Source: an uncultured Draconibacterium sp.
GTDB taxonomy: Bacteria; Bacteroidota; Bacteroidia; Bacteroidales; Prolixibacteraceae
Assembly (NCBI RefSeq): GCF_913060805.1
Contig: NZ_CAJXTC010000015.1
Coordinates: 1 to 64,000 of the forward strand
Direction: 5' to 3'
DNA: 64,000 nt
How positions within the stretch are numbered: position 1 is the first letter of the stretch; every line of letters begins with the position of its first letter. Shown here piece after piece: positions 1 through 64,000 of the stretch. The notes below the pieces were generated by a model. The model saw nothing but the letters and a program-made list of their open reading frames with translations. It had not been told where the DNA came from and did no database searches. A program made the position numbers and the translations under genes.

Positions 1-2897
1 GATGTTCCGTCAGGTGACCATTGCCACTGGATTGTTCCCGTATAACCGGTAAGTGTCAAATCCGATGGACTACTGTTCTCACAAATCGTCTGGTCAGCAC
101 TAGCTGTTCCTCCTACACTGGTCGGATCAACAACCACATCAACATAATCACTCGCAGTAAAACCGTTTCCATCGGTAACCACAACTGTGTACGTTGTTGT
201 TGAAGTTGGACTTACTGAAACAGATGAACTTGAAGCACTAAATCCGACAGGAGTCGAAGACCAGGAATAGATCCACCCGGGATCTCCTGTAGGAACGGCT
301 GTTAGTAATACCGAAGCTCCATCGCAAATTTCTTCGTTTGCCACTCCACCATTTATTTCAACGGTTGGTGCATCCAGGGTAATTCCTGAAAGAATAATTG
401 TCCCGTCGCCGGATAATCCAGTAGCAGAAATTGTATTGCCACTTGCAGCATCACCTTTAATCCACGGAGTGCTTCCGCTCCAAACTCCGGCTGCAATTTC
501 CGACTCTGTTCCAGCAATATCAGCAGATGAGTAATTGGCCGAAAGCGAGTAGTTAACTGTCAGGTCATTAAAAGTAATAGTCCAATAACGCGACAGGAAG
601 TTCGTGCTGCTTGCGTTATCGCTGTATTTTACATCGGTTGTCATAATTTCGATAAACGGATCAACCCCGGAAGAACTTACGGAGATTATCGTGATGTCAA
701 CTGAAACATCGTTTCCTGAACCATCATCAAGCGGGAAAGAATAAGTCCCGATGCCAGAAATGGTTTGTCTTAATGAATTTCCATTTAAGTTAATTGAAGT
801 TGCACTGTTAAGCGATAAATCATTAACCGTAAGATCACCCCCTAAAACCAAGTCTGCATTAGTGGAGGAAGTAATACGATCAAGCGGAATCTCACTCGAA
901 ATAGTAAAGGTAGAACTGGCAGGTGTTGACCCGTTTCCAAATTGGAAGGTTCCCCCAATTGTTGTTTTTGCACCATTACCAGTTCCATCAATTACTCCTA
1001 AATCTAGAGCAGATCCCGCTGTACTAGGATTTTGGAAAACAATAGTCCCTCCTGTGAAATTAAAAGCGCCGTTGGTAGTAACATCTAAAGATCCAGTTCC
1101 ACTTTCATTATTTCCAGCAGTTGCTAATGTTATTATTCCACCACTAATATTAATCCCAGATGGATAACCTGCCAAGGTTCCTCCTGCGGTATTTTCAAGT
1201 CTACCAGTAATATTAACCGTTCCTCCAGAAACAATAAAAGCGCCATCAATTTGGGTATGTACTCTATTTCCAATGCCTGTTCCAAAAGTTGCACCTCCCG
1301 ATGTTACTTCGATTAATCCTTCATTTATAATTGAATAATAACCGGTTGTTAATATTCCACCCGACACTCTCAAGCCGGATGTTGACGGAATCGTATTATT
1401 TGCATTTACAATATCTGTAATATGTGTTGTCGAACTTTCAATATCAAGGACTCCATTATTGAAAGTCAAATCGGTAATGGTGATATCACTTTGAACATTC
1501 AAATCAGTCGTCACATCTGATCCTTTATTCAAAATGAACTCATTAAACGTTGTAGCTGAATCACCACTAATAGTAGCACTTGTTGATCCAGTAAATTCTA
1601 CTATACCACTTCCTCCGGAGTAGGTACCATCATTGATCCAGTCGCCATTTACGTTTAAAGAAGTAGCACCGCTGTGGTTCAACGTTCCTGCTAATGTAAT
1701 ATCATCACACTCTGCAGCTACGTCAATCGTTACCGTAACTGTATCAGAAATAGAAACATTATCTACAGAAGTTGGCACATGTCCACAACTCCATATTGAA
1801 GCATCACTCCAGTTTCCTGAGCTGGCAGTACACTCAGCCATACCCGATTTCAAAACCACCGGCGCTTCCTGCTGCTCTTCTTCCGCTTCCTCACCCACAT
1901 AAATCAAATGCTCTACTTCTGCCAAATTTCCATCAGCATCAGCAATACTGTAGGTTCGGGTAATGGTATAAGGGCAACGAATTCCTGAACTCTGCTGTCC
2001 TTGATACTTAAAGCTACTTTGATCGATATTACAATTATCAAATGCCATTCCGCCGGCATCGTAAAATTGTTGCCAGTTGGTAAACGCATCGGGTATCGCA
2101 TCGCCACAGTTAAGCGTAATGTCGTGCGGAGCAAAAATTTCAGGAACCTCTTCGTCAACCACTGTAACGGTAAAGCTGTACTCCAAATTGTTGTATTCAA
2201 TACCGTCGTTAATGGAGTAACTTACCTCGGTTGTTCCCACGGGGAAAGAAGTGCCCGGCTCATGACTTCCGGTTATCAGTATCTGGCTGGGGCTGGCACA
2301 GTTATCGCTTACCACAGGATCGGGCCAGTCGACAAATGCATAACAGTCGCCAGCATCAGCCCTGACAGTTATATCTTCCTGAGGGTTTTCCAGGCGTGGA
2401 ACCTGGTTATCAGAAACCGTAACAGTAAAGGTGCAATAAATTGAGTTGTTGTAATGAGTTGCACCGCGGTAAGTAATTACTGTTGTTCCCTCATTGAAAG
2501 AATAACTGTTAAGCTGATTAACGCCGGAACTGTTTGACGAAGCTTCTGTTGCCCCTGTCATTTCCCAGGTAAGGGATGATATTATCTGGTTGGGATCTTC
2601 AATTTCTAAACCTGCACTGATTACCGCTACACACGAGTTCAGGTCGGTATATGATGTAATATTTTCGGGACAAATTAAAGCTGTGGTATCGTTGATAAAA
2701 GAAGCATACGTAACCCTGTCGCCATTCATAGTAATTCCATTACCATGTACAGGCAACAACTCTGCGGCTTCGATATTTTCCTTTAACTCAGGCACAGAGA
2801 ATTCCCAACTTACAGATTTAGCGTCCATAATTCCAGCCATAACAGCCACTACTATTAATGCTATTCTTAAAGTCCGGTTACGTAAAGTTTCTGCCAC
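1..2897 (-). CDS. Giant secreted adhesin (HYR-like head, beta-helix-like middle, Ig-like), C-terminus beyond window
   Basis: Read leftwards and open to base 1, so the C-terminus is missing (at least 965 residues seen). The best start is GTG at 2897: it directly follows an in-frame TGA and yields a signal peptide (basic ...LRNRTLR, then IALIVVAVMAGI, then DAKS). The first ATG at 2840 would discard this. After the signal come two Ig/HYR-like modules (residues about 20-330) with DNC motifs. A glycine/threonine/asparagine-rich stretch follows (about 390-850), with repeats such as TISGD and NITGR, typical of beta-helix surface proteins. An Ig-like module begins near residue 865. The head is clearly paralogous to that of the 2389-residue protein upstream. 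It follows the PorP/SprF gene by 243 bp. A surface adhesin exported by type IX secretion is inferred; its sorting domain would lie outside the window. Confidence 0.82.
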   Translation of the reverse strand, partial: MAETLRNRTLRIALIVVAVMAGIMDAKSVSWEFSVPELKENIEAAELLPVHGNGITMNGDRVTYASFINDTTALICPENITSYTDLNSCVAVISAGLEIEDPNQIISSLTWEMTGATEASSNSSGVNQLNSYSFNEGTTVITYRGATHYNNSIYCTFTVTVSDNQVPRLENPQEDITVRADAGDCYAFVDWPDPVVSDNCASPSQILITGSHEPGTSFPVGTTEVSYSINDGIEYNNLEYSFTVTVVDEEVPEIFAPHDITLNCGDAIPDAFTNWQQFYDAGGMAFDNCNIDQSSFKYQGQQSSGIRCPYTITRTYSIADADGNLAEVEHLIYVGEEAEEEQQEAPVVLKSGMAECTASSGNWSDASIWSCGHVPTSVDNVSISDTVTVTIDVAAECDDITLAGTLNHSGATSLNVNGDWINDGTYSGGSGIVEFTGSTSATISGDSATTFNEFILNKGSDVTTDLNVQSDITITDLTFNNGVLDIESSTTHITDIVNANNTIPSTSGLRVSGGILTTGYYSIINEGLIEVTSGGATFGTGIGNRVHTQIDGAFIVSGGTVNITGRLENTAGGTLAGYPSGINISGGIITLATAGNNESGTGSLDVTTNGAFNFTGGTIVFQNPSTAGSALDLGVIDGTGNGAKTTIGGTFQFGNGSTPASSTFTISSEIPLDRITSSTNADLVLGGDLTVNDLSLNSATSINLNGNSLRQTISGIGTYSFPLDDGSGNDVSVDITIISVSSSGVDPFIEIMTTDVKYSDNASSTNFLSRYWTITFNDLTVNYSLSANYSSADIAGTESEIAAGVWSGSTPWIKGDAASGNTISATGLSGDGTIILSGITLDAPTVEINGGVANEEICDGASVLLTAVPTGDPGWIYSWSSTPVGFSASSSSVSVSPTSTTTYTVVVTDGNGFTASDYVDVVVDPTSVGGTASADQTICENSSPSDLTLTGYTGTIQWQWSPDGT

Positions 2898-3140
2898 TCA
2901 AACAATTAAACAATTTCATGAGTCTCATCAACACACCTGCTACCCATTTGTATAGCAGTTACCAAGCATCTAATTCAGAATTGGTGTTATTTTACACCTA
3001 TCCTAAATTTTTTGGATCTTATACGTGTCCGGATTTTGAACCTTTACTGTTCTACTTTCCGGTTAGCATACTTCTATTAGTTCTCATCTCGTATTGTTTT
3101 TTGGGTATAAAACACTCTGTTAAAAATTTCATCTGTATCA

Positions 3141-4040
3141 TCAAAAATATCTTGATCTTAAATAACTTCGTCCAAAAAAGTCCACATCAAAACCAAACGT
3201 AAATTCAAAGGTTCCGTTCTGATATGGATATATATCGTTTGTTGTAATATCCATTGCAAATCCTACTCTAAACTTGTTAGCGAACATCCAGTTGCCTGTA
3301 AAACACACTGCCCCCCCTGTACGAAAAAGTACACCAAGCCATAAGCTTTCGCGAATCATAAAATTTGCGGCAGCATCAACTTGTAAAGGCGTTCCCCAGG
3401 TTGCTTTTACCAGCAAAGTGGGTTTAAAAACAAAATAGTTAAACGGATCGAGCGGAAGTACATAGCCACCATTCAAGTAAATGGTGCGCACCTCGGCACT
3501 GGTAGAATAGTTGTGGAAATTCTCTTTCAAATCGTTCTCAACGATCTTTGGAATAGAGAATCCTGCATAAAAATAATCCTGGTAAATAAATAGTCCGAAA
3601 CCGAAATTCGGCAGAAATTTTAAATCTACATCTTCATCAAAAGCCCTGTCGTACTCTCCGTCGGGATATAATTCGTATTCGGTAAGCGGATTTTTGTAGT
3701 TGGTAAAGCCGAATTTCACTCCCATTCGCATGCGGGTACGGCGCGACAGGTATACCTCGTAGGCATAATCGCCTAGTATTGTTAATCGCTGTTCTAAACC
3801 AAAACGGTCGTTCATGATGTTAAGACCAACACCAACAGCTTCGTTTTTTAAAGGTGAGTGAAATGAAATGTATTCAGTCAGAGGCGAGCGGTTAATCCCG
3901 GCCCACTGTTTTCTTACTAATGTGGTAAAACCAATTTTTTCCCAAATACCTGCATATGCCGGGTTAATAATCTGGCCATTATACATATATGAGGTAAAAA
4001 TAGGATCTTGTTGTGCACCACATCTGAGCGATATTAGCAA
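3141..4040 (-). CDS. Type IX secretion system membrane protein, PorP/SprF family
   Basis: About 300 residues. The N-terminal QQDPIFTSYMYN and INPAYAG segments are the hallmark of PorP/SprF proteins, outer-membrane beta-barrels that work with SprB-like adhesins in Bacteroidota. The body alternates short beta-strands with aromatic ends (for example YVLPLDPFNYFVFKP), and the length fits the family. The given start is TTG, which leaves a truncated signal peptide. Reading 11 codons further upstream to 4073 adds IKRIVVLGIFV and completes a normal signal peptide, but the only initiator there would be ATT; no ATG or GTG exists in frame before the TAA near 4118. It sits between two giant adhesin genes on the same strand, as sprF follows sprB in gliding species. 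Role in export or anchoring of those adhesins is inferred from context. Confidence 0.88.
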   Translation of the reverse strand: MLISLRCGAQQDPIFTSYMYNGQIINPAYAGIWEKIGFTTLVRKQWAGINRSPLTEYISFHSPLKNEAVGVGLNIMNDRFGLEQRLTILGDYAYEVYLSRRTRMRMGVKFGFTNYKNPLTEYELYPDGEYDRAFDEDVDLKFLPNFGFGLFIYQDYFYAGFSIPKIVENDLKENFHNYSTSAEVRTIYLNGGYVLPLDPFNYFVFKPTLLVKATWGTPLQVDAAANFMIRESLWLGVLFRTGGAVCFTGNWMFANKFRVGFAMDITTNDIYPYQNGTFEFTFGFDVDFFGRSYLRSRYF

Positions 4041-4335
4041 GACAAATATCCCTAGTACAACAATTCTTTTAATGACGATACAAATTTTCTCTTTACAACT
4101 ATGGCAAACTACGACATTTTATTAACAAATGCAACGATATGCTGTACAAAAAGATATTCACAAACCCCTAACGAATTCAGGGATTTTGAAATTTTCCTTG
4201 TTAATAGTCCCACATTGGGAATTGTTAATAACTCCAATGGAATGCAAAAAACAAACAATAAAACATTCTAAACATAGTTATTGGAAAATTAAAAATCAAG
4301 CGAGCAGGCTACACATCACTCATATTTACAGGGAT

Positions 4336-7300
4336 TCAATAGTTATTTTTTATGATTTCAGGACGTGGTGTAATCTTAATTTCTTCCTCTCTTGTTTCCG
4401 ACATGTTTCCGTTGCAATCTTCGACCCAATAATAAATACGATGAACAACTTCGGTAAAAAACACACCATCGCCCCAAAGATTTATATCGTTTGCAAACCC
4501 TGTTATTGGATGAATATAGGTCGATGGTTGCCCGGTTCCTTCGATATCGGGATGTGTTAAATATGGCCCGGTTGGATTTAACGGATCCGGTGTAGCTGAA
4601 AACTCGATTCGCCAATGAACAGTCATATCAACCGAATCGCAACAGTTATCTTCAAGCAATAAAAGATCCAACGACGTATCTCCAATTTCAAACAGCCTGT
4701 AATCGGGGCTTGGACTTTTTTCAATATTAGGATTTACACCGTAAACAGGATTTGGATTTGACGGATTATAAATCGCCCATTGAATCGGATCAACACAATT
4801 CTCGTATGGTTGTGTTGTAAAATCCGGAGGTATGGTATCAATTACTACTACCCGGTGAGAACAAGTATCGAAACCGGAAGCATTTTCTGCCCGCCACGAT
4901 ATCATATTAACACCCGCGGGAAAGTCAATGTCGCCCAAAGGAGTTGCAGTTCCGGGTGCCGGACTTGAATAATTACCTGTAAGATCCGGTCGTCCATCAG
5001 CAAAAATAACCGTATACGTCCACTCAATTGGCGGTACTCCCTGAACTAAATAAGGAACACCGGGATCAAAAGTTGCCTCGCAATTATTTTCTGTGCCATC
5101 CAGATTAATAGTAGTATCCGAAGGACAGTCAATCTCAGGTCGGGCACGCACAATTACCAAAAACGAACAACTCTCCTTATTTCCATTTCTGTCGGCAATA
5201 GTATAAGTTATGGTAGTAGTATCAACTAAAAATGTATCGTTGTCAGGGATAAAATTGATTCCGAATGCGGAAGAATTCACAATTGTTCCATCGGGACGAA
5301 TCATTTCCCACGTTAAAACTGAGTCGGGGCAGTTATCGCTGAAAGTTGGCAAAGCAATGGTTTTTCCGCTTGCAAAATCCCGGTTTAGGTCAGCATCAAA
5401 AAGATAATCTCCCGGACAGGAAATGGACGGCGGGAGGTCTTCAACTGTCACAGCTACTTCACAACTATCTATATTTCCGGATATGTCGGTAATATACCAG
5501 TTAAAATGCGTGGTTCCAACAGGATAAAATCCGCTGGCATCGGAAGCCGAGGTTCGGAAAAGCGAGTTATTCCAAACTGAATCGATTTCGTTACACGGAT
5601 CGACATAAGTTAGCTGACCCAGTGTAAGATTTGCACCACACTCACCCACTTCTGCGGTTGCCGTTACAATTGCCTGGGGACAAGTGTAATTTGACGGCCG
5701 GATAATATTGTGAATGATCCTTACATCGAACCAGCAGGAGTCTTTATTGCCGTCAGGATCCGTTACTGTATAGGTAACTGTTGAAACCCCGATATCAAAT
5801 TGTTTTCCCACCACCGACCCGGTGCCCGATTCGGATGTTGCTCCATTGATTCGGTACGTGAGTTCCAACGAATCATTGGGCCAACAATTATCAAAATAAT
5901 CGGGAGGCAACAGGGTAACGGGCACTTTGGAACAACTATCAGCATCTGCAATCTCCTCAACATCTTCGCACCCTGTTATATTAATTCCGGGTGGTGTAAT
6001 ATCGTGGATACGGACATCAAAAAAACAAGAATCAGCATTACCATCCGGATCGCTAACAATATATTTTACTGTTGTCAGTCCCACATTAAAATACTCGCCG
6101 GTTACCGGTCCGGAACCATTACCCGAGGTAGCACCAGTCATGCTCCAATCCATGGTTAGCGAATCGTTAGGCCAACAATTATCAAAATAGGTTGGCTCAG
6201 GTATTTTCGCCGATATTTTTGAACAGGAATTATCACTTACCGTATCTTCCACACTCACCCCGCAGCCAACACCGATCCCGGGAGGTGTAACATCAACGAT
6301 ACGAACCTGAAAAGAACAATCGGCAGTAAGTCCTGCGGCATCAGTTGCCAAGTAACTAACAGTGGTAACACCAACCGGGAAGGACAATCCGGTAACGGTA
6401 CCATTGCCCGAGTCGCTGGTACCATCGGGAAAAACACGTGTATAGGTCAAGGCGGGGACCGAACAATTATCGTCCATAGTAGGATCTGTAACTGCACCCA
6501 ATGTTTTGGCGCAGAAATTAAACGAAGCCGTATCGCTAACATTCCCCGGACAAATGATTGAAGGTGCTTGTGTATCGCTAATGGTAAATGTTGCCGATGT
6601 TTGTTCGTTGTTATCGCAATCATCGGTAACAGTAAATGTAACGGTAATCTCGTTATTTGCCGGATCGTTGCTCCATGTTGCGGTAGCAGTATCGGCTGAC
6701 CATGTTAAGTTATCGTCGCAAAGATCGGAAGCAGAAGCATTCCCATGATTTGCCAGCCAGGCTATGTAGGCAGGATTTTCATTGGGATTGGAGCCGGTAC
6801 ATTCTGCCGTTCCAACAGTGGCTTCGGTATCAATTACAGGGTTGGCATTATCATTCACATAAATAAATGCTGTATCGGTTCCCAGGTTTCCACAATCATC
6901 AGATGCACTAAAAACCACTGGTACAACTTCTCCGCAAGCCTGTGTGATTCCGGCAAAGTTGTTCGTCACATTGTCGGGAAGCAAATTTCCAAATTCATCT
7001 TCAACATAGGCCAATTTCAACCAATCTATAATGTCCTGAGGATCATAGTCGGCACATTCAATCGTCAAATCATTTCCAGGCGCAAACACATTGTAGGGCG
7101 TATAATCATATTCCCAATCGAAATTACGGATGGCTTCATTGCAGATTACACCAGTTTTAGTCTCGATTACTTTTAAGGAATACGGCCCTGTTGTTGAGGG
7201 CTGATAACTTGAAGTTGAAACAGCATTTAGCGGCGTACCCTGCGCATCGTAACCGTTGTACCAATAATATTCGTAGGTGTAAGAACCTGACGGCGCCGGA

Positions 7301-10300
7301 TGAATTGTAACATCGATGATTGGCGGATCATTCTTACAAACTGCCTGCGGATCGATATTAAAGTCGATTTCGATTTTTGGAAGTACAACTATTTCCACAA
7401 CATCGCAGTCAGTACCTCCGGCACAAACCGATCCCTCATCCGCAATATTTCCACATACTTCGTAACGCACAATAGCGGGAGCAGTAGAATCAGGGGTGAA
7501 AGTAGGATTCAGGCTTCCGGAAGGAGGATCGAGAAAACGCTCATAACCATTACCTGATAAATCGGTAAAGTAAACAGAACTTTCTGTTACTCCCTCAATC
7601 TCTATCTCTCCGCTGCAATCAACACGAGTAGTTAAGTCTCCGGTAGCAACAGCACCCGGCACTGAAATAAAAGTAAAATCGTTAGCGTTATTTCCTTCCT
7701 TACAATACACAAAGTTGTAAAATTCTGACTTTTGAATATCGTCGCCGGGAATACAAACCACATGGTCAATCGGATCGATATCAAAACAATTGATCCGGTA
7801 GTCTTTTGAATTAGGCAATGCTCCATCAACCAATATAGTAACACCAACAGCAGCATCATCCAACTCAATATTAAAAGATGTGCATCGCATGTTCTTTTTA
7901 CTTTTAAAATCGCAGCAAACTCCTTCTTCGTCTCTGCGTATATTAGTTAACTCCACAGAACCACTAGGCTGGTCGCTTAAATCAACATAATGGGTTTGTA
8001 CATCGCCCTGACAGATATAACAATCGCTAACATCATCAACATAAATTACAAAACTACAGGTTGATTTATTCCCACACGAATCGGTTGCCTCGTAGTATTT
8101 TGTTACCGTTTTGGGGCAAAACCCGGTACCATCTTCCAAACCGGTGTATTCTTCATCAACAAATTCAACTCTTACAGGCGCTCCACAATTATCAGTAGCT
8201 GTAACAACAATTTCACTGGGTAAAGGAATATCATCAGGAGTGGCTACATTCATATCTGACGGACAATTGATAACGGGTGGAGTATTGTCTTCAACGGTTA
8301 TGGTTTGATCATCGGACCATGAATTCCCTTTACAATCGGTAGCCGTCCACGTTCTTGTTATTACTTTTCTCCCATAACAATTTCCGGCTACTTCCGAATC
8401 GGAATAAGTAATAACAAGCGATGCACTTTCGTCGCAATTATCGGTTGCAGTTGCCTGTCCGGTATTGGCGGGGCTGCTATCTTCGTGACATTCAATGGTA
8501 GCATCTTCGGGAACATTTAGTGTAGGAACCTGATTGTCGACAACTGTAATTTTCTGAATAGCAGTAGCCTCATTTCCCATTAAATCCCGTACCGTCCAGG
8601 TTCGATGAATAATGTAATCATTACAGCTCCCGGTTGAATAATATGTGGGATCATCATTGTATTCAACTGTAATTTCGGCTAATGCCGAGCAATTGTCCTG
8701 AATTCCGGTAGGTGTTCCCAAAATTGAGGAGGAAATATCGGGTGGCGAACAGTCACTAACGGCATAAACGGTAACAACACCCGGAACCGTAAATGTTGGT
8801 TTCTCGTCGTCAACAACTTTAATTTCAATTGTATCACTGTAAACCGTTCCACACGAAGGACTCCCGGCGTCGGTTGCCTCGAGGCGATAATAAGTAGTGG
8901 CGGTTAAAACCGGCGGGGAGTAACTTAATCCGGACTCGCCGGCATTACTCCAGCTAGTTCCATCGGTGCTTTGTTGCCACTGGTAAGAAAAAACATTATT
9001 CCCGCCACCCGCAGGACTGGCAGAAACTTCCCCTGGCGCAGAATTGTAACATATAGTTGCATCGCCGGTTAACATTGGAGCAGTTATCGGTTCTGGTTCT
9101 GAAAGGCTGACATCTCCAAGATTTACCAGGCAAGCTGGATTATCAGCATCCCTGATTTGTACTGAATATGATGCTGCAGGCAATCCAGAGAAGTCACCAC
9201 TCGTCTGCCAGTTTCCACTGTTTAAACGATATTCATAGTTACCCAAGCCTCCTGATGCCGAAGAAACGGTTATGCTTCCATCGTCAGCCCCGTTACACGA
9301 AATGTTTGTTGATGAAACCAAGGCATTTAATTCATCCGGCTCAGTAACTGCTGCACTGGTTGATGCAACACAACCGTTCCCATCGGTTACGGTTACCGCA
9401 AACGTGTTTGCTGCAAGTCCGTTCAAATCTTCAGCACTGTTGCCCGTATTCCACAAATACGCATAAGGCAAGGTTCCGCCATTCACTGTCAGATTTATTG
9501 AACCATCAGTACCGCCATAACAGCTCACGTCGCTAACAGCTGTTGAAATGGATAATGCTGATGGTTCGCGAATCATTGCAGTGGCACTTGCCTGGCACCC
9601 TTTCGAATCGGAAATTGTAACGCTGTAATTACCGGCAACCAGCGAAGTCAGATCTTTATTTGTACTCCCGTTATTCCATAAATACGAATAGGGAGGAGTT
9701 CCTCCATTCACGCTTAAACTTACCGAACCATTGCTGCCTCCATTACAACTAACATTTACCGAAGTTGCGGAAGCGGACAAAACCAACGGCTCGTTTACTA
9801 TTGCAGAAACATCAGTTGTACAACCTTTGGAATCGGTAATAGTTACCGAAAAGGAACCCGCAGAGAGCCCCGTGGCATCTTTGTCGGTACTTCCATTATT
9901 CCATAAATAGCTATAGGGTGGGATACCACCATTTACCGAAAGAGTAACCGAGCCGTCATTTGCTCCGTGGCAACTAACATCAGACACAACAGCACCTGCG
10001 GTTAAAACTGAAGGCTCGTCAACGGTTACAGCAGCCGATGCATTACATCCATTTGCATCGGTAACAGTGAGGTTATAGCTGCCGGCAATTAAAGCATTCG
10101 GATTTTTAATGGTAGCTCCGTTACTCCACAAATAAGAATAAGGAGGGGTTCCTCCGCTAACCATTACATCAGCAGCTCCATCATTACCACCATTACAACT
10201 AACATCAACAGCCACAGCACTTAGCGTTAACTCTCCGGGCTGATCAATGGTAAAATTCTGCAAAACAGTACCGTCAGCATCCGTAACCTGAACAGTGTAA

Positions 10301-11505
10301 GTACCGGCCGATAAACCTGAAACATCTAAAGTTGTTGGTCCATGTGACCATTGAATAGCGGTTATCCCTCCATTTGTTGAACTCGTATCTAAATCAATGC
10401 TGCCATCATTTCCGCCATAGCAGGAAACATCAACAATATTTACAGGGATTATTGAAACATTTGCATTAGCAGCTCCTGATTTTAGCACTCCCTCAGACTT
10501 TGTTTGCTCCGTATTGATTTCCCGATCAACTTCGCTTCCAACAACATTGATGTAATGCTCCGTTCGGCTAATATTTCCATTAATGTCGCTGATTTCATAA
10601 AAACGCGTTACGGTATAAGGACAAAAAATTCTACTGCTTATTTGGCCAAGATATTTAAAACTACTGTAATCGGGTTCGCAATTATCAGTAACATTTCCGC
10701 CTGCCTGTTCAAATTGCTCCCAAGTGGTGAAGGCATCAGGAACAGCCTCACCACATCGGGTCGTAAAAGGTTCGGGGGCCATTATAACAGGGCTTTCATC
10801 ATCTGTTACGGTTACCCGGAAATTATGGTGTGCAACATTTCTTCCATCGCTTATCTCGTAACTAACTATTGTTGTTCCTATTGGAAAATATTCGCCCGAA
10901 GAATAATTCCCATTGATTGTTATCTTATCTTTTGGAACACAATTATCGCTTGCCTCAAGTGATGTCCAAAACACTTTTGCACCACATTCGCCTTTACTGT
11001 TACTCACCTGCAGATTACCCGGCGACCGGATTAAGCGTGGAGCATTATTATCGGTTACCAACACTGTAAAAGAACAGTTAATCTCCCTGCCATTTTTATT
11101 CATCCCGCGATAAACGACCATGGTTTCTCCAACCTGGAAAACGTAACTTTCGAGTTGATTCACTCCAAAAGCTGATGAATAGTCGGTTGTTGCACCTGAC
11201 ATTTCCCAGGTTAACGACAAGATTTTCCCATCGGGATCCTGTATTTTTAAGCCTGACGATATGGCCCGCGAGCAAGAATTGAATTCGGCAGGAACAATAA
11301 TATTTTCCGGATAAGATAATCCTCCAACCGAATCAATTTTGAAATTATCCGAAGTTCTTGATACATTAATAAAAGGTAACCCAGATAAATTAGAGCAGAG
11401 AATTCCAGATGCATTTTCAGCTGAACTGGCTCTAAAATACGTTATGAATATAATTATCGTTACGACAACTATTCTAAATGTCTGGTACTGATTACATTTA
11501 ACCAC
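4336..11505 (-). CDS. Giant secreted adhesin with SprB repeats and HYR domains (2389 aa)
   Basis: Signal peptide at residues 1-29 (hydrophobic IVVVTIIIFITYF, then ASSA). Two HYR/Ig-like modules fill about 60-330. Six SprB-type repeats follow (about 355-815), each opening with a variant of VSCNGGNDGS and carrying GGTPPYSYLWNNGST-like cores. Next come an Ig-like module with YQWQQSTDG (about 810-900), HYR-like modules with DNC and TDxxGN motifs (900-1160), an unusual cysteine-rich block (about 1160-1300) and a long HYR array to the end. Two neighbouring HYR modules near residues 1745-1935 are nearly identical (YFDNCWPNDSL in both). The protein ends ITPRPEIIKNNY with no recognisable T9SS type A or gliding-associated sorting domain, which is odd for this architecture. 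Surface adhesion or gliding-type function is inferred from the SprB repeats and the adjacent PorP/SprF gene. Confidence 0.92.
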   Translation of the reverse strand: MVKCNQYQTFRIVVVTIIIFITYFRASSAENASGILCSNLSGLPFINVSRTSDNFKIDSVGGLSYPENIIVPAEFNSCSRAISSGLKIQDPDGKILSLTWEMSGATTDYSSAFGVNQLESYVFQVGETMVVYRGMNKNGREINCSFTVLVTDNNAPRLIRSPGNLQVSNSKGECGAKVFWTSLEASDNCVPKDKITINGNYSSGEYFPIGTTIVSYEISDGRNVAHHNFRVTVTDDESPVIMAPEPFTTRCGEAVPDAFTTWEQFEQAGGNVTDNCEPDYSSFKYLGQISSRIFCPYTVTRFYEISDINGNISRTEHYINVVGSEVDREINTEQTKSEGVLKSGAANANVSIIPVNIVDVSCYGGNDGSIDLDTSSTNGGITAIQWSHGPTTLDVSGLSAGTYTVQVTDADGTVLQNFTIDQPGELTLSAVAVDVSCNGGNDGAADVMVSGGTPPYSYLWSNGATIKNPNALIAGSYNLTVTDANGCNASAAVTVDEPSVLTAGAVVSDVSCHGANDGSVTLSVNGGIPPYSYLWNNGSTDKDATGLSAGSFSVTITDSKGCTTDVSAIVNEPLVLSASATSVNVSCNGGSNGSVSLSVNGGTPPYSYLWNNGSTNKDLTSLVAGNYSVTISDSKGCQASATAMIREPSALSISTAVSDVSCYGGTDGSINLTVNGGTLPYAYLWNTGNSAEDLNGLAANTFAVTVTDGNGCVASTSAAVTEPDELNALVSSTNISCNGADDGSITVSSASGGLGNYEYRLNSGNWQTSGDFSGLPAASYSVQIRDADNPACLVNLGDVSLSEPEPITAPMLTGDATICYNSAPGEVSASPAGGGNNVFSYQWQQSTDGTSWSNAGESGLSYSPPVLTATTYYRLEATDAGSPSCGTVYSDTIEIKVVDDEKPTFTVPGVVTVYAVSDCSPPDISSSILGTPTGIQDNCSALAEITVEYNDDPTYYSTGSCNDYIIHRTWTVRDLMGNEATAIQKITVVDNQVPTLNVPEDATIECHEDSSPANTGQATATDNCDESASLVITYSDSEVAGNCYGRKVITRTWTATDCKGNSWSDDQTITVEDNTPPVINCPSDMNVATPDDIPLPSEIVVTATDNCGAPVRVEFVDEEYTGLEDGTGFCPKTVTKYYEATDSCGNKSTCSFVIYVDDVSDCYICQGDVQTHYVDLSDQPSGSVELTNIRRDEEGVCCDFKSKKNMRCTSFNIELDDAAVGVTILVDGALPNSKDYRINCFDIDPIDHVVCIPGDDIQKSEFYNFVYCKEGNNANDFTFISVPGAVATGDLTTRVDCSGEIEIEGVTESSVYFTDLSGNGYERFLDPPSGSLNPTFTPDSTAPAIVRYEVCGNIADEGSVCAGGTDCDVVEIVVLPKIEIDFNIDPQAVCKNDPPIIDVTIHPAPSGSYTYEYYWYNGYDAQGTPLNAVSTSSYQPSTTGPYSLKVIETKTGVICNEAIRNFDWEYDYTPYNVFAPGNDLTIECADYDPQDIIDWLKLAYVEDEFGNLLPDNVTNNFAGITQACGEVVPVVFSASDDCGNLGTDTAFIYVNDNANPVIDTEATVGTAECTGSNPNENPAYIAWLANHGNASASDLCDDNLTWSADTATATWSNDPANNEITVTFTVTDDCDNNEQTSATFTISDTQAPSIICPGNVSDTASFNFCAKTLGAVTDPTMDDNCSVPALTYTRVFPDGTSDSGNGTVTGLSFPVGVTTVSYLATDAAGLTADCSFQVRIVDVTPPGIGVGCGVSVEDTVSDNSCSKISAKIPEPTYFDNCWPNDSLTMDWSMTGATSGNGSGPVTGEYFNVGLTTVKYIVSDPDGNADSCFFDVRIHDITPPGINITGCEDVEEIADADSCSKVPVTLLPPDYFDNCWPNDSLELTYRINGATSESGTGSVVGKQFDIGVSTVTYTVTDPDGNKDSCWFDVRIIHNIIRPSNYTCPQAIVTATAEVGECGANLTLGQLTYVDPCNEIDSVWNNSLFRTSASDASGFYPVGTTHFNWYITDISGNIDSCEVAVTVEDLPPSISCPGDYLFDADLNRDFASGKTIALPTFSDNCPDSVLTWEMIRPDGTIVNSSAFGINFIPDNDTFLVDTTTITYTIADRNGNKESCSFLVIVRARPEIDCPSDTTINLDGTENNCEATFDPGVPYLVQGVPPIEWTYTVIFADGRPDLTGNYSSPAPGTATPLGDIDFPAGVNMISWRAENASGFDTCSHRVVVIDTIPPDFTTQPYENCVDPIQWAIYNPSNPNPVYGVNPNIEKSPSPDYRLFEIGDTSLDLLLLEDNCCDSVDMTVHWRIEFSATPDPLNPTGPYLTHPDIEGTGQPSTYIHPITGFANDINLWGDGVFFTEVVHRIYYWVEDCNGNMSETREEEIKITPRPEIIKNNY

Positions 11506-11592
11506 CGAAAATCAAGGATTTATTCACTCCTATATACTCCTATCTGCAACTTCAGACAAGGGATTCGGTAAACAAACACCCCAACTCGACAG

Positions 11593-11614
11593 TTGCGTCA
11601 AATTAAGGACGCAA
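11593..11614. promoter_or_regulatory. Operator-like perfect inverted repeat at the adhesin promoter
   Basis: TTGCGTC at 11593-11599 and GACGCAA at 11608-11614 are exact 7-bp inverted arms around an 8-bp spacer. The right arm shares three bases with the -7 box of the leftward adhesin promoter, and the dyad covers the predicted start of transcription. This placement suits a repressor site. The binding protein is unknown. Confidence 0.45.
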
Positions 11615-11643
11615 AACTAAAATTTTAAAGAAATTATTAACAA
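11612..11643 (-). promoter_or_regulatory. Bacteroidota-type promoter for the 2389-aa adhesin
   Basis: On the minus strand TTG (11643-11641) and TAGTTTTG (11619-11612, an exact TAnnTTTG) are 21 bp apart. Transcription would start near 11605, leaving a leader of about 100 nt before the adhesin ATG. Confidence 0.5.
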
Positions 11644-11656
11644 TAAATCATTGCAT

Positions 11657-12868
11657 TTAATCGAAATTTTGCACGGATTTAAAGACCCTCAAAAAGTTTC
11701 CTCCCCAAACTTTGGCGATTTCCTCTTCAGTATAACCACGCTTAAGCATTTCGGCAGTAATGTTTGGCATCTGGCTAACATCGGCACAATCGGCCAGTCC
11801 GCCACCGCCGTCAAAGTCCGAACCGATTCCTACGTAATCAATTCCTACCAGGTTTTTCACATGGTCGATATGATCTACACAATCGGCAACAGTTGGCAAT
11901 TGTTTTGGATATTTCTCATCCAGTTCGCGCCATTGTTTGCGAACTTCTGCCTGTTCAGCTTCGCTCATTTTTGCAAAGCGGGTATTGAAAATCTTTCTTA
12001 TTTCCTGTTCTTTTTGATAACGAACAGTAGTAGTGTCAGGATCTTTAATGTAGTCGTCGAGCAGACAAATTTGGATTACGCCGCCATTTTTGGCCAGTGC
12101 TTTAATCATATCATCGGTCATGTTTCGGTTATGATGTGCAATAGCACGCACACTCGAGTGCGAAGCAAAAACAGGCACCTTACTCAGTTCTACCACATCG
12201 TAAAACGATTTGTCAGAAATATGCGACACATCGATCAACATCCCCAGGCGATTCATTTCTTTCACCACCTGTTTTCCGAAAGGGCTTAATCCATTGAATT
12301 CCGGTCCATTTTTATCAGTTGAAGAGTCGCAAACGTCATTATTCGACGAGTGACAAAGCGTTATATAACGAACTCCTTTATTGTAAAACTCCTCAACGCG
12401 GTCGAGTTCCTGACCCAACGGAAATCCGTTTTCCATACCAATGTAAATAGCACGTTTCCCATCTTTTTCAAGGCGAACAACATCTTCGGGATCGGTGGCA
12501 ACCTCGGCCATGTTATTATATTTTTCACATACCTCGTATGTTTTCTCGATCATTTTATTTGCCATTTCGTAGGCATTTTGCGTATTCTCTTCGGTGCGCG
12601 GACGCTGGCTGGTAAAAGCTGCAAAAAAGATGGCATCCAATCCACCTTCTTCCATCCTCGGAAAATCAACGCGGCTACCCGGCGATTCGTTTGATTTACC
12701 CACATCCAGACCGCCTTCTAACAGCGCCATTGGCGTATCGCAATGTGTATCAATTGTTATTGCACGTTTATGAACTTCCATTGCTTTTCCGTCTTTTCCT
12801 TCACAAAATCCATTTAAACCCGCTAACAGTCCCCCAACCATCAGCAAAAAAGAATATGCCTTAATCAT
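11657..12868 (-). CDS. Membrane dipeptidase, peptidase family M19
   Basis: 403 residues; hydrolyses dipeptides at a binuclear zinc site (family knowledge). An N-terminal signal peptide (about 1-21, ending GFCEG) implies export. Family motifs are all in order: TIDTHCDTP near residue 37 with the first metal ligands, IGMENG near 143 with the bridging glutamate, TLCHSSNND, IDVSHIS, ASHSSVRAI...HNRN, and GIGSDFDGG near 350. The C-terminal WGGNFLRVF is also typical of M19. The substrate may be a peptidoglycan-derived or environmental dipeptide. It is a single-gene unit: a promoter of its own lies upstream and the adhesin promoter lies immediately downstream. Confidence 0.92.
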   Translation of the reverse strand: MIKAYSFLLMVGGLLAGLNGFCEGKDGKAMEVHKRAITIDTHCDTPMALLEGGLDVGKSNESPGSRVDFPRMEEGGLDAIFFAAFTSQRPRTEENTQNAYEMANKMIEKTYEVCEKYNNMAEVATDPEDVVRLEKDGKRAIYIGMENGFPLGQELDRVEEFYNKGVRYITLCHSSNNDVCDSSTDKNGPEFNGLSPFGKQVVKEMNRLGMLIDVSHISDKSFYDVVELSKVPVFASHSSVRAIAHHNRNMTDDMIKALAKNGGVIQICLLDDYIKDPDTTTVRYQKEQEIRKIFNTRFAKMSEAEQAEVRKQWRELDEKYPKQLPTVADCVDHIDHVKNLVGIDYVGIGSDFDGGGGLADCADVSQMPNITAEMLKRGYTEEEIAKVWGGNFLRVFKSVQNFD

Positions 12869-12906
12869 TATAAAGTTTTTTGATTTTAAATTGAAAACAA
12901 TTATAA

Positions 12907-12914
12907 CAAATGTA
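12907..12914 (-). promoter_or_regulatory. -7 box for the M19 dipeptidase
   Basis: Minus-strand TACATTTG is an exact TAnnTTTG box about 39 bp before the ATG. A TTG 23 bp upstream could serve as the -33 element, though the spacing is slightly long. Confidence 0.4.
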
Positions 12915-13104
12915 TTTTATAATGAACAATTTTCTGCCAAAAAGAATTCGAATTGTAAGTAAAAATAAATTTTAGTCGCATCAACTCCTCTCCGAATGCC
13001 AAAATACCTATACATATTTTACACCTGTAACGACCTTGCACAAATCGGGAAGAAATCGCACGCCAAAAAATCTTTAATTTAGTCTTGTATCTTTACACAA
13101 AAAA

Positions 13105-14181
13105 TTGCGAATAAATACAAAATACAAATGGCTTGTTCTTCCGGCGTTGGCGGGAGTAATTTTTGTACTTACAGTTTTCCTGCGCCAGCACCCCGGCCTT
13201 GTTGAAACCTGGTACGCTCGGGGACTCTATCCTTATATCGCATCGCTACTTTCGAACCTTTCTTTTGTTTTTCCCTTTTCGCTTGATGATATTTTTTACG
13301 CAGTGTTGATTTTAACACCTGTAGTTCTGCTTGTTCAGATTTATAGAAAAAGAACAAGATGGAAAGCTGCAGGAAAATTTTTGCTCAACATTCTTGCCTC
13401 AATATATATCCTGTTTTATGTGCTTTGGGGATTCAACTATTTTAGATTATCGTTACCCGACCGGCTTGGAATAAAAGACAGGGAACCCGATACAGAGGAG
13501 TTTGTGCAATTTATTCATCAGTACATTGCAGAATTGAACGAATTACATTGCGATTTTGACACCATCGACAAAACTAAAATCGACCGAATTATAGAAGAAT
13601 CGTATCAACAATTGGCACCGGTTTTACAGTTCGATTACCCGATGGGAAAACGCCCCGACAAAAAAATTACGTTTAGCGAATTCTATTCAAAATCAGGAAT
13701 CACCGGTTATTTCGGTCCATTTTTTAACGAAGTTCATGTAAATAAAATGGTTTTACCCATCGAATATCCATTTGTTCTGGCACACGAAAAAGCCCATCAA
13801 CTGGGTGTTACCGGTGAAGCCGAAGCCAATTTTTACTCGTGGTTGATTTGCACCAATAGCTCGTCGCAACAAATTCGGTATTCGGCGAAGTTGTTTATTT
13901 CATTCCATTTTTTCAGGCAGGCCCGAGGATTGAAAGAGTATAAAAAACTAGTTGCCGAAATCTCTCCGGAAGTACAGTCCGACATTAATAAAATAAGCGA
14001 ACATTGGAGAAAACTACGCAACGCAACCATGGACAAAACGGCGTCGAAAATCAACGATGCCTACTTAAAACACAACAATATAAAATCGGGGATAAAAGAT
14101 TATACCGGCGTAGTTGACCACGTTATGAACTTTTCGTTAGATTCAACTTTTCAGCAACGCCACGGTCTTGTGCCCCATTAA
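13105..14181 (+). CDS. DUF3810 integral membrane protein with a zinc-protease-like HEKAH motif
   Basis: 358 residues. Three hydrophobic segments lie at the N-terminus (about 8-28, 62-80 and 92-112), followed by a soluble domain. That domain contains FVLAHEKAHQLGVTGEAEANF near residue 226: an HExxH zinc motif with a downstream glutamate, as in gluzincin-like metallopeptidases. This architecture matches the DUF3810 family, which is widespread in Bacteroidota and has no established function that I know of. The frame opens only at a TTG at 13105; no in-frame ATG precedes the first membrane segment. The MBL-fold gene follows in the same direction 90 bp later and may be cotranscribed. Proteolytic activity is inferred from the motif alone. 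Confidence 0.85.
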   Translation: MRINTKYKWLVLPALAGVIFVLTVFLRQHPGLVETWYARGLYPYIASLLSNLSFVFPFSLDDIFYAVLILTPVVLLVQIYRKRTRWKAAGKFLLNILASIYILFYVLWGFNYFRLSLPDRLGIKDREPDTEEFVQFIHQYIAELNELHCDFDTIDKTKIDRIIEESYQQLAPVLQFDYPMGKRPDKKITFSEFYSKSGITGYFGPFFNEVHVNKMVLPIEYPFVLAHEKAHQLGVTGEAEANFYSWLICTNSSSQQIRYSAKLFISFHFFRQARGLKEYKKLVAEISPEVQSDINKISEHWRKLRNATMDKTASKINDAYLKHNNIKSGIKDYTGVVDHVMNFSLDSTFQQRHGLVPH

Positions 14182-14271
14182 ATTCATTTACTTTTACAGC
14201 GTATAACAAAGTTGGAAAAGGAACTGCAGCGAAAACTTCGTGGTCTCAACTTCCGACTTCAAATTATTTAT

Positions 14272-15108
14272 ATGAAGCTTATTCCAGTATCAGCCGGTCA
14301 TTTTCATTGCGATGGAGGAGCCTTGTTTGGCGCCATTCCAAAAATATTGTGGAACAAAGTCTACCCATGCAACGACGATAATTTCACCCAGCTTACATTA
14401 CGTTGCCTGCTGGTTGAAATCGATGATCGAAAAATATTGATTGAAGCCGGAATTGGAAATCACTACCCCGAGAAACACCTCCGAAACAATGGAGTAACTT
14501 CGGTTTACGAACTGGAAAAATCACTAACAGAAAACGGTTATTCAGCCGCAGATATTACCGATGTATTTTTTACGCATCTGCACTGGGATCATTGCACCGG
14601 AGCCGTTAAAAATGTTGACGGGAAACTGGAGCTTGCCTTTCCGAATGCAACATTATGGAGCAGCAAAGAGCAGTGGGAACATGCTAAAATTTCGAATCCC
14701 CGCGAACGGGCAGCATTTAATCGCCCGGTGCTGGATTTTATGATGGATTCGGGAAAATTACAATTGATTGAAGAAGAAGGTCAATTTCTTCCTGGTTTTG
14801 AAATTAGGATGTTCGATGGTCACACGCCGGGACAAATGCTACCTATCCTTCACACCGAAAAACACTCTTTTGTTTATACATCAGATCTGTTTACTACTGC
14901 CGCAAACATTCCTTTGCTGTGGATTTCAGCTTACGATCTTGATCCGGCGCAGGTTATGGAAGAGAAAGGAAAATTTTTGAAAGAAGCTGCTGAAAATAAC
15001 TACATTTTATTTTTCGAGCACGACTACTATACGGAATGTGCTTCGGTACAGGAAACAGAAAAAGGCGTGCAACTAAAGGAGAAATTTAGCCTGGCAGAAT
15101 TACTCTGA
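14272..15108 (+). CDS. MBL-fold metallo-hydrolase
   Basis: 278 residues from the ATG at 14272; the open frame extends upstream to a TTG at 14212, but those 20 residues are not conserved-looking. The metallo-beta-lactamase signature THLHWDHCTGA (HxHxDH) lies near residue 100, followed by DGHTPGQM with a ligand histidine, TSDLF with the bridging aspartate, and FFEHDYY with the final histidine. No signal peptide is visible, so it is cytoplasmic. It resembles lactonase/quorum-quenching-type or generic hydrolases of this fold; the substrate cannot be told from sequence. It overlaps the convergent lipoprotein gene by 9 bp. Confidence 0.88.
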   Translation: MKLIPVSAGHFHCDGGALFGAIPKILWNKVYPCNDDNFTQLTLRCLLVEIDDRKILIEAGIGNHYPEKHLRNNGVTSVYELEKSLTENGYSAADITDVFFTHLHWDHCTGAVKNVDGKLELAFPNATLWSSKEQWEHAKISNPRERAAFNRPVLDFMMDSGKLQLIEEEGQFLPGFEIRMFDGHTPGQMLPILHTEKHSFVYTSDLFTTAANIPLLWISAYDLDPAQVMEEKGKFLKEAAENNYILFFEHDYYTECASVQETEKGVQLKEKFSLAELL

Positions 15109-15522
15109 CACTCGGGTTAAATTCATCCATCCCCACCCGTCAACCGACAAGCGGAGTTCATCTCCGTCAACTGTATAGGCAGAAACCTGAGGTAGCATTG
15201 TCGCAATTTTCTTTGAAAATTCACTATCGCAACAAATCTTTGTGCAACCCGCCCCGGAAATGCTGATACTATCAGTTGAATTCAAAGAATAATCACCTCC
15301 ACAGATATTTACATCCAATGCTATATTGTAACTCCCGTCACCATTAAACTCAATAAGCGGATTGTAATTATCATCTTTGGGGTAGACAGCCGATTCAACA
15401 GACATAAAATCATCAACCTCCCACTGTCCAACAAGTTTACTGTCGCAATTACAGTCATCATCACAGGCACTAAATAGCAGACTCGCCACAAAAAAGACAA
15501 GTATCAATTTTGCTCGTTTCAT
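15100..15522 (-). CDS. Small lipoprotein of unknown function
   Basis: 140 residues with a lipoprotein signal: KRAKLILVFFVASLLFSAC, lipidated at the cysteine near residue 20, then an acidic stretch CDDDCNCDS. The remainder (VGQWEVDDFMSVES..., FNGDGSYNI, LRLSVDGWGWMNLTRV) looks like a lipocalin-like or META-type small beta-barrel of the kind common in Bacteroidota lipoproteins. The cysteine-rich GCTKICCDSE segment is unusual. It is convergent with the MBL-fold gene and lies 86 bp downstream of rlmN in the same direction. No specific function is proposed. Confidence 0.72.
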   Translation of the reverse strand: MKRAKLILVFFVASLLFSACDDDCNCDSKLVGQWEVDDFMSVESAVYPKDDNYNPLIEFNGDGSYNIALDVNICGGDYSLNSTDSISISGAGCTKICCDSEFSKKIATMLPQVSAYTVDGDELRLSVDGWGWMNLTRVSE

Positions 15523-15608
15523 TGTAAATGTTGTTTCTTTTATGATGGAGTATTCTCTGTTAAAGTTGCGTGTTTGCTCAAAAATATCCCAGTATAATAG
15601 CCCAAAGT

Positions 15609-16628
15609 CTACTTCACCAACTCCTTGGTAGACAGCAAACCACAGGCAGCATAAATATCTTCGCCACGCGACGCACGAACAGTGGTAAGAATTCCCTTTT
15701 TATTGAGGCCATCTTTAAAACGCTGAATGGTTGCTTCTCCCGGACTTTTAAGCGGTGTTCCGGGCACCGGATGAAAGCGAATCAGGTTAATGCGGCATTT
15801 TAAACCACTTAGTAAGCGGGCCAACTCATCCACATGCTTCTGTGAGTCATTTAGATCTTCAAACAAAATGTACTCGAACGACACACGGCGCTGACGCCCA
15901 AAGTCCCAGCTTTTAATTTCTTCAACCACTTCCTCAATCGGATAAGCCACCTGAACCGGCATAATTTTCTGGCGTTCTTCGTGGAAAGGAGTGTGCAAAC
16001 TCACTGCAAGGTGCGCCTCGCTTTTTTCCAGGAAAGTCAACATTCCGGGAATGATACCAATTGTTGAAACAGTTATCCGTCGCGGACTCATTGCAAATCC
16101 CCATTCCGAAGTAAGGATTTCAAGGCTTTTAAGAACTTCTTCCAGGTTATCAAAAGGTTCGCCCATTCCCATGTAAACAATGTTGCTCACCTCTTCAACT
16201 TCGTCGATACTTTTAATCTGGTTGATGATCTCGCCGGCAGAAAGTTGCCCCTGAAAACCTTGTTTGGCGGTAAAACAAAACAGGCACCCCATTTTACAGC
16301 CCACTTGCGAACTCACACAAACCGTTTTACGGTCGCGTTCAGGAATCATCGCGGTTTCGATAAATTTATTCTGGATTGTCGGGAACAGGTATTTTCGCGT
16401 ACCATCAATACTGGCACTTACTTTTGTATAAGGTGTTAAGCCAAATTCGAAGCGCTCATCCAGCAATTCACGGGCTTTTTTCGAGAGGTTTGTCATCTCC
16501 TCAATCGAACTGATCTGCTTTTTATACAGCCAATCTGTTATTTGTTTTGCAGTGAATTTTGGCAATCCCAGCTCTACAACCAACTCCTGCAGTTCCCCTA
16601 ATGTTTTCCCGAATAATCGCTCCTTCAT
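15609..16628 (-). CDS. rlmN: Dual-specificity RNA methyltransferase RlmN
   Basis: 339 residues from the ATG at 16628. It methylates C2 of A2503 in 23S rRNA and of A37 in some tRNAs by radical SAM chemistry (family knowledge). The radical SAM cluster motif CKMGCLFC sits in GCKMGCLFCFTAKQGF. The two catalytic cysteines are also present: TVCVSSQ just before the cluster and AACGLL near the C-terminus. NIVYMGMGEPFDN, RRITVSTIG and HPVPGTPLKSP are further RlmN signatures. An open frame extends to 16658, but the -7 box at 16645-16652 lies inside that extension, so the 16628 start is preferred. Confidence 0.95.
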   Translation of the reverse strand: MKERLFGKTLGELQELVVELGLPKFTAKQITDWLYKKQISSIEEMTNLSKKARELLDERFEFGLTPYTKVSASIDGTRKYLFPTIQNKFIETAMIPERDRKTVCVSSQVGCKMGCLFCFTAKQGFQGQLSAGEIINQIKSIDEVEEVSNIVYMGMGEPFDNLEEVLKSLEILTSEWGFAMSPRRITVSTIGIIPGMLTFLEKSEAHLAVSLHTPFHEERQKIMPVQVAYPIEEVVEEIKSWDFGRQRRVSFEYILFEDLNDSQKHVDELARLLSGLKCRINLIRFHPVPGTPLKSPGEATIQRFKDGLNKKGILTTVRASRGEDIYAACGLLSTKELVK

Positions 16629-16644
16629 ACCTGTAAATTTGCTG

Positions 16645-16652
16645 CAAAGATA
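16645..16652 (-). promoter_or_regulatory. -7 box for rlmN
   Basis: Minus-strand TATCTTTG matches TAnnTTTG, placing transcription start about 8-10 nt before the rlmN ATG. Just upstream (16654-16669) lies an inverted repeat CGCAAAA/TTTTGCG separated by 2 bp. Confidence 0.4.
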
Positions 16653-16704
16653 ACGCAAAATTTTTTGCGAGATTTCTTTCGATGAATTCAGAACCTATTC
16701 AAAA

Positions 16705-16858
16705 TAATTTTTGCACCGTTCTTTAGAGCGGTGGTAAAAACAAAAAGAATACCTGAGATTTTTCAGGATTTTTGTACTTTCTATTTTACAAAAATCCTCA
16801 AAAATCAAATAGACTCAACTACATTGTATCACCGCCTTAAAAGACTGTGCAAAGAATA
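16705..16858. repeat. About 150-bp imperfect palindrome, MITE-like or large hairpin
   Basis: The segment is self-complementary about a centre at 16781/16782 without any gap. The inner arms 16757-16776 and 16787-16806 differ at one of 20 positions. The outer arms also pair, for example TTTGCAC (left, 16710-16716) with GTGCAAA (right), and GCGGTG with CACCGC. By eye, 50 of the outer 72 pairs match. It lies between rlmN and the 3' end of the amidase gene. It may be a non-autonomous transposable element or a large termination hairpin; no second copy is in the window. Confidence 0.6.
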
Positions 16859-16925
16859 CTATTCGCTAAAATTGATTGCTGATATCCAATGCAGGTTTCT
16901 TAAACAACAATTAGGTAGAAGAGTT

Positions 16926-18530
16926 TTATCCCATTAACGATTTTTTGAAATCCGGAGCTTTCCTATGTTGGGTGGCTTGTTCAAAGGCATAGGCAATTTC
17001 AAGTAAAACAGGTTCGCTCCAGGCGCGACCGAAGAATGAAAGTCCAATCGGCAAACCTTCAACAAATCCCATGGGCACCGTAATATTCGGATAGCCTGAA
17101 ATTGCTGCAGGTGACGAACTGCCTCCGGTAAAACTGTCGCCATTTACCCAATCGATACTCCATGTCGGGCCGTTTGTCGGTGCTATTATCGCATCCAGAT
17201 TGTGAGCATCCATCAAGGCATCTATTCCTTCTTTTCCTGCATAACGTTTTGAATCTTCCAACGCTTGCAAGTACTCTTCCGAATTCAAATCACCCTTTTC
17301 CTGTGCCGCTTCAAAAATCTCCTGCCCGAACCACGGCATCTCTTTGTCGGCATTGGCATTGTTAAACTCAATCAGTTCTGCCAGCGATTTTCTTGGGGCA
17401 GATGGATGTTCCTCCAAATATTTATTCAGGTCGGCTTTAAATTCGTATAACAGCACTTCGTAAGAAGGGTTTCCCCATTTCCTGTTTGTTTCAAATTTCA
17501 AATCCTTGACCAACTCTGCCCCGCTATTCTGCATCGCCTGAACGGCATCTTTCAACAATCCCTTTAACTTCTCATGCGATGGAATCATTTGCGAAGCAAT
17601 CCCAATTCGCTTCCCTTTTAATCCATCCGACTTTAGAAAAGAAGTATAATCATCGTAAATTTTACCTTGTTCCAAATGCGTTTCAGCATCGTTCGGATCG
17701 AATTCGGCCAAAGCACCTAATAAAATTGCCGCATCAGTAACATTGCGGCACATCGGTCCGGCTGTATCTTGACTGTGCGCAATGGGAATAATTCCCTGTC
17801 GACTCCAAGTCCCCAACGTTGGTTTAATACCTACAACACCATTAATCCCTGACGGACAAACAATAGAACCATTGGTTTCAGTTCCTATACCAATCGTGCA
17901 AAGATTCCCCGAAACAGCGGCCCCGGTTCCTGAACTTGAACCACACGGACTACGATCGAGACAGAAGGGATTTCGTACCTGCCCGCCTCGTCCGCTCCAA
18001 CCACTTGAAGAGTTAGTAGAACGGAAATTCGCCCATTCACTGAGGTTGGTTTTTCCCAGCAACACAGCTCCGGCATCGCGTAATTTTTTTACAATAAATG
18101 CATCCTTTTCAACAACATTTCCCTCCAGACCTAGCGATCCGGCAGTGGTTTGCATTTTATCGCCGGTGTCGATATTGTCTTTTATCATTATCGGAATGCC
18201 ATGCAAAGGACCGCGAACTGATCCGTTTTTTCGTTCCTCATCCAGCTTTTTGGCAATTTCCAAAGCATCGGGATTTAGTTCGATTACCGACTTTAAATGC
18301 GGATCGACCAAGGCGATACGATCGAGGTATTTTTTACAGATACTTTCGGCTGTCAGTTCTCCGGACTCCATTTTTTGCTGAAGCTCCAATGCCGATGTTT
18401 CATTCAGATCGAATGAAGCCAGATCAACTTCGGCAGGCGTATTTGTTTCCTGAACACAAGCAGTTACACCACTTAAAGCCACCACAGAACCACCAAGGGC
18501 GGTTGTTTTAAAAAAGGAACGACGTTTCAT
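16926..18530 (-). CDS. Exported amidase, amidase-signature family
   Basis: 534 residues. The N-terminus KRRSFFKTTALGGSVVALSG followed by VTAC combines a twin-arginine-type signal with a lipobox, so a Tat-exported lipoprotein is likely. The amidase-signature Ser-cisSer-Lys triad is visible: the lysine in MIKDNIDTGDK near residue 117, the cis-serine in SPCGSSSGTGAA near 195-200, and the nucleophile in GTETNGSIVCPSGINGVVG near 220. The length is normal. Such enzymes hydrolyse amide bonds; the substrate is not predictable here. This is not the GatA subunit of the tRNA amidotransferase, because it is exported and stands alone. The gene is flanked by two palindromic elements. Confidence 0.9.
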   Translation of the reverse strand: MKRRSFFKTTALGGSVVALSGVTACVQETNTPAEVDLASFDLNETSALELQQKMESGELTAESICKKYLDRIALVDPHLKSVIELNPDALEIAKKLDEERKNGSVRGPLHGIPIMIKDNIDTGDKMQTTAGSLGLEGNVVEKDAFIVKKLRDAGAVLLGKTNLSEWANFRSTNSSSGWSGRGGQVRNPFCLDRSPCGSSSGTGAAVSGNLCTIGIGTETNGSIVCPSGINGVVGIKPTLGTWSRQGIIPIAHSQDTAGPMCRNVTDAAILLGALAEFDPNDAETHLEQGKIYDDYTSFLKSDGLKGKRIGIASQMIPSHEKLKGLLKDAVQAMQNSGAELVKDLKFETNRKWGNPSYEVLLYEFKADLNKYLEEHPSAPRKSLAELIEFNNANADKEMPWFGQEIFEAAQEKGDLNSEEYLQALEDSKRYAGKEGIDALMDAHNLDAIIAPTNGPTWSIDWVNGDSFTGGSSSPAAISGYPNITVPMGFVEGLPIGLSFFGRAWSEPVLLEIAYAFEQATQHRKAPDFKKSLMG

Positions 18531-18615
18531 TTATTGCAGTTTTTTGATTGTACAACACAGAATGGGATGGAAAATACGAATTAATTTCTATTCAGAAAAA
18601 AGCACAGCAGTGTGG

Positions 18616-18754
18616 CTACTAGTGTAAAGTCAAGTCTCAAATTTCGGGTACGTCATTCCGTCCGTTAGATGACGGATTCAGAATCTCTAAAAAAGAGAGA
18701 TGCTGAAATAAATTCAGCATGACGTAACGTAGCTCCAGGTCGACTTGCTAGTAG
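18616..18754. repeat. REP/BIME-like palindromic intergenic repeat
   Basis: Nested inverted repeats: ATGCTGAA/TTCAGCAT around AATAAA (a compact hairpin at about 18699-18720), CGTCAT (18651-18656) with ATGACG (18668-18673), and outer arms CTACTAG (18616-18622) with CTAGTAG (18748-18754) plus CAAGTC/GACTTG. Such elements carrying the GTCATGCTGAA core are familiar intergenic repeats in Bacteroidota genomes (from memory). The right outer arm contains the TAG stop of the glycosyltransferase gene. Confidence 0.6.
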
Positions 18755-19731
18755 TTTTTATTTATCCACTCAACAGCCTTTTCAATATCGATATCTTCCA
18801 TACATTTAAAATGCTTTTTCGGGCATTTATGATGACCCAACTTGGAACAGGGACGGCATTTCAAATCGTTTACCTGCATAATTTCCGACGACTCGCCGGG
18901 CTGGTAGGGCGTCATTCCAAACTCAGGAATGGTATTCCCCCAAAACGAATAGATCTTCTTTTTAAAGGCCGCTGCAATGTGCATCAATCCGGTGTCGTTG
19001 GCTAATACCAAACGCGAGTCGCGCACCAGCGAAGCCGACTGATTTAGCGATATCTTTCCGGCAAAGTTCAGCACATTTCCTTTCGACTGCGAAAGCACCT
19101 TTTCACCCTCGTCGTATTCATTTTTGCCGCCCAGTAAAATTACCGGATACGGAATCTGCTGGCATATTTCGCTGACCTTGTGAACAGGCAGTTTTTTTGT
19201 GAAATAAGTCCCGGCAATTACAAACGCCACATACCCATTCTGAAAAGGCTCGGGCAAATCATCCTGCTTAAACGAAGTGGTTTCATCGATAAAATAATCG
19301 AGCCCCTCATTGTCCTTTTTCACATCAAAAACCGAAAGCGTTTCCAGGTACCGATCAACAATGTGAACATCGGGCAAACGGTTCATTTTAAAACGAATCA
19401 TCAGGAACTTCTCCCAATTGATTTTATTCACCGCGAACGACTGCATTTTCAGCCTGCGCTTTATTTTGTTGCTCCTAAAATTGTTATGAAGATCGATAAT
19501 ATAGTCGTAGTTTTCTTTCGCCAATTCGTGAATCAGCGTTCCCATATTATCCTCCAGAAAATGAACTTTATCGATATGCGGATTGGAATAAACCAGGCAG
19601 GCAAACTTCTTTTTGGTAACAAAATGCACTTCAGCATTCTCCACCTGCTGTTTCAATCCACGAACAACCGGCGTTGTAAGAACAATGTCGCCAATGGAGC
19701 TAAAACGTATTACCAGAAATTTGACCTTCAT
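18748..19731 (-). CDS. Glycosyltransferase family 9 (heptosyltransferase-like)
   Basis: 327 residues from the ATG at 19731 (an in-frame TTG 9 bp upstream is less likely). MKVKFLVIRFSSIGDIVLTTPVVRGL is the canonical N-terminal strand-loop-helix of ADP-heptose:LPS heptosyltransferases. The C-terminal nucleotide-sugar site is LVLANDTGLMHIAAAF near residue 230, followed by SFWGNTIPEFGMTPY. The C-terminal CRPCSKLGHHKCPKKHFKC cluster is common in this group. It probably adds a sugar to lipopolysaccharide core at the inner membrane; the donor is not certain to be a heptose. Its stop codon lies inside the REP-like element. Confidence 0.9.
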   Translation of the reverse strand: MKVKFLVIRFSSIGDIVLTTPVVRGLKQQVENAEVHFVTKKKFACLVYSNPHIDKVHFLEDNMGTLIHELAKENYDYIIDLHNNFRSNKIKRRLKMQSFAVNKINWEKFLMIRFKMNRLPDVHIVDRYLETLSVFDVKKDNEGLDYFIDETTSFKQDDLPEPFQNGYVAFVIAGTYFTKKLPVHKVSEICQQIPYPVILLGGKNEYDEGEKVLSQSKGNVLNFAGKISLNQSASLVRDSRLVLANDTGLMHIAAAFKKKIYSFWGNTIPEFGMTPYQPGESSEIMQVNDLKCRPCSKLGHHKCPKKHFKCMEDIDIEKAVEWINKNY

Positions 19732-19781
19732 TTTTTCCAAAGTATCGAAGATATTGAAATTTTGGAGAACTCGAATTGATC

Positions 19782-19816
19782 ACACAAAAAATCCCCGCAG
19801 AAAACTTCTGCGGGGA
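19782..19816 (-). terminator. Rho-independent terminator of atpDC
   Basis: Stem TCCCCGCAGAA / TTCTGCGGGGA (19792-19802 and 19806-19816) with a 3-nt loop, followed on the minus strand by a T-rich tract. It sits 28 bp after the atpC stop. Confidence 0.85.
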
Positions 19817-19843
19817 CTCTTCAACTATCTTATAATTATTGTA

Positions 19844-20086
19844 CTATGTCGATTCAACCAATACAATAATTTTATTTGCTTTATTTTCAATTACACCACC
19901 ATCAACCTCAAATTGCTGCTCTTCTCCGTTGGTTTCTTTAATCCTCAAAACACCTTTTTCAAGTGTTGAAATTATCGGAGCGTGGTTTTTAAGTATCTCA
20001 AAACCACCTTTACTTCCGGGTAGTTGAATCAGACTTACATCTCCTTCAAATACCTTTTTATCCGGTGTAATTATTTCTAAATGCAT
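19844..20086 (-). CDS. atpC: ATP synthase F1 epsilon subunit
   Basis: 80 residues, corresponding only to the N-terminal beta-sandwich of the epsilon subunit (MHLEIITPDKKVFEGDVSLIQLPGS..., FEILKNHAPII, FEVDGGVIENKANKIIVL). The C-terminal helical hairpin that inhibits ATP hydrolysis in longer homologues is absent, as is usual in Bacteroidota. It lies 17 bp after atpD on the same strand and is followed by a terminator, so the transcript is atpD-atpC only. The other ATP synthase subunits are not in the window. Confidence 0.94.
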   Translation of the reverse strand: MHLEIITPDKKVFEGDVSLIQLPGSKGGFEILKNHAPIISTLEKGVLRIKETNGEEQQFEVDGGVIENKANKIIVLVEST

Positions 20087-20103
20087 GATTTTCCTTTCTG
20101 ATT

Positions 20104-21615
<1,512 letters not shown>

Positions 21616-21667
21616 TTAGATTTAAGTCCGGTTTAACCCGTTTTTCGTTAAAATTTTATAGACCCAA

Positions 21668-21697
21668 CAAATTTAGCATTGTTTTGTTTTTATGCAA
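21668..21697 (-). promoter_or_regulatory. Consensus Bacteroidota promoter of atpDC
   Basis: Minus-strand TTG (21697-21695), a 19-bp spacer, then TAAATTTG (21675-21668). Both elements and the spacing match the Bacteroidota housekeeping consensus. Transcription would start near 21661, about 50 nt before the atpD ATG. Confidence 0.65.
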
Positions 21698-21743
21698 GAT
21701 TGCATTTGGCTTTTGTGTGATAATTTAACTTAGTTGACGGGCT

Positions 21744-22727
21744 TTAATGCTTACGGGTAAGCATTTTGTGTGCGAGGTTTCGAAGTGGCTGTTTTACAAC
21801 ATCCTGCACATTTAAATCATCTAAAATGTGGATAGCGCTGTTAAAAAAGTCATTTACTTTCTCTTCGGCCATATTTTTCACGCCTATCGACTGATACAGA
21901 TCGGTAACGGCAGCAATTTTTTCTTTCGGATCAAAGTCCGTTTTTTCAATCCAGCTTATTAACGTTGCTTTTTCATTTTCCGAAGCTTTTGCCAAAGCAT
22001 TGATCAGCAAAAATGTTTTTTTATTGGCCAGGATATCGCCACCAATTTGTTTACCAAAAACAGCCTGGTCGCCAAAGGTATCCAACAAATCATCCTGCAA
22101 CTGGAAAGCCAGCCCCAGGTTAATGCCAAAATCATAAAGTTGGTTTGCCAGCGTTTTGGGAGCGTTAGCTAAAAGTGCGCCAACCTTTAAACTGCAAGCC
22201 AACAGAACAGCCGTTTTCAGACGGATCATTTCCAGGTATTCCGCTTCAGTAACATCCATTCGCTGTTCAAAATCCATGTCGAATTGCTGCCCCTCGCAAA
22301 CTTCCAAAGCGGTTTTACTAAATACCTCCAAAACTTCGGGAAGCGCTTCCGATCGTTCTTCAAGAAAATACCTGTACGACTGAAAAGCCATGGCATCGCC
22401 GGATAAAATTGCTGCATTTTCGCTGAACTGTTTATGAACGGTTGGACGGCTTCTGCGCACATCCGCTTTATCCATAATATCATCGTGAAGCAGCGTAAAA
22501 TTGTGGAAGACTTCAATACCAACTGCCGCCGGCATGGCCTTTTCAATAGCTTCAGAAAACATATTGAAGGCCAGTAAAACCAACACCGGACGTAAACGTT
22601 TTCCGCCCATATCGAGCGAATATTTTATAGGGTCGTACAGTTCAACCGGTTGGTTATCGAGCAGTTCTTTCGAGCGCTTTTCAATTTCGGCACTCACTCT
22701 GTTTTGAAGTTCTTCTACGGTATACAT
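21744..22727 (-). CDS. Polyprenyl (geranylgeranyl/longer-chain) diphosphate synthase
   Basis: 327 residues, trans-isoprenyl diphosphate synthase. GGKRLRPVLVLLAF near residue 40 binds isopentenyl diphosphate. The first aspartate-rich motif is LLHDDIMDKADVRRSRPTVH near 80-95 (DDxxD), and the second is FQLQDDLLDTFGD near 210. No bulky aromatic pair precedes the first motif, which points to a product longer than farnesyl diphosphate; the chain length cannot be set more precisely by eye. Its ATG overlaps the TGA stop of the upstream transporter gene by one base (TGATG), so translation is probably coupled. It could supply precursors for quinones, carotenoids or other isoprenoids. Confidence 0.92.
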   Translation of the reverse strand: MYTVEELQNRVSAEIEKRSKELLDNQPVELYDPIKYSLDMGGKRLRPVLVLLAFNMFSEAIEKAMPAAVGIEVFHNFTLLHDDIMDKADVRRSRPTVHKQFSENAAILSGDAMAFQSYRYFLEERSEALPEVLEVFSKTALEVCEGQQFDMDFEQRMDVTEAEYLEMIRLKTAVLLACSLKVGALLANAPKTLANQLYDFGINLGLAFQLQDDLLDTFGDQAVFGKQIGGDILANKKTFLLINALAKASENEKATLISWIEKTDFDPKEKIAAVTDLYQSIGVKNMAEEKVNDFFNSAIHILDDLNVQDVVKQPLRNLAHKMLTRKH

Positions 22728-25129
22728 CAGTTTCCCAGATTTAATTCGTCATCAGGAACAATTTCAAGGTCGTCAAGTTCAATATCTTCTTCCTCGTCGT
22801 AAATATGAAGCAGCGGTTCTTTAAAGGCCTCGGTTGTGGTAATGCGCTCAAGACCCGACAACAACGATGGCAGCAACACCAGGTTTGATGTTACCGCTAC
22901 CAACAGTGTCAGCGAAACTAAAATTCCCATGGCCTGCGTTCCTCCGAAATTGGAAATGGTAAAAATTCCGAAACCAAAGAACAGCACCACCGAAGTGTAT
23001 AACATACTTACGCCGGTTTCTTTTAAGGCAATTACAACCGATTTTCGGATGTCCCAGTTGGTCATGTTCAGCTCCTGCCGGTACTTGGCCAAAAAGTGAA
23101 TCGTATTATCCACCGAAATACCAAAGGCGATACTGAACACCAAAATAGTTGACGCCTTTATCGGAATTCCCGTAAACCCCATCACCGCCGCCGTAAAAAT
23201 CAGCGGGATAATGTTTGGAGTTAGCGATAAAATCACCATTCTCCACGACGAGAACATGATGGCCATAAACGTCGAGATCAGCAAAATTGCCAGCCCCAAA
23301 CTCGAAAAAAGGTTCTTTAATAAATATTGGTTTCCTTTAAACGCAATGATACTCGAACCGGTAACGGTTACATTGTATTTGTCGGCAGGAAATATCGAGT
23401 CGATATCGGCATTAAACTGGGTATACAGTTCTTCCATTCTTTTGGTGCCCACATCTTTTACCCGGATGCTGATTCGGGTAGTTTGCCGGGTGCTATCCAT
23501 AAACGAATGCAATAATCCAGCATTCTCTTCGCCGGTTGACGCATATTGCAGAATAAAGTTTTTTTCGCGGTTATTGGGTACACTGTAGTAGCGCTCATGC
23601 CCATTATAAAACGCCTGCTTGGCAAACTTCAACAGGTTAAGCAAGGAAATTGATGCCGACAGTTCAGGATATTCGGCCAGGCGCTCTTCCAACTGCTCTA
23701 TTTTTTGGAAAGTGCTTAGCTGCATAACACCCTGTGGTTTTTCGGTATCAACCATAATTTCCAAAGGCATCAGGCCGTTAAAGTTGCTTTCAAAGAATTT
23801 CAGATCGACATACACCGGATCATCTTCAGGAATATCGTCGAGCATGTAACCCGAACTTTTCATCAGGGTAATTCCGTAAATACTTACCACAATTATACCG
23901 ATGGTAGCAAAATAAACCACCTTGCGGTAATTTTGGGTAATGTGCATCAGTTTACGGATTATCGTAGTCACAATTTTATTATCGAGGTGACCAACGTGGC
24001 GCGATGACGGCGCTCCGATAAAACTGAATATAATTGGAATAAGCAACAGCGAAAGGATAAAAAGCCCCAGAATATTCAACGAGGCGATGATACCGAACTG
24101 TCGCAAAATATCGCTCTTTACAATAATAAAGGTAGCAAAACCCGAAGCCGTGGTAAGGTTGGTTAAAAAGGTAGCGTTACCAATTTTTATGATCACACGC
24201 TGCAGCGCCTTTATTTTATTTCCGTGGCTAACGTATTCGTGGTGGAATTTATTCAGCATGTAAATACTGTTCGGAATTCCGATAACGATCAGCAACGGCG
24301 GGATCATTCCGGATAACAAGGTGATTTTGTAGCCAAACAGCGACAACATCCCCATGGCCCAGATTACGCCAACAATTACAATGAGCACCGGAACAAAAAC
24401 AGCTTTAAACGACCGGAAGAACAGGAATAAAACCACGATACAAATTAGCAGCGCCAGCACACTGAACATGTACAACTCGCGTTTGATTTTTACCGAGTTC
24501 ACTACCCTGATGTAAGGTACGCCCGAGTAATGAAGCTTAACATCTTCTTTTTGCTCGAAATTATGGCAAACCTCCTGAATTCCGGCAACCAGGTCTTCGC
24601 GCTCCTTGCTTGCCATTTTATCTTTATTTACCGTAATAGCCAGCAAATACGTGTCGGTTTCGTCGTTATAAACCAGCTTGCGGTAAAACGGCAGCCGCTT
24701 AAATTCGGCCACGTATTCATCCAGCTGTTCCTGGCTTGTAATCGTATCCGGAAAGGTATTTACAACTTCAAATTTCTTTTCGTCCTTGTTTTTTTCGAGG
24801 TTGTAGGTGTTCGATACCGAAAGCAAATTTTCAACGCCATCCACTTTTTTCAAATCACTGCACAGCGATTTCCATGCATTAAAATGATCGAGACGGAAAA
24901 AATTTGTGTCCTGCACACCAACAATGATCAGGTTCCCCTCCTGACCAAAAACTTTTACAAAATTCTGATAATCTTTATAGGCCTGATCTTTCTTTGGCAA
25001 CAACGACGCATACTCATACGACATCTCCACTTTTCGTGCATGATATCCCAGAAAGACGGTAATAACAGCCAAAACTGAAAGAAAGAGGATTCGATTCCTA
25101 AGGATTAGTCTGGATAGTTTAATCCACAT
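22727..25129 (-). CDS. MMPL/RND-superfamily exporter
   Basis: 800 residues with the duplicated RND architecture. Each half has one N-terminal membrane helix, a periplasmic domain of about 170-190 residues, and five further helices. First half: ILFLSVLAVITVFLGY near residue 15, then the helix cluster at about 215-375. Second half: VVYFATIGIIVVSIYG near 400, then the cluster at about 615-770. Loops resemble the MMPL/HpnN/patched-like group, which exports lipids or hydrophobic molecules (family knowledge). The acidic C-terminal tail (DEEEDIELDDLEIVPDDE) is unusual. The stop overlaps the start of the polyprenyl synthase by one base, hinting at an isoprenoid lipid cargo, but that is inference. Confidence 0.88.
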   Translation of the reverse strand: MWIKLSRLILRNRILFLSVLAVITVFLGYHARKVEMSYEYASLLPKKDQAYKDYQNFVKVFGQEGNLIIVGVQDTNFFRLDHFNAWKSLCSDLKKVDGVENLLSVSNTYNLEKNKDEKKFEVVNTFPDTITSQEQLDEYVAEFKRLPFYRKLVYNDETDTYLLAITVNKDKMASKEREDLVAGIQEVCHNFEQKEDVKLHYSGVPYIRVVNSVKIKRELYMFSVLALLICIVVLFLFFRSFKAVFVPVLIVIVGVIWAMGMLSLFGYKITLLSGMIPPLLIVIGIPNSIYMLNKFHHEYVSHGNKIKALQRVIIKIGNATFLTNLTTASGFATFIIVKSDILRQFGIIASLNILGLFILSLLLIPIIFSFIGAPSSRHVGHLDNKIVTTIIRKLMHITQNYRKVVYFATIGIIVVSIYGITLMKSSGYMLDDIPEDDPVYVDLKFFESNFNGLMPLEIMVDTEKPQGVMQLSTFQKIEQLEERLAEYPELSASISLLNLLKFAKQAFYNGHERYYSVPNNREKNFILQYASTGEENAGLLHSFMDSTRQTTRISIRVKDVGTKRMEELYTQFNADIDSIFPADKYNVTVTGSSIIAFKGNQYLLKNLFSSLGLAILLISTFMAIMFSSWRMVILSLTPNIIPLIFTAAVMGFTGIPIKASTILVFSIAFGISVDNTIHFLAKYRQELNMTNWDIRKSVVIALKETGVSMLYTSVVLFFGFGIFTISNFGGTQAMGILVSLTLLVAVTSNLVLLPSLLSGLERITTTEAFKEPLLHIYDEEEDIELDDLEIVPDDELNLGN

Positions 25130-25228
25130 GTTTAAATTTCTAAATAAGCGACGAAAGTATACAAATTCCTGAGTTTTGAAAAATGCTTCATTCCAAGGTT
25201 AAGCGAATTTAAAACTTTTTAAAATTCA

Positions 25229-26587
25229 TCATTCCATTTTAGAAATAGCGATGAGATTTTTGGCCGTTCTCACCAGGAGGTATCCGTCGGTAATGGCCGG
25301 TGTCGACATCACCGTTTGTTCCAATTTATTCGTCGCTAAAAGTTCATATTCAGGACCCGCTTTTACAACATACATATTGCCATCGTTATCAGTTATATAA
25401 ATCACTCCATCGGCAGCCACCGGCGACGATGTATAACTATTTCCGCTCCCAACTTTTTCGGAGTACATTTCTTCTCCGGTTTCGGCGTTGTAGCAGGTAA
25501 GCCGACCGTTCCAACGCGCATTATACAGGTAATCATCGTACAATAACATCGTTCCCATGTACGAGCCACCACGTAGTTTTGCCCACTTTACAAATTCATT
25601 CGAGGTCGCTCTTTCAGGCAATGTAATATCGCCCACCGCATCTTTCTGAATGGCAAAAACCGGCGAAACCTTGCCGTGGGCACTGTTAAAATAAATGTAA
25701 TCTTCACCAATTACCGGCGACGGAATCGGAATATCTCCTCCCCCGGCCATTCGCCATATTTCTTTACCGGTTTTAAAATCGTAGCCTCCCCGGTGTTTAT
25801 ATCCGTTCACCACAACAATATCCTTTTTGCCATCAGAATAAATATTTGGAGTTGACCAGCCGGGATATTCATCGCGATTTTGTTTCCAAAGCTGTTTGCC
25901 GCTTTTTATATCGTAAGCCGCCACAAAAGAATTTTCCTGCACATCGCACTGAATGATCACCACATTTTTATAAATAAGCGGCGAACTTGAAAATTCCCAT
26001 TCGGCTTCCTTCACCAAAAAGAAGGACGATTTTAAAACACCAAAATCTTTCGACCACTGCAGGTTTCCATCCATATCGTAACAATACAGTCCTTCCGATC
26101 CGAAAAAGGCCACGACAAACTCGCCGTTTGTGGCCGGCGTACAATTGGCGTGCGACGACATGGGGTGGCGTTTTTGTTCGGGAATACCAGTGTACGAGGT
26201 TTTTTCCCACTCAATCTTTCCCGAATTTTTATTCACACAATACACCCGCCAATAATGCATCGAGCTATCGGGCACTGAACCTATCGATCCGTAAATACCG
26301 GTTTTTACATCTCCACCATCTTGCTCGCTAACAGCTGTTGTTACAAAAATCTTATCGCCCCAAACAATTGGGCACGAATGCCCCAAACCTGGAATGGCCG
26401 TTTGCCACGCAATATTTTTATTGGTTGCGGCATCCCACGTTTCGGGCAGGTTGGCATTATCCAAATAGCCGGAAATATAATTGCCTCGGTACATACTCCA
26501 TTGCCGCGACGGATCGATTTGCTGCGCGAAGGCCGACAAATATAAAATTGCTGCAAATAAGGTGAGGAACGATTTGATTTTCAACAT
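25229..26587 (-). CDS. Secreted PQQ-type beta-propeller protein
   Basis: 452 residues with a signal peptide (FLTLFAAILYLSAFAQ, cleaved near residue 22). It has repeated PQQ-type propeller blades: GKIEWEKTSY, MDGNLQWSKDFG, IKSGKQLWKQ, FKTGKEIWRM and AETGEEMYSEKVG, each ending in a tryptophan-docking-like GxxxW segment. No cytochrome c motif or clear PQQ-binding residues are visible, so it may be a structural or sugar-binding propeller rather than a dehydrogenase. Similar proteins are annotated in Bacteroidota and Planctomycetota as PQQ-binding-like repeat proteins. It stands alone between two genes with their own signals. Confidence 0.85.
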   Translation of the reverse strand: MLKIKSFLTLFAAILYLSAFAQQIDPSRQWSMYRGNYISGYLDNANLPETWDAATNKNIAWQTAIPGLGHSCPIVWGDKIFVTTAVSEQDGGDVKTGIYGSIGSVPDSSMHYWRVYCVNKNSGKIEWEKTSYTGIPEQKRHPMSSHANCTPATNGEFVVAFFGSEGLYCYDMDGNLQWSKDFGVLKSSFFLVKEAEWEFSSSPLIYKNVVIIQCDVQENSFVAAYDIKSGKQLWKQNRDEYPGWSTPNIYSDGKKDIVVVNGYKHRGGYDFKTGKEIWRMAGGGDIPIPSPVIGEDYIYFNSAHGKVSPVFAIQKDAVGDITLPERATSNEFVKWAKLRGGSYMGTMLLYDDYLYNARWNGRLTCYNAETGEEMYSEKVGSGNSYTSSPVAADGVIYITDNDGNMYVVKAGPEYELLATNKLEQTVMSTPAITDGYLLVRTAKNLIAISKME

Positions 26588-26795
26588 GTGATTTGATTTT
26601 GCTTTTGCTAATTTAGTGAAAGTTGACCGTTCTCAAAACCCTGATTTTTAATTTTCCCGGCACACATTATAAATCTGCTGAAACCCATTCTCAGCATTTT
26701 GGGTATAAAGACATGAAACCGATTATTCGGAAACGCGCTATCCGCCATTGCATGCAATCGATGAATTCCGCTATAACCAATCGACAACTAATAAC

Positions 26796-27977
26796 ATGCA
26801 AAAAACTCTGATTTACACCATCGTTTTTTTCTTTGCCGGCCTCGTATATTCGCTCGCGCAAATACCCGAACCCCAGTGGCAAAAACAATCAGGCACCAGG
26901 GGCTGCGACTTTTATACCGATATTATTGAAGACGCCAACAAAGGTTACGCTATTGCCGGCGCGATAAAAGTTGCAGGCCACTCCTTCGATTTTCAGCTGG
27001 TTCGTTTTGCCGAAAATGGCGATACGCTTTGGACAAAAACCGTTGGAACAGAAAAAAAGGAAATTCCGAAACGCATTACTCAGCTCACCGATAAAAGCTA
27101 TGTTTTGCTGGGCACTTCTTTCGATGGTGAAAAAGAAAGTTGTCTTTTGGTACGACTGGATGAAAACGGAACGAAATTGTGGGAAAAAACATTAGATGCC
27201 GAATACTTGTCGGTTGAAGATATTATTTCGCTGCCTGAAAACCGCTTTGCCATTGCCGGCTCGAAAAGCGAAACCGCCGACGATCCTAAAGTTTTAATGG
27301 CCACCCTGAATGAAAATGGCGAGTTTACTATGGAAAGATTACTGATGACCAACATGTCGGGGTGCGCCCGGGCGATAAAACGACTGCCGGACGGCGATTA
27401 TGCCCTTGCCGCCCAGGTTAGCGAAACCGGCAAAAACAATTGCGACATTGTAGCCGTACGCCTCAGTTATTTGGGAAAAGCCAAATGGTATTCGTGGATT
27501 AAAACGCCCAACCAAAAGGTATGGCCCGAATGTATTTGTTGTTCCTCCGACAGTGCTTTTATGATTGTTGGCTGGAACGGAAAATGCTTAAACGATATTA
27601 ACTCGGCCGATCCCATTTTTGATTACGACCTGGTTTTGAACAAGATTGATGCAAGCGGCGAGATTTTGTGGACCAAAAGTGTAGACCGTGAAGGTTCGGA
27701 AGGTGGAAATGCCCTTACAATTCGCCCCGATGGCTCTTTTATGGTTGCCGGAATTAAAGCCACGTCGTTTCTCGGAAAAATTGGCCCATGGTTATTAAAT
27801 ATCGACCCGGATGGAAATGAGCTAAACGAAAAATTATTGAACCTGCATTTTAATAACGATAATGCATCGCGCATTATAAACAGTTCCGATGGTGGTTTTG
27901 TAGTAATTGGCCCGGGAACACAAGAAGAAGCCAACACCAGAAGCGACGGCTGGATTATGAAGTTTGGCGCTTTGTAA
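26796..27977 (+). CDS. Secreted beta-propeller-like protein of unknown function
   Basis: 393 residues from the ATG at 26796, which begins a clear signal peptide (KTLIYTIVFFFAGLVYSLAQ); the 16 codons upstream to 26748 are not signal-like and are rejected. The mature part repeats a pattern of about 50 residues: a strand ending in a hydrophobic-Ala-Gly motif (YAIAGAIK, FAIAGSKSE, YALAAQVSE, FMIVGWNG, FMVAGIKA), then a charged loop and GDTLWTKTVG-like strands (GTKLWEKTLD, GEILWTKSVD). This is the layout of seven-bladed-type secreted propellers. No catalytic motif or sorting domain is seen. It is divergent from the PQQ-type propeller gene. Confidence 0.78.
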   Translation: MQKTLIYTIVFFFAGLVYSLAQIPEPQWQKQSGTRGCDFYTDIIEDANKGYAIAGAIKVAGHSFDFQLVRFAENGDTLWTKTVGTEKKEIPKRITQLTDKSYVLLGTSFDGEKESCLLVRLDENGTKLWEKTLDAEYLSVEDIISLPENRFAIAGSKSETADDPKVLMATLNENGEFTMERLLMTNMSGCARAIKRLPDGDYALAAQVSETGKNNCDIVAVRLSYLGKAKWYSWIKTPNQKVWPECICCSSDSAFMIVGWNGKCLNDINSADPIFDYDLVLNKIDASGEILWTKSVDREGSEGGNALTIRPDGSFMVAGIKATSFLGKIGPWLLNIDPDGNELNEKLLNLHFNNDNASRIINSSDGGFVVIGPGTQEEANTRSDGWIMKFGAL

Positions 27978-28081
27978 CAAACAGTAATGGATTGCAGGAA
28001 AGGGGAATATTAGATTATTGGTATGTTATCCGAAGTAAAGTCGAAGAAGAAATAGTGAATGAGTTATTGAGTGAATGTGGA

Positions 28082-28302
28082 AGAAAGTTTGCAGTCGCAG
28101 TTTTCAGTTTTACAATTTCTCAATAGAACAATTTAGCATTAGTAACCTGAATGAGTAATTGAGTGAATGAGTAGGCAGAAGGAAGGAGAATAACGAATGA
28201 AGATTAACGATTTTAGATTTTAGATTTCAGAAGGGGAAAGAAAGTTTGCAGTCGCAGTATTCAGTTTTACAATTTAACAATAAAACAATTTAACAGTGCT
28301 AA
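28082..28302. repeat. Intergenic direct repeat of about 63 bp in a gene-free stretch
   Basis: The 363-bp gap 27978-28340 has no gene. It contains two near-identical copies, 28082-28144 and 28239-28302, offset by 157 bp. Both begin AGAAAGTTTGCAGTCGCAGT and run through TTCAGTTTTACAATTT. Between and before them are runs of the unit GAGTGAAT and TTAGATTT, giving a low-complexity character. Function unknown; probably repeat debris. Confidence 0.6.
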
Positions 28303-28340
28303 CAATACCTACTGTTTTCTATGTGACTACTGTGGTTCAA

Positions 28341-29042
28341 TTAATATTTCTCCCCCCGCTCATCAAGCATCGGCACAAAACGTACAGGCAACACATCTTT
28401 CTTCCTGATCTTTCCTTTCTTTTTCTGCAGCAGAACCAGCTTTTGTATGTTCCCTGCTCCCACCGGAATAATCATTCGGCCACCTTCAGCCAACTGCTCT
28501 TGCAACGGTTCGGGCACATGCGACGGCGAGCAGGTGACAATTATAGCATCGAAAGGCGCTTTTTCGGGCCAGCCCAAATAACCGTCGCCAACCTTACTAT
28601 ATATATTATTGTATTCCAGTTTCCGGAAAACCTCTGTGGCCGATTTGCTTAACTCCTCAAAAAGCTCGATGGTAAAAACCGAATCGCACAATTGCGACAA
28701 AATAGCTGCCTGGTAGCCCGAGCCGGTTCCAATTTCCAAAACGCGGTCAGTTCGTTGAAGTTCCAGAGCCTCGGTCATGTAAGCAACAACGTACGGTTGC
28801 GAAATGGTTTGTCCTTCGTTTATCGGCAAAGGACCATCGGCGTAAGCCCACTTCATATATTCGGGCAAAACAAATTCATGCCGCTGAACCTCCCGAAATG
28901 CATCTAAAACCGACTCGTTTTTAATTCCCCGGTTTTTAAGCTGCACTTCTACCATTTTCCGGCGCTCGTTAAAAAATGCATCGTTTTGCGAACTACATTC
29001 CACTGCTGTTATTAAGCCAAAAATTAAAAACAAAAACCTCAT
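28341..29042 (-). CDS. pcm: Protein-L-isoaspartate O-methyltransferase, exported form
   Basis: 233 residues. It repairs isoaspartyl residues in proteins using S-adenosylmethionine. The SAM site VLEIGTGSGYQAAILSQL lies near residue 100. The family motif YADGPLPINEGQTISQPYVVAYMTE (about 65-90) carries the substrate loop, and GDGYLGWPEKAPFDAIIVTC follows near 155-175. The protein starts with a secretory signal (FLFLIFGLITAVECSS), so it is probably periplasmic or a lipoprotein (the cysteine in AVEC is a weak lipobox). This is unusual for an enzyme that needs cytoplasmic SAM. Its stop is next to a repeat-rich gap. Confidence 0.92.
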   Translation of the reverse strand: MRFLFLIFGLITAVECSSQNDAFFNERRKMVEVQLKNRGIKNESVLDAFREVQRHEFVLPEYMKWAYADGPLPINEGQTISQPYVVAYMTEALELQRTDRVLEIGTGSGYQAAILSQLCDSVFTIELFEELSKSATEVFRKLEYNNIYSKVGDGYLGWPEKAPFDAIIVTCSPSHVPEPLQEQLAEGGRMIIPVGAGNIQKLVLLQKKKGKIRKKDVLPVRFVPMLDERGEKY

Positions 29043-29225
29043 CGTTTAATCTATTTATCACAGCCTCAATTTATTAACGAAGTGGGGTTATTAAAGTTAC
29101 TCACCAATGGATAATCCTATCCTATTTTCATTGTAAACTAAACATTAAGAAGAAGCTATTTTTTTAGCAAAAATTAACAAATCTGACATTGGTCATGATT
29201 CGTGAAATATTTCTTTATTTATCTT

Positions 29226-29250
29226 TATCCTAGTTTTTCTATAGGACATA
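29226..29250. promoter_or_regulatory. Possible operator at the YceI operon promoter
   Basis: TATCCTA (29226-29232) and TAGGACATA (29242-29250) form an interrupted dyad just before the first YceI ATG. It overlaps TATCTTTA, a likely -7 box. The Rrf2 regulator encoded at the end of the same operon is the natural candidate binder, which is inference. Confidence 0.3.
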
Positions 29251-29264
29251 TAGTTTTAGTAGTT

Positions 29265-29870
29265 ATGAAAAAAATGAAACCGTACAACAAATTGATTATA
29301 AGCCTATTTGCTATTCTTCTGGCAAGTAACTTATCCGTAGCTCAAGTAAGCTACCAACAAAATGAGAGCAACAGTAAACTGATGGTAACAGGAACATCAT
29401 CGATTCACGACTGGGAAATGGAGGTTGGAGATTACGACTGTTTGGTGTCGGCTTCGGCAGACGAAAATCAGCAAATTTCGATCGAATCCATCAACTTTTC
29501 GTGTGTAGCCGAAAGCATTAAAGCCCATAACAAAATTATGGACAACAAAGCGCACAAAGCACTCGATTCTGATGATCATCCGAAGATCAGTTTTAGCTCG
29601 GACGGAAACATTTCGGCAGCCACAAAATCGGTTACCAAAACAAAAGGTAAACTGCAGATTGCGGGTAAAGAAAAAGAAGTTGAGCTTGAGTTTTCGGTAG
29701 ATGAAGCACAAGCCGACCAGTTTAAAGTTAGCGGCAAGATTCCGGTAAAAATGAGCGATTTTGGCATTGATCCGCCAACAGCAATGATGGGAACCCTAAA
29801 AACCGGCGACGAAGTGGTTATCCATTTCGACATCGTTCTACAAAACATGCAAACCAGCAAAGCAAATTAA
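29265..29870 (+). CDS. YceI-family periplasmic lipid-binding protein
   Basis: 201 residues from the ATG at 29265, which begins a signal peptide (NKLIISLFAILLASNLSVAQ); the frame upstream to 29202 is rejected. The mature part is a YceI lipocalin-like barrel: LMVTGTSSIHDWEM at the start, NKIMDNKAHKALDSDDHPKISF in the middle and the C-terminal signature VSGKIPVKMSDFGIDPPTAMMGTLKTGDEVVI (about residues 155-185). Characterised YceI proteins bind polyisoprenoid molecules in the periplasm. It is the first gene of a four-gene operon with an outer-membrane barrel, a second YceI-like protein and an Rrf2 regulator. Confidence 0.9.
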   Translation: MKKMKPYNKLIISLFAILLASNLSVAQVSYQQNESNSKLMVTGTSSIHDWEMEVGDYDCLVSASADENQQISIESINFSCVAESIKAHNKIMDNKAHKALDSDDHPKISFSSDGNISAATKSVTKTKGKLQIAGKEKEVELEFSVDEAQADQFKVSGKIPVKMSDFGIDPPTAMMGTLKTGDEVVIHFDIVLQNMQTSKAN

Positions 29871-29921
29871 CACCACACCACATATTTAATTCATATATAA
29901 CCATTTAAAATTTAATTAGAA

Positions 29922-31085
29922 ATGAAAAAGTTAGCATTATTATTGACAGTCTTCCTTATCGGATCTGTGGCTTACGGACAATTTGAAAAAGCCAAGCTTG
30001 ATCCTACGACTTTCGAAAATGTGAAAGTTAAAGTTGGAGGCGATTTTGCTATTCAGTTGCAGGCACTCGATCATGAAGCCGATGTGGAATTGATCGATCT
30101 GAAACATAACTTCAATTTACCAACTGCGAACCTGAGCATTACAACCGATTTGGCTCCGGGTATTCAACTGTACATTAACAACTACATGTCGTCGCGTCAC
30201 CATAACGAGGCCTGGGTTGAAGGTGGATACCTGATCATTGATTACATGCCTTTCCTGAAAGGTAGTGAGAAACTGATGCAATACCTGACCATTAAAGCAG
30301 GTGTTATGATGCCCGATTACGGCGATGCGCACTATTTCCGCAGTAACAACGGTAATGTAATTAACAACCCATTTGTGGGTAACTGGATTATGGATGCATA
30401 CACCAGCAATCCGGGCATGGAATTCATGTTCAGAAAAGACGGTTTTATTGCTGTTGCAGGTGTAAACAACGGACGTATGAACTACGGCCGCGGTAACGAC
30501 ATTGGCGACGACCTTGCTTTTAACTGGAAACTGGCGTACGACAAAAACATTAACGACGATTTGCGCGTTCGTGCATCATTTTCAGGTTTCCACGCTCCCG
30601 ACGGACACAGTGGTGCGTACTTGTGGGATGGCGACCGTGCCGGTGCCCGTTACTACAACGTAATGCAAACAGCTGCAGCCGAAGGCGACAATTTCCGCTC
30701 AGGACGATGGAGCCCGGGTAGTGGCCAAACAAAATTGAACAGCTACATGGCTAACGTATTCTTACAATACAAAGGACTTGAAGTATTCGGAGTTTACGAA
30801 ACTATGAACGGAATTAGAGGTGGTGCCGACCAGGACTTTACACAGTCAGCTATTCAGGCATTATACCGCATTGGTAGTTTCTACGTTGGAACGCGTTATA
30901 ACCACGTTTCTGATGGTCTTGACACAGAAGTTAACCGCACCAACATTGGCGGTGGCTGGTTTATGACCGACAACGTAGTTGTAAAACTCGACTATGTGAA
31001 TCAAAAATATGATGGACCTGCTCATGGAGAGATTGATGGAGGGAAATTTAATGGCGTAGTGTTAGAAGCAGCCATTTCATTTTAA
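29922..31085 (+). CDS. Outer-membrane beta-barrel (porin-like) protein
   Basis: 387 residues with a signal peptide (KKLALLLTVFLIGSVAYGQ). The rest alternates short amphipathic strands with aromatic ends and charged turns (QLYINNYMSSRHHNEAWVEGGYLIIDYMP, split over about 80-110; FNWKLAYDKNINDDLRVRASFSGFHAP; FYVGTRYNHVSDGL) and ends VVLEAAISF, an outer-membrane insertion-type C-terminal phenylalanine. It is porin-like in size, but I cannot assign a known family. It lies 51 bp after the first YceI gene in the same operon, suggesting that the barrel and the YceI proteins act together at the envelope. Confidence 0.82.
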   Translation: MKKLALLLTVFLIGSVAYGQFEKAKLDPTTFENVKVKVGGDFAIQLQALDHEADVELIDLKHNFNLPTANLSITTDLAPGIQLYINNYMSSRHHNEAWVEGGYLIIDYMPFLKGSEKLMQYLTIKAGVMMPDYGDAHYFRSNNGNVINNPFVGNWIMDAYTSNPGMEFMFRKDGFIAVAGVNNGRMNYGRGNDIGDDLAFNWKLAYDKNINDDLRVRASFSGFHAPDGHSGAYLWDGDRAGARYYNVMQTAAAEGDNFRSGRWSPGSGQTKLNSYMANVFLQYKGLEVFGVYETMNGIRGGADQDFTQSAIQALYRIGSFYVGTRYNHVSDGLDTEVNRTNIGGGWFMTDNVVVKLDYVNQKYDGPAHGEIDGGKFNGVVLEAAISF

Positions 31086-31106
31086 ATTGGACAGTTTGAA
31101 AAAAAT

Positions 31107-31134
31107 GGAATGCCCGGGTTATTGCGGGCATTCC
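31107..31134 (+). other. Intercistronic hairpin between barrel and second YceI-like gene
   Basis: Arms GGAATGCCCG (31107-31116) and CGGGCATTCC (31125-31134) pair perfectly around an 8-nt loop. No T-tract follows, so it is unlikely to terminate fully. It may stabilise or attenuate the operon transcript. Confidence 0.6.
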
Positions 31135-31146
31135 TAAACTCCTTAC

Positions 31147-31740
31147 ATGAAACGAACTTTGCTGAAATATTACTTTTTATCGCTTTTCTTGTCTTTCGCA
31201 ATTTTTGGGGCTTCAGCCTCGGATAACCCGAATGGAAAGACACCTGAAAATTGCAGCAATTTTGTTCTTATTCAGGGCTCATCAAACATCAACCGTTTCG
31301 AATTTATTCACGAAGCGCCCCGGCTGGTAAGCAACAACCAGCAATCCGACCGTTTTAACTGGCAGCAGGAAGTTATCGTTCCGGTGAAAGAATTTACCGG
31401 CAGCAACCAACACATGCGCAAAGATTTTCTGGAATTGCTTAAAGCCTCTGAATATCCTGTTATACAAATTGATATTGAACCCAAAACCGAAAAAAAACTT
31501 TCGGAGAACGTTGAAAAAAGGGACATTAATGCAACAATTACCCTGGCCGGACAAAAACACGAGTATGTTGTTCCGTGCAAAATAAGCGAATGCGATTCCT
31601 CCGAAATCATGATAAAAGGATCGCTAAAAGTCAACCTAACCGATTTTAATATCGAGCCGCCTAAAAAAGTATTAGGAACCATAAAAGTGAATGATGAAGT
31701 TTTTATTACATTTGCTTTTAAACATGAGTTCGTAAAATAA
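31147..31740 (+). CDS. YceI-like periplasmic protein, divergent
   Basis: 197 residues with a signal peptide (KYYFLSLFLSFAIFGASAS). The YceI fold is recognisable mainly in the second half: DFLELLKASEYPVIQIDIEPK (about 95-115), ATITLAGQKHEYVVPCKISE and LKVNLTDFNIEPPKKVLGTIKVNDEVFITFAF (about 160-190). This matches the GTxKxxDEV ending of the first YceI protein. The N-terminal half is divergent and has GSSNINRFEF where the other has GTSSIHDWEM. It lies 61 bp after the barrel gene with a hairpin between. Its lipid ligand is unknown; a partner of the first YceI protein is inferred. Confidence 0.82.
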   Translation: MKRTLLKYYFLSLFLSFAIFGASASDNPNGKTPENCSNFVLIQGSSNINRFEFIHEAPRLVSNNQQSDRFNWQQEVIVPVKEFTGSNQHMRKDFLELLKASEYPVIQIDIEPKTEKKLSENVEKRDINATITLAGQKHEYVVPCKISECDSSEIMIKGSLKVNLTDFNIEPPKKVLGTIKVNDEVFITFAFKHEFVK

Positions 31741-31752
31741 AAACCAAAAACC

Positions 31753-32181
31753 TTGAAATTTAGCACGAAAACGAGATATGGTGTGCGGGCTATTCTTGAA
31801 ATAGCTAAGAGCGATCCGGAAATCGGAATCTATCAGAAAGATATTTCAGCTAACCAGAACATATCGTACAAGTATCTCGATCATATTATCAACTCACTAA
31901 AAGTTGCCGGTTTAGTAAGCAAAGCCGGCGGAAGACGCAGTGGCTACATTCTGACCCAGAAACCCGAAGAAATTACGATTTACGACGTACACAATGCATT
32001 TGAACCCGGCATTTGCGTAGTCGACTGTCTTTCGCACAACTACACCTGCAAACGACAAGGTGTTTGCGCATCGCGCGGTTTTTGGGGCAAACTGAACAAC
32101 CAAATTATTGCTTACCTGAAATCTACCACCATTGCCGATTTGATGAACGACCAGGCAAAACTCGACGATATTGTTAATTAA
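31753..32181 (+). CDS. Rrf2-family transcriptional regulator with a cysteine cluster
   Basis: 142 residues from a TTG at 31753, 12 bp after the preceding stop; KFSTKTRYGVRAILEIAK is the classic Rrf2 N-terminus, so the start is secure. The winged-helix recognition region is ISYKYLDHIINSLKVAGLVSKAGGRRSGYIL (about residues 38-68). Four cysteines lie near residues 88-107 (ICVVDC, TCKRQGVC); members of this family bind an iron-sulfur cluster with three cysteines in this region and sense NO, Fe-S status or redox. It is the last gene of the YceI operon and probably controls it, which is inference from position. Confidence 0.92.
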   Translation: MKFSTKTRYGVRAILEIAKSDPEIGIYQKDISANQNISYKYLDHIINSLKVAGLVSKAGGRRSGYILTQKPEEITIYDVHNAFEPGICVVDCLSHNYTCKRQGVCASRGFWGKLNNQIIAYLKSTTIADLMNDQAKLDDIVN

Positions 32182-32202
32182 GTGAGATTCGTTTTCGGCC
32201 TC

Positions 32203-33600
32203 TTACTGCGGAGTTAATTTAATTACCGTTCCCGGTTTATTCAGCACCACGTAAATAGCACCTTTCGGCCCGGTTGACACGTCGCGCACACGTCCCTGGT
32301 TTTTTACAATTACCTCCTGGTGAACCACTTTGTCACCTTCAATTTGGAGCAAACGCACCTCTTCGTATTTTAAAGCACCAACCAACAGTTTGTCTTTCCA
32401 CTTGCTGAAAAGGTCGCCGCGATAAAAATCGAGACCACAAACAGCAATCGAAGGCCGCCAATACAAATTGGGTTGTTCCATTCCTGGCTTATGTGTCACT
32501 TCAGTTATAGTCGTTCCGTTGTAGTTCTTTCCATATGTTATCGTTTCCCAACCGTAGTTTTTACCCCACTCGATCAGGTTCAGTTCATCGCCTCCCATTG
32601 GGCCATGCTCGGTTACCCACAATTCTCCTGTTTGAGGATGAATGGCCATTCCCTGAATATTTCGGTTACCCAGCGAAAACAACGATTTTACTGCACCTTC
32701 CTCGTTAAAAAATGGATTGTCGGCCGGAATACTTCCGTCTTTATAAATGCGATGCACTTTTCCGTTTGGTAGCGTAAAATCCTGCGCCTGGTAACCGGCT
32801 CCGCGGTCGCCAATGGCAAAAAATAAATGTCCCCACGGATCGAAAACAATACGGCAACCATAGTGGTGGCGTGTAGTTCGGTAAGTTTCATGAGGTGCTT
32901 CAAATAATACTTCCTCGTTGGTCCAGGTGTTATCTTCAATTTTACCACGAACAAGTCTTGTCATTGCAGGTGGTCGGTTTCCATCGTAGCCACTTGTTAA
33001 TACATGACTGTAAGCCAGATAAATCCATCCATTCTCAGCGTAATCCGGATCAACTGCAACTTCCAGCAAACCTCCCTGCCCTTCGTTTAAAACTTCCGGC
33101 GTGTTTTTTACCGGCTCATCAAGTAAATTCCCATTCTGCACTATTCGCAACCTTCCCGGACGTTCAGTAATCAAAGCTGTATTTTCATCAATAAAATCGA
33201 TGGCCCACGGAACTTCCAATCCTTCGGCAAAAATTTCCACATCAACTTTATAATCCAGCGTTTCTATCTCTTTGGCAATTGGCGGCTTTGTTGCCCCAAC
33301 TTTATTTTCAGATTCACGGATGTAAGAAAGGATCGCATTGATATCGCCATCACTAAGCGTTTCGGCGTACGACGGCATTCCCAAATGCGCAATTCCAAAT
33401 TTTATATTTCGGAAAACATAACCGTCTTCGGCACCAAACTGCCAGATTCCGTCAACCAAACTTGCTGCATTTCCACCACCCAAATTAGCACCGTGGCACG
33501 AAGCACAATTTTGCCCGTACAACTGCGCGCCATCCTGAGCATTTGCCGAAAATGAAAAAACGAGGATTAAACAGGTGACTACAAAAGCTATTGATTTCAT
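32203..33600 (-). CDS. Exported cytochrome c-sorbosone/aldose dehydrogenase fusion
   Basis: 465 residues with a signal peptide (ending SFSANAQ). A cytochrome c domain occupies about 25-95: CASCH binds haem and LGMPSYAETLSDGD supplies the distal methionine. A PQQ-dependent sugar dehydrogenase propeller follows (about 115-465). Signatures include GLEVPWAIDFID, GQGGLLEVAVDPDYAENGWIYLAYS, FDPWGHLFFAIGDRG, LGNRNIQGMAIHPQTGELWVTEHGPMGGDELN and RVRDVSTGPKGAIYVV. The enzyme would oxidise sugars or aldoses in the periplasm and pass electrons to its own haem. The gene ends 22 bp from the convergent Rrf2 gene. Confidence 0.9.
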   Translation of the reverse strand: MKSIAFVVTCLILVFSFSANAQDGAQLYGQNCASCHGANLGGGNAASLVDGIWQFGAEDGYVFRNIKFGIAHLGMPSYAETLSDGDINAILSYIRESENKVGATKPPIAKEIETLDYKVDVEIFAEGLEVPWAIDFIDENTALITERPGRLRIVQNGNLLDEPVKNTPEVLNEGQGGLLEVAVDPDYAENGWIYLAYSHVLTSGYDGNRPPAMTRLVRGKIEDNTWTNEEVLFEAPHETYRTTRHHYGCRIVFDPWGHLFFAIGDRGAGYQAQDFTLPNGKVHRIYKDGSIPADNPFFNEEGAVKSLFSLGNRNIQGMAIHPQTGELWVTEHGPMGGDELNLIEWGKNYGWETITYGKNYNGTTITEVTHKPGMEQPNLYWRPSIAVCGLDFYRGDLFSKWKDKLLVGALKYEEVRLLQIEGDKVVHQEVIVKNQGRVRDVSTGPKGAIYVVLNKPGTVIKLTPQ

Positions 33601-33788
33601 TACCGTTGATTTAGATTTTTAATTCTAATAAGTTAAGAATTTTTTGCCGGTTTTGTTCAACAAACATCTTAAGACCATTCGGGTCGAACCTCATTATTTC
33701 TTCACCGAAAAAGTTGTGTTCCTTAATCAATCCCTCTATAATTTTGTTTAATATTAAAGTTTTGAAAACGCTACATAAAATTAGAACA

Positions 33789-34568
33789 ATGAAGAATGTT
33801 GCATTAATAAGCGGCGCCTCAACCGGAATTGGCCGGGAGCTGGCCCACATACATGCCGAAAAAGGGGGCGACCTTGTAATTGTTGCCCGCAGCAAAGACA
33901 AGCTGGAAACATTAAAAACGGAATTGGAAAAAAAACACGCGATAAAGGTTTATGTAATTGCGAAAGATTTAGGATTGCCTGAGTCGCCACAAGAAGTATA
34001 TGATGAAATTAAACAGGCAGGTATCGAAATTGAGATTCTGATTAACAACGCCGGTTTTGGAGGAGTGGGTATTTTCCACGAGCTGGATTACGAACAACAC
34101 ATGGACATGATCAATCTGAATGTTACATCGTTAACCGCCATGACGCGCTTATTCCTGCCCGATTTTGTTGAACGCAACTCCGGCAAAATTCTGAATACCT
34201 CATCAACAGCCAGTTTAATGCCCGGCCCGCTACAAGCCGTTTATTTTGCCACAAAAGCTTATGTAACGTCTTTTAGCAATGCACTTTCTGAGGAGCTTGC
34301 CAAAACAAATGTTACGGTTACCAACCTGATGCCCGGAGCCACCGAAACCGAATTTGGCGCCTCATCGGGAATGGATAAAACGGCGATGTTCAAGAAAACT
34401 GCAAGCGCGCGAAAAGTTGCCGAAGCCGGATACAACGCGATGTTAAAAGGAAAAATCAATGTGGTTTCAGGATTAACAACGGCTCAAAAAATAATGACTT
34501 CGTTTATTCCGTTTATGCCCAAAAAGCTGCTTTTGAAAACCGTAAAAAGCATGCAACAAACTAAATAG
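33789..34568 (+). CDS. Short-chain dehydrogenase/reductase
   Basis: 259 residues from the ATG at 33789; the 25 codons upstream are rejected because KNVALISGASTGIGRELAHIHA is the natural SDR start (TGxxxGxG-type cofactor loop). NNAGFGGVG lies near residue 85 and the catalytic Ser-Tyr-Lys set in NTSSTASLMPGP...YFATKAY near 138-158. VTNLMPGATETEF follows. The RSKDKLETL segment after the second strand favours NADPH. The substrate is unknown; these classical SDRs often reduce lipids or aldehydes. It begins a tight operon: the next gene starts 4 bp after its stop. Confidence 0.9.
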   Translation: MKNVALISGASTGIGRELAHIHAEKGGDLVIVARSKDKLETLKTELEKKHAIKVYVIAKDLGLPESPQEVYDEIKQAGIEIEILINNAGFGGVGIFHELDYEQHMDMINLNVTSLTAMTRLFLPDFVERNSGKILNTSSTASLMPGPLQAVYFATKAYVTSFSNALSEELAKTNVTVTNLMPGATETEFGASSGMDKTAMFKKTASARKVAEAGYNAMLKGKINVVSGLTTAQKIMTSFIPFMPKKLLLKTVKSMQQTK

Positions 34569-34571
34569 GCC

Positions 34572-35678
34572 ATGAGACAGATTATTCCCTGGTTATTTTT
34601 CATTGCATTTATCGCATTTCTGGTTGGGGCAAATGTGTACTTGGCCAAACGATTTACATTTTATTTCGACATCCGGAAAGCGCGCTACCTGTATATAACT
34701 TTTGGCGCCTTAACTGCTTTTATGATTGCCGGCATTGCCACAACCACCAATACCCAAGCAGCTTTTGGCAATATGGTTTACATCGCGGCATCGATAGTAA
34801 TGGGATTTTTGCTCTACCTTCTGCTTTCGGTTGCGGTTGTCGATTTGGTGAATCTTTTTACAAAATCAGTTCCCCGATTGCTGGGAATCTCCGCACTGTC
34901 GCTGGCTGTTTTTGTTACCGGAGCAGGAATTATAAACGCCCAGTACCGAAGGATTAGCGAAGTAGAAATTCCGATGAAAGGCCTGACCAGCAAGATTACG
35001 GTTGCTCACCTTTCGGATATTCATATCGGGCATTTCTGGGGGCCGAAAACCCTGCAGAAAATAGTGGATAAAACCAATGCCCAAAATCCGGATGTGATAT
35101 TTATTACCGGCGATCTTTTTGATGGAAAGATCCGATTGAACAGCGAAAGTCTTGAGCCATTGAAACAACTGAATGCCCCGGTTTATTTTGTGGAAGGAAA
35201 CCACGACGGTTACTCGGGCGCAAAAGAAGTAAAAGATAACCTGCGCGAAATCGGCGTTACCGTTTTGGAAAACGAGGTGACGCATTTTAACCAGATACAA
35301 ATTATCGGACTCGACCACATGCGGGCCGATAACAGCCAACAGGAAATTCCGGAAAGAAGAAACCGACCAAGCATCCGTTCCGTTCTTGATGAGTTGAACC
35401 TCTTCCCTGGGAAACCAACGGTTTTGCTGCATCACAGTCCCGATGGTATTGAATTCGCCAATCAGCACGGGGTTGATCTTTACCTGGCCGGGCACACGCA
35501 CAACGGTCAGTTATTTCCATTCAATTTCGTGGTAGGCATGATCTACAAATACAACAAAGGATTGGGCGATTACAAAGGAACACGGATCTACACCTCGCAG
35601 GGAGTGGGAACTTTTGGACCGCCAATGCGCGTTGGTACCAAAAGCGAAATCGTAATTTTGAAATTAAAACCCGAATGA
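34572..35678 (+). CDS. Membrane-anchored metallophosphoesterase
   Basis: 368 residues. Four hydrophobic helices fill about residues 1-125 (IIPWLFFIAFIAFLVGANVY at the start, then near 30-55, 65-90 and 100-122). A calcineurin-like phosphoesterase domain follows: HLSDIHIGHFWGPKTL with the first metal ligands near 150, FITGDLFDG near 180, EGNHDGYSG near 210, LLHHSPDG near 285 and LAGHTHNGQLFP near 305. The membrane anchor plus this domain resembles YaeI/UDP-diacylglucosamine hydrolase-like proteins, but the substrate is not clear. It is the middle gene of a tight three-gene operon (4 bp after the SDR, 1 bp before the next). Confidence 0.9.
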   Translation: MRQIIPWLFFIAFIAFLVGANVYLAKRFTFYFDIRKARYLYITFGALTAFMIAGIATTTNTQAAFGNMVYIAASIVMGFLLYLLLSVAVVDLVNLFTKSVPRLLGISALSLAVFVTGAGIINAQYRRISEVEIPMKGLTSKITVAHLSDIHIGHFWGPKTLQKIVDKTNAQNPDVIFITGDLFDGKIRLNSESLEPLKQLNAPVYFVEGNHDGYSGAKEVKDNLREIGVTVLENEVTHFNQIQIIGLDHMRADNSQQEIPERRNRPSIRSVLDELNLFPGKPTVLLHHSPDGIEFANQHGVDLYLAGHTHNGQLFPFNFVVGMIYKYNKGLGDYKGTRIYTSQGVGTFGPPMRVGTKSEIVILKLKPE

Positions 35679-35679
35679 T

Positions 35680-36348
35680 ATGAAAGTAATAATTACAGGC
35701 GCCACCGGAATGGTGGGAAAAGGTGTTTTACTGGAATGTCTCGATCATGAGTCGGTTGAAAAGGTTTTGATAATTGGCAGAAATCCGGTTGATATCTCGC
35801 ACCCAAAACTGGAAGAACTCATCCAGCAAGACTTTTCCGATTTTTCAAATGTAAAAGCGCAACTCTCTGGTTTCGATGCCTGTTTTCTTTGCATGGGAAT
35901 CAGCTCGGTTGGAATGAAAGAAAACGACTTTAAAAAGATCACCTACGATTATACATTGGTTCTCGCCCGCGAGCTATTTCCGCTTAATCCTGAGATGACA
36001 ATCACTTACGTTTCGGGCGAAGGAACTGACTCATCAGAAAAAGGCAGAGTGATGTGGGCGCGGGTAAAAGGAAAGACCGAAAACGACCTGATCAAGCTTG
36101 GATTTAAACAGGCTTTTATGTTTCGGCCGGGTTTTATCATTCCCTTGCGCGGAATAAAATCGCGAACAAAAGCTTACCAATTTATCTACGATTATTTTAT
36201 GTGGTTGGTGCGCCTGTTCAAAGTCGTGGCGCCAAACGCAGTGGTTAACACCACGCAAGTTGGAAAAGCAATGATCAACTGCACATTGTATGGCTATAAT
36301 TCTGTAATTATTAAACCAAAAGACATTATTCAACTGGCAGAAAAATAG
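35680..36348 (+). CDS. NAD(P)-binding Rossmann protein, NmrA/HIM1-like
   Basis: 222 residues with the dinucleotide-binding motif KVIITGATGMVGKGVLLECL at the start. There is no complete SDR Ser-Tyr-Lys triad: TYVSGEGTDSSEKGRVMWARVKGKTE (about 108-133) has serine and lysine but no YxxxK. RPGFIIPLRGIKSRT follows near 148. It resembles atypical extended SDRs annotated as epimerases or NmrA-like redox sensors. It starts 1 bp after the metallophosphoesterase stop, so coexpression is very likely. Confidence 0.85.
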   Translation: MKVIITGATGMVGKGVLLECLDHESVEKVLIIGRNPVDISHPKLEELIQQDFSDFSNVKAQLSGFDACFLCMGISSVGMKENDFKKITYDYTLVLARELFPLNPEMTITYVSGEGTDSSEKGRVMWARVKGKTENDLIKLGFKQAFMFRPGFIIPLRGIKSRTKAYQFIYDYFMWLVRLFKVVAPNAVVNTTQVGKAMINCTLYGYNSVIIKPKDIIQLAEK

Positions 36349-36502
36349 GAATCAGAACATTCTGAATCCAAACCTGAAATAATATGCTCTTTTTTAGCTA
36401 AAAGCAATGTTAGGCCGGTATCGTCGACAATGGGTAAATTAATTTTTTTACTAATTTTACTGTGTTATTAAATTTTTTTAATAATTAAGCTTTGAACAAT
36501 CC

Positions 36503-38428
36503 ATGAAAAAACTAATTGTATTTCTAACACTCCTAATTGCTGCTCAGCACTTGCTGGCACAAACCACAAATGTAGTCACGCACAACAAAGTCCTTATCAA
36601 CACTGATCCGTCTCAAGGCGTGAAAAGCTTTGTAAAGTGGGGCGAATTTCCTTCAACCGAAAAAAAGATCAGAAGAATTGTTTTGAACCTGACACTTGCC
36701 TACCCGGAAGATCGTGCCATTGCCCACTGGGATTATATGGATCGCGTAAAAATTCTGCGAAAAGGAGGTGTTAATGGCGAAATGGTAAACTACGAAATTG
36801 GCCGAATGCTAACTCCGTACGGAAGCAACTTTAAAGAAGGCTGGAGTTACACCTGGAGTATTGATGTTACCGATTTTCAGGCATTTTTGCGCGACAGTGT
36901 TGAGATTGAATACATTCACTCGGGTTACGAATCACCAGATTTGGGTTGGGATTTAACCCTTGATTTCGACATAACTTTTGGCCCGCAGGTGGCCGATTTT
37001 ATTTCGGTTGAAAAAATGTGGGAGGACAATTACCGTTACGGCGATCCGGAAGATCCTATCGAAGAACAGCTTGCTCCAAAAACGGTTACCACGGCAGAAA
37101 ATGCTGATTTTGCCCGTTTTCGCATTCAGCATACCGGACACGGAATGGACGAACCTAGCGGATGCAGCGAGTTTTGCAGCCGTTGGCGCGAGTTGAAGTT
37201 TGACGGGGAAGTTATTGACCACCGAGACATGTGGAAAGACTGCGGCAATAATCCGCTCTATCCGCAAGGTGGAACCTGGATTTTCGACCGCGCATACTGG
37301 TGTCCCGGCGACTTGCAGGTGCCCGACGTTGTTGATATCCCTCTGACAAAAGGGAGCCACGAACTCGACCTGGATATGGAACCGTTTACAGCGAACAATA
37401 CAGACCAGCCACACGAGCAAATCACGTCGTACCTGTTCCAATATGCCGCACCAAATAACAAAAACGATGTAGCCATTGAAGAAATTATTGCTCCAAACCT
37501 GAAAGACAATTACAACCGATTTAATCCACGCGGTTTCAGTCCGCTCATCAAAATCAGAAACCTTGGCAGCAGCGATTTAAAAAAGCTGACTATCCTTTAT
37601 ACAACCAAGGGATTTGAAGAGAAGACATTTCAATGGAAGGGCAACCTTGGTTTTTATGAAGCCGCTATAATCGCACTTCCGGGAGAAATCGATATGAAGG
37701 ATGGCATAAATACCTTTTCGGTGATTTTGGAAGAACCCAACGGTAAAGAAGACGAATGGGACGGCGATAACAATATGAATGTTGAATTTGAGAGTATTCC
37801 AACAATCCCATCGAAATTTGTGGTGGAATTTATGACCAACAACAAACCCGAAGACAATTGGGTACATGTTGTTAGCAGCAGCTACGACACCGTTTATTCC
37901 AAAACACCCGAAATGCTCGATTCGGCCACAACTTACATCGACACCCTGGAACTGGAAGAAGGTTCATATTTCCTGAATTTGATTGACACTGCCGGCGAAG
38001 GACTGGAATTTTGGTTTCTGGCAGATGCCGGTTACGGGCGTTTGCGTTTAAAAGATACCGAAGGAAATCTGATTCATTTATTTGAAAGCGACTGCGGGAA
38101 CGGACAGTTTTATGCTTTCAAAACCGACGACGATTTTAAAGTGGACACTACCATCTCGCATCTGTCGGTAAATATTTACCCACGAATGGTAAAAGATTAC
38201 GCCACAATTTATACTACTACCAACAAACCATCAACACTAAAAGTGCGCATTACAAAAGATGGCGAGTACATTGAAACACACGAGTACACCAACATTAAAG
38301 ATGCTCAAACAGGGCTTGACCTGCGGCATTTGAAGGAAGGGCGTTATGTGATGGAGATTTACGTTGATGGTGAACACAAAATGAACAGGCGCTTTAACAA
38401 GGTGCCACAAAGCGGATTCAGAAATTAG
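36503..38428 (+). CDS. PNGase F-like secreted glycoamidase with a T9SS sorting domain
   Basis: 641 residues with a signal peptide (IVFLTLLIAAQHLLAQ). Residues about 20-320 match the two-domain PNGase F fold: VKSFVKWGEFPSTEKKIRRIVLNLTLAYP, AHWDYMDRVKIL (family catalytic aspartate), TWSIDVTDFQAFLRD, and the hallmark GHGMDEPSGCSEFCSRW with its acidic residue and paired cysteines, then AYWCPGD. PNGase F cleaves N-linked glycans from asparagine. The C-terminus (about 555-635, LSVNIYPRMVKDYATI ... LKEGRYVMEIYVDG) resembles a type A T9SS sorting domain, so secretion through type IX is likely. The middle carries Ig-like domains. Activity is unproven. Confidence 0.82.
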   Translation: MKKLIVFLTLLIAAQHLLAQTTNVVTHNKVLINTDPSQGVKSFVKWGEFPSTEKKIRRIVLNLTLAYPEDRAIAHWDYMDRVKILRKGGVNGEMVNYEIGRMLTPYGSNFKEGWSYTWSIDVTDFQAFLRDSVEIEYIHSGYESPDLGWDLTLDFDITFGPQVADFISVEKMWEDNYRYGDPEDPIEEQLAPKTVTTAENADFARFRIQHTGHGMDEPSGCSEFCSRWRELKFDGEVIDHRDMWKDCGNNPLYPQGGTWIFDRAYWCPGDLQVPDVVDIPLTKGSHELDLDMEPFTANNTDQPHEQITSYLFQYAAPNNKNDVAIEEIIAPNLKDNYNRFNPRGFSPLIKIRNLGSSDLKKLTILYTTKGFEEKTFQWKGNLGFYEAAIIALPGEIDMKDGINTFSVILEEPNGKEDEWDGDNNMNVEFESIPTIPSKFVVEFMTNNKPEDNWVHVVSSSYDTVYSKTPEMLDSATTYIDTLELEEGSYFLNLIDTAGEGLEFWFLADAGYGRLRLKDTEGNLIHLFESDCGNGQFYAFKTDDDFKVDTTISHLSVNIYPRMVKDYATIYTTTNKPSTLKVRITKDGEYIETHEYTNIKDAQTGLDLRHLKEGRYVMEIYVDGEHKMNRRFNKVPQSGFRN

Positions 38429-38476
38429 GAGTCGGCAGAATTTATTCACGTACATATAATCGCACTCAGCGCTGGC

Positions 38477-38513
38477 AAACAGGCAATTGGAGAACTATTC
38501 CGATTGCCTGTTT
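38477..38513 (+). terminator. Rho-independent terminator of the PNGase F-like gene
   Basis: AAACAGGCAAT (38477-38487) pairs with ATTGCCTGTTT (38503-38513), followed by a T-rich run. The gap from the stop codon is about 50 bp. Confidence 0.75.
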
Positions 38514-38541
38514 TCTTTCTTGCCGTATTTTTGTTCCGTAA

Positions 38542-38567
38542 TTTGGTACAAAGTTGTATGTACCAAA
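38542..38567. promoter_or_regulatory. Perfect dyad upstream of the GAF-domain gene
   Basis: TTTGGTACA (38542-38550) and TGTACCAAA (38559-38567) are perfect 9-bp inverted arms with an 8-bp spacer, about 75 bp before the ATG at 38640. It looks like a binding site for a dimeric regulator. A sigma-54 reading fails on spacing. Confidence 0.5.
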
Positions 38568-38639
38568 ACCTTGACAGGTATTAAAACGTTATTCTCAAAA
38601 GCATTTAGAGGAATAACTCACTCTTTTGAAAACAGTCCG

Positions 38640-41009
38640 ATGAAAACAGATAAACAGATTAGCTGCCCATTCTCCCAAATCCCCTTCAGTTCAGTTCTTA
38701 GTTTTGAAATGCTGATAAAGGATATCGAGCGAATTGAATCGACGGCTAATCACCCGATGAAAGATCTGGCAAAAAGTACGCTGAATGCGTTGAATAAAGT
38801 TCCTGCGTTAAAAAAGCCGATTCACAACACTTCAATACTGAATGAGAATCAGGATCTGGTGAATCAACTTATGGCGTTTGTAATAAATCCCTTACGTCAC
38901 CAAAACAGCATGGAAGCTTGTACGGCTCCAATCGGGCAAGATCCTTTTTTTGCTACCGAATTGCTAAAAAACAGCCTAAGTTGCGAGCACAAATTATTGG
39001 AAATTGCCAAAAGTGGTGAGCAGGATCTCTCACTGATTTCCAAATTATATCAGGCTTACCTGTTGATTCTGGAGAAATTTTACAACTATAAAATTGACGT
39101 TGATCTTCCTTTCACCTATCGCCTTACCGACACAAAAGACGGCTACATCAAATACATTCGGAAGCATGTAACAACCAACTATGTGCAGGTTCGCGAATTA
39201 AAAAAGCACACAAAAGTTACACCTGAAGATATTACCAAACTGCTTGATAATACCGATGATCTGGCGGTGTGGAACGAGATAATTCCCTTGGAGAACTTTG
39301 AATTTTCCGGATTTATTCATTTCAACCTGATTGATATTACGCAGGATTTTGTGATCTCGCAGTTGAAAACCGATTTGCTCGATAAAAAGACGATTGAAAC
39401 AAACGAAGGTTTTGAAGTGCTGCAAAAACGGATGCGTGCTTTGTTCGACAATCCGAAACTAAAATTCGGAATGGCAGTGGCTCCCGATGAAGATGCAAAC
39501 ATGAATCTGAACCTGATTTGGGACACCATTATTCCCCGTACTCAGCTAAAATGCGATCAGTACATGGGAACAATCTACGAACAGGCTTTTAACGAAAACC
39601 GCATCATCAACACGCCTGATCTTACAAAATTGCCGCAGGATGTTGTTATTCAGAATCTGATCGATGCAGGAATAAGAAGCCTCGCAATCGTTCCGCTGTT
39701 TATCGACGAAACGCCGGTTGGGATGCTCGAGTTCGCCTGCACAAAACCAAACAGCATCAGCATGATGCAGATCAAGCGACTTTACGATGTTTTCCCAACA
39801 TTTGCGCTGGCCCTGAAACGATCGAAAGAAGAATGGAACGACAAGATAAGAGCGGTAATCCAGGATCAGTTCACGGCTATTCACCCAACCGTGGAGTGGC
39901 GTTTTCGCGAAGCCGTTGGCCACTTTCTTTCTGAAAATAAGAACGGTGGGAAAACGGCGGTTGAATCCATTGTTTTCAACGATGTAGTTCCTATTTACGG
40001 TGCTTCCGATGTACGTGGCTCATCGCTGGAACGCAACCTGGCTATTCAGACTGACCTCACCGAACAACTAAAACATGCGCGTGAAATTCTGGACTACGCC
40101 CGTCAGATTAAAGAGATGCCTTTGCTTGAAGATATCTGTTTTAATATCCAGCAAAATATCGACACGGTACAAAACGGACTAAAAGCCGGAGATGAAGTTG
40201 TAATAATTGAATTTCTCACAAAAGAAGTTGATCCGTTTTTGCGCTTGCTAAAAGAACGTTTTTCGGAGCTTGAGGAACCGGTAACAGATTATTTCAGTTC
40301 GCTTGATCCGCACCTGAATGTGGTGTACAAAAAACGGAAGGATTTTGAGGAAAGCCTGACCCTGATTAATGAAGAGGTTAGTGAAATAATTGAAACCGAG
40401 CAGGAAAAAGCCCAGGAAGTTTTCCCGCATTATTTTGAAAAATACCGCACCGATGGAATTGAATACAACGCTTACATTGGCCAGTCGCTGGTAAAAGGAT
40501 TAAAGTACAACGACATTTATTTGAAGAATATCAGGCTGTGGCAACTGCTGGTAAAAGTTAAAATTGCACGCAGGATTAAATTGCTGCAACCTCAGTTGGC
40601 AACAAAACTCGATATTACACAACTGATACTGGTTCATTCAAATCCGCTGAGCATTGCTTTCAGGCAGGATGAGAAGAAGTTTGATGTGGCCGGCGCCTAC
40701 AATATTCGTTACGAGATTACCAAAAAACGTATTGATAAAGCGCTGATTAATGGAACAAATGAACGTGTAACGCAGCCGGGTAAAATCGCAATAATTTACT
40801 CGCATGCCGATGAAATAAGAGATTATAAAAAGTACATCGATTACATGATTGCAAAGGGATATCTGACCAACAATATTGAAGATGTTGAACTGGAAGATTT
40901 GGTGGGTGCTTCGGGTTTACGGGCTCTGCGCGTTGAAGTTGATCTTAGCGATTTAACGCCAAACCAAATTGCAACGGAAGAAATTGCACAGGTTGTAAGC
41001 AGTCAATAA
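38640..41009 (+). CDS. Large GAF-domain protein of unknown function
   Basis: 789 residues from the ATG at 38640. The open frame reaches 38487, but that extension runs into the terminator hairpin and the dyad. Residues about 1-240 are helical. A GAF-type segment lies about 275-430 (GMAVAPDEDANMNLNLIWDTIIPRTQLKC, AGIRSLAIVPLFIDETPVGMLEFAC, with the last strand typical of GAF). A mixed module follows with the distinctive DVVPIYGASDVRGSSLERN near 510, then coiled-coil-rich helices. No histidine kinase, GGDEF or HTH domain is visible. Length and composition suggest a Bacteroidota-specific signalling protein. It is convergent with the next gene, 6 bp away. Confidence 0.78.
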   Translation: MKTDKQISCPFSQIPFSSVLSFEMLIKDIERIESTANHPMKDLAKSTLNALNKVPALKKPIHNTSILNENQDLVNQLMAFVINPLRHQNSMEACTAPIGQDPFFATELLKNSLSCEHKLLEIAKSGEQDLSLISKLYQAYLLILEKFYNYKIDVDLPFTYRLTDTKDGYIKYIRKHVTTNYVQVRELKKHTKVTPEDITKLLDNTDDLAVWNEIIPLENFEFSGFIHFNLIDITQDFVISQLKTDLLDKKTIETNEGFEVLQKRMRALFDNPKLKFGMAVAPDEDANMNLNLIWDTIIPRTQLKCDQYMGTIYEQAFNENRIINTPDLTKLPQDVVIQNLIDAGIRSLAIVPLFIDETPVGMLEFACTKPNSISMMQIKRLYDVFPTFALALKRSKEEWNDKIRAVIQDQFTAIHPTVEWRFREAVGHFLSENKNGGKTAVESIVFNDVVPIYGASDVRGSSLERNLAIQTDLTEQLKHAREILDYARQIKEMPLLEDICFNIQQNIDTVQNGLKAGDEVVIIEFLTKEVDPFLRLLKERFSELEEPVTDYFSSLDPHLNVVYKKRKDFEESLTLINEEVSEIIETEQEKAQEVFPHYFEKYRTDGIEYNAYIGQSLVKGLKYNDIYLKNIRLWQLLVKVKIARRIKLLQPQLATKLDITQLILVHSNPLSIAFRQDEKKFDVAGAYNIRYEITKKRIDKALINGTNERVTQPGKIAIIYSHADEIRDYKKYIDYMIAKGYLTNNIEDVELEDLVGASGLRALRVEVDLSDLTPNQIATEEIAQVVSSQ

Positions 41010-41015
41010 AAGAGT

Positions 41016-42515
41016 TTAACCATACCATTTTCGTGTACGTCCTTGTAGATTATTCAGCGTATCGATGGTGATATTCACATCGTTTACCACCTGGAAATCG
41101 AACATACCCACACATATAAAATCGGCACCATTTTTAAAGGCCCAGTTAAAACCATCTTCGGGCTGAATAGCTCCGGCAGCCAACACTTTAAAACCCATTA
41201 CCGGAACAGTGGCTCGGTTAACAAATTCAACCGTTTTATCCGGATACAAACAAAACAAATTGTCGTGAAAACGGTTGTGATCGGCATATTTTTTACCATC
41301 CACTTCAAACGGGAAACGATTCTCGCACGGGTGTGCCGACCAGTAATTATCGTGGTGCATGGTTTTCATGTAATAATCGGGAATAATTCCCTGCTCCTCG
41401 CAGGCAATCAACGAATCAACCGTATGCGAAGCCAGTCCGGCAGTGTATCCCTGCTCGCGGATATGGTTCAGCATTAAATCGATTTTATCCAGTTTATTGT
41501 CGCGTACCAGCCAGTCGCACCAGTTCCCCTGAATCTGAATTATGTCCACACCAAAATCGATGGCTTTATTAATATTCACCACCCAGTCGTTGTTCTCCGC
41601 ATCGGGGTGCACCTGCGTGATCACTTTAATTTTACTGCCGGTCAACTTTTTATACTTCTGCATGGTGGCATTTGTCGGAAACCCGATATTGATGGTATTA
41701 ATTCCGGCTTCCTCGGCCAGCATCAGCGTTTCAAAAATCTTCTTTTCAGTGTTGTAGGCTCGAAAAAGCGACGGCACATAATGCAGATCACGCGAGTGCG
41801 CCCAACCACCGATCAGATTTCCACCGGCCACCAAACGACTGATTTCGTGCGGCCCGATCTTTCCTTTCGGAAGTTCACCTTTCAGTTCTTTTATACCGGC
41901 TCCACCGACTTTTATGGTCGCTCCCGAAAGTGTGTCGACACCAAATTTTTGTGTTTCGTTAAAAGCTCCCAATCCCAAAACGCCCAATGCAGGAATCGTG
42001 GCCAGGTTTTTCAACGCCTCTCTTCGGGATTTCACGGAAGCCGATTCGCCACCCGTTTCTTTCTTCTTTGAGAAGAAGGGTAGCGCATATAATCCCCAGC
42101 CTTTTTCTTTTAGAACCAACAAAACGAGCAAGGCCAGCGCTTCAATCACATTCTTGTTTACTATGTACAGACTTCCTTCGGTATTGGCCAGCAAGGAACC
42201 TCCAAATGGCGGATGAGCAAAGTAGTACAACAATAGCAAAACCACGCCCGAAGCAGCCGAAATACGAATTGCCAAACCAAGTGTGAGCCCAAGACCGATA
42301 AGAACTAAAGCAGCCATATTCAGCGGATCCACAACATTCATGATGCTTTCAGAACCGCCCATCCACTGATACAATCCCGATAATGGACCAGTAGAACTTG
42401 ATAAATATCCGGCAGCACTCCAGTTGCCATCAGCGAGTTTTGCGACTCCCTCGTACAAAAAGTGCCAGCCAATTGCTGTTCTAAAAATGGTGATGATGAG
42501 TTTTTTCCAGTTCAT
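41016..42515 (-). CDS. DoxX-like membrane domain fused to a TIM-barrel enzyme-like domain
   Basis: 499 residues. The first about 150 residues carry the DoxX/SURF4-type four-helix domain (WHFLYEGVAKLADGNWSAAGYL, ALVLIGLGLTLGLAIRI, VIEALALLVLLVLKEKGWGLY). A linker with SRREALKNLATIPALGVLGLGAF looks like a Tat/SPI-type export segment (about 160-185). The rest (about 215-499) is a TIM-barrel-like domain: LVAGGNLIGGWAHSRDL, FETLMLAEEAGINTINIGFP, VDIIQIQGNWCDW, GYTAGLASHTVDSL, VPVMGFKVLAAGAIQPEDGF. It recalls aldo-keto-reductase or sugar-acting barrels. It lies 25 bp after the GH78 gene, so an operon is likely. The substrate is unknown. Confidence 0.82.
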   Translation of the reverse strand: MNWKKLIITIFRTAIGWHFLYEGVAKLADGNWSAAGYLSSSTGPLSGLYQWMGGSESIMNVVDPLNMAALVLIGLGLTLGLAIRISAASGVVLLLLYYFAHPPFGGSLLANTEGSLYIVNKNVIEALALLVLLVLKEKGWGLYALPFFSKKKETGGESASVKSRREALKNLATIPALGVLGLGAFNETQKFGVDTLSGATIKVGGAGIKELKGELPKGKIGPHEISRLVAGGNLIGGWAHSRDLHYVPSLFRAYNTEKKIFETLMLAEEAGINTINIGFPTNATMQKYKKLTGSKIKVITQVHPDAENNDWVVNINKAIDFGVDIIQIQGNWCDWLVRDNKLDKIDLMLNHIREQGYTAGLASHTVDSLIACEEQGIIPDYYMKTMHHDNYWSAHPCENRFPFEVDGKKYADHNRFHDNLFCLYPDKTVEFVNRATVPVMGFKVLAAGAIQPEDGFNWAFKNGADFICVGMFDFQVVNDVNITIDTLNNLQGRTRKWYG

Positions 42516-42540
42516 AGGACTGCTTTAATTTATACTACAA

Positions 42541-45279
42541 TTAATTGCTAAAATTATAGGTGCCCGATCCAACTTCCAGCACCAGTTCGTTTTGGGCTTG
42601 CGAAACAATCTTCACGTCAGCATTGGTACTCAGCGTTTTTCCATCGGCAACAAAATCTGTCGTCGGCAAAATCACTGTTGCAGTGCAACCAACCGGAACA
42701 GTAATATCAACATTCAATTTCCCCTCATCCTGCTGCCATTTTATTCCGGCCTTTCCGTAAGGTGTTTTGTTGTAATATTTGGCAAATTCCATTTCGTCAA
42801 CCGGTTGAGGATGAAAAATAATATGACGGTATCCCGGAATTTTCTCATCGGCCTGCATTCCTGCCAACTGACGATACAACCATACCAATCCCCCACCAAA
42901 CATCGGGTGATTGTGCGAGCCACCGGTATCCCAATGCTCCCAGCTTGTTGTAGCTCCCAGCGTTAACCAGCGACCATAACCGGGCTCCTCTTTTTTGTTC
43001 ATGGCCTCATAAGCCAGGTCGTGCATCCCATTTTCGGTAAGCACTTCAAAGAAAAACTGCGTACCAAATATTCCGGTATCCAAATGCCCTTTGTTCTTTT
43101 TAATGTTTTCCTTCAGCGCTTTTATCACACGTTGGTATTCAGCTTCAGGAACACCCATTTTCAGAGCAAAAATATTGGCTCCCGAGTTTCCGTAAGTTCC
43201 TTTTTCTGCATCGAAAAACCGCTTGTGAAATGCTTCTTTGGTAGCTTCTGCCAGCTCAGCATACTTTTTCGCTTCCTTACTTTTCCCCAAAACCTCAGCA
43301 GCTTTTGCGGTAATATCGGCACAACGCCAGAAATAGAAAGTGTGTACCAGTTCATCTGCCGGAAGATCGCCCGGTGTAACCCAGTCACCCAGGTTGAACC
43401 ACCGCAAAACGTTGCCATTTAGGCCAACACGTTGCGAGTACATTATTCCTTCATCATCCACCCAGGTTTGCATGTAGCGCACGTATTCTTTCATCGGCTC
43501 GTAAGCCTCCTCCAGCATGTCAACAGCGCCGTAATGCACATAAAACTCCCAGGGCATAATATTTACTGCTGCTCCCCAGGCAACACCGCCGCCACAACCG
43601 GGTTGCCACGGTGCACCATTCGGTACATAGCCGGTTTCCACATTTTGAGCTCCGATAATATCCTGAATCCACTTGTGATAAAAGTTTTGTGCATCAAAGT
43701 TGTGTATCACGGTAACACACGCCACCTGCCCATCGCCGGTGTATGGCGAACGTTCACGGTGCGGACAATCGCTGGCAATTCCACCGTGCATGTTATCGGT
43801 CTGACTACGTTTCCAGATCTTATTTACCTCGTTAAAAAGCGGATTTGAAGTTTCGAATTTGGCCGATTCTTCGATGTAAGTATTTATCGCTTCGGCACAA
43901 ATATTTTCAGGTTCCAGCACGCCCGGCCAGTTTACAATTTCCACCTCGCGGAAAACAAACCAGTTAAAACGAGCCGCATAATTTTCTTTGCCTTCACCCT
44001 TAAAAATGTATGAATTATCTCCCGAGAACGTATTCGACATATAGTTTATCTCTACTTTATGCCCTTCAGGGCCTTCCACATTTTTCAGCCGCACCCAACC
44101 CGAAATCTCAACACCAAAATCAACTTTATAATTACCGTTGTACATTTTCTCGATCCGCACCGGTTCAAGTGTTTCATAAACTTTGTCGGGATGAGCAGTG
44201 TGTGCCATCAACTTTCCTTCGGGCGCTTTTCTTAAAACTGCATTTTCCCATGCCGAATCGTCAAAATCTGCAGTGCACCAGCCGTCTTGCTCCAAACGCG
44301 CATCATAATGTTCACCGTAAAATACCATGTCCATCAAAATCGGACTTTTTGAAACCTTCCAGCTCTCATCGCTCACAATAACGTCCTCGGTACCGTCGGC
44401 GTAAGTTACATGGACCTGCATTAACAAACGAGGCGAACCATAACCCAAATCCCAGTGTTTGGCCGGATTATAAAACCCGTTTCCCAGTATCGCCCCAAAA
44501 GTATTCGCCCCGTCAACCATCTGATCCGAGATATCATAGGCTAGGTACATCACTTTGTATTCTCTGAAATTGTCATCAACAGGAATAAACTGTTCCGGAA
44601 GTCCGGGGCGTTTGCCATAGTTGGTCTGGTTGGGAACCAATACATCGTCGCCAACCTTTTTCCCGTTCAGATACATTTCGAAATAACCCAGTCCGGTTAC
44701 ATAAGCCACAGCTTTTTCAACCTGTTTTGTGGCGTTAAATTCTTTACGAAATAGTGGTGCAGGTGGTGGAAGTTCCTGCAGACGGTTACCATCGCTTCCC
44801 AAATTACGGGCAGGTTTTGGCAAAGTTTCTTCTCCTTGCCACGGAACGCCAATCCACTTTGCCTGCCAGTCACTTTCATTCAGCAATCCCATATGCCAGA
44901 ATGCAGGCTCGCTCCATTCCGAAACTTCACCGTTTTTATCCCACACACGCACCTGCCACCAGCAATCCTGACGTGAAACCAGTTTGTCGCCGTCGTACTC
45001 TACGCGGGTTGATGCGTTGCTTTCAACCTTTTTACTGTCCCATAAATCGGGAGTTGAAAGTTGAGTTTTTGTGGTAGCTACCCGAATCTGGAAAGCCGTT
45101 TGAAGCTGTCCTTTTTCTCCTTCTTCTGCCACATTTATCCAGCCCAGACGAGGCTGCAGCACATCAACTACTGAAGGATTTTTAAGGTATTCGCAAGTAA
45201 GTTGTGTTGGATTGATTTTAGCATTCGATAAAAGACTGCCAATTGCTAAAAAGCATAGACACAGCAATAGTTTTTTCAT
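42541..45279 (-). CDS. Secreted alpha-L-rhamnosidase, GH78
   Basis: 912 residues with a signal peptide (KKLLLCLCFLAIGSLLSNA). The GH78 order is seen: an N-terminal PTQLTCEYLKNPSVVDVLQPRLGW fibronectin-like domain, a central galactose-binding-like domain with AYVTGLGYFEMYLNGKKVGDDVL (about 190-215), then the catalytic (alpha/alpha)6 barrel. The barrel carries SDCPHRERSPYTGDGQ near residue 505-520 (general acid region) and GATTSWEHWDTGGSHNHPMFGG near 770-795 (catalytic base region). The C-terminal domain is beta-rich. It removes terminal rhamnose from plant or algal polysaccharides (family knowledge). The DoxX-fusion gene follows 25 bp later. Confidence 0.93.
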   Translation of the reverse strand: MKKLLLCLCFLAIGSLLSNAKINPTQLTCEYLKNPSVVDVLQPRLGWINVAEEGEKGQLQTAFQIRVATTKTQLSTPDLWDSKKVESNASTRVEYDGDKLVSRQDCWWQVRVWDKNGEVSEWSEPAFWHMGLLNESDWQAKWIGVPWQGEETLPKPARNLGSDGNRLQELPPPAPLFRKEFNATKQVEKAVAYVTGLGYFEMYLNGKKVGDDVLVPNQTNYGKRPGLPEQFIPVDDNFREYKVMYLAYDISDQMVDGANTFGAILGNGFYNPAKHWDLGYGSPRLLMQVHVTYADGTEDVIVSDESWKVSKSPILMDMVFYGEHYDARLEQDGWCTADFDDSAWENAVLRKAPEGKLMAHTAHPDKVYETLEPVRIEKMYNGNYKVDFGVEISGWVRLKNVEGPEGHKVEINYMSNTFSGDNSYIFKGEGKENYAARFNWFVFREVEIVNWPGVLEPENICAEAINTYIEESAKFETSNPLFNEVNKIWKRSQTDNMHGGIASDCPHRERSPYTGDGQVACVTVIHNFDAQNFYHKWIQDIIGAQNVETGYVPNGAPWQPGCGGGVAWGAAVNIMPWEFYVHYGAVDMLEEAYEPMKEYVRYMQTWVDDEGIMYSQRVGLNGNVLRWFNLGDWVTPGDLPADELVHTFYFWRCADITAKAAEVLGKSKEAKKYAELAEATKEAFHKRFFDAEKGTYGNSGANIFALKMGVPEAEYQRVIKALKENIKKNKGHLDTGIFGTQFFFEVLTENGMHDLAYEAMNKKEEPGYGRWLTLGATTSWEHWDTGGSHNHPMFGGGLVWLYRQLAGMQADEKIPGYRHIIFHPQPVDEMEFAKYYNKTPYGKAGIKWQQDEGKLNVDITVPVGCTATVILPTTDFVADGKTLSTNADVKIVSQAQNELVLEVGSGTYNFSN

Positions 45280-45356
45280 AGTTTTAGGTTTTGTTGAAAT
45301 CGCTTAAAGTTATCAATTTGTTGTTAATCCTAATTTTAAGATTTAAAAAATTTCGC

Positions 45357-45385
45357 TTGTTTTATGTCTGCATTTTCTACATTTG
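45357..45385 (+). promoter_or_regulatory. Promoter of the threonine synthase-like gene
   Basis: TTG (45357-45359), an 18-bp spacer, then TACATTTG (45378-45385), an exact TAnnTTTG. The predicted transcription start is about 20 nt before the ATG at 45413. Confidence 0.6.
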
Positions 45386-45412
45386 TCATTCTTAAAATAA
45401 AACAGACGTAGA

Positions 45413-46708
45413 ATGAGCAAAGATTTTTCGCCCACAAAATACATCCTGAAATCGTTTAAAACAGGCAAGGAGTTTAAAGATGCTGGCTGGATGCTGGATG
45501 CTCCGGGTGAGGCCGAACCAACTTTAATTCGTGCTATTTACGATAAAAAACAAATTGACGTAAAAGACGATTCGTGGGGCTTGTACAAATTTGCCGACTG
45601 GTTACCAATTGGCCGGATGCTTGAAGGTTCATCGGCACCGGTGACCTACAAAAGCGAAGGTTTAGCAAAAGAATTGGGGCTCGAAAATCTTTGGATCACC
45701 TTTAGCGGCTACTGGCCCGAAAAAGGCACAAACATGAAAACGGCCTCGTTTAAAGAAACCGAAGCTTACTCGGTTTGCGGTCGTATGACAGAAGATATGC
45801 ACCAGGTCTTGGTGGTGGCTTCTGCCGGAAATACTTCGCGTGCTTTTGCAAGAGTTTGCTCTGAAAATAATATCCCATTGCTGATTTGTGTTCCTGAAGA
45901 TAATATCGGTGCACTTTGGTTCGACGCTCCGATTAACGATTGCGTAAAACTGATTTGCAGCAAATCGGGCAGCGACTATTTCGATGCCATTCATCTGTCG
46001 AATATTGTAGCCGGCATGGAAGGTTTTGTTGCTGAAGGTGGTGCGAAAAATGTTGCACGCCGCGATGGAATGGCAACGACAATGCTTTCGGCAACTACCA
46101 CAATCGGCGAAATTCCTGATTACTATTTTCAGGCCATTGGTAGCGGGACAGGTGCGATTGCAGCATGGGAAGCCAATTTGCGTTTAATCGAAGACGGACG
46201 TTTCGGCAACAAAAAAATGAAACTGATGGTTTCGCAGAACACGCCGTTTACACCAATACACGATGCCTGGAAAGCTGATTCGCGTGCAATGTTGTCGCTT
46301 GATGATAACCTGGCCCGCGAGCAGGTAGAAGCAATTGTGGCGAAAGTGTTATCGAACCGCAAACCTCCGTACCCGATTGCAGGAGGATTATTTGATGCGA
46401 TGAAAGATGCCGGCGGCGAAGTATTGCTGGCAAGTAATGAGCAGGCTCACCATGCAGGAGAACTGTTCCTGAAATCGGAAGGAAATGATATTCACCCGGC
46501 GTCGGCTATTGCAACTGCAACATTAATTGAAGCGGTTAAAGACGGCACGGTTAAAAAAGATGACCTGATTATGCTGAATATTACAGGCGGTGGCGAAGAG
46601 AAATTCAAAGCCGAAAATGACCTGTTCTATTTAAAACCTGAGATCGTTTTCGATATTAATCCGAACGAAGAAGAGGTAAAAGCAAAAGTGGAAAAGCTTT
46701 TTTCTTAG
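45413..46708 (+). CDS. Threonine synthase-like PLP enzyme, probable cysteate synthase
   Basis: 431 residues, fold-type II PLP enzyme. WPEKGTNMKTASFKETEA (about 103-120) holds the PLP lysine of the threonine synthase/cysteate synthase branch. VVASAGNTSRAFARVCSENN near 142 resembles the phosphate loop, and AIGSGTGAIAAWE near 240 is the glycine loop. The protein has the length and N-terminal region of archaeal cysteate synthase, which makes L-cysteate from O-phosphoserine and sulfite. Bacteroidota homologues are linked to sulfonolipid (capnine) synthesis. Threonine synthase proper remains an alternative. It has its own promoter and terminator. Confidence 0.78.
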   Translation: MSKDFSPTKYILKSFKTGKEFKDAGWMLDAPGEAEPTLIRAIYDKKQIDVKDDSWGLYKFADWLPIGRMLEGSSAPVTYKSEGLAKELGLENLWITFSGYWPEKGTNMKTASFKETEAYSVCGRMTEDMHQVLVVASAGNTSRAFARVCSENNIPLLICVPEDNIGALWFDAPINDCVKLICSKSGSDYFDAIHLSNIVAGMEGFVAEGGAKNVARRDGMATTMLSATTTIGEIPDYYFQAIGSGTGAIAAWEANLRLIEDGRFGNKKMKLMVSQNTPFTPIHDAWKADSRAMLSLDDNLAREQVEAIVAKVLSNRKPPYPIAGGLFDAMKDAGGEVLLASNEQAHHAGELFLKSEGNDIHPASAIATATLIEAVKDGTVKKDDLIMLNITGGGEEKFKAENDLFYLKPEIVFDINPNEEEVKAKVEKLFS

Positions 46709-46740
46709 TAGCTAAAAAATATTTCTACATATAAAAAACG

Positions 46741-46771
46741 AAACCCGTATATGATCAGTATACGGGTTTTT
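46741..46771 (+). terminator. Rho-independent terminator
   Basis: AAACCCGTATA (46741-46751) pairs with TATACGGGTTT (46759-46769) over a 7-nt loop and is followed by T residues. It ends the threonine synthase-like transcript. Confidence 0.8.
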
Positions 46772-46893
46772 CTATTCTTGTATGGAAATGGGATATATCA
46801 AAATATATCTCAAAAGAATGCTTTAATTCACACTGAAATCTTTAGAATTTTAAATAAAGATTGCGTTCATTTGTGTATTACAAAGAAAAAAAC

Positions 46894-46928
46894 AATCTTC
46901 ATTGTATCGGGATGATACAATGAAGATT
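46894..46928. promoter_or_regulatory. Perfect 15-bp inverted repeat before the Nudix regulator
   Basis: AATCTTCATTGTATC (46894-46908) and GATACAATGAAGATT (46914-46928) are exact inverted arms around GGGAT, ending 11 bp before the regulator's ATG. As DNA it is an ideal dimer operator; as RNA it is a hairpin covering the ribosome-binding region. Autoregulation by the Nudix-type protein is a reasonable inference. Confidence 0.65.
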
Positions 46929-46939
46929 TAACATTAAAT

Positions 46940-47707
46940 ATGGCTACTAACCAGAAGTTTAATTTTAAGAATTACGTTAAAAACACAAGTTTAACGGTGG
47001 GCGTCAACCCTGTAATCTTTTCTGTATCAGAAGACAAGCTCAAAGTTCTTATCGCCACCTTCGACCCCCGTATAAAAAAGTCGCTTCCCGGCGGAGCCAT
47101 ATTAAAAAATGAAAATGCCGATGATGCAGCCAACCGAGTACTAAAAGAATCCACAGGTCTTGGAGACATATTTCTTAAACAATTTCGTGTATTTAGCGAA
47201 CCCGATCGATTTTCATATTCTACTGTTTATAACGAACTCCGGGAAGAAACTTACAAACCCCCCGAGGATATCGACATTCCCGACAGAGTTTTTACGATAG
47301 GCTATTTTGCGTTAGTCAATTTTGACACCGTTCAGCCAACGGGCGGCATTATTAATATCATGAGTGAATGGGTAGATATTGATGCGATTCCCGAGTTAAT
47401 GTTCGACCATAACCTAATTGTTACCGAAGCATTGAACGCCCTTCGAAAAGAACTTTTTTTCGAACCAATAGGCTACAATCTTCTGCCCGAAAAATTTACA
47501 ATGCCTGAACTGCAACGCATCTACGAAATCATTCTCGACAAGCCATTAACCAGAAGTAATTTTCAGCGAAAAATGCTGAACTGGGGAATTTACGAAAGGC
47601 TGGAAGAACGTAAAGAAGGCGTTTCACACAAGCGACCATTCTTGTATCGGTTCAACAAAGACAAGTACGAGGAAGCATTAAAAAGGGGAGCCAACTTTTG
47701 TTTCTGA
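46940..47707 (+). CDS. Nudix-domain transcriptional regulator (NrtR/AraR-like)
   Basis: 255 residues. The N-terminal about 150 residues form a Nudix domain with a degraded Nudix box: GGAILKNENADDAANRVLKESTGL keeps the spacing but has lost the REuxEE catalytic acids (RVLKES), so it should bind rather than hydrolyse a ligand. A winged-helix domain follows (about 180-250): LPEKFTMPELQRIYEIILDKPLTRSNFQRKMLNWGIYERL and the wing HKRPFLYRFN. This is the layout of NrtR/AraR-type regulators of sugar catabolism in Bacteroidota. It is followed by GH2 and GH30 genes that it may control. A perfect inverted repeat precedes its ATG. Confidence 0.88.
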   Translation: MATNQKFNFKNYVKNTSLTVGVNPVIFSVSEDKLKVLIATFDPRIKKSLPGGAILKNENADDAANRVLKESTGLGDIFLKQFRVFSEPDRFSYSTVYNELREETYKPPEDIDIPDRVFTIGYFALVNFDTVQPTGGIINIMSEWVDIDAIPELMFDHNLIVTEALNALRKELFFEPIGYNLLPEKFTMPELQRIYEIILDKPLTRSNFQRKMLNWGIYERLEERKEGVSHKRPFLYRFNKDKYEEALKRGANFCF

Positions 47708-47788
47708 TTAGCTAACCATTCTTTTCAATTTCACGTAGATCATCGTTGAAAATGTGCCTGCACATATCAATTGCATGCGAAATCTGAA

Positions 47789-47830
47789 TTTTGCCCGTTT
47801 TGTTATATATTTTTGCCCGTTTTGTTACAT
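47789..47830. promoter_or_regulatory. Tandem 20-bp direct repeats before the GH2 gene
   Basis: TTTTGCCCGTTTTGTTATAT (47789-47808) and TTTTGCCCGTTTTGTTACAT (47811-47830) differ at one position. The 22-bp period is two helical turns. They lie just upstream of the -7 box at 47851, as expected for an activator site. Confidence 0.55.
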
Positions 47831-47850
47831 AGAATAGTAGGTACAAAATT

Positions 47851-47858
47851 TAAATTTG
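47851..47858 (+). promoter_or_regulatory. -7 box of the GH2 gene
   Basis: TAAATTTG is an exact TAnnTTTG, 36 bp before the ATG at 47895. The -33 element is not at the usual distance, which fits activator-dependent expression through the upstream direct repeats. Confidence 0.45.
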
Positions 47859-47870
47859 CTGTCTCTTTAA

Positions 47871-51092
<3,222 letters not shown>

Positions 51093-51113
51093 AAAAGAAA
51101 TCAACTAATCAAT

Positions 51114-51152
51114 AAAAGGCGTATCAACACCCGGTGTGTCGATACGCCTTTT
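51114..51152 (+). terminator. Rho-independent terminator after the GH2 gene
   Basis: AAAAGGCGTATC (51114-51125) pairs with GATACGCCTTTT (51141-51152), with further T residues. It lies upstream of the GH30 ATG, so GH30 is at least partly read from another promoter or by readthrough. Confidence 0.8.
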
Positions 51153-51171
51153 TTTCGCTAAACATCTCATT

Positions 51172-52677
51172 ATGAAACCACTTTACCTTATCCTCCTGAT
51201 TCTAGCTGCCGGTTGTCAGCTCAATAATAAGACTGCCAACAATAAGCAATCCATAAAGGTGAACATCAACTCAGAAGTTGAATTTCAGGCCATTCATAAT
51301 TTTGGAGCTTCTGATGCATGGAGCTGTCAGTTTGTGGGAAACTGGCCGGAGGAGCAAAAGAATAAAATTGCCGATTTACTTTTTAGTCTTGAAGAAAAGG
51401 AAGATGGTTCACCTGCAGGAATTGGATTAAGTTGCTGGCGCTTTAATATCGGAGGAGGGAGTGCCGATCAGGCCGGCGACACAAAGATCTCCGATCCATG
51501 GAGAGAAGCCGAGTGTTTTTTGCAGGAAGATGCGACGTATGACTGGAACAAACAAAAAGGTCAGCGTTGGTTTTTACGCGCTGCCAAAGAACGTGGAGTT
51601 GAAGACTTTATTGGCTTTGTAAACAGCCCACCGGTTTGGCTAACCAAAAACAAACGGGCAAATTCCGATGGTGGAAACTCAACAAATTTACTTTCCGAAA
51701 ATTTCGATAAATACAGCCGTTTTTTAATTGATGTAACAAAGAACATTAAAAAAAACGAGGGGGTTCTTTTTGATTATCTGTCGCCTGTAAACGAACCGCA
51801 ATGGGACTGGAAGGACGGACAGGAAGGTTCGCCATGGACAAATTCTGAAGTAGCCGAAATATGTAAAATTATTGGCAACGATTTGAAAAAAGCCGGACTT
51901 TCAACAAAAATTGAGATTTCGGAGGCCGGTCAACTCAACCACTTTTATGAAAAAGCAAATGATGTGGAAAGGGGCTTGCAGGTAGAAGATTTTTTTTCGC
52001 CTGAATCAGAAAACTACGTTGGCAACGTACCCAATATGGCACACAAAATTGCCGGGCATAGCTACTTTACAACCACCAACGATTCGGTTTTAAATGCTGT
52101 AAGATCCAAAGTGAAAAATGAGATAAACAAAGTTGACCCACAACTGGAATTTTGGATGAGTGAGTTTTGCGTGCTGGGCAACAACGACGGATTTACCGGA
52201 AATGGCCGCGATTTAGGTATGGAAACAGCATTATTTGTTGCCAATGTTATTCATGCAGATCTTACCATAGCCAACGCTAGTGCGTGGCACTGGTGGCTTG
52301 CTATTAGCCCTTATGATTTCAAAGACGGACTTGTATACATTGATAAAAGTGAAACCGACGGCAATTTCTACGAATCGAAACTGCTATGGACACTTGGGAA
52401 TTACGCCCGTTTTATTCGCCCCGGAGCGAGACGTATTTTTGTAGAATCAACACCGAATTCAAATCTCAAAATTTCTGCTTTTAAGAATTCAAACAACCAA
52501 ATAGTTGTGGTTTGCATCAACCGGGGAGATGCAGCAGAAAATATTCAGTTTAAGCTTTCCGGAGAAGCCAGAGTCTACGAAACCTCTGATAAACACAATC
52601 TTACATTAACAGGAAAACAAAACCTGGACAAGGCAATCCAGGTACCCGGCAGAAGTGTAACAACTTTTGTTAGGTAG
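51172..52677 (+). CDS. Lipoprotein glycoside hydrolase family 30
   Basis: 501 residues from the ATG at 51172; the frame upstream lies in the GH2 terminator and is rejected. LYLILLILAAGC is a lipobox. The (beta/alpha)8 domain shows GIGLSCWRFNIGGGSADQA near 80-100, FVNSPPVWLTKNKRAN, the acid/base in DYLSPVNEPQWDW near residue 206 and the nucleophile in EFWMSEFCVLG near 327. A C-terminal beta-sandwich typical of GH30 follows (RFIRPGARRIF..., VVVCINRGD). The GH30 subfamily is uncertain; endo-beta-1,6-galactanase is one possibility that would fit the GH2 neighbour. Confidence 0.88.
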   Translation: MKPLYLILLILAAGCQLNNKTANNKQSIKVNINSEVEFQAIHNFGASDAWSCQFVGNWPEEQKNKIADLLFSLEEKEDGSPAGIGLSCWRFNIGGGSADQAGDTKISDPWREAECFLQEDATYDWNKQKGQRWFLRAAKERGVEDFIGFVNSPPVWLTKNKRANSDGGNSTNLLSENFDKYSRFLIDVTKNIKKNEGVLFDYLSPVNEPQWDWKDGQEGSPWTNSEVAEICKIIGNDLKKAGLSTKIEISEAGQLNHFYEKANDVERGLQVEDFFSPESENYVGNVPNMAHKIAGHSYFTTTNDSVLNAVRSKVKNEINKVDPQLEFWMSEFCVLGNNDGFTGNGRDLGMETALFVANVIHADLTIANASAWHWWLAISPYDFKDGLVYIDKSETDGNFYESKLLWTLGNYARFIRPGARRIFVESTPNSNLKISAFKNSNNQIVVVCINRGDAAENIQFKLSGEARVYETSDKHNLTLTGKQNLDKAIQVPGRSVTTFVR

Positions 52678-52777
52678 TGAATTATTAATCAACAGAACTG
52701 CAAAATGTAAAAACTCCCGAATCAACTAAAATGCCGAAAAAAACAAAATCCCAAATTTAAAATTCCAACAAATCCAA

Positions 52778-52785
52778 TACCTTTG
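52778..52785 (+). promoter_or_regulatory. -7 box of the lycopene cyclase operon
   Basis: TACCTTTG matches TAnnTTTG, 16 bp before the ATG. No good TTG is seen at the -33 position. Confidence 0.4.
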
Positions 52786-52801
52786 CTCAAAATTCAGAAA
52801 A

Positions 52802-53491
52802 ATGGAAATTCAAAACCTGTCGTACCTGTTGTTATTGCTGATATTTCTGGTGATTCCGGTGGCCCTCAGCTTTCAGAAAAAGGTGCGGTTTGTTTTCAGG
52901 CTAAAGTATATTTTGCCTGCCGTAATTTTTGCCGGAGCCATTTTTGTGATGTGGGACCTTCGGTTTACCCAAATGAGGATTTGGACCTTTAATCCCGATT
53001 ACCTTTCCGGCATTGAACTGTTACGATTACCGGTTGAAGAGTGGCTGGCATTTTTAGTTATTCCGCTGTCATCCATTTATATTTACGAGTGGTTAAAAGT
53101 CCGTTTCGAGGATTTCGAAAAACCCAATGTTTTTCTGATTGTCAGCCTTGTACTTTTACTGATAACCGGAGTTTTAGCCTACATTTTCCGCACCCGGATG
53201 TTTAGTTTCTTTACATTTTTCCTGTCGGCAATTTACCTGGGTTACACCGTTTTTCGTAACCGTTTTAAAAGATATTACACCAAATTTTACCTGGCGCTGG
53301 CCATCTCATTAATTCCCTTTTTAATTGTCTCGGCAATTTTAAATTCGCTTCCGGCAATTGTTTACGATTCGGCCCACACCATGGGATTAGCCCTGTTTGG
53401 CGTTCCTGTTGAAAAGATCGGCTACCTGTTTTTACTTTTACTCATTAACGTAACGATCTACGAATATTTGAGCAACCGAAAGCAATACTAA
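52802..53491 (+). CDS. Lycopene beta-cyclase, CrtYcd type
   Basis: 229 residues, almost entirely membrane: about seven hydrophobic segments. It is a fusion of the two small CrtYc and CrtYd modules that form a heterodimeric lycopene cyclase in other bacteria. Each half ends with the family's acidic motif: LRLPVEEWLAFLVIPLSSIYIYE near residue 75-97 and GVPVEKIGYLFLLLLINVTIYE near 200-222. The protein cyclises lycopene to beta-carotene in the inner membrane. No other carotenoid gene is adjacent; it shares an operon with Kdo transferase, 12 bp apart. Confidence 0.88.
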   Translation: MEIQNLSYLLLLLIFLVIPVALSFQKKVRFVFRLKYILPAVIFAGAIFVMWDLRFTQMRIWTFNPDYLSGIELLRLPVEEWLAFLVIPLSSIYIYEWLKVRFEDFEKPNVFLIVSLVLLLITGVLAYIFRTRMFSFFTFFLSAIYLGYTVFRNRFKRYYTKFYLALAISLIPFLIVSAILNSLPAIVYDSAHTMGLALFGVPVEKIGYLFLLLLINVTIYEYLSNRKQY

Positions 53492-53502
53492 TTCTGAAAA
53501 CG

Positions 53503-54741
53503 ATGAGCTTACTTTACAACCTTGGAATTTTGTTTTACGGATTTTTTATCCGTGTTGCAGCCTTGTTTAACGAGAAGGCAAAACTGTTTGTTGCCGGGCG
53601 TAAAAACTGGAAAAATAAGCTTAGTTCAGCAGTTGACAATAATGCCTCGTACATTTGGTTTCATTGTGCATCGTTGGGCGAATTCGAGCAAGGAAGGCCG
53701 GTATTAGAGGAAATTAAAAAGCAATATCCGCAATACAAGATCGTACTCACTTTCTTTTCGCCATCGGGTTACGAAATCCGGAAAAATTATGAAGGCGCCG
53801 ATATTGTTGCCTATTTACCCATGGACACCAAAAAGAATGCGCAGGAGTTTATCCACCTGGTTAGCCCCGAGAAAGTATTCTTTGTGAAATACGAATTCTG
53901 GTACAACTACATTACAGAACTCAAACGTCAGCAAATTCCGCTTTATATTATCTCTGCCATTTTCCGTGAGAACCAGCAGTTTTTCAAATCAACTCCCTGG
54001 GGAAAGTGGTACCGAAAAATGCTTCACAGCTTCGAGCATATTTTTATCCAGAACAAAACTTCTGCCCAACTACTTGAACAGGCCGGCATCAAACATTACA
54101 CGATTTCGGGCGATACACGTTTCGATCGGGTAGCCGAAATTGCCCGCGGTGCAAAAAAGTTCAGCATTGTGGAAAAGTTCAGGGGTAATAATGTAACCCT
54201 TATTGCCGGAAGCACCTGGAAACCCGATGAGGAGCTGCTTGCAGCGTTTATTAACAACAGCAGCGACGTGAAGTTTATAATCGCGCCACACGAGGTTGCA
54301 CCGGCAAATATCAACAGAATTCAGGAATTGTTGAAAAAACCGGCTATTCGTTTTAGTAAAGCCGATATTTCCGACATCGACAGCTACGATGTGTTAATAA
54401 TTGATTCAATCGGAATATTATCGTCGCTGTACCAATACGGAAACATAGCGTACATAGGCGGTGGCTTTGGTGTTGGCATCCATAATATTCTGGAAGCGGC
54501 CACTTTTAAATTGCCTGTTTTGTTCGGACCGAATTATTTAAAATTTAAAGAAGCGGTTGATCTGGTAGATGAAAAAGGCGCCTTCCCTATCCAAAATTTT
54601 AACGAGCTGAAAGCTACACTCAACAAGCTCATCAACGATAAAACAAGCCTGCAAAATGCCTCCGAAATTTGCAAAAAATATATAGAAAAAAACGTGGGCT
54701 CAACAACACTTATCATAAATAAAGTTTTTAACAAAAAGTGA
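53503..54741 (+). CDS. waaA: 3-deoxy-D-manno-octulosonate (Kdo) transferase
   Basis: 412 residues, inner-membrane-associated GT30 enzyme that adds Kdo to lipid A. It starts with a short membrane segment (LGILFYGFFIRVAALF). WFHCASLGEFEQGRPVLEEIK (about 52-70), LTFFSPSGYEIRKNY, GDTRFDRVAEIA near 205 and the nucleotide-sugar site AYIGGGFGVGIHNILEAATFKLPVLFGP near 320-345 are all WaaA signatures. The length is normal. It follows the lycopene cyclase gene by 11 bp. It is core lipopolysaccharide metabolism, unlike its carotenoid partner. Confidence 0.93.
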   Translation: MSLLYNLGILFYGFFIRVAALFNEKAKLFVAGRKNWKNKLSSAVDNNASYIWFHCASLGEFEQGRPVLEEIKKQYPQYKIVLTFFSPSGYEIRKNYEGADIVAYLPMDTKKNAQEFIHLVSPEKVFFVKYEFWYNYITELKRQQIPLYIISAIFRENQQFFKSTPWGKWYRKMLHSFEHIFIQNKTSAQLLEQAGIKHYTISGDTRFDRVAEIARGAKKFSIVEKFRGNNVTLIAGSTWKPDEELLAAFINNSSDVKFIIAPHEVAPANINRIQELLKKPAIRFSKADISDIDSYDVLIIDSIGILSSLYQYGNIAYIGGGFGVGIHNILEAATFKLPVLFGPNYLKFKEAVDLVDEKGAFPIQNFNELKATLNKLINDKTSLQNASEICKKYIEKNVGSTTLIINKVFNKK

Positions 54742-55057
54742 AAATTTGCACGCTTTTTGTTAGCAAATTATTCTTCGAAAAATTGAATTTTTACAAGTAA
54801 TATTCCGTTAACAAAAATCTTCATCAGCTAATAATAATTTTCAGTTTTGGTAAACTTTTTTTAACTATCAAATATATAACCCACTATCCCTCTGCTACAT
54901 AACAAATCAAAGTTGATAACTTTTAATTAATTAGCCCTCAAAAAAATTCCAAATATTTGATTTCTATTCTATCTTGCATTACACAATTTGTTGTGATTGA
55001 CATCTAAGAAAATCGAATATACATTCTTATAACTTTTAATACACTTACAGGAAAAAA
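54742..55057. other. 316-bp AT-rich intergenic region before the ribonucleotide reductase gene
   Basis: No gene is seen. ACACAATTTGTTGTGA at 54981-54996 is a short near-palindrome of the size of an NrdR box, about 60 bp before the start codon; single and imperfect, so uncertain. I looked for a cobalamin riboswitch, expected for a B12-dependent reductase, and recognised none. A weak hairpin (AATTTGC/GCAAATT, 54743-54769) follows waaA. Confidence 0.35.
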
Positions 55058-57610
55058 ATGGCAGTAAACGAAGTATCTGTAAAAGCCCCGGCGGGCAAAA
55101 AAATTTACTCTCAGGAAGAAGCAGTAAATGCCTCGCTAGAGTACTTCAAAGGAGACGATTTGGCAGCAAGAGTATGGGTAAACAAATACGCCCTTAAAGA
55201 TTCGTTCGGAAATATTTTCGAAAGAACACCTGACGACATGCACAAACGCCTTGCAAAAGAAATCGCACGCATTGAAGAACGCTACCCAAATCCATTAACC
55301 GAAGAAGAAATCTACAGCGTCCTAAAAGATTTCAAACACATTGTTCCACAGGGAGGACCAATGACCGGTATTGGCAACGACTATCAAATCGCATCACTAT
55401 CCAACTGTTTTGTTGTTGGAAACGACGGTGACTCGGATTCGTATGGTGGAATTATGAAAATTGACCAGGAACAGGTGCAATTGATGAAACGCCGCGGAGG
55501 TGTGGGACACGACCTGTCTCATATCCGCCCAAAAGGTTCTCCGGTAAAGAACTCGGCATTAACATCAACCGGTATTGTTCCGTTTATGGAGCGCTATTCA
55601 AATTCAACACGCGAAGTTGCGCAAGACGGACGCCGCGGTGCATTGATGCTTTCAGTATCGATTAAACACCCCGACTCGGAAAGTTTTATCGATGCAAAAA
55701 TGGAACAAGGCAAAGTAACCGGAGCCAACGTATCGGTAAAAATCCAGGACGATTTTATGGAAGCTGTTGAATCGGGAACTCCTTACACGCAGCAATACCC
55801 GATCAACGGAAAAGCACAGTACACCAAAAATACCGACGCCGGTAAAATCTGGAAAAAGATTGTAAAAAATGCGTGGAAATCAGCCGAACCGGGAATTCTT
55901 TTCTGGGATACCATTATTAAAGAATCGGTGCCTGATTGTTATGCCGACCTGGGTTACCGCACGGTTTCTACCAACCCATGTGGTGAAATTCCGTTGTGTC
56001 CTTACGATAGCTGCCGCCTGTTAGCCATCAACCTGTACTCGTACGTAGAAAATCCATATACCAAAGACGCGAAGTTCAATTTCGAACTATTTAAAGAACA
56101 CATCCATTATGCACAGCGTATTATGGACGACATTATCGATCTTGAGCTGGAAAAAATTGATGCCATTTTAGAAAAAGTTGAGGAAGACCCTGAAGCTGAA
56201 GAAATTAAATTTACGGAAAGAAATCTTTGGGAAAGCATTCGCAGAAAAGCAAAAGAAGGCCGCCGTACCGGAATTGGTATTACTGCCGAAGGCGACATGC
56301 TGGCTGCATTAGGATTACGCTACGGTAGCGATAATGCAACTGATTTCTCGGAAGAAATTCATAAAACAATTGCCATTGAAGCTTACCGTTCGTCTGTACA
56401 CCTGGCAAAAGACCGTGGTGCATTTACCATTTACGATGCTGAGCGCGAAAAGAATAATCCGCTTATCAACCGTATTAAAGATGCCGATAATGGTCTTTAC
56501 GAAAAAATGGTAAAATACGGCCGTAGAAACATTGCGCTGTTAACCATTGCTCCAACAGGTACAACCAGCTTGATGACTCAAACAACATCAGGTATCGAAC
56601 CGGTTTTCCTTCCGGTGTACAAACGTCGCCGTAAAGTAAATCCGAACGACAAAGATGTTCGTGTTGATTTTATTGACGAAGTTGGTGATTCATGGGAAGA
56701 GTACACTGTTTTCCACCACCATTTTAAAACCTGGATGAAAGCGAATGGTTACGACACATCTGTTGAATATTCGCAGGAAGACCTGGACAAAATGGTAAAA
56801 GAGTCGCCTTATTACAAAGCTACATCAAACGATGTTGACTGGCTGAATAAAGTGCGTATGCAGGGAAGAATCCAGAAATGGGTAGACCACTCGATTTCGG
56901 TAACTATTAACCTGCCTGCCGATGTAAAAGAAGAGCTGGTTGGCGACTTGTATTTCGAAGCCTGGAAAAGCGGCTGTAAAGGTGTTACCGTTTATCGCGA
57001 CGGATCACGTTCGGGTGTGCTTATTTCGAACGACGATAACAAGAAAAAAACTGAAGACGGCGCATTCCCGCTGAAACGTCCTGAAAAACTGGAAGCCGAC
57101 GTTGTACGTTTCCAAAACAACAAGGAAAAGTGGATTGCATTTATCGGTTTAATGGATGGCAAACCTTACGAGATTTTCACCGGTTTGCACGACGATGAAG
57201 ACGGAATTTTGCTGCCTCGCTCGATAACCAAAGGTTATATCATTAAAAGCTGGGAAGGCGAAGATTCGCGCTACGATTTCCAATACGCAAACAAACGTGG
57301 TTACAAAACCACTATTGAAGGATTGTCGCACAAATTCAATCCGGTATTCTGGAACTACGCCAAGTTAATTTCGGGAACCTTGCGCCACGGTATGCCAATT
57401 CATAAAATTGTTGAACTGGTAACCAGTCTGCAACTGGATAACGAAACCATTAACTCGTGGAAAGCGGGTGTGGCACGTGCACTGAAGAAATACATTCCGG
57501 ACGGAACAATTGCCGATGATGCAAAATGTGGCGAATGTGGATCGGACGATGTAGTTTACCAGGAAGGCTGTTTAACCTGCCTATCTTGCGGATGCTCAAA
57601 ATGCGGATAA
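55058..57610 (+). CDS. nrdJ: Adenosylcobalamin-dependent (class II) ribonucleotide reductase
   Basis: 850 residues. It reduces ribonucleotides with coenzyme B12. The active-site cysteines and barrel motifs are present: SLSNCFVVG near 115, RRGGVGHDLSHIRPKGSPVKNS (about 150-170), TSTGIVPFMERYSN, the catalytic loop NPCGEIPLCPYDSCRL near residue 308, and IAPTGTTSLMTQTTSGIEPVF near 500. The C-terminus has a TSCPD-type tail and a cysteine-rich zinc/redox motif, CGECGSDDVVYQEGCLTC, then LSCGCSKCG. No nrdAB partner is needed or seen. It has its own terminator. Confidence 0.95.
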   Translation: MAVNEVSVKAPAGKKIYSQEEAVNASLEYFKGDDLAARVWVNKYALKDSFGNIFERTPDDMHKRLAKEIARIEERYPNPLTEEEIYSVLKDFKHIVPQGGPMTGIGNDYQIASLSNCFVVGNDGDSDSYGGIMKIDQEQVQLMKRRGGVGHDLSHIRPKGSPVKNSALTSTGIVPFMERYSNSTREVAQDGRRGALMLSVSIKHPDSESFIDAKMEQGKVTGANVSVKIQDDFMEAVESGTPYTQQYPINGKAQYTKNTDAGKIWKKIVKNAWKSAEPGILFWDTIIKESVPDCYADLGYRTVSTNPCGEIPLCPYDSCRLLAINLYSYVENPYTKDAKFNFELFKEHIHYAQRIMDDIIDLELEKIDAILEKVEEDPEAEEIKFTERNLWESIRRKAKEGRRTGIGITAEGDMLAALGLRYGSDNATDFSEEIHKTIAIEAYRSSVHLAKDRGAFTIYDAEREKNNPLINRIKDADNGLYEKMVKYGRRNIALLTIAPTGTTSLMTQTTSGIEPVFLPVYKRRRKVNPNDKDVRVDFIDEVGDSWEEYTVFHHHFKTWMKANGYDTSVEYSQEDLDKMVKESPYYKATSNDVDWLNKVRMQGRIQKWVDHSISVTINLPADVKEELVGDLYFEAWKSGCKGVTVYRDGSRSGVLISNDDNKKKTEDGAFPLKRPEKLEADVVRFQNNKEKWIAFIGLMDGKPYEIFTGLHDDEDGILLPRSITKGYIIKSWEGEDSRYDFQYANKRGYKTTIEGLSHKFNPVFWNYAKLISGTLRHGMPIHKIVELVTSLQLDNETINSWKAGVARALKKYIPDGTIADDAKCGECGSDDVVYQEGCLTCLSCGCSKCG

Positions 57611-57630
57611 TATATTCGAGAAACTATACT

Positions 57631-57664
57631 AAAAAGCCGGGATCGTTTCGATTCCGGCTTTTTT
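57631..57664. terminator. Bidirectional Rho-independent terminator
   Basis: AAAAAGCCGG (57631-57640) pairs with CCGGCTTTTT (57654-57663). The A- and T-tracts serve both the reductase gene and the convergent LytTR gene, whose stop is at 57669. Confidence 0.85.
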
Positions 57665-57668
57665 ATGC

Positions 57669-58202
57669 TTAAAAATCTATTAAGTCTCTGATCTTTTCGT
57701 TGTAACTTTTACTGCAGGAAACTACTCTTTCCTTATCGCATTTCATAACCAGATCAAACCGGCCATTACCCAGCTTCTTAACCTCGTGAATAAGATTCTT
57801 ATTCACCACTGTTGATTTATGAATACGAATAAACTCCTCGGGAAATTTCTGTTCTAAATCAGCAAGCGTACTATCAACCACGTATTCTTTTCCGGTTACA
57901 TCTGTTAGAAAAACAAAGTTATTCCCTGCCGAAAGATCAACGATCTCATCAAAACGAATGAGCGTAATTTTATTCCCCTCTTTAACGGGATAATATTCTT
58001 TAATTTTCTCTTCCGTAATCAATGGCTCCGGCTGATTATTCGTATGGGTGTCCAGTTGTGTAGTTGTTTTAGGAGCTTTACTTTTTCTAATCAGATATCT
58101 TATCAGCAATACCACCGGCAAAACGATTAACAGGCCTGGGATTAGAATTAAGAGAATTATAATTTCCTGCGGACCGATAAATCCAAGTAAAATTGTGTTC
58201 AT
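57669..58202 (-). CDS. Membrane-anchored LytTR-domain protein
   Basis: 177 residues. One strongly hydrophobic segment (EIIILLILIPGLLIVLPVVLLIRYLI, about residues 13-38) is followed by a charged linker and a LytTR DNA-binding domain (about 75-177): KITLIRFDEIVDLSAGNNFVFL, LEQKFPEEFIRIHKSTVVNKNLI and KERVVSCSKSYNEKIRDL. There is no response-regulator receiver domain, so it is not a classical LytR/AlgR pair member; membrane-anchored stand-alone LytTR proteins are known in Bacteroidota. The upstream 225 bp gap to gcvH has no other gene. Its target genes are unknown. Confidence 0.88.
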   Translation of the reverse strand: MNTILLGFIGPQEIIILLILIPGLLIVLPVVLLIRYLIRKSKAPKTTTQLDTHTNNQPEPLITEEKIKEYYPVKEGNKITLIRFDEIVDLSAGNNFVFLTDVTGKEYVVDSTLADLEQKFPEEFIRIHKSTVVNKNLIHEVKKLGNGRFDLVMKCDKERVVSCSKSYNEKIRDLIDF

Positions 58203-58373
58203 TGATTTATATTTTAGTTTTTGTTCAAACTAAACAAATACTCTGTTAAATTAAAAATCAAAATTAACCACCTAACTAAAAATCAGGGCAACTGATCCCA
58301 AAAAAGTGGCAAGGCGCCTTAGGTTATAAGCAAGTAGCCTTCATGTAAACATCGATATTTCAGTTTTTGGCAC

Positions 58374-58408
58374 AAAAAAATGCCCCACCGAAAAACGATG
58401 AGGCATTT
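58374..58408 (-). terminator. Rho-independent terminator of gcvH
   Basis: On the minus strand AAATGCCTCATCG pairs (with one or two mismatches) with CGGTGGGGCATTT, followed by a T-tract. It lies 19 bp after the gcvH stop. Confidence 0.75.
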
Positions 58409-58427
58409 ACTTATGCTGTAAAATTTC

Positions 58428-58808
58428 TTAAGCTTCAATCATTGCTTTGTAAGCGTCAGCATCCATCAAGTCATCTAACTCCGATGCATCGGCAATATTT
58501 ACTTTAATCATCCATCCTTTTCCGTATGGATCTTTGTTTACCAATTCAGGGTCGTCGGCTAAATCTTCGTTGAACTCGGCAACTTCACCTCCAACTGGCA
58601 TAAACAGATCCGAAACGGTTTTCACTGCTTCAACTGTTCCAAAAGTTTCACCTTTGTCCAATGTTTCACCTTCAGTTTCAATTTCAACAAACACAACATC
58701 ACCCAGTTCTCCCTGAGCAAAATCGGTAACACCTACAACAGCTACATCTCCCTCAACGCGTACCCATTCGTGGTCTTGCGTATATTTCAAATCAGCTGGA
58801 ATATTCAT
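58428..58808 (-). CDS. gcvH: Glycine cleavage system H protein
   Basis: 126 residues, the usual H-protein length. It carries the lipoyl arm that shuttles the aminomethyl group between the P, T and L proteins of the glycine cleavage complex. [34 protein letters not shown] (split over about 9-42) is the conserved N-terminus. The lipoyl-lysine is in [20 protein letters not shown] near residue 64. The C-terminal [12 protein letters not shown] is also typical. gcvP and gcvT are not in the window. Confidence 0.96.
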
Positions 58809-59041
58809 ATTTTTAGTTTTAAATTATTTAAATCGAATTCCTTGAAAGCCGCCCGTTAAATCTATCGCTTTTTAAAATTCGCCGGGTGCATTTCGCATCA
58901 AGATATTTGCCAAAATTAAAACATTTTAATGAAAAACAACCCCCTTATACCCATGCATTTCCCTGATTTTTATCGCATTTTATTTCAAGAGGTGCAAAAT
59001 ATGTGGCTCTTTTTGTATAATTGCAAAAATTGTTGAAAGAG

Positions 59042-59464
59042 ATGTATTCAAAAAAGATCAATTCGCTCGACGAGCTTAAAGTTGCTGCAAAGGAGCTGAT
59101 TACAGGATTTAGTGACGACCGCGTTTTTGCATTTTACGGCAAAATGGGTGCAGGAAAAACAACTTTTATCCAGTCGATTTGCCGTGCGCTGGGATCGGAC
59201 GACAACGTTACCAGTCCTACTTTTGCGTTGATAAACGAATACAACACTGCTAATCTTGATTCGATTTTTCATTTCGATTTTTACCGGATAAAAGACATCG
59301 AAGAGGCTTACGATCTGGGCTACGAAGACTACATTTACAGCGGAAGCTACTGCCTTATTGAATGGCCGGAAATGATCGAATCGCTTCTGCCCGAAAAAAT
59401 GGTGGAGGTAAAAATCGAAGTTCAGGAGGATGATACCCGCCTGATTACTGCGCAGGAAATTTAG
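59042..59464 (+). CDS. tsaE: tRNA threonylcarbamoyladenosine biosynthesis ATPase TsaE
   Basis: 140 residues from the ATG at 59042 (a TTG at 59021 is in frame but less likely). TsaE is the ATPase of the TsaBDE complex that makes t6A37 in tRNA. The P-loop FYGKMGAGKTTFIQSICRALG lies near residue 33-50, then TSPTFALINEYN and FHFDFYRIKD, and the C-terminal LIEWPEMIESLLP. The length is normal. It precedes the alanine dehydrogenase gene by about 106 bp, but a separate promoter is visible there. Confidence 0.93.
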   Translation: MYSKKINSLDELKVAAKELITGFSDDRVFAFYGKMGAGKTTFIQSICRALGSDDNVTSPTFALINEYNTANLDSIFHFDFYRIKDIEEAYDLGYEDYIYSGSYCLIEWPEMIESLLPEKMVEVKIEVQEDDTRLITAQEI

Positions 59465-59500
59465 TTTCCGATACCGCTTTTTACTTCACGACTAATTTTC

Positions 59501-59531
59501 TTTGAAAACTCCCCTTTTGCTTGTAAATTGG
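59501..59531 (+). promoter_or_regulatory. Promoter of the alanine dehydrogenase gene
   Basis: TTTG (59501-59504), a 19-bp spacer, then TAAATTGG (59524-59531), one mismatch from TAnnTTTG. Transcription would start about 30 nt before the ATG. Confidence 0.5.
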
Positions 59532-59570
59532 TGCTGTTGATTTCGTCAGATAAATTCATTAAGTTCAACT

Positions 59571-60782
59571 ATGGAAAAAGCAAAAGAAAAGGTATCGATA
59601 CCAAAGACCATGCTTCTGCCCAAAGAGGAGATGTTGGAGGTAAAAAAGAAGGGCCAGAAAATAAAAATTGGCGTTCCTTCCGATCTGTCGAAAGTTGAAT
59701 ACCGGGTACCTTTATCGCCGCAAGCCGTTGATTTGCTGGTTTCGTACGGGCACGAAATTCTGATTGAACGTGATGCCGGAAAATCAGCCAGCTACAGCAA
59801 CGAAGATTACCAAAAAGCCGGCGCTACCATTGCTGAAACCAAAGAAGAAACTTTTCAGTGCGACATAATTTTACGTATTGCACCTTTCGATTGCGACGAG
59901 ATCGATGCCCTGCGCGGTAACCAGGTTATCATTTCAAACATGCAGATTCAGGCACATTGCAACGAATCGATCCAGAAAATGATGCAAAAAAAGGTAACAA
60001 CCATTGCCTTTGAATACCTCGAAAACGAAGATGGTTTTCTTCCTTTCGTTCACCAAATGAGCCAGATTGCAGGGGTTACTTCCATTACCATTGCCAGCGA
60101 ATACCTCAGTAATTCGCGCAACGGGAAAGGCGTTTTGTTTGGCGAGGTTACCGGCGTTACACCTGCCGAGTTGGTGATTATCGGCACCAGCACTGCCGCC
60201 GAATATGCAGCACGTGCAGCACTCGGATTGGGTATTTTCGTGAAGGTTTTTGATACTTCGGTATACGAACTCAGCAAGCTGGAAGAGAAACTTGGCCGAC
60301 GTATTTTTACTTCGGTGTTCTACCCTAAAGTTTTACGTAAAGCGCTTATTTCGGCCGATGCGGTTATTGGAGCAACCTCATTTAACACGCCTCCAAAATT
60401 TAAAGTGTCGGAAGATTTGGTAAAACAGATGAAGGAAGGATCGGTAATTATCGATCTGAACGTGAGTCAGGGTGGCTGTTTCGAAACTTCGAAGTGTACT
60501 GATTTTAAAAATCCAACTTACACCAAACACGGCGTGGTGCATTATTGTGTACCCAACACTCCGGCCATGGTGGCACGAACCGCTTCCATTTCGTTGAGTA
60601 ACATTTTAATTCCGATTTTGCTTGCCATTGGCGACAACGGCGGGGTTGAAAACTACATAAAAGTGTCGAAAGGTTTCCGAAAAGGTGTATACATCTACCA
60701 CGGAATTCTCACCAACCACGATGTGGGGCGCATGTTCAACATCCCGTCGAAAGACATCGATTTGCTGCTGGCAGTTTTTTAA
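59571..60782 (+). CDS. Alanine dehydrogenase / NAD(P) transhydrogenase alpha-like
   Basis: 403 residues. An N-terminal domain (about 28-150) includes KIGVPSDLSKVEYRVPLSPQAVDLL and HEILIERDAGKSASYSNEDYQKAGA; the lysine and arginine of this region bind pyruvate in alanine dehydrogenases. The Rossmann motif lies near residue 200, ELVIIGTSTAAEYAARAALGLG. ADAVIGATSFNTPPKFKV and IIDLNVSQGGCFETSKCTDF follow. The family reversibly deaminates alanine with NAD+. It has a 28-residue N-terminal extension compared with typical enzymes. The LytTR gene starts 16 bp downstream, likely cotranscribed. Confidence 0.88.
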   Translation: MEKAKEKVSIPKTMLLPKEEMLEVKKKGQKIKIGVPSDLSKVEYRVPLSPQAVDLLVSYGHEILIERDAGKSASYSNEDYQKAGATIAETKEETFQCDIILRIAPFDCDEIDALRGNQVIISNMQIQAHCNESIQKMMQKKVTTIAFEYLENEDGFLPFVHQMSQIAGVTSITIASEYLSNSRNGKGVLFGEVTGVTPAELVIIGTSTAAEYAARAALGLGIFVKVFDTSVYELSKLEEKLGRRIFTSVFYPKVLRKALISADAVIGATSFNTPPKFKVSEDLVKQMKEGSVIIDLNVSQGGCFETSKCTDFKNPTYTKHGVVHYCVPNTPAMVARTASISLSNILIPILLAIGDNGGVENYIKVSKGFRKGVYIYHGILTNHDVGRMFNIPSKDIDLLLAVF

Positions 60783-60798
60783 TCAAGATTAAGTTCCA

Positions 60799-61647
60799 AT
60801 GCTGAACTCGCTAAACAAAAAATATCCGTTTAACGACAACCTAAAGGTAAATACACGCTCCATTTCATCCGTGAGCCTCGGTATTTTTTTGTTCCTTTTG
60901 TTCTTTCAGCCTTTCCAGGTTCAAAATCCCGATTTCAATAACCGCCTCATCATCCTTGCAACCTTCGGTGCCATAACACTGGTTTTACTCAGCATTTTTC
61001 GTGTTGTAATTCCTTCCATATTCATCACCGCCTTTTCAGAACCTCGCTGGACGGTTTTAAAAGAGATCATCATCGATCTGCTTTTTGTTGCTTGCAACTC
61101 GGTAGCGTTTGCGTTTTTTGCGCGTTATGTTGGGCACATTCCAATGACCTTTGGTATTGTTATCAATATCGTGATCATTTCAATAACAGCTGCCGCAGTT
61201 GTTGTTGTTACCAACCAGTTTTATTTGTTAAAAAAGAAAGTCCAAAAGCTGGAACTTGCACCGCAAGAAACCGGTAAAAATGAACCGGTAAAAGCTCCCG
61301 AAGAAATTGAGTTTGAATCGGAGAACAAAACCGAATATTTCACGCTTTTTCTTGAGCAGCTGATCCTTATAAAATCAGCCAACAATTACATTGAAGTGAT
61401 TTATAAACACAACGACGAGATCAAGAAAAAGCTGATCCGGAACACCATGAAAACCACTGAAAACTTGCTGAAAAAATATCCGGAAGTCATTCGTTGTCAT
61501 CGCTCGTGCATGGTAAACAAAAACTACATTAAAAAAGTATCGCGCGGCTCCGATGGATTGGAGCTGAATCTCTTCGATTACCCGCAGGTAATTCACGTTT
61601 CGAGGCAATACGTACTTCGTTTAAAAGAAGCACTAAAAGCATCCTGA
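60799..61647 (+). CDS. LytTR-domain protein with four membrane helices
   Basis: 282 residues. Four hydrophobic segments lie at about residues 25-42, 52-80, 92-115 and 120-145, followed by a linker and a C-terminal LytTR DNA-binding domain (about 180-280): LFLEQLILIKSANNYIEVIY, LLKKYPEVIRCHRSCMVNKNYIKKV and IHVSRQYVLRLKEAL. It has no receiver or kinase domain, so it is a membrane-bound transcription factor or one that senses a membrane signal. It is 16 bp after alanine dehydrogenase, in the same direction. A direct repeat lies in the gap downstream. Confidence 0.88.
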   Translation: MLNSLNKKYPFNDNLKVNTRSISSVSLGIFLFLLFFQPFQVQNPDFNNRLIILATFGAITLVLLSIFRVVIPSIFITAFSEPRWTVLKEIIIDLLFVACNSVAFAFFARYVGHIPMTFGIVINIVIISITAAAVVVVTNQFYLLKKKVQKLELAPQETGKNEPVKAPEEIEFESENKTEYFTLFLEQLILIKSANNYIEVIYKHNDEIKKKLIRNTMKTTENLLKKYPEVIRCHRSCMVNKNYIKKVSRGSDGLELNLFDYPQVIHVSRQYVLRLKEALKAS

Positions 61648-61754
61648 TCCGATTAAATTTCGCCTTATTTTTCTTTCTAAGGTTTTAAAAAACCTTTCAG
61701 ATCGCCTACTAAAAGCTGAACGTGGGATTAACGTCGTTTATCCCTGATAAATGA

Positions 61755-61810
61755 CATAAATCCCAAAAACACGCAAATCATCACTAATAAAAGCCATAAA
61801 TCCCAAAAAC
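61755..61810. repeat. Two direct copies of a 16-bp sequence before an orphan gene
   Basis: CATAAATCCCAAAAAC occurs at 61755-61770 and 61795-61810, 40 bp apart, in the 225-bp gap after the LytTR gene. The spacing of about four helical turns would suit a regulator; LytTR proteins favour direct repeats, so the neighbour is a candidate binder, which is inference only. Confidence 0.4.
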
Positions 61811-61872
61811 TTTTTTTTCGAATAAAATGGCCGTTTATTTGAAAAATCGAAAACAATGTAAATTTTATTGCC

Positions 61873-62385
61873 ATGAATATATTACTTATTTATCCGGAAA
61901 AAGAGAACAATTCAAAGGGATTTGAGGCTTTCTTCCAAAAGCTTTTTAACAAGACCACTGAAGATCCGCTGGCGCTGATTGAGATTTCGATTCAGCTGCC
62001 AATTACCTGGGAAAGAAAGTTACGTGATCTGAACCAGGAGAAGTTAAATACAAAAGATTTAGCGTGGGCCGATTATGTCATTATTAAAGCCGATCCAAGG
62101 CAAAGAACGTCAACAGTAAAACTTATTGACAAGTGTAAAGCCGCAGGGAAAAAGATAATAGCTGAAGGAGAATTATTTGATTCTCAGCCTGCCGATTTTG
62201 AAAATGTAGATCACCTGATTTTAAACCAGGCAACATTTGATCCGTTTGTACGGGATATGGAAGACAATACGACACAACGCATTTACAGCGCTGATTTCAG
62301 AAAGGAAAAATTACGGAGAACTGCCTATTCGTTACTGGGATTCTCGGGCTACTTTTCGCGAAACATTCACACGTTTTCAGCCTGA
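61873..62385 (+). CDS. Orphan 170-residue protein, B12-binding-domain-like
   Basis: Starts MNILLIYPEKENNSKGFEAFF, which resembles the first strand of the B12-binding-like domain of many radical SAM proteins. ISIQLPITWERKLRDLNQEKLNTKDLAWADYVIIKADPRQRTST and KLIDKCKAAGKKIIAEGELFDS (split over about 40-105) continue that alternating pattern. No radical SAM half follows; the protein stops at 170 residues, and the conserved histidine of true B12 binders is not evident. It may be a domain that survived alone or a truncated gene. It overlaps the convergent pullulanase gene by 19 bp. I cannot assign a function. Confidence 0.65.
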   Translation: MNILLIYPEKENNSKGFEAFFQKLFNKTTEDPLALIEISIQLPITWERKLRDLNQEKLNTKDLAWADYVIIKADPRQRTSTVKLIDKCKAAGKKIIAEGELFDSQPADFENVDHLILNQATFDPFVRDMEDNTTQRIYSADFRKEKLRRTAYSLLGFSGYFSRNIHTFSA

Positions 62386-64000
62386 ACCAAGATTATTAGC
62401 GAAACAGGATCTACCGTAACAGTATCTTCAACAAGTTCTATTCCCTCTTCATTAATGCTATTGGCATCAGCTATAACTTTGTACCGTCCTTCGGGTAACG
62501 GAAATTCAACCTCCTCCTCGTTTCCATTAAAAATGAGGAATATTTTTGACCAGTTGTCGCCAACCGCTTTTGCGTCTATACAATAAGAAACTACCCCGAT
62601 TTTATATTCGGCACAGAAATTCAAATCTTTTCTGATCGCATCGGCAGAAGTCATTCGGAATGCCGGATGATTTTTCCGCAGCTGAATCAATTTCTGAAAG
62701 TATTCAAAAACATCGATGTATTCATTTTTGCGGCTCCAGTCGATCTGGTTCACCGAGTCGGGCGATTTATAGGAGTTTCCGTTCCCACCTTTTGTCCGGC
62801 AAAAATCAACTCCGGCATGCAACAACGGTACGCCTTGTGAAGTCAAAACCAGTGCTCCGGCAAGTTTTACGCGCTTGCGCAACTCCTCATCTGTTGCTTT
62901 TGGCAAACTTTGTTTCAGTTTATCCCAAAGCGTATAATTATCGTGGCACGATACATAATTGATACATTGGTCGGGCTCGGCAGCCCACGCCGTATCTACT
63001 GTATCGATGTAGCCGTAATTCACCTGAGGATGATAAACAGCCGCGGTGATTCCAAATTTCACAGCCTCCTCGCGCAGGTTAAGTCCGCTCACAAAACCTT
63101 TCGACTTTTTATCGCCGTGGTTTCCTTTCAAAGCATCGCGAAAATCGTCGTTAAAGCTGGCTATTCTTCGCATTGCCGAAGTGTTCCTTTTCACTGCCCG
63201 TTTCGATTCCGGCATCGGACTTTGGTCGGCAGCCCAGCCTTCGCCGTAAAGAAACAAGCCACGATCGATTTTATCCAACGACTTTCGGATTTCCTGCATG
63301 GTTTTCAGATCGTGAATACCCATCAGATCGAAACGAAAACCATCAACATGAAATTCCTCCACCCAGTAGTTAAGCGTATCGATAATATATTTACGTACCA
63401 TTTCGCGCTCCGACGCCAGTTCGTTGCCACAACCTGATGCGTTTGAAAACGAACCATCCTCTTTTTGGCGGTAAAAATACCCCGGAACGATTTGGTTAAA
63501 AACCGATTCTTTGGCGTAGTAAGTGTGGTTAAAAACCACATCCAGAATTACACCAATTCCGTTGCCATGCAAAGCTTTTACCAACTCCTTAAATTCCACA
63601 ATTCGTTTGCGCCCGTCGTAAGCATCCGTTGCATACGAACCTTCCAGCGCGTTATAATGCATGGGATCGTAACCCCAGTTATATTTTTCAAGTGGTTTTT
63701 CTTCGTCAACCGTCACATAATCGTTCACCGGCAACAGATGAACATGCGTAACTCCCAATTCTTTTAAATGATCGATACCCGTTTTTACTCCTTCCGGCGT
63801 TCGTGTTCCTTCTTCGGTAAATCCCAGGAACTTGCCTTTGTTTTCAATCCCTGAATTTTCGGCAATGGAGAAATCACGAACATGCGTTTCATAAATTACT
63901 GCATCGGTAAAACTATTGTAACGCGGACCATTGTCGTAAACCCATTCTTCAGGATTTGTGGTGTTCGGATTGTAGATCATTCCACGCAAACCGTTCGCAC
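62367..64000 (-). CDS. Type I pullulanase (GH13), N-terminus beyond window
   Basis: The open frame runs off the right end; about 544 residues are seen. It hydrolyses alpha-1,6 branch points of pullulan, starch or glycogen. NPNTTNPEEWVYDN and the pullulanase signature YNWGYDPMHYNALEGSY lie near the visible N-terminus. The GH13 conserved regions follow: GVILDVVFNHTY, VDGFRFDLMGIHD with the nucleophile aspartate, LYGEGWAADQ with the acid/base glutamate, and NYVSCHDNYTLWDKL with the transition-state aspartate. A beta-sandwich closes the protein. No secretion signal can be judged from this part. Confidence 0.93.
   Translation of the reverse strand, partial: ANGLRGMIYNPNTTNPEEWVYDNGPRYNSFTDAVIYETHVRDFSIAENSGIENKGKFLGFTEEGTRTPEGVKTGIDHLKELGVTHVHLLPVNDYVTVDEEKPLEKYNWGYDPMHYNALEGSYATDAYDGRKRIVEFKELVKALHGNGIGVILDVVFNHTYYAKESVFNQIVPGYFYRQKEDGSFSNASGCGNELASEREMVRKYIIDTLNYWVEEFHVDGFRFDLMGIHDLKTMQEIRKSLDKIDRGLFLYGEGWAADQSPMPESKRAVKRNTSAMRRIASFNDDFRDALKGNHGDKKSKGFVSGLNLREEAVKFGITAAVYHPQVNYGYIDTVDTAWAAEPDQCINYVSCHDNYTLWDKLKQSLPKATDEELRKRVKLAGALVLTSQGVPLLHAGVDFCRTKGGNGNSYKSPDSVNQIDWSRKNEYIDVFEYFQKLIQLRKNHPAFRMTSADAIRKDLNFCAEYKIGVVSYCIDAKAVGDNWSKIFLIFNGNEEEVEFPLPEGRYKVIADANSINEEGIELVEDTVTVDPVSLIILVQAENV

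Follow-up and report, generated by a model that had tools for sequence, protein, structure and literature searches.

A candidate twin-box operator upstream of the class II ribonucleotide reductase gene of a Draconibacterium in whose genome no nrdR was found

The window analyzed here, a 64-kb (64,000-nucleotide) stretch from an uncultured Draconibacterium species, contains the ribonucleotide reductase (RNR) gene nrdJ, and the features that concern its control are as follows (positions are those of the window).

54,845–54,859, forward strand: box 1 of the proposed operator, TTTTGGTAAACTTTT, kept in the genus and family at a fixed distance from box 2.
54,885–54,893, forward strand: where a central TGATWATCA element would be expected (offset +36, counted from the GG of box 1); many relatives have it clearly, but here (TATCCCTCT) it is not recognizable.
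54,910–54,924, forward strand: box 2 of the proposed operator, AAGTTGATAACTTTT, whose 13-mer AAGTTGATAACTT is invariant in 30/30 congeneric leaders.
54,970–54,976, forward strand: TATCTTG, resembling a -7 promoter element and located 60 bp past the first base of box 2.
54,981–54,996, forward strand: near-palindrome ACACAATTTGTTGTGA at the likely transcription start; mostly its left half (ACACA) is conserved.
55,058–57,610, forward strand: nrdJ, adenosylcobalamin-dependent (class II) RNR, 850 amino acids, without an ATP-cone match; the sole RNR found in the genome.
57,669–58,202, reverse strand: gene with a LytTR DNA-binding domain match, adjoining nrdJ and convergent with it.

The nrdJ product matches the NrdJ profile TIGR02504 with 579.5 bits (cut-off 399.95) over its residues 37–655, a full-length match that includes positions 2–605 of the 606 in the profile, and it is by family a B12-dependent class II RNR. 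Profile searches of the whole genome (an assembly of 79 contigs that is 99.53% complete) found this one RNR large-subunit gene, no match for NrdB or NrdD, and no match for the ATP-cone family PF03477; what the first-pass annotation called the only RNR here is thus the only one found genome-wide.

That annotation also saw no cobalamin riboswitch in the leader, and the searches agree with it. Across the window no hit to any Rfam family attains the gathering score, and bp 54,700–55,200, scanned at permissive settings, show no cobalamin riboswitch (RF00174) up to E = 10. Twenty congeneric nrdJ loci gave no Rfam matches, and on these three results the idea of an overlooked riboswitch was rejected; ten scanned nrdJ loci from other families gave no cobalamin riboswitch. 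The genome does contain two such riboswitches, each ahead of genes that by eye resemble B12-uptake genes. A riboswitch-free nrdJ leader is to be expected, because in the order Bacteroidales cobalamin riboswitches precede some of the B12-independent RNR genes; they lie upstream of 8 of 22 nrdD loci and one of four nrdA loci in related Bacteroidales, and at three nrdD genes the riboswitch sits between the gene and the twin boxes described below. A parallel is the cobalamin riboswitch of Streptomyces nrdABS, which ties RNR choice to B12 from its place in the leader RNA of a B12-independent enzyme (PMC4991794, in the excerpt available); the nrdJ loci scanned here lack such an element.

The annotation's class II assignment, sole RNR and riboswitch-free leader therefore stand, but its suggestion that the near-palindrome may be an NrdR box does not. 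NrdR bound to ACACAATTTGTTGTGA would repress nrdJ, and the 16-mer does differ from the published consensus acaCwAtATaTwGtg (PMC4009431, in excerpt) at only three of 16 positions and starts 5 bp past the -7-like element, at the promoter, where NrdR boxes frequently lie (PMC9110341). The 64 kb holds three 16-mers this close to the consensus. NrdR boxes typically come in twos (PMC4009431, in excerpt), but no partner an integral number of helical turns away was found in the nrdJ leader; its next-best 16-mers have five mismatches (at 54,793, 188 bp away), and those 33–35 bp from 54,981 have six (54,946 and 54,948). The exact palindrome CACAAnnnnTTGTG is present in only 7/30 congeneric nrdJ leaders, this one included, and is broken in sister leaders by one-base insertions or substitutions. 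With at most one mismatch it occurs five times in the window (3.28 expected), and the leader copy is the single exact one. The absence of nrdR, which the annotation itself had named as refuting its proposal, is what was found: TIGR00244 has no match in the genome, and no nrdR exceeds the cut-off in any of 392 sampled Bacteroidota genomes (in profile controls over 14 genomes TIGR00244 was positive in nine and PF03477 in 12). NrdR has been called "universal" (PMC12051234, in excerpt) and has been described as present in all known eubacteria except Rickettsia, Helicobacter, and Desulfovibrio (PMC4009431, in excerpt); the phylum Bacteroidota appears to lack it. The NrdR box is thereby refuted, short of an nrdR hidden by an assembly gap in this genome and overlooked in the others as well, and we consider binding by NrdR barely conceivable.

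Two sites in the same leader, at bp 54,845–54,859 and 54,910–54,924, are better conserved than the near-palindrome and were overlooked in the first-pass annotation. These are boxes 1 and 2, which lie 65 bp apart, so that the leader conforms to a twin-box arrangement defined as an RNR gene preceded by two TTTTGGAAAACTTTT-type boxes at a spacing of 64–66 bp. A matrix whose training sites came from other families ranks box 1 as the best half-site of the leader (16.5 bits) and box 2, which has a diverged form in the Prolixibacteraceae, as the second best (8.6 bits); at 25.1 bits the pair is the top direct pair of the window. Within the genus, box 2 is followed by TATNTT[GC] at exactly 60 bp in 30/30 leaders, here as TATCTTG, which from the Bacteroidota promoter consensus we take to be the -7 element. 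Searching 84,980 species genomes for box 2 followed after a gap by TANNTTG gave 107 stretches, and among the 80 on which the counts by gap rest, nrdJ is the next gene in 39/42 at a gap of 47, 6/20 at 46, and 0/18 at 48. The box 2 13-mer AAGTTGATAACTT has one perfect copy in the whole genome; with up to one mismatch it occurs at 13 places, compared with 23 for the reversed pattern. Thirteen further perfect copies were read in genomes of the genus, none of them in this genome. G003 and G036, whose nrdJ leaders are near-identical, have a copy at the same place upstream of one HTH-like gene; other copies lie within one open reading frame common to G004 and G032 and within another common to G019 and G028. 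A wider 13-mer regulon of the genus was rejected: ten of the 13 copies are in open frames, although three of these frames (L229, L233, and L234) look spurious, and the copies in them sit between one pair of genes that G022 and G035 share.

The arrangement extends beyond the family. In 392 genomes of the order the twin-box pattern TTTTGGAAAACTTTT has 113 hits, of which 22, 18, and 12 have spacings of 64, 65, and 66 bp, respectively; the remaining 18 spacings have 0–6 hits each, except for 11 at 54 bp. Because matches to the reversed pattern are likewise found in many genomes, an isolated hit says little, and all weight rests on the peak in spacing and on gene context. At 64–66 bp, 37 of the 50 hits examined precede RNR genes (29 nrdJ and eight nrdD; two repeat-like hits, G310 C11 and C14, were left out of the 52), whereas at other spacings an RNR gene was found at none of 54 loci covering 61 hits (Fisher P = 1.7e-17, kinship ignored; flanks of about 1.5 kb at these loci, 2.5 kb for most at 64–66 bp). 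Positions of nrdJ at the order level are expressed relative to the Pfam match, and three loci with a longer open reading frame on the other strand (L326, L330, and L335) were oriented by hand. Twin boxes were found at none of four nrdA leaders. Because such blocks are AT-rich and keep a constant spacing ahead of a promoter, it could be argued that they are ordinary promoter components (A-tract bends or UP-like elements) with no dedicated regulator, but this reading is improbable in view of the preference for RNR genes (ten of the other 13 hits at 64–66 bp are inside open reading frames), the invariance of box 2 in the genus, which bends would not need, and the occurrence of the array in both orientations at nrdD, where it is inverted relative to the gene in five of eight cases. 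The upstream neighbors of twin-box RNR genes vary between families, which suggests that the site travels with the RNR gene. The idea that the site belongs to waaA, which in Prolixibacteraceae is the usual upstream neighbor, was considered and rejected; elsewhere the neighbors are, by eye, dnaA, nitroreductase-like, RimM-like, and other genes. No regulator gene consistently adjoining the twin-box sites was seen among neighbor genes read by eye.

A matrix built from the 37 RNR-linked sites of the order, none of them from Prolixibacteraceae, places the best spacing at 64–65 bp in 39/43 leaders from that family; with a further 32 leaders, selected for their box 2, it becomes 70/75, or 66/71 distinct leaders (four of the 75 are near-duplicates). 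In other families 26 of 91 nrdJ leaders score (13 are in the training set and 12 are from new genomes; five genomes are represented twice among the 91), as do six of 30 nrdD leaders, one from the training set. Control spacings gave 0 and 2 of the 91 and 1 and 1 of the 30. The twin-box site is not universal in Bacteroidales. Midway between the boxes many relatives have a TGATWATCA element. It was first spotted by eye in the same order sites in which it was later counted, where at least seven of nine positions match at the same offset in 27/37 (about 4.4 expected); among family-type twin-box leaders the count is 31/70 (about 5.7 expected), or 30/66 distinct leaders, all at the expected offset. 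The Draconibacterium leader offers no better match than 5/9 positions, displaced by 4 bp from where the element should be. Since only 31/70 of these leaders carry it, the element is not a required operator feature.

Could a known DNA-binding protein account for the boxes? The DnaA box is TTATCCACA, and with one or two changes it is approached by TTATCAAC in box 2 (complement strand) and by TGTTGATAA near box 2 elsewhere; in addition, nrdJ lies directly after dnaA (named by eye) in L393 and L403. DnaA sites would couple RNR transcription to replication as at the E. coli class Ia RNR genes, which are activated by DnaA, Fis, and IciA bound upstream of the promoter (PMC4009431, in excerpt), a position the twin boxes share. 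The sequence TTTTGGAAAACTTTT is, however, unlike the DnaA box, and the boxes are missing from the dnaA regions that were read. TTATNCACA was not found in the dnaA regions of three genomes (whose origins may lie elsewhere), the dnaA regions of L339 and L340 also have no GTTGATAAC or GGWAAACTTT, and the dnaA leaders of L393 and L403 have no TTATCAAC, TGTTGATAA, or GGRAAACTT; two TTATNNACA do occur in L403 and one GATTATC in L393. One perfect 13-mer in the Draconibacterium genome also looks too few for a DnaA-type site, and we give this explanation little weight.

The LytTR-domain gene beside nrdJ could instead encode its regulator. Its product has a DNA-binding domain, and AAAGTTGAT fits the LytTR half-site. 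There is also a precedent for an RNR regulator other than NrdR in AlgR, a LytTR protein that reportedly induces RNR genes in Pseudomonas. Yet of the 29 congeneric loci with enough flank, just 13 have this gene next to nrdJ (one by a weak partial match, and adjacency alone was scored), while box 2 is present in all. The geometry differs as well, with a usual distance of about 21 bp between LytTR repeats against 65 bp between the boxes, and control by this neighbor seems, if anything, slightly less plausible than control by DnaA.

It is thus probable, judging from sequence comparison, that the twin boxes are an RNR-specific operator of a regulator independent of NrdR. The nrdJ leader would then be a multi-part DNA operator in which two TTTTGGAAAACTTTT-type boxes stand 65 bp, or about six helical turns, apart upstream of the promoter, with the small TGATWATCA palindrome between them in many relatives. 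That a protein binds there we infer from these patterns, as we do its identity, the sign of control, and the signal to which it would respond. Since the same arrangement precedes nrdJ and nrdD in other Bacteroidales families, the boxes would most likely be bound by one RNR-dedicated regulator, or by its oligomer bridging the helically phased sites, as a counterpart here of NrdR's role elsewhere. As the promoter follows both boxes, with box 2 centered about 65 bp before the presumed start, a first guess would be activation through contact with RNA polymerase, which the inverted arrays at five of eight nrdD genes fit less well; repression by bridging or looping would be the second.

The likeness to NrdR and its paired boxes lies in helically phased pairs at RNR genes, common to different RNR classes within a genome. 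The differences are that no nrdR gene was found in the Draconibacterium genome, that the NrdR-box consensus (PMC4009431, in excerpt) is unrelated to the twin-box sequence, that NrdR boxes have spacers of 14–17 or 24–27 bp (PMC12051234, in excerpt) and the twin boxes are 64–66 bp apart, and that NrdR boxes overlap the promoter whereas the twin boxes lie upstream of the presumed one. No prior description of the twin-box operator was among the matches listed in a literature search that included the letters of the boxes (most subscription papers lay outside its reach).

More broadly, it is possible, although we place it a little on the doubtful side, that Bacteroidota have an RNR master regulator other than NrdR, which would act on an operator of three helically phased parts (two boxes flanking a central palindrome, with about 32 bp from each part to the next) that RNR genes of classes II and III have in common, and would set dNTP supply across the order or even the phylum. 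The scheme would be a neat one, with twin boxes for nrdJ and nrdD alike, supplemented in some genomes by a B12 riboswitch on the B12-independent enzyme. NrdR is described as universal or near-universal, yet a phylum-wide Bacteroidota sample yielded none above cut-off, and a candidate for the replacement operator can now be named base by base. The control of DNA precursors in Bacteroidota, a major gut and marine phylum, thereby becomes directly testable, and the operator could serve as bait for its protein.

The nrdJ gene region of the window contains the following features:

54845-54859 (+): box 1 of the proposed twin-box operator
54910-54924 (+): box 2 of the proposed operator
54970-54976: TATCTTG, a −7-like element
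54981-54996: near-palindrome
55058-57610: nrdJ, an 850 aa ORF
57669-58202 (−): gene convergent with nrdJ, encoding a LytTR-domain protein that has a hydrophobic N-terminus

The nrdJ ORF matches TIGR02504 (579.5 bits, cut-off 399.95) and contains the barrel domain PF02867 (313.8 bits) with no ATP-cone match; judged by these matches, its product is NrdJ, the adenosylcobalamin-dependent class II ribonucleotide reductase (RNR). The first-pass annotation had called it the only RNR of the window, and this extends to the whole genome (G000; 5.48 Mb in 79 contigs, 99.53% complete), where the NrdJ query and PF02867 find a single match each, and NrdB (PF00268), NrdD (PF13597), and ATP-cone proteins (PF03477) find none. 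Other genomes of the genus, including G005, G007, and G012, have extra weak NrdJ matches in frames of ∼800 aa; these probably represent class I NrdA, and the RNR complement would then differ within the genus.

The same annotation had proposed the near-palindrome as an NrdR box. NrdR is treated as nearly universal in passages of two papers (PMC4009431; PMC12051234) and is placed in “most bacteria” in a passage of a third (PMC9110341). A search of G000 with TIGR00244 found no nrdR (9 of 14 control genomes were positive), and none of 392 Bacteroidota genomes exceeds the cut-off of 124.65; 12 of them give weak matches of 20-28 bits, ten within frames of 759-1142 aa, which would be the expected ATP-cones of RNR subunits. 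The 16-mer at 54981 has three mismatches to the NrdR-box consensus, as do three 16-mers in the window, itself included. Its core is exact in only 7 of 30 congeneric leaders, its own counted, and in the sisters it is disrupted by an inserted base or substitutions. The NrdR box was therefore rejected. Since the near-palindrome starts 5 bp past the −7-like TATCTTG, transcription probably begins around its left, conserved half.

Better conserved sequence lies farther upstream. The 13-mer AAGTTGATAACTT is invariant in 30/30 congeneric nrdJ leaders (the best-scoring of 36 genus genomes with nrdJ detected, 37 having been searched), and in all 30 its first base precedes TATNTT[GC] by exactly 60 bp; a second conserved block, TTTTGGTAAACTTTT, lies upstream of it at a fixed spacing. 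Three leaders added later include two with the 13-mer and one (G023) that differs at the last base. The 13-mer is present in 35/37 genomes of the genus; G011 and G035 carry it away from nrdJ, whose leader is missing from both assemblies. Perfect copies also lie between one and the same pair of genes outside the nrdJ locus at L229, L233, and L234 (G022 and G035). In G000 the 13-mer is matched perfectly once and with at most one mismatch at 13 places; its reversal has 23 such places. When 84,980 species genomes were scanned for the 13-mer followed by TANNTTG at any of three gaps, 107 stretches came up, and among the 80 that were read nrdJ lies downstream in 39/42 at gap 47, 6/20 at gap 46, and 0/18 at gap 48.

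In other families, leaders with TTTTGGAAAACTTTT in two copies, 64-66 bp apart, were seen. The pattern GGRAAACWT, 45-65 bases, GGRAAACWT has 113 matches in 392 genomes of the order, with 22, 18, and 12 at spacings 64, 65, and 66, and 0-6 at each remaining spacing except 54, which has 11, repeat arrays included. Because the reversed control pattern also matches many genomes, one of them 24 times, the evidence lies in the spacing peak and gene context, not in the number of matches. Among the 50 examined of the 52 matches at 64-66, 37 lie ahead of RNR genes (29 nrdJ and 8 nrdD; 24 assigned by tblastn, 13 being nrdJ leaders already known), ten within ORFs, and three elsewhere. At other spacings an RNR gene is present at 0/54 loci, which cover the 61 matches (Fisher P = 1.7e-17, kinship ignored). 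Three genomes (G067, G706, and G768) have the twin box at both nrdJ and nrdD. The array is inverted relative to nrdD in 5/8 cases, and in all five the far-side gene points its 3′ end at the array, which therefore still belongs to nrdD. GGRAAACTT repeats, tandem or clustered, occur at G058:C251:35737-35868 and in G310 (C2, C8, C11, and C14). In place of the twin box, two nrdJ leaders of other families, L271 and L280, carry direct repeats of GTTRATAACT spaced 20-21 bp.

A 15-bp matrix was built from the 74 half-sites of these 37 order sites, none of which comes from the window's own GTDB family, and was applied to 43 own-family nrdJ leaders (33 of the genus, 10 others) picked for neither box. 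The best pair within spacings 40-94 lies at 65 in 38/43 and at 64 in one; adding 32 named-genome leaders picked for box 2 gives 70/75, or 66/71 with near-duplicates removed, and reversed family-type leaders show no spacing peak. The pair 54845 + 54910 is the top direct pair in the window (25.1 bits, spacings 30-99), and just one other exceeds the threshold (20.2 bits, spacing 51). At fixed thresholds and spacings 62-68, 26/91 other-family nrdJ leaders score (13 in the training set, the rest from 12 further genomes), as do 6/30 nrdD leaders (one in the training set) and 0/4 nrdA leaders. Reversed sequences give 0, 0, and 0 (nrdJ, nrdD, and nrdA), and control spacings give 0, 1, and 0 (44-50) and 2, 1, and 0 (80-86). 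The predicted operator is thus common in the order but not universal.

Many sites carry TGATWATCA midway between the boxes, at an offset of +36 counted from the GG of box 1. At least 7/9 positions match at 27/37 order sites vs ∼4.4 expected from shuffles, the motif having first been spotted by eye in order sites of this kind, and in 31/70 family-type leaders vs ∼5.7 expected (30/66 without duplicates), all at one offset, toward which ties were resolved. It is unrecognisable in the window's own leader (best 5/9, off-place). With a spacing of about six helical turns and an element half-way, the arrangement suggests one oligomeric protein that would touch phased sites on a single helix face. Neither box overlaps the promoter element: both are upstream of it, with box 2 centred ∼65 bp ahead of the likely transcription start. 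On balance we lean toward activation of nrdJ through RNA polymerase contact at the predicted operator; repression, in which the twin box would act by bridging, is a rather less probable reading. No regulator gene consistently adjoining twin-box sites was seen, and neither DnaA nor a LytTR protein is favoured as the reader of the boxes. Judged by eye, a dnaA-like gene lies directly upstream of nrdJ at L393 and L403, and a nitroreductase-like gene in other Bacteroidales; the LytTR-domain gene adjoins nrdJ in 13/29 congeneric loci.

That the nrdJ leader has no cobalamin riboswitch, as first noted from the sequence alone, was borne out: nothing in the window reaches the gathering threshold of any Rfam family, and a permissive scan of the leader gave five low-scoring families, none of them this riboswitch. 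Rfam found no riboswitch at 20 congeneric nrdJ loci and no cobalamin riboswitch at ten other nrdJ loci. The two cobalamin riboswitches of G000 are both away from nrdJ, preceding (by eye) a BtuF/BtuC-like operon and a BtuB-like receptor gene. Such a leader is expected, since in the order the riboswitches that precede RNR genes, on the coding strand, are upstream of some genes for B12-independent enzymes. They were found at 8/22 nrdD loci (L318 and L391 being the same gene): four of the first 12 by measured position (L309, L310, L319, and L321), L335 (+ strand, ∼400 bp ahead of the NrdD match), and three of ten further loci (L389, L390, and L407). One of four nrdA loci (L241) has one upstream; that at L239 is on the opposite strand. 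A passage of PMC4991794 describes B12 riboswitch control of class I nrdABS in Streptomyces, the same arrangement of a riboswitch ahead of a B12-independent RNR as at Bacteroidales nrdD and nrdA. At L389, L390, and L407 the order is twin box, cobalamin riboswitch, nrdD, which would provide two layers of control.

Transcriptional control of RNR genes is itself already known, and no description of a twin-box operator was present among the literature matches listed; the twin box is a new proposed operator. It is a first step toward its putative regulator.
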